Assembly (NCBI GenBank): GCA_003695565.1
Contig: RFIQ01000326.1
Coordinates: 1 to 35,331 of the forward strand
DNA: 35,331 nucleotides
From: Planctomycetota bacterium
GTDB taxonomy: Bacteria > Planctomycetota > Planctomycetia > Pirellulales > Pirellulaceae
Direction: 5' to 3'
This document shows positions 1-35,331 of the stretch, piece after piece. The notes beneath the pieces are model-generated. The model was not told the origin of the DNA and made no database searches. It saw only the letters and a list, made by a program, of their open reading frames with translations. Made by a program: the position numbers and the translations under genes. Every line of letters begins with the position of its first letter. The first letter of the stretch is position 1.

Positions 1-186
1 ACCGGCGGCACCGCGCGGTGGGCTTCCGGATTGTCCTCGAATTCCTTTCTCCGCAGCAGCAGCCGCATCGAGTACTCGGCCGAGCGACTGGAGGAAATCG
101 AGCCGGCGATCGCCGTGATGGCAGCCAAGGAAGGGTTGACCGCACACGGCCAGAGCGTCCAGATCCGCTGTGGCAAGAAAGTGTAA
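1..186 (+). CDS. hisD: Histidinol dehydrogenase, C-terminal fragment (5' truncated by window edge)
   Basis: Frame 1 reads TGGTARWASGLSSNSFLRSSSRIEYSAERLEEIEPAIAVMAAKEGLTAHGQSVQIRCGKKV*, typical of the HisD C-terminus (…AxxEGLxAHxxSVxIR). It is followed directly by hisC. Confidence 0.8.
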   Translation, partial: TGGTARWASGLSSNSFLRSSSRIEYSAERLEEIEPAIAVMAAKEGLTAHGQSVQIRCGKKV

Positions 187-196
187 AGGAGGTGGC

Positions 197-1288
197 ATGG
201 ACCGTTCCCAGATCGATGGTTGGTTTCGCCCGAATGTTCGCCAGATGCGCCCCTATGTACCTGGTGAACAGCCGCAGGGCGGTAAGTTCATCAAGTTGAA
301 CACCAATGAGAATCCCTATCCTCCCTCTCCGGCCGCCGTGCGAGCGATCCAGCAAGCGGCCGACGGCGCGCTGGTCCGCTATCCCGATCCGTTGGCCACC
401 GCATTTCGCATCCAAGCCGCGGAGGTGCTGGGGGTCGATCCCGAGTGGATTCTGTGCGGCAACGGCAGCGACGATATTTTGACGATTGTGACGCGCGCCC
501 TGGTGGGGGAAGGCGATCGGCTGCGGATGCCCACTCCCAGCTATATCCTGTATCGAACGTTGGCCGAGATCCAAGCTGCGCAGGTCGACGAGGTGCCCTT
601 CGCGGAGGGGTTTCAGTTATCGCCGGAGTTTGGTCGACCGCATCCCCGGTTGCGATTGGCTTTCCTGCCCAACCCCAACAGTCCGACCGGAACGGTGGTA
701 CCGCCGGAGGTGATCCAGGAGGTGGCCCAGCGGTTGCCTTGCCCTCTGCTGGTCGATGAGGCTTATGCCGATTTTGCTGACGTCCATTGCATCGATCTGG
801 TGCGGAAGGATCCGCGCATCATGGTGTCCAGGACGTTGAGCAAGTCATACGGATTGGCGGGCCTGCGGTTCGGGTTCCTGATCGCCCAGCCCCCGATCAT
901 CGAGATGTTGCGGAAGGTGAAAGACAGCTACAATTGCGATGTGCTGGCGATCGCCGGGGCCACGGCAGCGATCGCCGACCAGGCGTGGTTCGCCGAAAAT
1001 CGGGCCAAAGTGATCGCCACGCGCAGTCGGCTGCACGATGGATTGCGCGGGTTGGGTTTCGAGGTCATTACCAGTTATGCCAATTTTGTGTGGTGCACCC
1101 ACCCCCAACACGCCTCGCGTTCCTTGTACGAACGATTGAAGGCCGACGGCGTGCTAGTGCGATACATGGATTACCCAGGGTGGGGCGATGGTTTGAGGAT
1201 CAGCGTGGGGACCGACGACCAGATCGATGCTTGTCTCTCCCTGTTGGCGGGGTATGTGGCTGGTGGGTCTGGGATCCAAGATTTGTAA
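197..1288 (+). CDS. hisC: Histidinol-phosphate aminotransferase
   Basis: KLNTNENPYPPSP, NPNSPTG, VDEAYADF and SRTLSKSYGLAGLRFGF (PLP lysine) motifs. SD AAAGGAGGT lies just upstream of ATG 197, which is preferred over the listed start at 170. Confidence 0.95.
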   Translation: MDRSQIDGWFRPNVRQMRPYVPGEQPQGGKFIKLNTNENPYPPSPAAVRAIQQAADGALVRYPDPLATAFRIQAAEVLGVDPEWILCGNGSDDILTIVTRALVGEGDRLRMPTPSYILYRTLAEIQAAQVDEVPFAEGFQLSPEFGRPHPRLRLAFLPNPNSPTGTVVPPEVIQEVAQRLPCPLLVDEAYADFADVHCIDLVRKDPRIMVSRTLSKSYGLAGLRFGFLIAQPPIIEMLRKVKDSYNCDVLAIAGATAAIADQAWFAENRAKVIATRSRLHDGLRGLGFEVITSYANFVWCTHPQHASRSLYERLKADGVLVRYMDYPGWGDGLRISVGTDDQIDACLSLLAGYVAGGSGIQDL

Positions 1289-1373
1289 GGCATGAACGCG
1301 GCCTGCCCGCGCCGCAGCGGACAGGCGGATGCAACCGGTGGATCGGGGGCAATGGTATTGATAAGGAACTGAA

Positions 1374-1964
1374 ATGGCAGGACGTAAAGCGACGATTCAG
1401 CGGCGGACCGGCGAGACCGATATCCAATTGACTCTGGATCTGGACGGTTCCGGGCAAGCCGACATCGCGTCGGGAGTGGGGTTCCTGGACCACATGTTGC
1501 ACCTGCTGGCGCGGCACGGTTTGTTCGATTTGCAAGTCAAATGCCAGGGAGATGTGCATGTCGATGCACACCACACGACTGAAGATATCGGCATCTGTTT
1601 GGGGCAGGCCTTCGCTCAAGCGCTGGGGGAAAAGCGTGGGATCGCGCGCTACGGGCATTTCGCATTGCCCATGGAAGAGACGCTGGTGACCGCGGCGGTG
1701 GATCTGTCGGGCCGCAGTTTCGTGGTTTTCCACGTCGATATGCCCGCCCCGAAGATCGGTGATTTCGACAGCGAATTGGTGGAGGATTTTTGGATCGCCT
1801 TCGCGCACAATGCGTTGTGCAATCTGCATGTCAATCTGCATTACGGGCGCAATACGCATCATATTGCCGAAGCGGTCTTCAAAGGATGCGCTCGGGCTTT
1901 GCGCATGGCGGTGCAAATCGATCCGCGGCAAACCGATATCCCCAGCACGAAGGGTACTCTGTGA
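1374..1964 (+). CDS. hisB: Imidazoleglycerol-phosphate dehydratase
   Basis: [34 protein letters not shown] and [27 protein letters not shown] motifs. Confidence 0.97.
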
Positions 1965-3377
1965 GTGAATGGTCCGGGGGCTGAAGTCGAATCGGGGCCA
2001 ACCGCCGTCTCTCCCCGCGCCGCGGCACGTGGCGATGGATTGGGAGTATTCACATTGGCCTGCCTGGTCGTAGCCAACATGATCGGGGCGGGGGTGTTTA
2101 CCTCCAGCGGTTTCGCCATGGCGGCGTTGCAGGATCCTGCCCGGGTAATGCTGGTGTGGTGGGTGTGCGGGGTATGGGCCATCTGCGGCGCAGTGGCCTA
2201 TGGGGGATTGGTACGGCGGTTGAAGCTTTCCGGCGGCGAGTACTTGTTTCTCAGTCGGCTGGTGCATCCGGCCGTCGGCTTTCTGGCCGGTTGGATCTCC
2301 GTCGTCGCCGGGTTTGCCGCGCCGATTGCGGTGACTGCCTACGGAGCTGCCGTGTATGCTATCGGCAGTTCCCCGGCCGCCAGACCCTGGTTGACGCCCT
2401 TGGCCCTCCTTGTCGTGGTGATGGCCACCGCGTTCCATCTGGCCGGGTTGCATTGGGGGGCCAAAGCGCAAAACACCATCGTGGTGCTGAAGTTGGTGCT
2501 GTTGGCGGCGTTCCTCGGATGGGTGTTCCTGCTTTTGCCCGCTGAGGCATGGCATGGGCCGACCGAGCCGCGGGAATGGGGCCGATGGTGGCCCGATTCC
2601 GGGCCAGCCTGGATGGCTGTGCTGGGGTCGATGTCCTGGATTGCGCTTAGTTACACTGGATTCAATGCAGCCATTTACGTGGCGGGAGCCGCTCGCGATT
2701 CCGGGCCCAGGGTGGCTCGCAGCATGGTGCTGGCCACGGTGCTGGTGACGGTCATCTATCTGTCGCTCAACTATGTGTTCGTATACGGTCCAGCGCCGGG
2801 GTCGATTTCCGGCCAGCCCGAGGTGGCGGCCATCGCGGCGGCCGAGCTGGGCGGACCCCGGCTGGCTCTGGTGGTGCGTTTGACGATTGTTCTAGCGATG
2901 ATCAGCAGCGTGTTCTCGCTCTTGCTGGCCGGGCCACAGGTCTACCAACGCATGGCCGACGATGGGGTGATGCCCGGCCTGTTCCGCACCGGCGCCAACG
3001 GCGTGTCGCGCGCCGCCGTGTTGGCCCAAGCTGCTCTGGGGATCGCGGCACTGTTGATCGCCGGTTTGCGGGAGTTGATGAACTACCTGGGATTGACCCT
3101 GTCCGCCTGCGGCGCGTTGACCGTCCTGAGTCTTTGGTGGATTCATCGGCGGTTGCCGGATGCGCAACCGGTGCGAGGCTGGGAGACCGCGGCCATGCTG
3201 GTGTATCTGGGGATTACCGGCGGGATTCTGGTGGGCAGCTATCGCGAACATCCCGTCGAATTCGCCGCCATGGTGGGCACCTTCGCTGCCGGTGGGTTGG
3301 TGTACATGGTATGGTGGGCGGTTCACCGACCGAGGGCAGCGTCGACCGCTGGTGGAGACGCTGGTGAGGAAGGTTGA
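1965..3377 (+). CDS. APC-superfamily amino acid permease
   Basis: GVFTLACLVVANMIGAGVFTSSGFAM (APC TM1 signature) and about 12 hydrophobic segments. GTG start abuts the hisB stop. Confidence 0.88.
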   Translation: MNGPGAEVESGPTAVSPRAAARGDGLGVFTLACLVVANMIGAGVFTSSGFAMAALQDPARVMLVWWVCGVWAICGAVAYGGLVRRLKLSGGEYLFLSRLVHPAVGFLAGWISVVAGFAAPIAVTAYGAAVYAIGSSPAARPWLTPLALLVVVMATAFHLAGLHWGAKAQNTIVVLKLVLLAAFLGWVFLLLPAEAWHGPTEPREWGRWWPDSGPAWMAVLGSMSWIALSYTGFNAAIYVAGAARDSGPRVARSMVLATVLVTVIYLSLNYVFVYGPAPGSISGQPEVAAIAAAELGGPRLALVVRLTIVLAMISSVFSLLLAGPQVYQRMADDGVMPGLFRTGANGVSRAAVLAQAALGIAALLIAGLRELMNYLGLTLSACGALTVLSLWWIHRRLPDAQPVRGWETAAMLVYLGITGGILVGSYREHPVEFAAMVGTFAAGGLVYMVWWAVHRPRAASTAGGDAGEEG

Positions 3378-3466
3378 ACCACCGGTGCGAGATCCGTCAT
3401 TTGCGACGTCGCCGGCGCGGGTATGCACGCGTTTGGCTGGGATGTGAAATCTGGAAAGGCGAAGGT

Positions 3467-4036
3467 ATGACATTCCCTGATGAACGGCTGGAGTTGCCCG
3501 CGGCCTATCGCTTTTGCCCGCAATGCGGCCATCCGAATCCGCAGCCCGGCCAATCTCCGCTGAAGTGCCAAGCGTGTGGATTCGCCGTGTTTTTCGGACC
3601 AGTCGCTGCGGTGGGTGGTTTGATCGAGAACCATCGGGGCGAGATATTGGTTGTTCGACGGGCTCGAGATCCGGGCAAAGGCAAGTGGGGGTTGCCGGGC
3701 GGATTCGTCGATCCGTACGAATCGGCCGAACAGGCCCTGGCCCGTGAGGTGCGCGAAGAAACCGGGTTGGAGATCACCGATGTGCGCTTCCTGGTGACGT
3801 TCCCCAATCGATACGTGTATGCCGGGGTGGCTGCCCCCGTGTTGGATCTGTTTTTTCAATGCCGACCGATGGGGGATGCGGATATCCGTCTGGAAACGCG
3901 GGAATTGGAGCGATACGCGTGGTGCGTCCCGGATGCAAAACTGTTGGCCAACATGGCCTTCGACTCGAACCGACGCGCCATCGAATTATGGAAGCACGGT
4001 CCGTTGTCCAGGGACCCGGAAAGTTGTCGCGAGTAA
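3467..4036 (+). CDS. NUDIX hydrolase with N-terminal zinc ribbon
   Basis: FCPQCGHPN...LKCQACGF zinc ribbon; GGFVDPYESAEQALAREVREETGLEI Nudix box. ATG 3467 preferred. Confidence 0.92.
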   Translation: MTFPDERLELPAAYRFCPQCGHPNPQPGQSPLKCQACGFAVFFGPVAAVGGLIENHRGEILVVRRARDPGKGKWGLPGGFVDPYESAEQALAREVREETGLEITDVRFLVTFPNRYVYAGVAAPVLDLFFQCRPMGDADIRLETRELERYAWCVPDAKLLANMAFDSNRRAIELWKHGPLSRDPESCRE

Positions 4037-4274
4037 TCGTCCCAGCGCCCGCCAGGGCTGATGGCGGTGGCGGGGAGGCAGGGCCATGGATCGTGGGCTC
4101 GACCGGTGGCAATCGGGACTTGATCCAAGATGCCGTTCGGGCGAGATATAATGGAGCGCGGAGAGACCGATTGTTTTCGCTCTCTGTGCGCACCTCGCCC
4201 AACGACGATTGGTCGCATCTACCGGGAATTCTCCGCCTGCAAGTCCCTTTTGTCCCCGATTGCGAATTGGTTCT

Positions 4275-7200
4275 ATGAATTTTATTGAGCACGCGAGTTT
4301 CGCCTCCACGGCGCTGGATCGGCCCGCCACGGGTTGGGTGAAAGCGATGCACCGAGGGGTAGCCGCTGTGTTGGTGGGGGGCTGGGCGGCGTTTGCCGGA
4401 TTGGCGTCTCCTGCACAGACCCCCAACGCGCCAGAGCCTGCGCCGGAGCAGGTCGAGTGGTTCGAAAAGAACATTCGGCCCATCCTGGCGGAGAACTGCT
4501 ACAGTTGCCACAGTGCGGCGTTCGACAACCGCAAAGGTGGGCTGACCGTTGATTCGCGGTCGGCGCTGATCGCCGGTGGTGATTCCGGACCAGCAGTCGT
4601 GCCGGGGCACCCGGAGGAAAGCCTGCTGATCGAAGCCGTTCGGCGAGAGTCCTACGAGATGCCGCCGGATAAGGAGTTGTCGGCTCGGGAGATCCAGTTG
4701 CTGACCGAATGGGTGCGGCGGGGAGCCGTGTGGCCCGACAATCCCGCTCCGCCGGACCAGGGTGGGGATTGGGTCGCGGAGCGCATGCGCGTGCATTGGG
4801 CCTGGCACCCGCCCGAGCGACCTGCCGTCCCCGAAGTGCCGAACGATGCATGGAGTCGCAACGCCATCGACCGGTTCATCCTGGCACGGCTCCGCGAGGA
4901 GGGTCTGGAGCCGGCCGCAACTGCGGACCGGTTTACGCTCGCGCGGCGGTTGCACTTCGATTTGATCGGACTGCCGCCGGGTCCACAGGAAATTGCCGAC
5001 ATGATGGGCAGCAGTGGGCATCGGTGGGAGGAAGCGTATCGGTCGATGGTCGATCGCCTGCTGGAATCGCCCCAGTTCGGTGTGCGGTGGGGCCGGCATT
5101 GGTTGGATTTGATGCGCTACGCGGAAACACTGGGGCACGAGTTCGATTACCCGATCCACTACGCCTGGCGCTATCGCGATGCGGTCATCGACGCGTTCAA
5201 TGCGGATGTGCCGTACGATCGATTCTTGACGGAACATCTGGCAGGAGACTGTCTGCCGGACCGCCGTCGGCATCCGACCGATGGTACGGACCAGTCGTTG
5301 GCGCTGACGGGATTCTGGTTTCTGGGCGATGCGGTGCATGCGCCGGTCGATATCCTCAGCGATGCTGATACCCGCATGGAAAACCAAATCGACGTTTTTT
5401 CCAAAGCGTTCCTGGGGCTGACGGTTGCATGCGCGCGGTGCCACGACCACAAATTCGATGCGATCGGCACGGATGATTACTATGGTCTGACGGGCGTTCT
5501 GAGTAGCACTCGCCGCGTTTACGCGCTGACCGATCCCCACGAGCGCATCGCCGAGCACAACGCCGCCCTGGTGCAGCAATTGCAAGACGCGTCCGCAGCG
5601 GCTCTGGAAATGTATCGCCAGGCGGCAATGGCAGTGCCGCCGACGGTCCGGTCCGAACCGTCGCCCCGAGTGTCGGCTGTGGATCGTTTGATCGGTCAGA
5701 CGAAATCGCCAGCGCCGCGGGGGGTAGAGTCGGTAGTATCGCGGCCGCGATTGGTCGCGCATCAGACCCCACCGGTCACCAACTGGTACCAATGGCTGCA
5801 GAACGTCCGCCGGGTATGGAAGGAATTGCCTGCGGCGCAGCGGCAGAAACAGGTATCGGTCAGCGATCCGCTGTTTCCGCTGTCTGTAGGGTTGCAGGAG
5901 GAGGGCTGGCAGGTCGAGTTGCGGCGGGTGCAGAGCCGGTTGCAGGAGGCGGCGCAACGATTTGATCAGTGGGAACGAGGCACGCAATTGTTCGCCGACT
6001 TTCGAGACGGCGTGCCTGCAGACTGGCAGCTTGAAGCGATCGACCCAACGAATCGTTCTCAGGCCCCTTCATTCCAGTGGCGGCACGACCCCCAGGGACA
6101 AGTGGGGATCGACTGGTTCAGCGACGAAGCGCCGATTCCCCTGCGCCGTGGAGTTTTTGCGTCGCACGTGTTGGGGCGTCGCCAGCAGGTGACCCTCCGC
6201 TCGCCCAATTTCCAGGTCAGCCATCCCGTGGTTTGCATCAAGATGCGTGGAACGGCGGTGCACTCCGGCTTGGTGATCGACAATTATTTCATGACCGAGT
6301 TTCATAGTCTGCTTTTCAAAGATATTCGCAAGAGTGTTGATCAGCATGCGGATGCGGGATGGGTTACGCACCGCGGTGACTTGAACAAGTACGTAGGGCA
6401 CTCGGCATACCTGTCGTTGGAAGATTCCGGCGATGGATGGTTCGAGGTGCAACAGGTGCGGTTCGCCCAGACACCACCACCGGTCGAGCCCAGTCCGGCC
6501 GCCATGCGGTTGATGGGGATGGCGGGCGAGTCGCAGGAAGGGACGTTGGAGCGCTGGGCCCGCGAGATTGCTGCCGCGTTCGAGAGGGTGGCCCAAGGGA
6601 CGGCAACGGACGTCGACAGGCTGTTGGTGCGAGGTGTGTTGCACACGGCGCAGGCCGTCGACGTTGACTGGCCGGTTGACATCCCGGATGCGGCCGCCCA
6701 GAACGGGCGAGCGGGGGACTGGGCCGAGGCGCGCCGCAGGTTGCTGCAGAGCGATCAGAGGTCGCCCTCACCGGTGCGGCTGCTGGCCGCTGCGGAGGGA
6801 ACTCCCGTCGATGTTCCGATTCGATTGCGCGGTGATCCACACCAATTCGGAGATCGGGTTCCGCGAGGTTGCTTGGCCAAACTGCCCGTCTATCGCCCGG
6901 CAGGGCCCGATTCCTCGGGGAGGAGGGAATTGGCCCAGTCGCTGACCGATCCCCGGCATCCGCTGGTGGCGCGGGTGATGGTCAATCGCGTTTGGCATCA
7001 CCTGTTTGGGCGTGGAATCGTCGACTCACCCGACAACCTGGGCGAACTGGGCGGCAGGCCGACGCACCCTCAGTTGTTGGATTATCTGGCCACAGAATTC
7101 GTCGCCCACGATTGGTCGGTAAAGTGGCTGGTGCGGGAGATCGTCACCAGCAGCACCTATCGATTGGGCAGCGCACCGTCGTCCCACCAGCGCGAGGCGG

Positions 7201-7754
7201 ATCCCGATCATCGGTTGTGGAGCTGGCGGCCGGTGCGGCGGATGACTTCGGAATCGCTCCGCGACGCCCTGTTGGCGACTGCCGGCAGCCTGGACCTGCG
7301 ATTGGGTGGTCCCAGCGTTCCCGTACACCTCACTCCGCGGATGAGCGGGCGGGGAAGGCCCAAGAACAGCGGACCGCTGGATGGTGATAATCGCCGTACG
7401 GTTTACATTGAGATACGGCGCAATTTCCTGGACCCCTTCCAATTGGTGTTCGATTTCCCCATGCCATCAACGTGCGTGGGCCGCCGTAATGTCTCGAATG
7501 TCCCGGCGCAGGCCCTGAGCATGCTGAACGATCCCTTGGTCCACGAGATGGTCGACCGGTGGGTGGCGCGCACCGATGCAGTGCCTTCACCCCAGGCGCG
7601 GATCGCCCTGATGATCGAACAGGCTTTCGGGCGACCTGCCGATGCGTGGGAGATCGTACAGTGCCAGCAGATGCTGCGTTCCGCATCCCCGGAGTCCTGG
7701 CGGGATTTAGCGCACGTTCTGGTAAATTCGAAGGAGTTCTCTTTTCTGCGTTGA
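4275..7754 (+). CDS. PSD1 / planctomycete cytochrome C domain protein (PSCyt1-DUF1549-DUF1553)
   Basis: Haem motif NCYSCH with PSCyt1 context (RPILAENCYSCHS), second CARCHDHKFD, DUF1549-like SPQFGVRWGRHWLDLMRYAET, DUF1553-like MVNRVWHHLFGRGIVDSPDNLGELG and NVPAQALSMLNDP. Confidence 0.93.
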   Translation: MNFIEHASFASTALDRPATGWVKAMHRGVAAVLVGGWAAFAGLASPAQTPNAPEPAPEQVEWFEKNIRPILAENCYSCHSAAFDNRKGGLTVDSRSALIAGGDSGPAVVPGHPEESLLIEAVRRESYEMPPDKELSAREIQLLTEWVRRGAVWPDNPAPPDQGGDWVAERMRVHWAWHPPERPAVPEVPNDAWSRNAIDRFILARLREEGLEPAATADRFTLARRLHFDLIGLPPGPQEIADMMGSSGHRWEEAYRSMVDRLLESPQFGVRWGRHWLDLMRYAETLGHEFDYPIHYAWRYRDAVIDAFNADVPYDRFLTEHLAGDCLPDRRRHPTDGTDQSLALTGFWFLGDAVHAPVDILSDADTRMENQIDVFSKAFLGLTVACARCHDHKFDAIGTDDYYGLTGVLSSTRRVYALTDPHERIAEHNAALVQQLQDASAAALEMYRQAAMAVPPTVRSEPSPRVSAVDRLIGQTKSPAPRGVESVVSRPRLVAHQTPPVTNWYQWLQNVRRVWKELPAAQRQKQVSVSDPLFPLSVGLQEEGWQVELRRVQSRLQEAAQRFDQWERGTQLFADFRDGVPADWQLEAIDPTNRSQAPSFQWRHDPQGQVGIDWFSDEAPIPLRRGVFASHVLGRRQQVTLRSPNFQVSHPVVCIKMRGTAVHSGLVIDNYFMTEFHSLLFKDIRKSVDQHADAGWVTHRGDLNKYVGHSAYLSLEDSGDGWFEVQQVRFAQTPPPVEPSPAAMRLMGMAGESQEGTLERWAREIAAAFERVAQGTATDVDRLLVRGVLHTAQAVDVDWPVDIPDAAAQNGRAGDWAEARRRLLQSDQRSPSPVRLLAAAEGTPVDVPIRLRGDPHQFGDRVPRGCLAKLPVYRPAGPDSSGRRELAQSLTDPRHPLVARVMVNRVWHHLFGRGIVDSPDNLGELGGRPTHPQLLDYLATEFVAHDWSVKWLVREIVTSSTYRLGSAPSSHQREADPDHRLWSWRPVRRMTSESLRDALLATAGSLDLRLGGPSVPVHLTPRMSGRGRPKNSGPLDGDNRRTVYIEIRRNFLDPFQLVFDFPMPSTCVGRRNVSNVPAQALSMLNDPLVHEMVDRWVARTDAVPSPQARIALMIEQAFGRPADAWEIVQCQQMLRSASPESWRDLAHVLVNSKEFSFLR

Positions 7755-7865
7755 TGTCGGCAGCCCGGGAAGTCGATGCCTGGGGGGTGGTCACCGCGAG
7801 GAACTGAGTGTGAACGGTTAGGGTGCAGCAAGCGGCGCAGGCTCATGCAGTCAGAGAGGATCTAA

Positions 7866-10262
7866 ATGCGGGATTGGAGCAACCGGGGCGATCTGCCGGA
7901 CGAAGCTTGGGAAACTCTGCGTCGCCGTATGGTGGCCGAGCAAATCGAGGCGCGAGGGATTCGGGACCCCCGTTTGTTAGAGGCATTTCGCCGCGTGCCG
8001 CGAGAGATGTTTGTGCCGCCGGAATATCGGCACAGCGCATACGACGACCGGCCGCTGCCTATCGGACACGGGCAAACGATTTCCCAGCCGTTTACCGTGG
8101 CTTTCATGATCGATGCGGCCGGGTTGCAGGGAGACGAAAAAGTGCTCGAAGTAGGTACCGGTTGCGGGTATGCCGCAGCGGTGCTGGCGCAGATGTGCAA
8201 CCATGTGCATACGATCGAACGGATACCGGAATTGGCTGAGGAGGCGCAACGGCGACTGGCGGCGCTCGGTTTCGATAACGTGACCGTGCATGTGGGCGAT
8301 GGAAGTGAAGGAGTTCCCGATCAGGCCCCCTTTGATGCAATTCTGGTGCCGGCGGCGGCAGAGAGGTTGCCCGAACCGCTCCGCGAACAAGTGGCCGAGG
8401 GGGGACGCATCATTATTCCAATCGGTCCACCCCATGGAGTTCAGTCGATGAAGCGATTTGTTCGTGAGGGCGAGGCCTGGCGGGTCGAGGATCTGGGAAA
8501 GTTCGCGTTTGTGCCGTTGATCGGAGGAGCGGCTCGCAGGCGGGCATTCCTGTCCTCTGGCTTGGCTGCGCTGGCCGGCGGTATCGCCTGGTACCAGCGG
8601 GGAGAGGTGCGGGCCGCCACGCCCCACGACCCCGTGGGGGTGGTGGCTCGAGGAGCACGTGCGGCGGCAGCAACCGTCCACCCCTTGGCCACCGAGGCAG
8701 CATTGGAGGCGTTTCGACGCGGCGGCAACGCTATCGATGCCGCCGTAGCGGCCAGTTTGATGCTGTCGGTGGTCGACGGGTTCAATTCGGGGATCGGGGG
8801 CGGAGGGTTGGCCCTGGTTCGAAAGCAGGATGCTGTGTGGGCGATCGATGGCCGGGAGACGGCTCCTGCCGCGGCCCGTCCCGAACTGTATTATCGCAAT
8901 GGGAAACCCGATCCGCAGCTCAGCCAGAAGGGTCCACTGGCCGCTGGCGTCCCCGGATTGCTGGCCTTGCTCGATCGGTTGCGTACTCGCTTCGGCCGAT
9001 TGGATTGGAAGTGGGCCTTGGAACGCGCCGCAGCCGTGGCCGAAGAGGGGTTCGAGATCGACGCCAATTATGTGGCACGGTTGAATTCCGTAGCCGACGC
9101 GCTGCGGCAGTTTCCCGAATCGGCCCGCGTATTGCTGGACACCCAGGGGCACCCTCCGCAGGTTGGATATCGTCAGCGCCAACCCGACTTGGCGGCTACT
9201 CTGCGAGCCATCGCCGCGCACGGCATCGAATGGTTCTACCGGGGGCCTTTTGCTGAGCGCCTTGAGCAATGGATGCAGTCGGCCGGCGGAGTGATGACGG
9301 CCGCCGACCTGGCCAACTACCAGGCCCTGGACCGCCAGCCGATCGCCTGCGAATACAGGAACAACTCGGTGTTCGGGTTCCCGCCACCCAGCTCCGGCGG
9401 CATTCATGTCGCTCAAATGCTGGGCATGCTCGAGGCGTTCGATGTGGCCCAGGTGTACCGGCAATCGGAAGCCAGATGGCGGCACCTGTTGATCGAAGTC
9501 ATGAAACGGGCCATGGCCGACCGAGCCTACTGGTTGGGCGATGCCGATTTTGTTCGCGTCCCCCGCGGGCTGTTGGCGGCGGAATACCTCCGCCAGCGCG
9601 CGGCCACGATCCGCATGGACCGCGTCACCGAAGTCACGGGGCATGGGATGCCTCCCGCCGCCGACCTGGATTGGTTCGGTCGAGGCGCTCACACGACTCA
9701 TTTGACCACCGCGGATGCCGAGGGAAACGTGGTGGCCCTGACGCAGACCATCAACACCACGTTTGGTTCCAAGGTTATCGTACCCGGCACCGGGGTCGTA
9801 CTGAACAATGAAATGGACGATTTCAGTCTTGCTCCGGGAGTCCCCAACGCCTTCGGCTTATTGGGATCGGCAGCCAATGCTGTGGCCCCGGGCAAACGGC
9901 CATTGTCCAGCATGAGCCCGACGATTGTGGTCGGACGGGACGGAACACTTCGCGTGACATGCGGTGCGGCTGGCGGTCCCAAGATCATCACAACGGTGCT
10001 GCAGATTCTGGTTCGCGTTTTGGACCTGGGTCAGCGGTTGGAGGAAGCGGTGGCGGCGCCGCGGTCCCATCACCAATGGTCGCCCGATGAAGTGGTTTGC
10101 GAACGCGGTGTGGATCCAGCCGTGGTGGCCGAATTGGAACGGATGGGCCATCGAGTCCGCCTCATCGACAAGGCAGCGGTCGCGCAAGGAATTTCCCGGG
10201 ATGCAACCCAATTCCACGCCGCTTCCGATCCCCGAGTCCCCTCTGCGGCCGCGTGTCTATAG
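7866..10262 (+). CDS. Fusion protein: protein-L-isoaspartate O-methyltransferase (N-term) + gamma-glutamyltransferase (C-term)
   Basis: N-terminal RMVAEQIEARGIRDPRLLEAFRRVPREMFVP, GQTISQPFTVAFM and VLEVGTGCGYAAAVLA (Pcm). C-terminal GGNAIDAAVAASLMLSVVDGFNSGIGGGG, HTTHLTTADAEGNVVALTQTINTTFGSKVIVPGTGVVLNNEMDDFS and GKRPLSSMSPTIV (GGT). One uninterrupted frame. Confidence 0.92.
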   Translation: MRDWSNRGDLPDEAWETLRRRMVAEQIEARGIRDPRLLEAFRRVPREMFVPPEYRHSAYDDRPLPIGHGQTISQPFTVAFMIDAAGLQGDEKVLEVGTGCGYAAAVLAQMCNHVHTIERIPELAEEAQRRLAALGFDNVTVHVGDGSEGVPDQAPFDAILVPAAAERLPEPLREQVAEGGRIIIPIGPPHGVQSMKRFVREGEAWRVEDLGKFAFVPLIGGAARRRAFLSSGLAALAGGIAWYQRGEVRAATPHDPVGVVARGARAAAATVHPLATEAALEAFRRGGNAIDAAVAASLMLSVVDGFNSGIGGGGLALVRKQDAVWAIDGRETAPAAARPELYYRNGKPDPQLSQKGPLAAGVPGLLALLDRLRTRFGRLDWKWALERAAAVAEEGFEIDANYVARLNSVADALRQFPESARVLLDTQGHPPQVGYRQRQPDLAATLRAIAAHGIEWFYRGPFAERLEQWMQSAGGVMTAADLANYQALDRQPIACEYRNNSVFGFPPPSSGGIHVAQMLGMLEAFDVAQVYRQSEARWRHLLIEVMKRAMADRAYWLGDADFVRVPRGLLAAEYLRQRAATIRMDRVTEVTGHGMPPAADLDWFGRGAHTTHLTTADAEGNVVALTQTINTTFGSKVIVPGTGVVLNNEMDDFSLAPGVPNAFGLLGSAANAVAPGKRPLSSMSPTIVVGRDGTLRVTCGAAGGPKIITTVLQILVRVLDLGQRLEEAVAAPRSHHQWSPDEVVCERGVDPAVVAELERMGHRVRLIDKAAVAQGISRDATQFHAASDPRVPSAAACL

Positions 10263-10344
10263 CCGGCCCGGCAGTTTGCTGCTGTTGCCGGTCCGTGGCG
10301 GCGAGGAGACCAGTTGCTTTGCGCGGCACTGCGCCAGTTGCTGG

Positions 10345-11210
10345 TCAGATGGCAAAGTCAAGTGGCAAGTCGCTAATATCGCGGAGACGATTGCCCTCGA
10401 TCATCGTTTCCAACATCTCAAGTTGATCTTCACCGCGTTTAATGCCTTTGCATGCGCTAACGAGCTCTGGCAGGGCAATGTGGTATACGCAATCGAGGTC
10501 GCCTGTGCCTAAAGCCAGCGAGGCGATGCGCATCGGAAGCGGTTCGGCCGTCACGGCGGCAATGTGCGGGGTCGGACCCTTGCGGTTGCGAATCAAGTTC
10601 AATGCTTCCGTGCGAGTATTCTGAGAGCGATCACTGCGGATTGTCCATTTGCAAGATACGCTCGCGTGCAGCAGTAGACGGTCGGATCCCAGATTGGCCA
10701 TTCGCAATGGACTGAGCCGTGCGACCGGCTGGTCGGCGGCTACAACGTCGGTGCAACGATTTATCTCTTCATCCGAGACAGGGTGCCTGGCGATGACGAT
10801 ATCGGGAGTGATGATATAACCGTGGCCGAATGTTGTGGCCAACCGTACATCCGACTCCAATGCCTCTGTCAGCTCCGCGAGATGGCAGTATTGTACAAAA
10901 CGGGAAATGCTAGTCTGTTCGGTCAAATAGGCCCATTTTCCGGGACGGATGTGATGCAATAATGCGAAAGCCTCTCTCAGGAACTCGCAAACGGCTTTCT
11001 CGAATCGCCTTCCTATCGTCTGGCCATCCAAACGCCCCTTGGTTCGTCGGCAGCCGATCAAATCTGCGATCCGGTTTGCAATTTCCACGGACGTGCGGCT
11101 GCTGCGTCCGCATAGTTCGGGAATTCGCGCCCGTGCTTCGTGGCAAAACGAATGATTCTTGAAGCGATAGTCTCATGGAGCTGGACGCGCAGATTCGTCA
11201 ACGCTGCCAT
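10345..11210 (-). pseudogene. NgoMIV/NaeI-like type II restriction endonuclease, apparent N-terminal frameshift (intact ORF 10345..11088)
   Basis: ITPDIVIARHP, HASVSCKWTIRSDRSQNTRTEALNLIRNRKGPTPHIAAVTAEPLPMRIASLALGTGDLDCVYH and ISDLPLDFAI match the NgoMIV fold/active-site pattern (PD..SxK) as remembered. The expected N-terminus (MAALTNLRVQLHETIASRII...NYADAA, ATG at 11210) is in another frame and joins near position 11100. Confidence 0.75.
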
Positions 11211-11219
11211 CGAATGCTC

Positions 11220-12053
11220 CTACGACCAGAGTGCCGCTTGGATGCCTTTTTCCAGACGTGCTTTCGACTGATCGGCGTACTCCTGGTTCAATTCGATCAA
11301 TACTGCTTTTCGCCGCATCTCAGCGGCAGCCAGTGCCGTAGTACCCGAGCCGGAAAACGGGTCCAAGACGACGTCGCCCTCACGACTGCCAAGCAATATG
11401 CATCGCCGCGCAAGTTCCTTCGGAAAAACGGCAGGGTGATCCGATTTTTGAGAATCCGGGCCAAGAATCCAATAGTTACGCAAATTGGCGCCGCTGGATT
11501 CTCGAATCGCCTGATTGTCGTAGTAGTACTTATCGGATTTGGCAAATAGGAAAACCGATTCGGTGGCATTGGAGGGGCGGTTTCGAACGCTCTCAGGCAT
11601 GGGAGCTTTCTTGATCCAGGTAATGTGGGACCGAAGAATCCAACCATCCTCTTGCAAAGCGAATGCAACCCGCCAGGGCAGTCCGAGCAAGTCCCGGTCC
11701 TTCAGCCCCCAGCAATCCGGTACTCGGCAGTTCCGCTTTTGAATCAATTTCTTCGTATTGCCCACTTTTGCATTGGGGCCACAGGATCCCGTGCCACCGT
11801 TCCTGGCGTAGCCGTCACCAATATTGAGCCACAGTGTGCCATCGTCGCGCAGCACGCGCCTGACCTCGCGAAATACGTGCGTCAAATTCTCGACGTATCC
11901 GGTGGGCACAGGCTCGGCCCCGATTTGCTCCGGATGCGCGTAATCGCGCAGACCCCAGTACGGCGGCGACGTCACACAACATTGAATCGATTGCGCGTCG
12001 ATGGTAGGTAGAATTTCGCGGCAGTCGCCGACGAGGATGTCGATGTCGTTCAC
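11220..12053 (-). CDS. Beta-class DNA amino-methyltransferase (probable N4-cytosine or N6-adenine), partner of the restriction endonuclease
   Basis: TSPPYWGLRDY catalytic motif IV and DPFSGSGTTALAAAEM motif I (permuted order). Stop is about 10 nt before the endonuclease start. Confidence 0.9.
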   Translation of the reverse strand: MNDIDILVGDCREILPTIDAQSIQCCVTSPPYWGLRDYAHPEQIGAEPVPTGYVENLTHVFREVRRVLRDDGTLWLNIGDGYARNGGTGSCGPNAKVGNTKKLIQKRNCRVPDCWGLKDRDLLGLPWRVAFALQEDGWILRSHITWIKKAPMPESVRNRPSNATESVFLFAKSDKYYYDNQAIRESSGANLRNYWILGPDSQKSDHPAVFPKELARRCILLGSREGDVVLDPFSGSGTTALAAAEMRRKAVLIELNQEYADQSKARLEKGIQAALWS

Positions 12054-12342
12054 GATGTGGTAACGTAACTTCGAGTCACAGAATATGTGGATGCGACGAA
12101 GCGACCAGATCCCGATGCGACCGCCTCCCGCAAGGGACAGTGCACCGGTGTGTCTTGCTTCATCGAGCGATTTAGCGAATCGTCGCTGTCGGGCGTTTTA
12201 ATCGCCAGTCTTGCCGTCGACTTATGCGAAGTTATTGTATACGTTCGTAACCCATCGGCAACCATTTCGCGCCGCGGAGGATACACCCATCACGTGTGTC
12301 CCGGCGCAGCACGGAGAGTTCAATCCGGCGATCGGGCTGAAT

Positions 12343-13173
12343 TCAGCTTTGGCGGAAGAGCCAATACAGCAGCGCGGCGCCGACGAGGATGCGGTAGATG
12401 GCGAAGGGAGCGAAACCATGGCGACGCACCCAGTGCATGAACCAGGCGATGACGGCCCATGCGACCACGAAGCTCACGGCGAATCCGACGCCCAGTACTG
12501 CCATATCGTGCGGCGTCACGGCGGTCGGGTTTTTCACCAGGTATTGCAATAATTTGTAAACCGTCGCAGCCACCATGACCGGGATGGATAGAAAGAAGCT
12601 GAACTCCAGGGCCGCGGGACGACTCAAACCGGCAATCTGACCGCCGGCGATGGTCGCCATCGAACGACTGACTCCCGGAAAAGCGGCCGCCAGGATCTGG
12701 AATAGACCGATGGCGATCGCTTGTCGGAGGCTCATCTCCTCGATTCGGTCCGTGCTGGGGTGCCGGAAGGTACGGTCTACGACCCACATCGCGATGCCGC
12801 CGACGATCAATGCGATGCCCATGGCCATCAGGTTTTCGAGATTCTCGCCGATCAACTCGTCCATCAGTAAGCAGGGGACGGCTGTCACGACAAAGCTGAG
12901 CATGACGAGCGTTACAGGATGTCGCCATCGATCGCCGGCGGCGGGCTTGATAAACGTGCGACAGAATTCCGACAGGCGGCGACGAAAATAGACGACGACT
13001 GCCAAGATGGCGCCCAATTGAATGACGATGGCGAACATCTTCCAATAGGCGTCGTCCAGCGGCAGGTTCAGGATCTGCTGGGACAGACGCAGGTGAGCGG
13101 TCGAGCTGACGGGCAGAAACTCCGTCAAACCTTCGACGATTCCCAGCAAAATGGCCGACACGTAGTCGTTCAC
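12343..13173 (-). CDS. uppP: Undecaprenyl-diphosphate phosphatase (BacA/UppP family)
   Basis: AILLGIVEGLTEFLPVSSTAHL signature, QLGAILAV, PGVSRSMATIAGG. GTG start at 13173. Confidence 0.96.
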   Translation of the reverse strand: MNDYVSAILLGIVEGLTEFLPVSSTAHLRLSQQILNLPLDDAYWKMFAIVIQLGAILAVVVYFRRRLSEFCRTFIKPAAGDRWRHPVTLVMLSFVVTAVPCLLMDELIGENLENLMAMGIALIVGGIAMWVVDRTFRHPSTDRIEEMSLRQAIAIGLFQILAAAFPGVSRSMATIAGGQIAGLSRPAALEFSFFLSIPVMVAATVYKLLQYLVKNPTAVTPHDMAVLGVGFAVSFVVAWAVIAWFMHWVRRHGFAPFAIYRILVGAALLYWLFRQS

Positions 13174-13226
13174 GGTGTAATCTTTCTCAAACGCGTCGAA
13201 GAAGCTCTAGCGTGAAAGTTGGCAAC

Positions 13227-14186
13227 ATGAATGATCGACAATCGCCGAAGTATCGCTACGACCTGCTCAACTGGTTTCGCGGTCTGTGCATGGGGGCTGC
13301 CGATATCGTTCCCGGAGTCTCTGGAGGAACCATAGCACTTCTTTTAGGGCACTACGAGCGGTTGGTAACGGCGATCAGCCATGTCGACTTGCGCCTGTTC
13401 AGGTTATTGCGCACGCGGCGATGGCGGGAGGCGGCAGAGCACATGGACCTGCGGTTCTTGATCGCGCTAGCCGTTGGCATCGCTACTGGGATTGTGGCGC
13501 TGGCCTCCTTGATGCACCATCTGCTGGAGCACCATTTATCGGGCACCTATGCTGTCTTCAACGGGCTGGTCTTGGCATCCGTATTCCTGGTCGTGCGACG
13601 TATCGGCCGATGGACGGCCCCCCGCTGGGTGCTGTTCGCCCTGGGCGCGTTGGTGGCGTTCCAATTGTGCCGGTTGACGCCCATGCACACACCACTGACT
13701 CCCGTCACCGCATTCCTGTCCGCCACATTGGCGATCTGCGCCATGATTCTCCCAGGAATCAGCGGCGCTTTCGTGTTGCTCCTGCTGGGCGTCTACCACC
13801 CGGTCACCGAGTTGATCAAGGGGTTGCCGCGGGGCCAGATAACCGTCGAGGGGTTGCTGTTGGTGGGCCTGTTCCTCGCCGGATGTGCAACCGGATTGCT
13901 GCTGTTCAGCCGCCTGTTGCGGTGGTTGCTGGAACATCGGCATGACGCCACGCTGTGCGCATTGGTTGGGTTGATGCTCGGCTCGCTATATCGTATCTGG
14001 CCATTTCAAGCCCCGACGCCGTCCACGGCCGAGCTGGAGTTCAAGTTGCGGCATTTCGAACATCATATGCCCGGCAGCGCTGGCGAAGCGCTCGTCGCCG
14101 TCGGCCTGGCCACGATCGCCGGTGCAGCGACCTATGCCCTCGAGAAGCTTGCCGAACGCCTGGCACCGGAGCTGCCCTCGTCCTAG
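13227..14186 (+). CDS. DUF368 polytopic membrane protein (PopT-type undecaprenyl phosphate translocase family)
   Basis: RGLCMGAADIVPGVSGGTIALLLGHYERLV and MILPGISGAFVLLLLGVY, the two DUF368 repeat signatures. ATG 13227 preferred over GTG 13212. Confidence 0.9.
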   Translation: MNDRQSPKYRYDLLNWFRGLCMGAADIVPGVSGGTIALLLGHYERLVTAISHVDLRLFRLLRTRRWREAAEHMDLRFLIALAVGIATGIVALASLMHHLLEHHLSGTYAVFNGLVLASVFLVVRRIGRWTAPRWVLFALGALVAFQLCRLTPMHTPLTPVTAFLSATLAICAMILPGISGAFVLLLLGVYHPVTELIKGLPRGQITVEGLLLVGLFLAGCATGLLLFSRLLRWLLEHRHDATLCALVGLMLGSLYRIWPFQAPTPSTAELEFKLRHFEHHMPGSAGEALVAVGLATIAGAATYALEKLAERLAPELPSS

Positions 14187-14353
14187 TGCTCTGTCAATCG
14201 TTTTGTTTCTGAATAGCTGCGTGTCGTGGCGTAAGCATTCAGCTTGCGATAGAGGGATGGTGGCCCGTGGCAAGCAGAGTGTTTAGGCCGCTTTCTAAAC
14301 TAGATAGAGTCCTAGCAGATTCTTGCGCGGGACCGCGTCGGCCGCGGAGGCGC

Positions 14354-14397
14354 AAAGAAAAAGCGGGCGTGGATCACAAGGTAAAATCCACGCCCGC
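14354..14397 (-). terminator. Rho-independent terminator reading on the minus strand
   Basis: Perfect 12-bp stem GCGGGCGTGGAT / ATCCACGCCCGC, followed on the minus strand by TTTTTCTTTG. Confidence 0.85.
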
Positions 14398-14535
14398 CGT
14401 TAATCGTCTCGTGTGATGCATGAAGGTGATCAACACGAGGGGGTGACTGCCATCGGCAGCCCGCCGGCCGCCTAGGGGGAATCACCCCGATGGCTGGTAC
14501 AGCAATATTCCACTTGATCACCTCCTTTCCAATGA
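14398..14535 (-). ncRNA. Candidate structured RNA / cis-element upstream of the terminator (strong SD sequestered by a downstream complement)
   Basis: Minus strand: AAAGGAGGTGATCAAGTG... with AGGTGATCAA complementary to TTGATCACCT about 85 nt downstream, GCCATCGG/CCGATGGC, GGGGTGA/TCACCCC and CTCGTGT/ACACGAG. A 13-codon ORF (MEYCCTSHRGDSP*) follows the SD. Confidence 0.4.
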
Positions 14536-14745
14536 GTGTCCGCCCGGTACGAAACCGCCAGGTCAGCCGAGAGGGTTTCGCCACCGAGACTGAATCGTCC
14601 GATCGCGATGCGTTCTCGCGATCCCGGGAAAGTCATGGTTACCAGCGGCCAGGCCGCGTAACCACATCCAGTCTGCATTATTCCAGACACAAAATCAAGA
14701 TCGAAAGTTCACTGAATTTCCATAGTTTTTCCATAGGAGAATGCA

Positions 14746-15153
14746 TCATTTTTGGGCCCAATAATCGATGACCAGCACGCCTTCGTCGGCCAGGTGAGGG
14801 CGCAGGATCTGGCCGAACGCCCGATGGTCGGGGTGGGGCAGATAGGCGGCCCGGTCCTCTTCGCTGCGGAATGTCAACAAAAAGCAATGCGTGAAGCCGC
14901 GATCGAGGCCTTCGGGGCTGTTGTTCGTCCCGTATTCGAAGTCGGCGATCTGCGGGATCTTGGCCGGCAGAGCGCGAAAGGCATCGACCACGCGTTGGAT
15001 GTCCTCGGCCGAGGACGTTTCTTTGAACTTGAACAACACCACGTGCCGGAGCACTTTTTCTTGTTTCTCTGCGGCCTGCGGTTGCATGACACCTCCCCAT
15101 ATCAGGCTTGCCAGGACTACACTACCAGCGATTCCCATTCCCAGTCGGCTCAT
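14746..15153 (-). CDS. Dabb (stress-responsive alpha/beta barrel) domain protein with N-terminal signal peptide
   Basis: MSRLGMGIAGSVVLASLIWGGVMQPQAA signal. LRHVVLFKFKETSSAEDIQRVVDAFRALPAKIPQIADFEYGTNNSPEGLDRGFTHCFLLTFRSEEDRAAYLPHPDHRAF is a classic Dabb sequence. ATG 15153. Confidence 0.88.
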   Translation of the reverse strand: MSRLGMGIAGSVVLASLIWGGVMQPQAAEKQEKVLRHVVLFKFKETSSAEDIQRVVDAFRALPAKIPQIADFEYGTNNSPEGLDRGFTHCFLLTFRSEEDRAAYLPHPDHRAFGQILRPHLADEGVLVIDYWAQK

Positions 15154-15332
15154 TGTTTTCTCCCTTTTTGCGATCGAGGTTTGCATGATGCGGGCAGGTG
15201 CCTGCCGCGCCACGAGTCCCCGCGGCACCGCCGCGGGTTGGCGTGTTCGGATTGTAGCATCGTTCCAAGGAAACGGGGCGGTGGGCCAGGGGGTTGCGGC
15301 GATTCGCGCCGGTTCTCCCAGGTGGTTGCGCA

Positions 15333-18005
15333 TCAGGCCGGCGCGGGGGAACCAGAGGACTGGTCGCGCGGGATAAGGTCACGCAGCGATTTGTAATCCG
15401 TCTTGCCGGTGCCCAGCACGGGGATCGAGGGGATGCGGCGGACTTCATCCAAGCGCAGTACGCCCTGCAAACCAGCCTGTATCAGGAGTTGATTGGCCTG
15501 GCGAAGTGTCAGGTCGGTTGTAGTAAACAGGACGATATGGCGTCCGCGCTCGGTTTCCACGCCTTCCACGGCCACTCGCGGTCCCTGTTCATCCGGCGGA
15601 AAGGCGGCGGCCAACGGCGATTCCAATGCGGGCAGGGAGATCATCTCGCCTCCGGCTTTGAGGAAGCGTTTGAGTCGGCCTTGAAAGTGCAAGAAACCGT
15701 CGGCATCCATCGATACCAGATCGCCCGTGCGGTACCATTCCTGCCCCTGGAATTCCACCATCGGCGAGGGGCCATCGTATTGGAAGTAACCGGAGAAGAC
15801 GCTGGGGCCGCGAACCAGCAGCATGCCGGTCTGGCCGGGCGGAACCGGTTGGTTGGAATCCAGGTCGACGATCGCAATCTGTACGTGCCGCACCGGTTTC
15901 CCAATGCTGCCGCGGCGATGGTCGTCGCGACGATTCGCGGCCACCACGGGGGAGCATTCGGTGATTCCATAGCCTTCCAAAATGGTCGCCTGCGGGGCCT
16001 TTGTGGCGCAAGCGTCAAATACCGATTCCGGGCACTTCTCGGCTCCAGTGACCACGATCCGCAGCGACTTGAGGGCATCGTCCTCCGCGGCCGCGCACAT
16101 GTAACTGAGAAATGTCGGTGTGGCAAACAGCAGGGTGGGCCGAAATGCTGCGGTCAATCGCACCAGCCCGGCAGCATCGGTGGGGTCCGGATGATGAATG
16201 CAGCGGATCCCGGCCAGTACGGGCAGAACGACGTTGCCGGTCAGCCCGAAGCTGTGAAACGGCGGAAGGAACCCCAGGACGGCGTCCTGGGTATCCGCTT
16301 CCAGAATTTCCAGCCCATCGCGCACGTTGGTGATCAGATTCCGATGCGACAACGGGACGGTCTTGGGACGGCTTTCGGAGCCGGAGGTAAACAGGAACAC
16401 TGCCGGTTCGTCCGGCTCTTGCGGAGGCACTATGCGCCGGATGCGGTGGGGGAGGAACCAGGTCTGGAGCAACGTGACCAGGGCCTCTCCCCGACCGATG
16501 GATGCCTTGATATCTTCCAGGAAGAGAAACTCCGCCGTGGGCGGCGCCGCGACTCCCAGCCGATCGACGACTTTGCGCGACGTGATGATCTGGCGGAGAC
16601 CGGTGGTTTCCACCGCGTGCTGTAAATTGGATGGCCCGGTGGTCCAGTTCAGCATCACCGGCGTCTTGCCAGACAAATGTGCGGCGAAGAACGCGATGTC
16701 GGCGGCGGCCGAGGCGGGTAACAGGATGCCAATCCGCGGCTGGGAGAGTTCCCCGAACCGCCGTGCCATCAGGAGACTGGCGACGAGCAGGCGGCGGTAC
16801 GTCAACACGCCCGATACCGCATCGGCCACCGCCGGAGCGCCACCGCTGGTCAGGCATCGGCGGACGAACGCGTCAGCAATCGTATCGCTCAGCACTGTCG
16901 CGGGCACGGGCGGACGCGTGCGCATCCACAGTTTCGGCGGTCGGAGGGACGCAGCCTTGGTAGCCGCGTCCGAGGCCAGTTTGCCATCGGCCAGGGCCCA
17001 CAGGTCGCCCAGGGTACGAGCTACGTCGTCGCTGCGAAACCCGAACTGGTGCTCGATCTTCAACGCCAGGTCCATCCGATCCAGGCTGTCCAGACCCAGC
17101 GATTCCAGCGGCGTGGCGGCCTGCTGTTCGGCCGGATCCAACTCGCGCCCCAAGTGAGATTCGATCAGTTGGGTGACCAGGCTGATGGTGGCCGGATCGA
17201 TGGATGCTACCTCGTAGGTGCGGTGGCTGGCGTTCCCACCGTAGGTCTTCGAACGCGGACCGAACCAGTGGTGGTAGGGCACGAATCGCGGGGCTTCGCC
17301 GCCGTCGGCGTTGTACCACTGTTCGAGAAACGCATTGAATTCTTCACGCGATTCCAGCGGCAAGCGGTCTCGGGGGACCACTTCGACTTGCATGCGCACC
17401 GTCCGCCTGGGCAAGAAGAAGAACAAGCTCGCCAACACCCATCCGACGGCTTGCAGTGTCCGGCGGCCCAAGGGAGGCGGCGCTGCCGTTTCGGCACAGG
17501 AAAACATGCTGCCCCACACTCCGCGTGTGCGAACCAGCACGATGTTCACCTCGGGGCATCGAGAAACAATCTCATGCACCGCACGGGCTGCACCGACGAC
17601 TTCACGATCGCCGCGCTGCAATCGCCCGGAAGGGTAGATCAGCAGACAATCGCCGTCGTGCAGCCGATCGACCACGGCATCGATCATTTCGCGAGCTTGG
17701 GCGGCCGCCCGACGGCTATGTGAGGACAAATCGGGAACTTCGAACGCGCTGACCAACCACATCAAAGGGCGCAAGGGCAACATGCGGTAGGTGCCGGAGA
17801 ATACCAACGGACGCAGCGGCCGGTGCAATCGGATATGAGACGAGACCAGAGGTGGGTCGATATAGGCCGGGTGATTGGGCAGGACCAATGTCGGGCCCCG
17901 CAGGTTGCGCAGCCGCTCGGCCCCCTCCAATCGTGTGCGGTAACGAAACCCCAGCAACCATCGGCAAATCGTCCAAAAACAGCGGTTCATCCTGTGCCGT
18001 AGCAT
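15333..18005 (-). CDS. Trifunctional PlsC-type acyltransferase - acyl carrier protein - AMP-dependent acyl synthetase (Aas-like)
   Basis: PlsC NHPAYIDP; ACP ESLGLDSLDRMDLALKIEHQFG; adenylation FLFTSGSESRPKTVPLSHRN, EGYGITECSPVV, YRTGDLVSMDADGFLHFQGRLKRFLKAGGEMISL. ATG 18005 is a plausible start (the listed ORF extends to 18041). Confidence 0.92.
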   Translation of the reverse strand: MLRHRMNRCFWTICRWLLGFRYRTRLEGAERLRNLRGPTLVLPNHPAYIDPPLVSSHIRLHRPLRPLVFSGTYRMLPLRPLMWLVSAFEVPDLSSHSRRAAAQAREMIDAVVDRLHDGDCLLIYPSGRLQRGDREVVGAARAVHEIVSRCPEVNIVLVRTRGVWGSMFSCAETAAPPPLGRRTLQAVGWVLASLFFFLPRRTVRMQVEVVPRDRLPLESREEFNAFLEQWYNADGGEAPRFVPYHHWFGPRSKTYGGNASHRTYEVASIDPATISLVTQLIESHLGRELDPAEQQAATPLESLGLDSLDRMDLALKIEHQFGFRSDDVARTLGDLWALADGKLASDAATKAASLRPPKLWMRTRPPVPATVLSDTIADAFVRRCLTSGGAPAVADAVSGVLTYRRLLVASLLMARRFGELSQPRIGILLPASAAADIAFFAAHLSGKTPVMLNWTTGPSNLQHAVETTGLRQIITSRKVVDRLGVAAPPTAEFLFLEDIKASIGRGEALVTLLQTWFLPHRIRRIVPPQEPDEPAVFLFTSGSESRPKTVPLSHRNLITNVRDGLEILEADTQDAVLGFLPPFHSFGLTGNVVLPVLAGIRCIHHPDPTDAAGLVRLTAAFRPTLLFATPTFLSYMCAAAEDDALKSLRIVVTGAEKCPESVFDACATKAPQATILEGYGITECSPVVAANRRDDHRRGSIGKPVRHVQIAIVDLDSNQPVPPGQTGMLLVRGPSVFSGYFQYDGPSPMVEFQGQEWYRTGDLVSMDADGFLHFQGRLKRFLKAGGEMISLPALESPLAAAFPPDEQGPRVAVEGVETERGRHIVLFTTTDLTLRQANQLLIQAGLQGVLRLDEVRRIPSIPVLGTGKTDYKSLRDLIPRDQSSGSPAPA

Positions 18006-18410
18006 TGCGGTTTGCTTCCTGGGATAGGGGGCGAGTACCAATTCTCCAGTCCATTAGATACCATTCAATGTACTGGTTGGGCGCCAGCGCAACAGTGACG
18101 TCTCTGGCAATTGTCGCATCGACGCCGCGGCAGTGGTGGGTTGTCACGTGGAGAGTGTCCCTCTGGTGCATCTTTATGAAATGCGACTGCATCAAGTTGT
18201 CAGGAGGATTTTTTGACTCGCCAGCAGATAGCACGGTGGGCTGGAATCAACGGATGGAACTCAGGACTCTGGCGATGGGATTGAGCGGCACCCCTCTGGC
18301 GAGGTCCCTCGGTCGAGCGAGGGTTCCGCCATGTTAGGTATCTGCGGGATCGGCAATAGCGAAGAATTCGGATTTTTCGGATCTTATCTGATTCACCGGT
18401 TGCAAAGAGT

Positions 18411-18439
18411 TTGACTTTTGCGATACCGGGAAGTCTAAT
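18411..18439 (+). promoter_or_regulatory. Sigma70-like promoter for the small secreted protein
   Basis: TTGACT (18411-18416), 17-nt spacer, TCTAAT (18434-18439), about 70 nt before ATG 18509. Confidence 0.6.
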
Positions 18440-18508
18440 GAGTCGCAGCTTGAAACGCAGGGTTTCAAAGCTTTACGTCCGAGTCGCCTTCCAACAGGAG
18501 GAAGTATC

Positions 18509-18883
18509 ATGAGTAGCGTGGTGAGAGTGTCTGCAGTTGCGTTGTTAGTGGGTGCCCTAATCGGTCAGGCGCAAGCCGCCGATCCATTTCGCACGGCGCC
18601 GAGTGAGAAAGCGGTCAGCCAGATTGCACTGGCAGATATGGGGCTGGGCTCCATGCGTCCCATGAACCGGACCGAGGCGTCCCAGGTTCGGGGCCAAGGG
18701 GCGAGAGTATTTGGCGTATCGTATGCCAGTTTCAACGGGTTTCTCTATCAAGCTGGTAGCGTAAATGGCTACTATTCGAACAATCCGTCTTGGTCGGCGG
18801 GACTGTCCTTCGCGGCAGTGAATGGACCTGGACCGCTGCCGGTGGCCTATGGCGTCGGATTTTCGATCGCTGGCGGAAACTAG
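18509..18883 (+). CDS. Small secreted protein with pro-region and uncharged aromatic/Gly-rich C-terminal core
   Basis: SD AGGAGGAAG; Sec signal MSSVVRVSAVALLVGALIGQAQA|AD; leader-like EASQVRGQG. The last 60 aa have one charged residue (Arg), 11 Gly and 11 aromatics. Its own promoter and terminator flank it. Confidence 0.8.
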   Translation: MSSVVRVSAVALLVGALIGQAQAADPFRTAPSEKAVSQIALADMGLGSMRPMNRTEASQVRGQGARVFGVSYASFNGFLYQAGSVNGYYSNNPSWSAGLSFAAVNGPGPLPVAYGVGFSIAGGN

Positions 18884-18922
18884 ACGTCTCGACACCTAAA
18901 TGTCGAGCTGACGAATTACCGA

Positions 18923-18957
18923 AGGCATCGCGCGAACTGGCGCGATGCCTTTTTTTG
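18923..18957 (+). terminator. Rho-independent terminator
   Basis: AGGCATCGCGC-gaactg-GCGCGATGCCT perfect 11-bp stem followed by TTTTTTT. Confidence 0.93.
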
Positions 18958-19235
18958 TTATACCGCCATCCATCTCTGGTTGCGTCTGTGGGGATGGGGC
19001 GAACTGTTTGGTCAGACCGCTGTCTTTGTCCTGGTGGTGACATGACGATTGTACTGGTTGTTCGGTAATGCTCGATTGCAGGGCCTGACGCACGAAGGCT
19101 GCACGGACCTGTTGACATTGTTCGATGAAACGAGCGATCCCCCGCGTTGGGCTGGTTGGATGCGGGCAACGCTCGGGATGAGGAACAGCCATGGAGGCGT
19201 TCCCATTTGTGCCCACTCACGGATTGAGATGAACA

Positions 19236-20231
19236 ATGAAGCACACAATTTTTGGCATAGTATGTCTTTGGGCCTTGCTGGCATCTTCAGCAGTCTGGGC
19301 GCAGAATTCAGCTCAGCGATGCGGCAGGACCGGTTGGTACGCTGGTGTGGAGGCGACTTATTTAGCGCCCCTGTACGACGTTGCTCCAACTACATTTCAG
19401 CTTAGCGATGGCGGGGCGACGACGCTTACGACTGGGGCGGCATTCGACAGCGCCGAGCAGATCACGGGCGCTCCCCGCATTACGCTGGGGACGGAACTGG
19501 GGCGGGGTTACGGAATCCAAGGCCGGTATTGGGAGTTGACGAGCACGAGCAGTCAATTCAATGCTCCGACGCCTATTCTGGGCAACCAACTCCAGTCGCT
19601 TGGCGGTGAAGATTCATTCAACGCCTATACAATCGATCTGGAATTGACCAAAGAGTTTTACCGCAGGAATTGGGATTTGCTGGGCACCGTCGGTGTGCGC
19701 CATGCATCGTTGGATCATGGACACACGGCATCCGCCTACGGTGTCATGAACAACGACGGGTATTTTTTGTCCGCCAGCAATGGAGAGGAGTTCCATGGAA
19801 CGGGGCTGACATTCAGCTTGTCCGGGATTCGAGATATCCGTCCGTGCCGGGGATTGGCTGCTTACTGGACCACACGTGGCTCGACCATTTTTGGAACTGC
19901 AGAAACCTCGGCTCTCACCAGTGCCAATGTTTCGAGTGGATTTGGCAACGCAGGGAGCACCAATGCAGCTATCGATCAACAGGATGAAACCCTGTTTATC
20001 GGTGAGTTCGGTGCTGGATTGCAATGGTCCCGGTGCGTCAGAAGCTTCAACGGACGCTTCTTTGCACGGACTGGGGTCGAGTACCAGTGGTGGGATGCAG
20101 AAGATGGTTCCGCAACCGCTCAATCCGCGGCGGGTATTCTAGGCAACAGTGTGGGAGTGGCCACGACCAACGGTGCGGAATTGGAGACCCAGTTTATCGG
20201 TTTAAGCGTGATGACTGGGTTCGCCTGGTAA
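19236..20231 (+). CDS. Outer-membrane beta-barrel protein (Lpg1974-like)
   Basis: Signal peptide MKHTIFGIVCLWALLASSAVWAQ. WYAGVEATYLAP, repeated amphipathic strands with GIQGRYWEL, C-terminal FIGLSVMTGFAW ending in an aromatic. Confidence 0.75.
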   Translation: MKHTIFGIVCLWALLASSAVWAQNSAQRCGRTGWYAGVEATYLAPLYDVAPTTFQLSDGGATTLTTGAAFDSAEQITGAPRITLGTELGRGYGIQGRYWELTSTSSQFNAPTPILGNQLQSLGGEDSFNAYTIDLELTKEFYRRNWDLLGTVGVRHASLDHGHTASAYGVMNNDGYFLSASNGEEFHGTGLTFSLSGIRDIRPCRGLAAYWTTRGSTIFGTAETSALTSANVSSGFGNAGSTNAAIDQQDETLFIGEFGAGLQWSRCVRSFNGRFFARTGVEYQWWDAEDGSATAQSAAGILGNSVGVATTNGAELETQFIGLSVMTGFAW

Positions 20232-20335
20232 GTGGAAACGGAGTAACACGAGTAGGCGTCGCGTTGTAGCCATCAAGGTTGCAAGGCGACGCCTTGTTCT
20301 TGCCCCCTGGCACCACGCAAAGGAATGCAATCGCC

Positions 20336-21460
20336 ATGGATCTTCCGTACGTATGGAGCCGAACCTCCCTGGCCGGCTGCCTAAGAGAGTTTTCTTTAGT
20401 CGCGGCCCATTGGATTGGGCTGGCGGCATTCCTGGCAAGCGCCGTCGCCCATCCCGCCGCAGCGCAATCCGATTCTGGCACAGGCCATGGACCGGACCAG
20501 GCGTCGGGGGTTGTCTTAGCAGCCCATTCCTTTCGCGGGTTTCGAAGCATATCCTTGCAATCCGAGTCAGGGCAACCGGCGCAAGAGAGCTTGTCGCCCC
20601 CTGATGATCAGCAATCGGTTGCGCCCGACGAGCGCTACGGGGAAGCACCACCGGAGGTGGGGCCTCAATTCTTACGGAGTCTTACCCCCTTGTTGCGTCG
20701 AGGCCAGAGTCAGTTCGATTATGGTCTGGTGTATACCCTCCAGGAATTCGATTTCCCCACGTTGGTTGGTAGCAATCTGGTTCGCGCGAATTCTCGCCGC
20801 CGGGCGTTATTCACCCCGCTGGCTTGGAGGTACGGATGGAACGATTGCACGCAATTGTTTGTCAACCTGCCAGTGGGGTGGTCCCATTCGGAGGTTTCCA
20901 CACCTTTCAGCGACAATCGTCGTGATGAATTTGGCATCGGAGATTTGACCTTTGGCGTTACCAAGCTGTGGCGTCAAAACCGCTCCACAGGGAGCTCCAC
21001 GATCGTGACGTTTCGCACGGTGGCGCCGACGGGAGACGCAGTGAATCCTCTCGTCATCGACAGCGTTGGATTGGGCAGCGGGGCCTGGCGATTTGGGGGT
21101 GACCTCCTGCGCGTGCAATCGCTTGATCCCGTCGTGCTGTTCTACGGCATAGGGTACGTCTACAGTGTCGAGGATAGCTATCAAGGCAATGACATCCAGC
21201 TCGGCCATCAAGCGAACTACAACCTGGGGGTGGGGTTTGCCGCCAATGAGTATGTAACGCTCAGCACGGCATTTCTCGGAGCCTTCATTACGGAAACCAG
21301 ATTGAATGGTGTCAATGTATCGGGGAGCGAGCAGGAACCTCTTCGCGTCCGCATGGCGGCAACCATTGCCAGGCGTTGCAGGATCATTGAACCGTTCGTC
21401 ACTATGGGGTTGACCGATACCGCACCCAGTGCAGAACTGGGCGTCGTCTGGACCCGCTAG
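20336..21460 (+). CDS. Outer-membrane beta-barrel transporter (phenol-MetA-deg/FapF-like barrel)
   Basis: LTPLLRRGQSQFDYGLVYTLQEFDF..., YGWNDCTQLFVNLPVGWS, DEFGIGDLTFGVTKLW, GVGFAANEYVTLSTAFLG: alternating beta-strand pattern of MetA-type barrels. Signal-like N-terminus. Confidence 0.72.
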   Translation: MDLPYVWSRTSLAGCLREFSLVAAHWIGLAAFLASAVAHPAAAQSDSGTGHGPDQASGVVLAAHSFRGFRSISLQSESGQPAQESLSPPDDQQSVAPDERYGEAPPEVGPQFLRSLTPLLRRGQSQFDYGLVYTLQEFDFPTLVGSNLVRANSRRRALFTPLAWRYGWNDCTQLFVNLPVGWSHSEVSTPFSDNRRDEFGIGDLTFGVTKLWRQNRSTGSSTIVTFRTVAPTGDAVNPLVIDSVGLGSGAWRFGGDLLRVQSLDPVVLFYGIGYVYSVEDSYQGNDIQLGHQANYNLGVGFAANEYVTLSTAFLGAFITETRLNGVNVSGSEQEPLRVRMAATIARRCRIIEPFVTMGLTDTAPSAELGVVWTR

Positions 21461-22195
21461 ATGGAGATTGCTGTGCATCGTGAATATCGATGGAACCGAC
21501 GAAACGTACCGGGCATGGTGTTGCTCATCTTCGCGGCCCTGGCGGCAGCACCGGCACTGGCGCAGACTGAGCGTCAGGCAGGCATCGTCCGCGATCCGGC
21601 GTTTCGCATGGCAAAGCCGGTGATGAGCTGGAAGCAAATGAAGAATCGCCATGTGGTCATGCAGCAGCGTGATTATTCGTGCGGCGCTGCCGCCTTGGCA
21701 ACACTGATGCGTTACTACTGGGGGCATGACGTCTCCGAAGCGGACGTCCTGGTTGTTGTGGAACGAATGCTCGATGCAGAGCAGCTACGGGATCGGGTGG
21801 AGAATGGGCTGACCATGGCGGACCTGGAGGAAGCAGCGCGCAGAATGGGTTACCAGTCCGTGGTCGGACAGGTTACCTTCGAAGAACTGAAGGGGAGCAA
21901 AGTGCCCGTGATCGTCGTGGTGAATCTCGGAGGGTTGAATCATTTTGTGGTTTACCGCGACGATGCCTGTGGCAGTGTATTCTTGGCCGATCCGCTACGT
22001 GGGAACACGCGGCTGTCGGCCGAGGGTTTTCAACAGGTTTGGCAGCGGAATGCGATCCTCGTGGTCGCTCCGCCGGGACAAACTTCATCTGAGCGGTCGC
22101 AGTTGGGCTTGACGTCCGCGGATTTGCATACCGGGTACCTAAACAAACAGGTGATTCTACGGGCTGCCACAAACGGTATGAGTTTCTTGAAATAG
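21461..22195 (+). CDS. Secreted/periplasmic C39-family cysteine peptidase (FapD-like, not fused to an ABC transporter)
   Basis: Signal VLLIFAALAAAPALAQ; catalytic Cys QQRDYSCGAAALATLMRYYWG; His GLNHFVVYRDD; Asp FLADPLRGN. Start abuts the previous stop. Confidence 0.88.
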   Translation: MEIAVHREYRWNRRNVPGMVLLIFAALAAAPALAQTERQAGIVRDPAFRMAKPVMSWKQMKNRHVVMQQRDYSCGAAALATLMRYYWGHDVSEADVLVVVERMLDAEQLRDRVENGLTMADLEEAARRMGYQSVVGQVTFEELKGSKVPVIVVVNLGGLNHFVVYRDDACGSVFLADPLRGNTRLSAEGFQQVWQRNAILVVAPPGQTSSERSQLGLTSADLHTGYLNKQVILRAATNGMSFLK

Positions 22196-22394
22196 GCATG
22201 AAGAGGTGGTGGGGGCGGCATCCACTCATGCTGGGCTCTGGTTCGGCGCCTGCTGAGGCATGCGGCCGCTGGCGTGTGGTCCGAATCCGGGGGCGCTCGG
22301 TGTCACAGAACCACTTTCGCGTCGATCGTGATCGGTTATTCTGATGGTTGGTACCGCAACGATTACCCTCCTGCCAACCGCAAACAAGGGCTCC

Positions 22395-23378
22395 ATGACT
22401 CGTCAAAATATTTCCGATTTGCAACCGCGAGAGTCGGTCGATGAAGTGTATCGCGTGGCCGACAAACAGGTGCGCTCCAACCGACAGGGGAGCGACTATT
22501 TGTTATTGCAGTTGACCGACCGCACCGGCCAGATCAGCGGTTTGAAATGGAACGCCGGCCAGTCGCTGTATGAGACCTTTCAAAAAGGTGATTTTCTGCG
22601 AATCGTCGGCAATGCCCAGTTGCACAACGGGATGATGCAGATTCTGGTCCAGGATTTGGAAGTCGTTCCCGCCGACTCGGTCGATCTGGCTGATTTTTCC
22701 AAGACAAGTCCGGAGCAGGTGGAGGGCTGGCTGACCGAATTGCGGACGATCTTGTCCTCCGTCCAGCAAGAAGATTTGCGGGCCCTGTTGGATGACTACT
22801 TGAACGATGCGGATCTGATCGAGCGACTGCGGCGTGCGCCGGCGGGTATCAAAACGCATCATGCCTTCGAGGGTGGATTGCTGCGGCACGTCCTCGATCT
22901 GTTGCGCGTGGCCCAAGCGATCGCGCCTCTGTATCCGCAGTTGGACGATCAGATGTTGCTGGTCGGCGTGTTCTTGCATGATCTGGGCAAATTGCAGGAA
23001 CTGAGCTACGACGGCGATATGACCTACACCGATCCGGGGCAATTGATCGGACATCTGGTGCAGGGTGCCGCCGATTTGCAGGTGCGAGCAGAGCGTATCG
23101 GCCAGCAGCGAGGACGAAGGATCGATGACCAGGTCCTGTGGCGGCTGCAGCACATGATCCTCAGCCATCACGGGCAACTGGAGCACGGTAGCCCCAAGGT
23201 ACCGATGACCATCGAAGCGATTGTGCTGGCGTATATCGATGATTTGGATGCCAAGCTCAACGCGGCCACCGATTTGATTGGTGCCGACCGGAATTCGGAC
23301 AGCAGTTGGACGGCCTTCAATCCAATCCTGGGAAGGAAGTTGTTCAAGCCATCGGCCCGCGCGATAAGTCCCCAGTGA
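22395..23378 (+). CDS. OB-fold + HD-domain 3'-5' exoribonuclease/nuclease, YhaM family
   Basis: OB domain YLLLQLTDRTGQISGLKWNA. HD: KTHHAFEGGLLRHVLDLLRVA, GVFLHDLGKLQEL, LSHHGQLEHGSPKVPMTIEAIVLAYIDDLDAKLNA. ATG 22395 preferred; 22344 possible. Confidence 0.9.
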   Translation: MTRQNISDLQPRESVDEVYRVADKQVRSNRQGSDYLLLQLTDRTGQISGLKWNAGQSLYETFQKGDFLRIVGNAQLHNGMMQILVQDLEVVPADSVDLADFSKTSPEQVEGWLTELRTILSSVQQEDLRALLDDYLNDADLIERLRRAPAGIKTHHAFEGGLLRHVLDLLRVAQAIAPLYPQLDDQMLLVGVFLHDLGKLQELSYDGDMTYTDPGQLIGHLVQGAADLQVRAERIGQQRGRRIDDQVLWRLQHMILSHHGQLEHGSPKVPMTIEAIVLAYIDDLDAKLNAATDLIGADRNSDSSWTAFNPILGRKLFKPSARAISPQ

Positions 23379-23385
23379 ACCTGTC

Positions 23386-24798
23386 ATGGCAGCGACCCAG
23401 CGGATGACCGGTCCCAGCATCGTCTTCTCTGAAGGGACGCTGGTGTTGACGGAAGTGCCGGAGGGTTGGGTGCGCCAGCACTTTCCTGAAGGACCCTGGG
23501 TCTGGGATGCCCGGGCGGGGGTCTGGCGGACCGATGCACTGCATTACGCCCAAGTGCGGCGTGTCTGCCGTGGGGGGGACGTTCCTGTGGAAGATGAAGT
23601 TCCGGCGTGGAGCCCGGTTGCCTGGCCGACCGTTCGATTGCATCCCTTGCGAGAGGAGCAGGAGGCGGCCGTCGAGGCCTGGCGGCAGTCCGGGCGCGGG
23701 GTGGTGGTCATGCCGACCGGGACCGGCAAGACCGAAGTGGCGTTGCACATCATGGCCAAGGCGGCCCGCAGCACACTGGTGGTCGCACCGGTGCGCGATC
23801 TGATGTACCAGTGGCACCGCCGCATCCAGGCCGGATTGGGGTATGATGCAGGTATCATCGGCGACAGCATCTACCGCCTGAATCCGGTATCGGTGACCAC
23901 TTACGACAGCGCGTGCATCCACATGCATCGCTTGGGAAATCGATTCGAATTGATCGTGTTCGACGAATGCCACCATCTGCCCGGTCCGCTGCGCCGCGAG
24001 GCCGCGCTGATGTCGGCGGCCAGGTTTCGGCTGGGTTTGACCGCGACTCTCGAGCGGTCCGATGGCCGGCACGTTGATCTGCAGACGCTGATCGGGCCGA
24101 CTTGCTACGAGTTGAAGCTGTCCGCGGTACGCGGTCGAACGGTTGCGGATTACGAAGTCATCCGCATCGTGGTGCATTTGTCGGAGCCGGAAAGGAGGCG
24201 TTACCGTGAGTTGGCCGATCAGGTTCGCAATTACATGCAAGCGCGGCGTGAGGAACAGCCGGATTTCTCTTGGGAAGATTTGTGCAAAGATGTGGGACGC
24301 AACGCGGAAGCACGCGCGGCGCTGCGTGCCTATCGAGCCAAGATGGCGATCGAGGAGCGGGCAGAGGAGAAGCTGCGAGTCCTGGAAGATCTGTTTCGTT
24401 TGCATGCAGGTGCGCCGGCGTTGGTATTCGTGGGATCCAACGCCATGGCACGCGATATCTCGCGTCGGTTCCTGATTCCTTGTCTGCTCAGCCACTGTGG
24501 AAAGAAAGAGCGATTGGATGCATTGGAGGGGCTGGCCGATGGTACCTACCCGGCCGTGGTCGCCAATCGAGTGCTGGATGAGGGGGTGGATTTACCAGCG
24601 GTCAACGTGGCGATCGTCATCGGCGGCGGTGCTTCGGCCCGGCAAGCGGTGCAACGCCTGGGACGCGTGTTGCGCCGCAGCGGCAACGCCAAAGCGGTGC
24701 TGTACGAAATCGTTACCGATGACACCAACGAAGTAAAGCGATCGAGGAGTCGCCGGGCTGCGGATGCTTACACGGGAACACGCCATCGCCGAGCTTGA
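23386..24798 (+). CDS. XPB/Ssl2-like superfamily 2 DNA helicase
   Basis: LREEQEAAVEAW, MPTGTGKTEVALHI (Walker A), VFDECHHLPG (DEAH-type), GLTATLERSDGRH, QRLGRVLRRSGNAKAVLYEIVT (motif VI). Confidence 0.92.
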   Translation: MAATQRMTGPSIVFSEGTLVLTEVPEGWVRQHFPEGPWVWDARAGVWRTDALHYAQVRRVCRGGDVPVEDEVPAWSPVAWPTVRLHPLREEQEAAVEAWRQSGRGVVVMPTGTGKTEVALHIMAKAARSTLVVAPVRDLMYQWHRRIQAGLGYDAGIIGDSIYRLNPVSVTTYDSACIHMHRLGNRFELIVFDECHHLPGPLRREAALMSAARFRLGLTATLERSDGRHVDLQTLIGPTCYELKLSAVRGRTVADYEVIRIVVHLSEPERRRYRELADQVRNYMQARREEQPDFSWEDLCKDVGRNAEARAALRAYRAKMAIEERAEEKLRVLEDLFRLHAGAPALVFVGSNAMARDISRRFLIPCLLSHCGKKERLDALEGLADGTYPAVVANRVLDEGVDLPAVNVAIVIGGGASARQAVQRLGRVLRRSGNAKAVLYEIVTDDTNEVKRSRSRRAADAYTGTRHRRA

Positions 24799-25981
24799 TT
24801 TTCGCCAGGGGACAATCCGGCCAGACCGCCTGGTCCGCGGTTCGCACCGGCGGTATCTGAGGTATGCCGAGGGGATGTTGCGCGTGTATGCGGAGGGGAT
24901 CGGGGCCACACGCAGGGCGCTGCATCGGGCCGTGCATGAACTGTTTGCCCGCGAGCCCGATTGCCCCATCACGCGGATCGATGCGTTTTGCAAATTGCTG
25001 GACGACGTTAGCACTTTTCGCACCGATCGCCATGGTGCCGCGGCGAAGTTGCGAAAGGAAGTGTTCCGCTTGGGTGCCCAGTTCCATCCGCTGGTGGAGC
25101 AGGCCGACCGGTTCTTCGAGCACGATCACCGGGAGGTCAAACGGCAGATCGCCCAGCGCCTGGGGCGTAGTTGGGAGGAGATCGATGCGGCCTTGTTCGC
25201 CGACATCCCCGAGTTTCATCGCTTGGAGGCGTTTCAGGGGTATGCCAGCCCCGCCGCACTGCTGGCCCGTTACAACGTTGCGCAGGTGCAGGTCGCCTTG
25301 TACTCGGCGACCCAGATGATCATCTGGGCCAGCGATGATTTCAAAACCATCTTGCGGTACGCCAAACTGGCTCGTTTGATGCACACCATTGAGCGCGTGG
25401 CGGATGGCGGCTACAAGATCATCCTGGACGGACCGGCTTCGCAACTACGTCAGACCCGCAAGTACGGCGTCAACCTGGCTCGGTTCCTTCCCGCCCTGAT
25501 CGCGTGCCAGAACTGGAAGATGAAGGCAGAGTTGAACGTTGGCCGGCGGGGCTGGCCGGTACGGCTGGAATTGTCCAGCCGCGATGGATTGTCCAGTCAT
25601 CTGCCCTCGCCCGACATGTTCGACTCGGAGGTGGAACGGAAGTTTGCCGAGAAGTGGGGAGACCAGCCGCGCGACGGTTGGGAGTTGGTGCGGGAGGGGC
25701 AGATCTTGCACGACAAGCAGAAGGTCTTCCTGCCCGATTTTACCTTTCGGCATGCGTCGGGAGCGGAGGTGGCCTGCGAGATCGTGGGGTTCTGGACCCC
25801 CGAATATCTGGCCGCCAAAGCAGAGACGCTGGCCCGCTTTGGCCAGCACCCGATTTTGCTGATCGTCAGCCAGGTCGCCCAGGGGCGGATGCCCGTCATG
25901 GACCTCCCGACGGTGACATACAAGACTTCGATCAAGATTGCCCCAGTGCTGGAACAACTGGCGCGGTTCGTCGAGCGGTGA
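24764..25981 (+). CDS. DUF790 / Bax1-like nuclease (archaeal XPB-associated endonuclease family)
   Basis: N-terminal LTREHAIAELDF; SRDGLSSHLPSPDMFDSEVERKFAEKW; nuclease-like LPDFTFRHASGAEVACEIVGFWTPEYLAAK. Overlaps the XPB ORF by 35 nt. Confidence 0.88.
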   Translation: MLTREHAIAELDFRQGTIRPDRLVRGSHRRYLRYAEGMLRVYAEGIGATRRALHRAVHELFAREPDCPITRIDAFCKLLDDVSTFRTDRHGAAAKLRKEVFRLGAQFHPLVEQADRFFEHDHREVKRQIAQRLGRSWEEIDAALFADIPEFHRLEAFQGYASPAALLARYNVAQVQVALYSATQMIIWASDDFKTILRYAKLARLMHTIERVADGGYKIILDGPASQLRQTRKYGVNLARFLPALIACQNWKMKAELNVGRRGWPVRLELSSRDGLSSHLPSPDMFDSEVERKFAEKWGDQPRDGWELVREGQILHDKQKVFLPDFTFRHASGAEVACEIVGFWTPEYLAAKAETLARFGQHPILLIVSQVAQGRMPVMDLPTVTYKTSIKIAPVLEQLARFVER

Positions 25982-26102
25982 ATCCAAGGGTGGTGGATGC
26001 GCGCCGGGGTGCATCGACGGGCGGAGGGACAATTGGCTTTGGGTGAATCGCACCTCCACTGCGCATGCCGATCAAGCGCCGCCCGGCGAGGCGGGCAATG
26101 GA

Positions 26103-27041
26103 TCAGTCGTTCGTCTGGTCATCGGTCTCGAACGGCAGGGTTGGCTGTGGTTTGGGACGCCGGAATCTTCGCTTCGACGGGGCGCGCTCGGTGGCCGGGG
26201 CGCTGACTTTCGGTTCGGGGGCGCCCAGTAGTGGTTCTCCCACTTCGGTCTGCTGCAACCGCTCCATACCTTTGGCCGTGTACTGGGGTGATAATTCGAA
26301 ACCGATCGGACGCCGCCCGAGTTTCTTGGCCACGACCAGAGTGCTGGCGCTGCCGGCGAAGGGATCGAGCACAATCTCGCCCTCCCGGGAACAGGCTCGA
26401 ATGATACGGCCCAGCAGTTGTTCGGGCATCTGGCATCCATGGAATCCTGCGCGTTCTTTAAACGTGCCCGCGACACGTGGGAAATACCATGTGTCTTCCT
26501 CCGGTTGGAAGCCGTCACAATCTTGGGGCCGCAGAATCCAGGTATCGTCCGGTGTCCGCCCTTTGGAATTGGCGCGACGGTCGTTGTATACGAGTTGCCT
26601 GGCGGAAGGGACGGCGATCTCTTCGAAATTGAATGTGAATTCCTGCGGGTTCTTGACGAAGTAGAACAGATGCGCGTGCGAACGAGTGAACTTCAGTTTG
26701 CAATGCACGCCGAACGTGTAGTACCAGATCACCCAATTGCGAGTGTGAAACCCGGCCTGCTTGGCGACGATCTTCAGTTCGGCTGCGTATTCGTCGCCGA
26801 TGGCCAACCAGAACGCACCGTCCGGTTTGACCACGCGGTGGACCTGGGTGATCCATTGCTGGCACCAATCCAGGTACTCCTGCTCGGCCCGCGCATCCTC
26901 GTACGAATCGTATTCGTAGCCGATATTGAACGGCGGATCGGCGAATACCAAATCGATGCAGCCGTCGGGCAATTGTTTCAGTTGCTCGATGCAATCGCCT
27001 TGGTGGATCTGGTCGACGAGATGCTGCAGTTTCTGAGCCAT
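26103..27041 (-). CDS. Orphan site-specific DNA methyltransferase (beta-class amino-MTase)
   Basis: [34 protein letters not shown] (motif IV DPPF); [31 protein letters not shown] (motif I). No adjacent endonuclease seen. Confidence 0.92.
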
Positions 27042-27262
27042 GGCTTCCGTGTCTCGGTTGGGGACAGGCGACGTACGAAATGGCGGCGGCCCACGATCGA
27101 GCTCGGGGCCCGCCGACCGGCGCGATCCATCCAGACTACGGTGCAGGGCAGTGGATGCCTAGCCCCCGCCGGGCGGGCCGGAAGGGCCAGTATGAACCGA
27201 GCCGAACCGCGGGCGCAAACGGCCTGGGAAACCAGTTCGAGCCACGGGCCTCGGCCCATCCC

Positions 27263-28303
27263 CTACGCGGGCGCACACGCATCCATGGCGCAGATGCGGC
27301 GGTCAACCGCCTCGGCGACCCGTCGGCAGCGCTGCATGGTGGCAGCGAATTGTTCGAAGTTCAAGGACTGGTAACCGTCGGAAGCAGCCGTTTCGGGATC
27401 GGGATGGACTTCGATGATCAGCCCGTCAGCCCCAGCGGCGACAGCGGCCACCGCCATGTCCGGAACCATGTAGGCATGCCCAGTCCCGTGGCTGGGGTCG
27501 ATGATGACCGGCAAGTGCGTCTTCTTGTGCAAATAGGTGACGGTCGCCAGGGGGAGGGTAAATCGGGTGTGGTTTTCGAACGTGCGAATCCCCCGTTCGC
27601 ACAACATCACGTTGGGGTTGCCTTCGTTCAGAATGTATTCGGCTGCCAGCAAGAATTCATCCACCGTGGCCGAGGGTCCACGTTTCAGCAGCACGGCGCG
27701 ATGGCACTTGCCGACCGCTTCCAGCAGCCGATAATTCTGCATGTTGCGTGCACCGATTTGCAACACGTCCGCGTAGCGTGCGACGAGGTCGACCTCTTCG
27801 CTGCTCATAACCTCGGTGACGACCGCCAGGCCGGTGGCCTCGCGGGCTTGGGCCAGCAGTTTAAGACCGTCTTCCTTCATTCCTTGAAAGCTGTAGGGGC
27901 TGGTGCGAGGCTTGAAGGCTCCGCCGCGCAGGGCCGTTGCCCCGGCGCGTTTGACTGCCTCGGCCGAGGCCATGATCTGTTCCTCGCTTTCCACCGAGCA
28001 GGGGCCGGCAATCACGCCCACTACGCCGGCTCCGGCAGCGAAACCTCCCACTTGGACCTGGGTCGGTTCCGGTTTCAACTCCCGGCTGGCCACCTTGTAG
28101 GGAGCCAGAATCGGTAAGACCTTGGAGACTCCCGGGCCGCTCTCCAAGGCTTCCGCTTTGGTCGCTCGTTCGTCTCCGACGGCAGCGATCACCGTTCGCT
28201 CGGTTCCCTGAATCACATGGGCCTTCAAACCCATTTCCTGGACGCGCTCGACCATATGCTGGATCTGTTCGTCGGTTGCGTCTTTTTCCATTACGACAAT
28301 CAT
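27263..28303 (-). CDS. aroF: 3-deoxy-7-phosphoheptulonate synthase (DAHP synthase, class Ibeta with N-terminal ferredoxin-like regulatory domain)
   Basis: [22 protein letters not shown]-domain; [86 protein letters not shown]. Confidence 0.96.
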
Positions 28304-28375
28304 GAGTCGAAATCCTGAATGTTAGAAAGTGGATAGAGCTGGAGGGCAGGGGCCGTGTTGGCAGCCGCCCGCCAA

Positions 28376-28408
28376 CAAAAAACCCCGGCGATCTGTCGAT
28401 CGTCGGGG
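28376..28408 (-). terminator. Leader terminator (3:4 hairpin) of the aroF attenuator
   Basis: Minus strand CCCCGACGATC-gaca-GATCGCCGGGG (one mismatch) followed by TTTTTTGTT, lying about 75 nt before the aroF ATG. Confidence 0.88.
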
Positions 28409-28477
28409 CTGCGATTGGTCCGATTCTTGAGCAAGGCGCGTCACAGACCGGTCCCAGCCCCGTACGTAAAGTACGGG
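28404..28477 (-). promoter_or_regulatory. Attenuator switch: 1:2 hairpin versus 2:3 antiterminator
   Basis: Minus strand segment 1 CCCGTAC (28471-28477) pairs with GTACGGG. Segment 2 CGGGGCT (28456-28462) is exactly complementary to segment 3 AGCCCCG (28404-28410), which overlaps the terminator stem. Confidence 0.82.
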
Positions 28478-28533
28478 CGGAAACCAAAAAAGTCTGCGAA
28501 GAATGCCAAGCCGTGCTGCTTCATACCTTCCAT
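28441..28533 (-). CDS. Phe/Tyr-rich leader peptide (attenuation) MEGMKQHGLAFFADFFGFRPYFTYGAGTGL
   Basis: 30-codon ORF upstream of the aroF terminator with 6 Phe and 2 Tyr codons clustered (AFFADFFGFRPYFTY). It overlaps pausing segment 1. ATG 28533 or 28524. Confidence 0.82.
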   Translation of the reverse strand: MEGMKQHGLAFFADFFGFRPYFTYGAGTGL

Positions 28534-28603
28534 TATTCTTCTACCACCGAAGCATGGCAAGCCGTCGCGTTGTTTTTTTCGTGGCGGTCGGTCGAAAGGG
28601 ATT

Positions 28604-28936
28604 TCAGTGATTGTGGCCGCGCACCAGGCCGGTCGAGGTATCGATCAGATACGGGCCGCCGTCGACCGGGCAGGTGGGCAAGCCCTCTGGGAAGTACTTG
28701 GGGTCGCGGCCGATATCGCTCAGGTCGCGCGCCGGGAAGCGACCTTTTTCCCGTCGAAAGAGGGCGGTTTGGATCTGGATGATTTCCCGTTGAACGTGGC
28801 AAGCTTCGCTCTTGGCGATCGATCCGCCGGTACCCAGCCGCGGCACAACGACCGCGGCCAGGATCCCCATGATCGTGACGACGGCCAGCAGCTCGAGCAG
28901 GGACAGTCCCCGGCGGCGAACACCGATAGAACGCAT
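28604..28936 (-). CDS. Type II secretion / type IV pilus-like pseudopilin (GspG-like)
   Basis: Prepilin signature RRRGLSLLELLAVVTIMGILAAVVVPRLG. Confidence 0.92.
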   Translation of the reverse strand: MRSIGVRRRGLSLLELLAVVTIMGILAAVVVPRLGTGGSIAKSEACHVQREIIQIQTALFRREKGRFPARDLSDIGRDPKYFPEGLPTCPVDGGPYLIDTSTGLVRGHNH

Positions 28937-29002
28937 GGCGGTATCTCCTAAGTTGTCTCGGCAACAGGGTCTTCAAACGCACCCGACCGGCGGCAGGGCT
29001 GA

Positions 29003-30136
29003 TCAATGCGCCTGGCTGACGTTGCCGATCATATCGAACATCGGCAGGTAGACGGCCAACAGAATGCCGCCGATGGCGAATGCCAGTCCGGCGGTCAAAA
29101 CCGGCTCGATCGAGCCCAGCATGGCCGACGTGGTCTTCTCGATATCGTCTCGCAAATGGGCGCGAATCTCCTTGGTCACTTCCGGTAGCTGGCCGGTCCG
29201 TTCACCCACCAGCACCAATTGTTTGACGATGGGGGGAAACAAGTCCTTCTGGCGTTCCATGGCCACACTGAACTTTTCGCCTCGACGGATGGAGGAGTTG
29301 ATACTGGTGAGCTGCGACCGGATATAGGTGTTGTGCACAGCTCGGGAGGCTGGCGGCAGCGCATCGACCAGGTTGAATCCGGATTGCAACAAGTTGGTTA
29401 ACGTTTCGGTGAACTGCAGGATAGCCATGTTCCGCAGCCATTTTCCCAGCAGTGGAATCCGCAGCATATATTTGTCCAGCAGATAGCGGCTCCGCGGTGT
29501 CTTGAATGCGACCACCAGTCCCACGACGGCAGACATCAATATGGCACCCAGGATGATACCGTTGTCGCGCATGAATTGGGACAGGTCGATCAGGAACTGG
29601 GTGATGCCCGGCAGGACTGCCCCATTCTCCTCGTACATCTTCTGAAAAGTGGGGATCACGCAAGTGAGCATGAACGTCACCGATCCGGCGCCGGCCACGA
29701 CCAGCAGCATGGGATAGGTCATTTTCTTGATGATAAACGACTTCATCTTGGAGCCGTGTTCCAGTTGTTCGGAGATTCGTTGAAGCGTCAACTGGATGGT
29801 ACCGGCCCGCTCGCCGACTTGCACCTGATGAACCATCAACTCCGGAAAGGTGGCTGGGAATTTCTTCATGCCGATGGACAGCGATCCTCCCCCTTTGATC
29901 GTCTCAGAGAGAGAACGCAGGATCGGGCGATACTTTTTGTAAGTCGCATCGGCCAAGATGGTATCCAGGGCCTGTGGGATCGAAACGCCGTTGACCACCA
30001 GCGTCGTCAGGTTTTGCAGGATGCGCACCAGGTCCTTCTTCTTGATCTTCTTTCCCGGGTCGCTGCCGATCTGGATGTTCTGGAGTTTGGTCAGCCAGTT
30101 TTGGGCCGAACGGTTCTGGGCGGTTGCGGTGCTCAT
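29003..30136 (-). CDS. Type II secretion/type IV pilus inner-membrane platform protein (GspF/PilC)
   Basis: LTTLVVNGVSIPQALDTI, VGERAGTIQLTLQRISEQLE and VGERTGQLPEVTKEI duplicated T2SF domains with hydrophobic segments. Confidence 0.94.
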   Translation of the reverse strand: MSTATAQNRSAQNWLTKLQNIQIGSDPGKKIKKKDLVRILQNLTTLVVNGVSIPQALDTILADATYKKYRPILRSLSETIKGGGSLSIGMKKFPATFPELMVHQVQVGERAGTIQLTLQRISEQLEHGSKMKSFIIKKMTYPMLLVVAGAGSVTFMLTCVIPTFQKMYEENGAVLPGITQFLIDLSQFMRDNGIILGAILMSAVVGLVVAFKTPRSRYLLDKYMLRIPLLGKWLRNMAILQFTETLTNLLQSGFNLVDALPPASRAVHNTYIRSQLTSINSSIRRGEKFSVAMERQKDLFPPIVKQLVLVGERTGQLPEVTKEIRAHLRDDIEKTTSAMLGSIEPVLTAGLAFAIGGILLAVYLPMFDMIGNVSQAH

Positions 30137-30254
30137 GGTCGTCTCTGGTAATGGGCTCTGGTTATATTGCTAGTAATGAAAGCAGGAGCCGGAGTTGGGT
30201 GCGGTCAATTCTGATCGTCGACCGGTGGTTCCGGCGGTTCGGGGTGGCTTGGGA

Positions 30255-31952
30255 TCATCCGGTCAGTTTGAAGTAGACTTCTTCCACGGTGGTCAATCCC
30301 TGGCGAGCCTGGTTCAATCCGCCGATGGCCAATTCCACCATGCCTTCGGAAGTGGCGATTTCTCGCAGCTTGCTGGCGGGCAAGCCGGCTTCGATGGCCT
30401 TTTCCAGTGCGGGCGTGACCACCATGATCTCGTAGATCGGGATCCGACCGGAGTAACCGGTTCCACCGCAATGGTCGCAGCCGGCACCGGTGTAATAGGT
30501 TGCGTTCAAATCGACTTCGGGCGGGATCTCGCGTCCCTCGAACATCAGTTCGATCAGTTTCCTATTCAGTGGCGTTTCGCGGCGGCAGTGGGGGCACAGT
30601 TTGCGGAGCAATCGCTGGGCCACAGCCGCCACCAGCGCCCCGGCGATCTTGAAGTTGTCCAATCCCAGGTCGTTCAGACGGGCGACTGTTCCCACGGCAT
30701 CGTTGGTGTGCAAGGTGCTGATCAGCAAGTGACCGGTCAACGCCGCCTGGACGCTGGTGGTGGCCGTCTCGTGATCGCGGATTTCGCCCACCAGGATCAC
30801 ATCCGGGTCCTGCCGCATGAGGTATTTCAATCCATTGGCAAACCCCATTCCGAATTCGTTGTTGGCCTGAACCTGGTTGATGCCCGGCAAGCGGAATTCG
30901 ACTGGATCTTCGATGGTCGAGACGTTGCGGGTGGTCGAGTCGATCGAACACAGCATGGAATACATGGTGGTCGTTTTTCCGGACCCGGTGGGGCCGGTCA
31001 TCACGATCATCCCGTGTGGCCGGTCGAGCAGGGCCCGCATCCGCGCTACTTGATCTTCCGGCATGCCCAATGCGTCGAAGCTGAAAGTCTTGCTGGATTC
31101 GTCCAGCACTCGCAGTACGATTTTTTCACCGCGTACACAGGGGATGATGCTGACGCGAAAGCTGGCTCGTTGGCCGTCTTTTTCCAGGGTGATGTTGCCG
31201 TCCTGGGGACGTCGGGTTTCCGCCGTGTCCAGATTGGCCAGCACTTTGATGCGGCCGACCAGCGGTTCTTCGGAGTCGCGCGGGACGCTCATCACTTGCT
31301 GCAACTGGCCATCGATACGGTAGCGGACGCGCATCTGAGGGTCATGGGGTTCCAGGTGGATATCGCTGGCGCCGGCGTGCACGGCTCCCATCAGAATCGA
31401 CTCGACCAATCGCACTACTGGTGCATCGGAGTCGGAATCATCCAGCTCTTCTTCCTCGTCGATCGCGGCGCCGCCCTTGGCCAACTCTTCGTAACGAATG
31501 TCGATGGCCGTCTGGCGAGCCGCGAATCGCTTGTCGAAGGACTCGTCGAGCAGACGGGTCAGTTCGTCGGCCAGGCAGATGGCGGCTTCGACCTCGTAAC
31601 CGGTCATCAGTTCGGTTTCACTGATGGCTTCCATATCGCCGGGCCACACCATCCCCAGCCGCATCTTGCCTCCCTCCACGGCGACCGGAGCGATGTTGCG
31701 GCTGCGGCAGAACGACTCGGGCATCAAGCGAGCCAGTTGCGGATGGACGCTTCCGCGTTCCAAACTCTGGAAGGGAGCTTCGTACTGCTCCGAGAGCGCT
31801 TCACCGAGCTGTTCGCGCGTTAGCAGACCGCGGTGAAGAAGAAAGCTGCCCATCTGCATGCCGACCGTCTTTTGCTCGGCAATCGCCTTTTCCAACTGTT
31901 CCTCTGTGATCCAGCCGCGTTCGACAACGATGTCGCCTAATCTCTTCGCCAT
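30255..31952 (-). CDS. GspE/PulE/PilB-family secretion ATPase
   Basis: MTGPTGSGKTTTMYSML Walker A; VGEIRDHETATTSVQAALTGHLLISTLHTNDA; zinc motif CPHCRRE...CDHCGGTGYSGRIPIYEI. ATG 31952 likely. Confidence 0.96.
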   Translation of the reverse strand: MAKRLGDIVVERGWITEEQLEKAIAEQKTVGMQMGSFLLHRGLLTREQLGEALSEQYEAPFQSLERGSVHPQLARLMPESFCRSRNIAPVAVEGGKMRLGMVWPGDMEAISETELMTGYEVEAAICLADELTRLLDESFDKRFAARQTAIDIRYEELAKGGAAIDEEEELDDSDSDAPVVRLVESILMGAVHAGASDIHLEPHDPQMRVRYRIDGQLQQVMSVPRDSEEPLVGRIKVLANLDTAETRRPQDGNITLEKDGQRASFRVSIIPCVRGEKIVLRVLDESSKTFSFDALGMPEDQVARMRALLDRPHGMIVMTGPTGSGKTTTMYSMLCSIDSTTRNVSTIEDPVEFRLPGINQVQANNEFGMGFANGLKYLMRQDPDVILVGEIRDHETATTSVQAALTGHLLISTLHTNDAVGTVARLNDLGLDNFKIAGALVAAVAQRLLRKLCPHCRRETPLNRKLIELMFEGREIPPEVDLNATYYTGAGCDHCGGTGYSGRIPIYEIMVVTPALEKAIEAGLPASKLREIATSEGMVELAIGGLNQARQGLTTVEEVYFKLTG

Positions 31953-32095
31953 GTCTCTACCTGTTGGGGGCAAGCATTGGGGGATCGTTCATTGGGAATG
32001 GGTGGAGAATCTCGATCGGAGTCGGCCACGTTCTGTCCGCCCCTAGGCAACGCAGCCGAGGCGTACTTCCCGAGGGCCAGCGGCCGACTGCCGGG

Positions 32096-32536
32096 TCAAG
32101 CGTCGGCCAATGCCGCTTTCTTGGTCTTCTTCTGCGACGATGTCCGCTCGTGGAACAGAGTCAGCATCCGCTCGACCTTCTGCTCCATGACGACCGGGTC
32201 GAAGGGGATCAGCAGGTATTCGCGGGCTCCGGCCCGAAAGGCCCTTTCGGCCCGGTCCATATCCCCTTCGGCCGACATGCACAGGATCGGGACCAGACTC
32301 AACACTTCGTCGCTGGACAACCGCTCGATCAACTGCAGGCTATCGCAATTGGCTACATCCAGATCGATCATCATCAAGTGAGGGACCGACCTGGTGACGG
32401 CCTGCTCCACCTCTTCTTCGCTGGCTACTACGATCGGCTGGTAGCCGAGCAACTCCAGGCGAAACCGTAGGACCTCGCCTACAGTAGGGTGACTGACCAG
32501 AATCAAAATCGTGTCTTCAGCGTGGGGCATTTGCAC
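32096..32536 (-). CDS. Response-regulator receiver-like protein
   Basis: ILILVSHPTVGEVLRFRLELLGY, HLMMIDLDVANCDSLQLIERL (phosphoacceptor Asp), FRAGAREYLLIPFDPVVMEQKVERML (conserved GA and Pro). Confidence 0.82.
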   Translation of the reverse strand: MQMPHAEDTILILVSHPTVGEVLRFRLELLGYQPIVVASEEEVEQAVTRSVPHLMMIDLDVANCDSLQLIERLSSDEVLSLVPILCMSAEGDMDRAERAFRAGAREYLLIPFDPVVMEQKVERMLTLFHERTSSQKKTKKAALADA

Positions 32537-32672
32537 TTCTCCGGTTAACCTTATGGAAAACTCCGGAGAAACATACGTCAGGGTATCACCGATGCAAGCC
32601 GATGGGTATTCTCCAGCGGTAGCAATCGGGGGCGGCCCGGCGCAGCCAGTACAACCGGTTCAAACCGATCTT

Positions 32673-32699
32673 GCGCGGTGCCGAAAGGTGGCACCGCGC
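32673..32699. repeat. Strong inverted repeat/hairpin in the secretin-response regulator intergenic region
   Basis: GCGCGGTGCC-gaaaggt-GGCACCGCGC, perfect 10-bp stem with no U-tract. Confidence 0.6.
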
Positions 32700-32720
32700 T
32701 GTGGAAGGTTCGGTAGATCG

Positions 32721-34709
32721 TTACTGGGAGTCGATTCCACCGATGATCTGCGGTTGCGGCAGAGTTGCGTCCGAGGGGGCTGCGGGTATCACTTCGCAGG
32801 ACGGAGTGGTGCAGGCACCGTCGCCAGGTGCGATGAAGATGGGTTTGGGGGCCCACAGATTCTTGCAGCTATTTAGCTGTTCTCGCTCAGCCTGCCGTTC
32901 GGCGATCACGGTTTCAAAACCGAATGGAATAGGACTGGTCGGAGAGGCCTGGACGGCGTGATAGAGGGTCTCACCGACGCAATCTTCGCGTGGTGTACCA
33001 CGGTACTGCGGAGTCACGATTTCCGGGGTGATGAACACCAACAGTTCGCTCTCGCGAGTCGTGTCTTTGCGATAGCGAAACAAATGCCCCAGGTACGGGA
33101 TTCTGCCAAACCCGGGTATGGCTTTCTTTTCTGCGATGCGCGTTCGCTGCCGCAGACCGCCCAGCACGATGGTGTTCAAGTTTTCGATCCGTACGGTGGT
33201 GGTAGCTTCTCGCCGGTCGATGATCGGGGCGTTGTCCCCAGGGGTGAAACCGGTCAGCAGGCTGAAGGTTGGGTTGATCACCATAGCAATGGTGTTGTCC
33301 TGGGCAATGTGCGGTGTGACGGTCAACTGGACTCCGGCCTCGCGAAAGGACGTCGTGCCGATCTCGCCACCGTTCAATCCCTGAGTCAATTGTTGATAAG
33401 GGACCTCGGTGACGATATTGACGGTGGCTTGTTCATGGTTCATCACCACGATGTTGGGGTCGGCCAGAAGTCGAGAGTCGTCTGTAGATTCGAGCGCCTG
33501 GAAGATGGCGCGAACGGTTCCCAGGCGATTGATGGTGTTCAGTGTCATGACTCCGTTGGTTGGAGCCGCCAAGGTGCTGGTCACGGTATCCAGCACGATC
33601 GAGTGATTGGGATCACCATCCGCGGTCATCGCCGATCCGTTGACGCCAGAATTGAAATTGACGCCCACCGCCTTGAGATCCTCGATGCTGCAATCGTAAA
33701 TGCGCGCCCAGATGCGAACTTGAGCCCGCGGTCGGTCCAGTTCGGTAATGGCGTGCGCAATGCGTTCGAGGTTTTCTTGGGTGTCCAGGGCAACGATCTT
33801 GTCTTCGCCGTCGACTGCGGTGAGACTCCCGTTGGAGCTGAGCAATGGTTCGAGGCTGGTCACCAGCACGCTGGCCGTCACATATTGAGGGGTGAAGACG
33901 CGCACGTACGTTTGCGGCGGCTGAGGAATGGTCGGTCCGGAGGCGACGCTTCCCGATGCGGTACCGGAGCTCGTCGCTGGATTTGAAGTGGCCCCCATTG
34001 TCGCGCCGGAGGCTGCCGATTGTTCAGCCTGCGCAGCTTCCTGGGCCGCCTGGGCCTCGGCCTGACGGGCGATTTCGTACTCGCGGGCCGCCTCTTCCAG
34101 CTCATCGATCTGCGCGAGAATCGCTGGAAGGCGATCACGATACTCCATGATCAGCAGGGAGTTGCTGGTGGGGATGACGTGCACGCGTCCCTCTGGCGAG
34201 AGGAGCGATTCGATGATACCGACCAGTTGCTCCGCATCGCTCCAAGTCAAACGGACGATCTTGGATGCGAAATTCGGTAGCTGCGTGCCCAGGTTTTCTA
34301 GCCGCATGACGACCACGCTGCCGTTGACGATGCGGTATCCGTAGCCGCGAGGAATCAGCAGGGTGTCGAGCACCTGGCTAATCGGTGCGTCGGTGAAGGC
34401 GGCATTGACCGCTCCCTGGACCTCATTGCCCACGACCAGATTGATACCGGCCAGATCGCGGATCGAAAACAACGCCTCCAACATTGAAACGTCCCGCAAG
34501 TCGATCGTTATGCGGCGATCGAGCCGAGCATCCGACGCGGCAGATTCTCCTGGCGGGGACGTGACGGATGATATGGGAGTGGAGGGGTGCAGGTCGATTT
34601 CCGCCTGGTCGGTAGCCTCCGGGGTTGTGAGGGGTGGTGATTGAGCACCGCCGTAGCTTGCGGCGCAGGCCAAGATCAGCCACACACTCCATCGTGTTGT
34701 TCGCAGCAT
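32721..34709 (-). CDS. Secretin (GspD/PilQ family)
   Basis: Signal peptide, STN-like RITIDLRDVSMLEALFSIRDLAGINLVVG, secretin core VTEVPYQQLTQG...GVQLTVTPHIAQDNTIAMVINPTFS, IVLGGLRQRTRIAEKKAIPGFGRIPYLGHLFRY. ATG 34709 likely. Confidence 0.95.
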   Translation of the reverse strand: MLRTTRWSVWLILACAASYGGAQSPPLTTPEATDQAEIDLHPSTPISSVTSPPGESAASDARLDRRITIDLRDVSMLEALFSIRDLAGINLVVGNEVQGAVNAAFTDAPISQVLDTLLIPRGYGYRIVNGSVVVMRLENLGTQLPNFASKIVRLTWSDAEQLVGIIESLLSPEGRVHVIPTSNSLLIMEYRDRLPAILAQIDELEEAAREYEIARQAEAQAAQEAAQAEQSAASGATMGATSNPATSSGTASGSVASGPTIPQPPQTYVRVFTPQYVTASVLVTSLEPLLSSNGSLTAVDGEDKIVALDTQENLERIAHAITELDRPRAQVRIWARIYDCSIEDLKAVGVNFNSGVNGSAMTADGDPNHSIVLDTVTSTLAAPTNGVMTLNTINRLGTVRAIFQALESTDDSRLLADPNIVVMNHEQATVNIVTEVPYQQLTQGLNGGEIGTTSFREAGVQLTVTPHIAQDNTIAMVINPTFSLLTGFTPGDNAPIIDRREATTTVRIENLNTIVLGGLRQRTRIAEKKAIPGFGRIPYLGHLFRYRKDTTRESELLVFITPEIVTPQYRGTPREDCVGETLYHAVQASPTSPIPFGFETVIAERQAEREQLNSCKNLWAPKPIFIAPGDGACTTPSCEVIPAAPSDATLPQPQIIGGIDSQ

Positions 34710-34771
34710 GCGTCCCTCCTTGGACTCCACATTGGCATGGGGACTTTTGGCGGGAGCAGGCGTCCCGGGCG

Positions 34772-35331
34772 TTAAGTCGTTTTGGGTTTCAGGTCGAACA
34801 GCGACAACTCAAGTTCCAGGGCGACGGTATCAGTTTGTGCGTTCTCACGCAGTTTCATCTGCGTGAATCGAGCGAAAGGATGCAGCGTTTCCAGCTCCGC
34901 CACGAGGCGGTCGATGTTGTTGGGGCGACCCTCCGCCACGATGCTCAGTTTGCGTTCCACCAATACGAACTTGATGTTCTCCTGATCCACCTCGTATACG
35001 TCAAAGGGGCTTTGGTCCTTGTTCCAAGGACGCTCGATGGCATCACTCAACCTGATTTGTACTGCCGCAACGTGGTGCTGAAACATGGACTTGACGCATG
35101 TGTCACGCAGCCGCTGTGCCGTTTCTTCATCCACAGTGCGGAAGTCGGTGTCGATTTGCTTTCCGATCGCCTCAATCCGCTGGCGGAGGCGAGGAACATT
35201 GGCCAACCGAGCCTCCAGGTCCTGGATCTCCTGCTGCGCCTGTTCCATCTCTTGGTGGGTTGCCCGCACCGTGTCGTACGCAGGCCACACCGCCACCAGT
35301 GCGATCGTAAGGGTAATACCGCATATGTACT
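34772..35331 (-). CDS. PilO/GspM-like inner-membrane assembly protein, N-terminus truncated by window edge
   Basis: Frame is open to the window end (YICGITLTIALVAVWPAYDTV TM helix), then a coiled coil EMEQAQQEIQDLEARLANVPRLRQRIEAI, and a ferredoxin-like tail. It lies upstream of the secretin. Confidence 0.65.
   Translation of the reverse strand, partial: YICGITLTIALVAVWPAYDTVRATHQEMEQAQQEIQDLEARLANVPRLRQRIEAIGKQIDTDFRTVDEETAQRLRDTCVKSMFQHHVAAVQIRLSDAIERPWNKDQSPFDVYEVDQENIKFVLVERKLSIVAEGRPNNIDRLVAELETLHPFARFTQMKLRENAQTDTVALELELSLFDLKPKTT

Follow-up and report, generated by a model that had tools for sequence, protein, structure and literature searches.

A planctomycete locus with a predicted two-leader export pathway related to the Fap and Fil systems

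The Fap system of Pseudomonas combines a periplasmic C39 peptidase (FapD) and a FapF-type outer-membrane barrel with Sec-exported cargo rich in Gly, Ser and Asn, a combination shared with the locus described here. Without FapD activity, Fap is not secreted (PMC5557850). The FapD substrate was stated as unknown in 2017–2018 and is now merely 'thought' to be FapE and FapF, and co-localised fapD and fapF homologues outside Fap operons have been reported in five additional phyla (PMC6173800). The Fil system of Acinetobacter likewise encodes, side by side, a small Sec-exported protein (FilA) with a 'MDDAALSAATGQ' leader, a C39 peptidase (FilB) and a FapF-like barrel (FilC). For the surface fibres and holdfasts of Pirellulales, we know of no assigned export machinery. 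Here, a planctomycete locus was analyzed in a 35,331-nucleotide stretch of DNA (the window), and it probably encodes a two-leader export pathway; cleavage site, barrel passage and assembly are inferred, without biochemical data.

The locus and its leader proteins

The four open reading frames proposed in the initial annotation were confirmed at their positions (Table 1), as was the abutment of the barrel stop codon (TAG, 21458–21460) and the C39 start codon (ATG, 21461). The leader-protein gene is preceded by AGGAGG at 18496–18501, and the barrel frame could also start from a TTG at 20279. Hairpins comparable to the terminator in Table 1 were found at 31 of 63 leader genes in relatives, against ~0.2 in shuffled DNA. 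C39 and leader genes were frequently not in one transcript, which counts against the proposed pathway.

Table 1. Features of the locus, in window coordinates
Feature	Position	Strand	Evidence
Leader protein, proposed substrate: Sec signal peptide, double-glycine-type second leader, variable mature part	18509..18883	+	ORF of 124 aa; leader profile match
Predicted Sec signal peptide, MSSVVRVSAVALLVGALIGQAQA	18509..18577	+	Read from sequence
Second leader, ...VSQIALADMGLGSMRPMNRTEASQVRGQ; predicted C39 cut after Q63 (VRG-Q / G)	18578..18697	+	Anchored conservation, 69 leader proteins
Predicted mature part, 61 aa, Gly/Ser/Asn/Tyr-rich, low charge	18698..18880	+	Alignment and composition of mature parts
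Strong intrinsic terminator, 3' of leader-protein gene	18921..18952	+	13-bp stem, T run
Legionella_OMP/Lpg1974-type outer-membrane beta-barrel, usual neighbour	19236..20231	+	331 aa; predicted fold; PF05150 in orthologues
FapF-like outer-membrane barrel	20336..21460	+	374 aa; phmmer, Foldseek, NCBIfam
Sec-type periplasmic C39 cysteine peptidase	21461..22195	+	244 aa; PF03412, alignment, tree

A leader profile matched the small protein at 18614–18700 (E 4e-13 genome-wide), the sole match in its own genome; no Pfam or NCBIfam family matched this protein. The leader supposed in the initial annotation was found as a second leader, conserved and spaced as in double-glycine leaders, with the family consensus L..MGL..M..(M/V)SD.E(G/A)..VRG-x / G. 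In the anchored set of 69 leader proteins, columns L-23, G-19, L-18, S-11, D-10, E-8, G/A-7, V-4, R-3 and G-2 were conserved and conservation collapsed past +1, leaving the mature part variable. VRG conservation is partly by construction, because these columns belonged to the seed pattern; L-23, G-19 and L-18 did not. By column statistics, the double-glycine criteria were met at -4, -12 and -15 (hydrophobic), E-8 and G-2, but not at -1 (mostly K/Q/M/L instead of Gly/Ala) or -7 (G/A instead of Leu/Met). The match to canonical C39 leaders is therefore one of spacing, not identity.

Pfam and NCBIfam searches with 58 leader proteins returned no family except CsgA for one, and none of the NCBIfam Fap models (including FapB, FapC and FapE) matched any of them (Pseudomonas controls, 332–753 bits). 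The one protein with a recognizable amyloid family (L057, 6730–7338) carries CsgA-like Q-x-G-x2-N repeats (NCBIfam CsgA, E 8e-7); a PDB search with this cargo gave nothing useful. A curli reading of it was rejected, as no CsgG (PF03783) was detected in its genome (97% complete; Vibrio control positive).

It is conceivable but unlikely that periplasmic maturation turns the small proteins into bacteriocin- or signal-like peptides, which are then released with the barrel as exit pore. C39 peptidases and double-glycine-type leaders are classically associated with bacteriocins, and the loci carry several leader paralogues with hypervariable, Gly/Ser-rich mature parts. Against this, no bacteriocin or immunity family was found among the 58 leader proteins, the mature parts across the family are 43–144 aa long, 60% G/S/A/N/Q/T/Y and almost Cys-free, one is curli-like, and the window's own mature part is conserved by alignment in an orthologue (L077, 4738–5106).

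The barrels and their association with the peptidase

The FapF-like barrel (Pfam Phenol_MetA_deg, E 4e-9; the sole PF13557 barrel found in its own genome) matched FapF structures 5o65, 5o67 and 5o68 by phmmer at E 7e-10 to 9e-10. When its predicted structure was compared with FapF, a check suggested by the initial annotation, the FapF fold was present: the best 18 Foldseek matches in the PDB were all FapF chains (E 5e-19 to 2e-15). On sequence and predicted structure, the barrel is homologous to FapF. It scored 43 bits against the NCBIfam FapF model (NF058560; cut-off 700, Pseudomonas control 753) and had no NCBIfam FilC match at E 1. The barrel domain (~20708–21454) is preceded by a low-complexity N-terminal extension. 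By inspection, the N-terminal periplasmic coiled coil of FapF is absent (residues 38–120 are low-complexity and low-confidence, with no helix in the model), whereas a heptad-rich helix occupies this region in Vibrio and Pseudomonas FapF; gating must therefore differ. Against an export reading, FapF has relatives of the COG4313 type that work as uptake channels.

Of 377 genomes in an order-level set, 37 carried this C39. The leader was found in 34 of these and in none of the other 340 (Fisher p ~3e-45, uncorrected for relatedness). The proposed co-occurrence of the C39–barrel pair with small RGxG proteins was thus borne out (34/37 versus 0/340 genomes). Across 99 relatives, C39 and leader occurred in the same 12 genomes, and in genera polymorphic for the system (g1, g11, g19, g38, g43 and g46) the two were always concordant. 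In two of the three C39 genomes without a leader match, the locus lay on a contig <8 kb (G584 and G678), and the third (G590) had a divergent leader protein in the locus. One leader gene was unlinked on another contig (L052/G009, C4:415405), with co-occurrence still holding. No leader was found in loci with other C39 types (L063–L076). Two marginal leader matches in genomes lacking C39 (G709, inside a 1043-aa frame, and G628) and a third from the phylum set (G208), at E 0.001–0.01, were read as chance.

In 42 of 44 loci the gene immediately 5' of C39 encodes the FapF-like barrel, usually no more than 50 bp away, and distant barrel relatives abut C39 in other phyla. Leader proteins are usually near the pair but not always adjacent. 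Chance association of the parts was rejected on their recurrence together in ~40 other planctomycete loci and on the C39/leader co-occurrence, and the leader proteins almost certainly belong to the C39/barrel system. Among the carriers of the locus are the isolates Blastopirellula marina DSM 3645 and Bythopirellula polymerisocia Pla144 (L091 and L093). The computable outcomes named beforehand as refuting (the pair without any small-protein partner, or a barrel lacking the FapF-like fold) were not met.

Alternatively, the barrel could be a COG4313/MetA-type uptake channel for hydrophobic compounds, with C39 and substrates independent of it in a mere operon of envelope genes. PF13557 includes uptake channels, a COG4313 structure (4rl8) was the next fold after FapF, and substrates are sometimes non-adjacent. 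Foldseek E-values, however, favoured FapF over COG4313 by ~six orders of magnitude, C39 adjacency is nearly constant and extends to other phyla, and no C39 peptidases have been reported in COG4313 operons (PMC6173800); this alternative has little going for it.

The label 'Lpg1974-like' for the second barrel was upheld by its predicted fold (AlphaFold pLDDT 85; best PDB match 9nh1, a Legionella Dot/Icm-associated porin I) and by Legionella_OMP (PF05150) matches in 2 of 22 orthologues (E 2e-6), but not by any direct Pfam match of the window protein. A PDB search by sequence with the Lpg-like profile returned nothing. This barrel was linked in 37 of 46 loci and has no demonstrated role.

The peptidase and the proposed pathway

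The peptidase (Peptidase_C39, PF03412, E 1e-21) has a predicted signal peptide and stands alone without ABC domains. Q68 (oxyanion Gln), C74 (21680–21682), H161 (21941–21943) and D177 (21989–21991) were invariant in 12 aligned sequences. It scored 91 bits against NCBIfam FapD (NF058616; cut-off 330) and 90 against FilB (cut-off 475). As judged from sequence, it is homologous to FapD and FilB and nearest to these. In the tree it fell in a clade of its own, outside the 99*-supported FapD clade, and ABC-fused C39s formed a separate clade. The tree was a quick search with long branches and the order of its deep splits was not used; FilB was left out because the A. baumannii record used carries no annotation for the C39 frame, which seems incomplete. 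The initial annotation had described the same functional parts with different sequences, as an analogous system: the parts stand, but homology links the barrel to FapF and the peptidase to FapD/FilB.

In the proposed pathway, 18509-type proteins, both barrels and the C39 peptidase would cross the inner membrane by Sec. The periplasmic C39 would then recognize and remove the second leader, most likely after the residue following VRG, and the freed, unfolded mature chain, Gly/Ser-rich and nearly Cys-free, would exit through the FapF-like barrel. Once exported, the chain would serve as a subunit of the surface or matrix and would probably assemble by itself, as in curli or Fap, in some species at least. 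Cleavage of the leader by C39 is inferred and very likely; export through the FapF-like barrel, also inferred, is favoured with somewhat less assurance than the pathway as a whole; a self-assembling surface fibre is a tentative inference, slightly short of an even chance. The first suggestion, that the 18509 product is the substrate of a Fap-like pathway for leader processing and export across the outer membrane, is supported computationally by the FapF fold, the co-occurrence and the second leader, with cleavage and export inferred.

The RGxG segment might instead be a periplasmic sorting or chaperone-binding signal, with C39 a non-cleaving chaperone as in HlyB-type transporters. C39-like chaperone domains do occur in type 1 secretion and position -1 is not Gly, yet this is improbable: the catalytic Cys, His and Asp are invariant here, HlyB-type C39-like domains are not known to have the catalytic Cys, and conservation ends one residue past the predicted cut. 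A FapD C38A variant has been assayed in laboratory E. coli carrying the fap operon of Pseudomonas sp. UK4, and the FapD Cys is also needed for Fap secretion (PMC5557850).

Comparison with known systems

PCAT, NHLP and bacteriocin exporters share the C39 family and the double-glycine leader spacing (-12, -11, -8, -7, -4, -2) with the pathway proposed here. Unlike them, the planctomycete peptidase is Sec-exported without ABC domains, and its substrates carry an extra Sec signal peptide. Curli is approached only by the CsgA-like repeats of L057, which differs in carrying a second leader beside a C39/FapF-like pair in a genome without CsgG.

A true Fap operon diverged past recognition was rejected as barely tenable. 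In its favour, FapF and FapD rank first or share first place among the named relatives of the barrel and the peptidase, and FapE has the leader pattern too. Against it, both proteins score far below the Fap cut-offs, no FapA, FapB, FapC or FapE homologues were found in the planctomycete loci, there is no FapF-type coiled coil on the barrel, and the tree places the C39 outside the FapD clade. A further difference from Fap is that in the planctomycete loci the barrel gene immediately precedes the peptidase gene, leader genes are present as several paralogues and an extra Lpg-like barrel is encoded. Their gene content more closely resembles Acinetobacter FilA/B/C than the Fap operon, and FilB scores as high as FapD for the window peptidase. 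They depart from Fil in leader consensus and gene order, in the unmet FilB cut-off and missing FilC match, and in having no counterpart of FilD–F.

The initial annotation had called the pathway possibly undescribed. As fapD/fapF co-localisation outside Fap operons was already reported (PMC6173800), only the substrates, the leader and their context are new, together with a matching leader on Pseudomonas FapE: a comparable DxE(L/M)xxLRGR lies directly behind the signal peptide in 27 of 28 loci. Matching leaders were also found near periplasmic C39 genes in Nitrospirae and in Delta-, Gamma-, Beta- and Alphaproteobacteria; leaders of at least 10 bits were present in 8 of the 185 Sec-type ORFs close to such genes, and in none of 99 distant or 148 control ORFs.

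Many paralogous substrates in the planctomycetes have nothing but the leader in common, and its spacing is invariant in FapE too, so these loci reveal the probable recognition element and, by its presence on FapE, suggest that FapE is a FapD substrate. With the balance even, these observations may reflect a general, so far undescribed 'Sec plus second leader' route in Gram-negative bacteria (Sec and a double-glycine-type propeptide, removal by periplasmic C39, FapF-type export). FilABC of Acinetobacter, FapD/FapE/FapF of Pseudomonas and the planctomycete loci would each represent a branch of that route, and FapD would cut FapE at ...DxE(L/M)xxLRG-R / Y. For Pirellulales, the planctomycete loci supply a candidate system for secreting surface fibres or matrix; the leader they reveal probably explains Fil, and for Fap it yields a residue-level prediction by which the FapD-substrate question becomes testable.

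Composition of the C39/barrel locus

All four genes proposed in the initial annotation were present in the window, and the stop codon of the second barrel (TAG) was followed directly by the ATG of the C39 gene. The peptidase matched PF03412 (Pfam, E 1e-21), carried a predicted N-terminal signal peptide and lacked ABC domains; Q68, C74, H161 and D177 were invariant in an alignment of 12 relatives. Its top NCBIfam models were FapD and FilB, at 91 and 90 bits against cut-offs of 330 and 475, respectively. In a C39 tree, obtained by quick search and with uncertain deep branching order, the peptidase was placed inside a planctomycete clade, separate from both the FapD clade of Pseudomonas, Vibrio and Aeromonas and the ABC-fused C39s; support was 99 for all three groups. 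At locus L060 (8273-10055, minus strand) the C39 gene was duplicated in tandem behind a single FapF-like barrel.

Features of the window
Feature	Position	Strand	Remarks
902-aa enzyme	15333-18041	-	fused acyltransferase, acyl-carrier and AMP-binding
Leader-protein gene	18509-18883	+	124 aa, strong Shine-Dalgarno ahead
Strong terminator	18921-18952	+	3' of leader-protein gene
Outer-membrane barrel (Lpg-like)	19236-20231	+	
Second barrel (FapF-like)	20336-21460	+	
C39 peptidase	21461-22195	+	
XPB-type helicase and DUF790 protein	23386-25981	+	ResIII and XPB damage-recognition domain; genes overlap

The FapF fold suggested for the second barrel held up: FapF was its top phmmer match in the PDB (E 7e-10), FapF chains made up the best 18 PDB fold matches (E 5e-19 to 2e-15; next, COG4313 channel 4rl8, E 4e-13), and its AlphaFold model was a confident barrel with pLDDT >90 for most of residues 121-374. 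The N-terminal extension was low-complexity, and the FapF coiled coil was not seen in it. This was the sole PF13557 barrel found in its genome, and the barrel lay immediately 5' of C39 in 42/44 loci whose contig permitted judgement, mostly with a gap of at most 50 bp. The Lpg-like barrel, of unknown role, was closest in fold to Legionella porin I (9nh1) and present in 37/46 planctomycete loci; PF05150 was matched by 2/22 orthologues. DUF790, the family of the protein overlapping the XPB-type helicase, corresponds to Bax1, which in archaea is the nuclease-like partner of XPB; in this window it occurs in a planctomycete.

Leader proteins and their association with C39

Small ORFs near the locus in relatives shared a segment behind the signal peptide. 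Counted from the predicted C39 cut, its columns were L-23, M/L-20, G-19, L-18, M/L-15, M/V/I-12, S-11 and D-10 distally and E-8, G/A-7, V/I-4, R-3, G-2, a variable -1 and G+1 proximally, with a sharp fall in information content past +1. Conservation of V, R and G is partly by construction, since the seed pattern held them at -4 to -2; L-23, G-19 and L-18 were not in the seed. The spacing corresponds to that of double-glycine leaders. C39 peptidases usually cut after double-glycine leader motifs (PMC5557850). Mature parts had a median of 85 aa, with 60% G/S/A/N/Q/T/Y and 9.6% charged residues, and 59/64 were Cys-free. Strong terminator hairpins 3' of 31/63 leader genes suggest stand-alone messages. 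The cargo at L057 (6730-7338) contained approximately five curli-like repeats and matched CsgA (E 8e-7); CsgG was not found in that genome. A divergent leader protein at L193 (7574-8011, minus strand) had the mature part GGCYCHGGGGLLNLNLNANVKANLNVLGAVKVKAHVTANIRVR, an alternating beta-like repeat.

Comparative genomics associated the leader proteins with the C39/barrel system. Among 99 relatives, stand-alone C39 and the leader profile occurred in the same 12 genomes. The anticipated co-occurrence of the C39-barrel pair with small proteins was borne out across 377 order-level genomes, where the profile (E <=0.001) matched 34/37 genomes with C39 versus 0/340 without it (Fisher p ~3e-45, uncorrected for shared ancestry). 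The three C39 genomes without a match were accounted for: in two, C39 was on a contig shorter than 8 kb, and the third had a divergent leader protein at its locus. Phylum-wide (294 genomes), leader matches were limited to the two genomes with this C39 type and one marginal match, read as chance. Presence varied inside six genera, always concordantly, and in genome G009 the leader gene was on a separate contig from C39, so the correlation does not reflect physical linkage only. Leader proteins away from the C39 locus (genome:contig G015:C24, G021:C683, G037:C327, G068:C123, G449:C1 and C4, G525:C655) indicate that the substrate sets of some genomes are larger than the locus shows.

Leaders outside planctomycetes

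At periplasmic-C39 loci of other phyla, adjacent Sec-type proteins carried leaders of the planctomycete kind (for example L128, VTDTQAQNVRGAA; L124, LTDPEMAEIRGGF; L125, MNDSELAAIEGQA; L126, MSEEQLAAVEGGA; L191, MSEAQLSQYRGGF; L192, MDDSSLSAVTGQD; P. fuscovaginae L130, LSDKQLGDIKGAA; FilA, MDDAALSAATGQ). A profile built from planctomycete leaders only scored at least 10 bits in 8/185 Sec-type ORFs near periplasmic C39 genes, but in none of 99 ORFs lying farther away in those loci and none of 148 in control loci. Several small Sec-type proteins around periplasmic C39 in three Rhodobacteraceae loci (L140, L141, L143) shared 'ARGMTQ.EMQ(E/D)T(E/Q)GA' ~60-75 residues past the protein start, apparently a further family of comparable leaders.

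True FapD was present in 28/40 Pseudomonas genomes, and DxE(L/M)xxLRGR stood right behind the signal peptide in 27/28 Pseudomonas FapE genes. Against the planctomycete profile, Pseudomonas FapE reached 8.8 and 10.8 bits, with a shuffle p of 0.004; the Vibrio and Aeromonas proteins scored 5.6 bits (p 0.07) and 4.5 bits (p 0.04), respectively. Because these single-protein scores are modest, extending the leader to FapE amounts to a prediction rather than a finding. Among Fap proteins, complete loss of the N-terminus in vivo was recorded for FapE alone, and the target of FapD was described as unknown (PMC5557850, PMC6173800); a 2025 review states that FapE and FapF are thought to be processed by FapD (PMC12822426). 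The deltaproteobacterial FapF-like barrel at L128 (2794-4122, plus strand) had a leader-like site, ISPREMAVIRGKG, in its own N-terminal periplasmic part, which fits the suggestion that FapF, too, is cleaved by FapD.

Proposed route and known systems

The leader proteins would undergo Sec export, after which removal of the second leader by C39 in the periplasm is inferred with high confidence, exit via the FapF-like barrel is inferred as probable, and surface assembly remains a tentative inference. Co-localised fapD/fapF homologues have already been reported in five additional phyla (PMC6173800); a search of open-access papers turned up no description of either the leader family or the planctomycete loci. 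That the planctomycete system is Fap itself was ruled out by failed cut-off, coiled-coil, subunit and clade tests. Its likeness to Fap lies in the way of working and in homology of two parts, and the nearest known system in gene content is FilA/FilB/FilC of Acinetobacter.

Follow-up and report, generated by a model that had tools for sequence, protein, structure and literature searches.

On the minus strand of the window, by which we mean the whole 35,331-nucleotide stretch of DNA from a member of the Pirellulaceae (assembly GCA_003695565.1, contig RFIQ01000326.1), the gene aroF is very probably controlled by a ribosome-mediated transcription attenuator that senses Phe and Tyr. The full attenuation logic had been claimed for this DAHP synthase gene in the original prediction, and it is supported here by the anatomy of the leader, its conservation, the placement of its codons, the exclusive pairing of its segments, and the co-varying 2:3 arms. 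From these we infer the transcription start site, the stalling of the ribosome, and termination in vivo. The gene (27263–28303) encodes a type I-beta DAHP synthase of 346 aa with an N-terminal regulatory domain; its matches to the family profiles PRK08673 (495 bits, cut-off 335) and TIGR01361 (382 bits, cut-off 268) lie above the curated cut-offs, which bears out the proposed identity of the controlled gene. The protein also aligns over nearly its full length (residues 1–334, E 4e-103) with the Thermotoga maritima DAHP synthase 1rzm/3pg9, and because of this alignment, feedback control of the AroF enzyme is likely in addition to the attenuator. Upstream, a pilus/secretion gene on the same strand (28604–28936) ends ∼70 nt before the leader. 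It lies in a minus-strand region (28604–31973) with a GspG-like pseudopilin and homologues of GspF/PilC and GspE/PilB (type II secretion/type IV pilus), which is unrelated to aroF.

The sole good promoter-like site on the minus strand of the leader region consists of a −35 TTGCCA (28560–28555) and a −10 AATAAT (28537–28532) separated by a 17-nt spacer, with 10 of 12 matches to the consensus. Transcription is predicted to start at ∼28525, either right at the leader AUG or no more than 1–2 nt from it. A 30-aa leader ORF with Phe and Tyr codons had been described, and the frame from 28533 to 28441 is indeed present; its proposed start does not stand, as that ATG (28531–28533) overlaps the −10 hexamer and is probably outside the transcript. 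An in-frame ATG at 28524 lies 7 nt past the hexamer. Because of this overlap, and because 28524 is the position conserved in relatives, whose leaders have no conserved counterpart of the ATG at 28533, translation most likely starts at 28524, 9 nt further downstream. The leader would then run from 28524 to 28441 and encode the 27-aa peptide MKQHGLAFFADFFGFRPYFTYGAGTGL, ending at a TGA (28443–28441). Six Phe and two Tyr make up 8 of its 27 residues, an enrichment in codons for the end products as in a classical attenuator. The leader mRNA in the window is probably leaderless or near-leaderless.

Each of the three predicted helices could be located on the minus strand. Hairpin 1:2 lies inside the Tyr/Phe codons as proposed, with segment 1 (CCCGTAC, 28477–28471) as its 5′ arm, a TTTAC loop (28470–28466), and GTACGGG (28465–28459) as its 3′ arm; it is seen in the sequence and in the minimum free energy fold, and compensatory changes occur in relatives. 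Segment 2 (CGGGGCTG, 28462–28455), the 5′ arm of the antiterminator, shares nucleotides with the final leader codons and with the end of hairpin 1:2. Its partner, segment 3 (CAGCCCCG, 28411–28404), overlaps the 5′ arm of the terminator. The exact antiterminator pairing described earlier, CGGGGCT (28462–28456) with AGCCCCG (28410–28404), is present and is lengthened by one pair, G28455:C28411. The intrinsic terminator 3:4 is likewise in place at 28408–28377, where CCCCGACGATC (28408–28398) pairs with GATCGCCGGGG (28393–28383) with one A·C mismatch and is followed by T6 (28382–28377); its stability is approximately −20 kcal/mol, and the T run lies 58 nt past the leader stop codon. The whole leader region folds more stably than its shuffles (z = −3.0). 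Segment 2 is inside the ORF, with the stop codon ∼11 nt beyond it.

Such an element would adjust DAHP synthase output to how much charged Phe- and Tyr-tRNA is available and, in many relatives, to charged Trp-tRNA as well. With transcription starting at or within 1–2 nt of the leader AUG, the first ribosome would load on a 5′-terminal AUG. With an ample supply of aromatic amino acids, this ribosome would reach the stop codon at 28443 and cover segment 2, so that the 3:4 terminator forms. When Phe- or Tyr-tRNA is short, the ribosome would instead stall in the Phe/Tyr cluster and cover segment 1, segment 2 would pair with the emerging segment 3, and the blocked terminator would allow aroF to be transcribed. 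If the leader were left untranslated, hairpin 1:2 would sequester segment 2 and lead to termination.

The placement of the control codons and the modeled pairing are consistent with this scheme. Aromatic codons take up 68–81% of the positions between 30 and 18 nt ahead of segment 2 and 0% from segment 2 on, a placement at which, in the model, a stalled ribosome would mask segment 1 and free segment 2. In a stall scan in which the ribosome was assumed to extend 12 nt beyond the A-site codon, the modeled number of 2:3 pairs in the window RNA is 1.1 without a ribosome, 13–15 for stalls at codons 3–18, 9.9 at Phe19, ∼3 at Tyr21, and 0 at the stop codon. The homolog mean follows the same trend with a ribosome-free 2:3 pairing of 6.7, on account of which hairpin 1:2 is, in the model, a weaker competitor outside the close relatives of the window. 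The leaders are too variable in length for alignment folding (RNAalifold kept only 3 terminator pairs on a MAFFT alignment of 41 leaders), and we therefore used per-sequence duplexes, partner swapping, and the stall scan. Segment 2:3 duplexes average −21.0 kcal/mol for cognate partners versus −18.6 kcal/mol for swapped ones, and the best of 20,000 permutations reached −20.75 kcal/mol; the permutation test, like the covariation counts, leaves shared ancestry in. Covariation had been set as a check on the pairings, and changes on both sides are seen at 6 of the 8 pairs of the antiterminator and at 4 of the 5 of the hairpin, including compensatory C-G to U-A changes in 2:3. The alignment pair counts are only moderately above those of shuffles, with mostly 9–56 of 500 shuffles reaching the observed value, and the gap-free 2:3 core outside the genus of the window often has only 5–8 pairs. 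The 1:2, 2:3, and 3:4 pairings are read from the sequences as mutually exclusive and conserved, with a covariation signal that is moderate owing to alignment quality.

Conservation was assessed in 60 related genomes, which yielded 49 regions upstream of aroF orthologs and 20 upstream of a ∼50% identical paralog, all processed alike. A leader with a Phe/Tyr/Trp cluster and a terminator is present at 43 of the 49 orthologs of the order and at none of the 20 paralogs, so that conservation of leader peptide and helices, whose absence was to count against the original prediction, is borne out; a recognized leader is missing at the remaining 6 orthologs. In the 43 loci the intrinsic terminator lies 48–81 nt past the leader stop codon. 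The leaders carry a mean of 6.7 aromatic residues in ∼25, an overall fraction that is inflated because leader ORFs were chosen for aromatic content; this bias leaves the positional profile and the paralog control untouched. An aromatic content of at least 25% is found in 1.1% of stop-free 24-codon stretches of the same upstream DNA versus 70% of the leaders, the latter having been selected for aromatics. Trp codons occur in 30 of the 43 Pirellulales leaders and are absent from the leader in the window; because they join Phe and Tyr in most relatives, the putative switch can read all three amino acids outside the genus of the window. Phe is encoded by TTT 118 times and by TTC 51 times in the 43 leaders, perhaps reflecting a preference for slow codons or simply U-rich RNA. 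Many leader ends outside the genus of the window read GGGGCCGGAGGAGGT..TAA/TAG, where the Shine–Dalgarno (SD)-like GGAGG might keep a ribosome close to the stop codon. Across 20 genomes, neither trpE nor pheA showed a leader, and ilvB had none at the loci checked. The paralog lies directly 3′ of pheA in at least some genomes (e.g., G071, G059).

A strong hairpin followed by T6, only ∼70 nt downstream of a gene on the same strand when measured to the leader, could be read as the terminator of the pilus/secretion gene, in which case the aromatic ORF would have arisen by chance. We consider this extremely improbable: the leader and terminator recur as a unit at 43 of 49 orthologs, a conserved promoter separates this unit from the upstream gene, the aromatic clusters keep a fixed distance to segment 2, and no such unit is found at the paralog, trpE, or pheA. 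Control of the terminator by a T-box, riboswitch, or RNA-binding protein, with the ORF incidental, deserves consideration given that T-boxes and riboswitches are frequent at terminator-controlled biosynthetic genes. It is nevertheless very unlikely, as conservation concerns aromatic coding content rather than an extended structured aptamer, segment 2 is part of the ORF, and Rfam (Phe_leader, Trp_leader, T-box, and others) gives no match above the gathering score in the window and nine relatives and nothing relevant at a permissive E-value.

A different question is whether the attenuator has a conventional form, with a normal 5′ UTR, a start of transcription further upstream, and translation of the 30-aa ORF from the ATG at 28533. 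That ATG is in frame, and in Planctomycetaceae and Isosphaeraceae most leaders have no promoter nearby, which indicates that conventional forms exist in the phylum. The ATG at 28533 falls within the −10 hexamer, however, and counting promoter-like pairs with at least 7 of 12 matches, we find one that ends 6–9 nt before the ATG in 33 of 43 Pirellulales leaders versus 7 of 328 other ATGs in the same regions. These promoters most often have CATAAT at −10, with a TTGC-like −35 and, in most cases, a 17-nt spacer; an SD-like motif is absent ahead of all 43 leader ATGs. We therefore regard the conventional form as unlikely for the window and favor a probably leaderless attenuator translated from 28524. 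Since a close promoter precedes only 3 of 30 leaders in Planctomycetaceae and Isosphaeraceae, leaderlessness seems to be particular to Pirellulales, in which the sensor ORF is suggested to open a leaderless mRNA.

Comparable leaders, often with Trp codons, are found upstream of aroF at 15 of 18 loci in Planctomycetaceae, 15 of 20 in Isosphaeraceae, and 2 of 3 in Gemmataceae, where the latter two names reflect 78–85% AroF identity to loci so titled and Planctomycetaceae is taken to be the one large family left over in the class. Such leaders also occur at several loci belonging to other classes of planctomycetes, an example being CYWVFYYFKYYYKRGGY (L112). Scattered candidates, aromatic-rich short ORFs with terminators, were also seen at DAHP synthase genes in records of Calditrichota (L221, L227) and Acidobacteriia (L251), which are outside the phylum, and of Nitrospirota and Brocadiaceae (L244, L212). 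A separate observation concerns leuA, which has Leu-rich leader ORFs and terminators ∼53–74 nt past the stop codon in the genome of the window itself (L331, C144; MQLADQLRLSLILLLREHRGVGLY) and at L330, L332, L334, L335, L336, and L327. This leuA leader is a putative second amino-acid attenuator in the genome of the window and several relatives.

The proposed switch shares with the enterobacterial pheA and trp attenuators the logic of 1:2, 2:3, and 3:4 pairing and the control codons in segment 1. Enterobacterial leaders are translated from an SD sequence, and the trpL reading frame ends between segments 1 and 2, whereas the planctomycete leader lacks an SD and has its stop codon ∼11 nt past segment 2. 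The DAHP synthase genes of E. coli are mainly under TyrR and TrpR. A Phe/Tyr-codon leader before a DAHP synthase gene, with ribosome-mediated attenuation proposed, is shared with the aroR-aroF attenuator of Corynebacterium glutamicum (Neshat et al. 2014, as cited in PMC7356990). Compared by leader peptides alone, that system, from another phylum, contains Phe-Tyr-Phe (PMC4046766), whereas the planctomycete leaders have a mean of ∼7 aromatics and often Trp. The uORFC-13-1 motif of Acholeplasma, found exclusively upstream of aroF and proposed to act by attenuation (PMC8632094), is similar in combining a Phe-codon uORF, a promoter, and an adjacent intrinsic terminator with aroF downstream; its consensus differs in having a ribosome binding site and another sequence, and its distribution is limited to Acholeplasma and environmental sequences of unknown origin. 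The predicted start of the RNA at the leader AUG resembles that of the Sinorhizobium meliloti trpL attenuator RNA, which begins at the leader-peptide AUG (PMC7298713). In contrast to the Trp codons and trpE(G) of that system, the planctomycete form has mixed aromatic codons, aroF, and segment 2 within the ORF. The attenuation mechanism itself is already known, and the planctomycete form is a phylum-wide variant of it. Our search for literature on attenuation or coupling in planctomycetes, with most subscription papers outside its reach, returned nothing on these genes; within the searchable literature, three features appear to be new: the phylum-wide planctomycete use, the readout of mixed aromatic amino acids, and a leaderless geometry in which the ORF includes segment 2. 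By this arrangement, one element at the first step could control the whole aromatic pathway and read two or three amino acids.

Ribosome-mediated attenuation works only with a ribosome close behind RNA polymerase, which has been doubted for planctomycetes. For Gemmata obscuriglobus, a spatial segregation of transcription and translation has been proposed, and the claim is still both cited and contested (PMC6212462; commentary PMC6554331). On balance, we favor the broader view that ribosome-mediated attenuators (at aroF, leuA, and a leuA-like gene) are in use throughout the planctomycete phylum, also in Gemmataceae, and are leaderless in Pirellulales. If true, these attenuators would require transcription–translation coupling, against the strict separation proposed for Gemmata, and their conservation in Pirellulaceae, Planctomycetaceae, Isosphaeraceae, and Gemmataceae makes the coupling question experimentally testable. 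The Gemmataceae leuA leaders matter most for this question because the genus apparently closest to Gemmata is without an orthologous aroF. In that Gemmata-like genus cluster (g59; G071, G091, G118, and others), an attenuated aroF ortholog is absent, and all that remains is the paralog linked to pheA, at which there is no leader. Within the Gemmataceae, both leuA and another leuA-like gene, which perhaps encodes citramalate synthase, carry Leu-rich and Ile/Val-rich leaders (e.g., ...VVVITTG) followed by strong GC hairpins; the loci with such leaders are L329, L373, L378, L379, L344, L385, L389, and L395.
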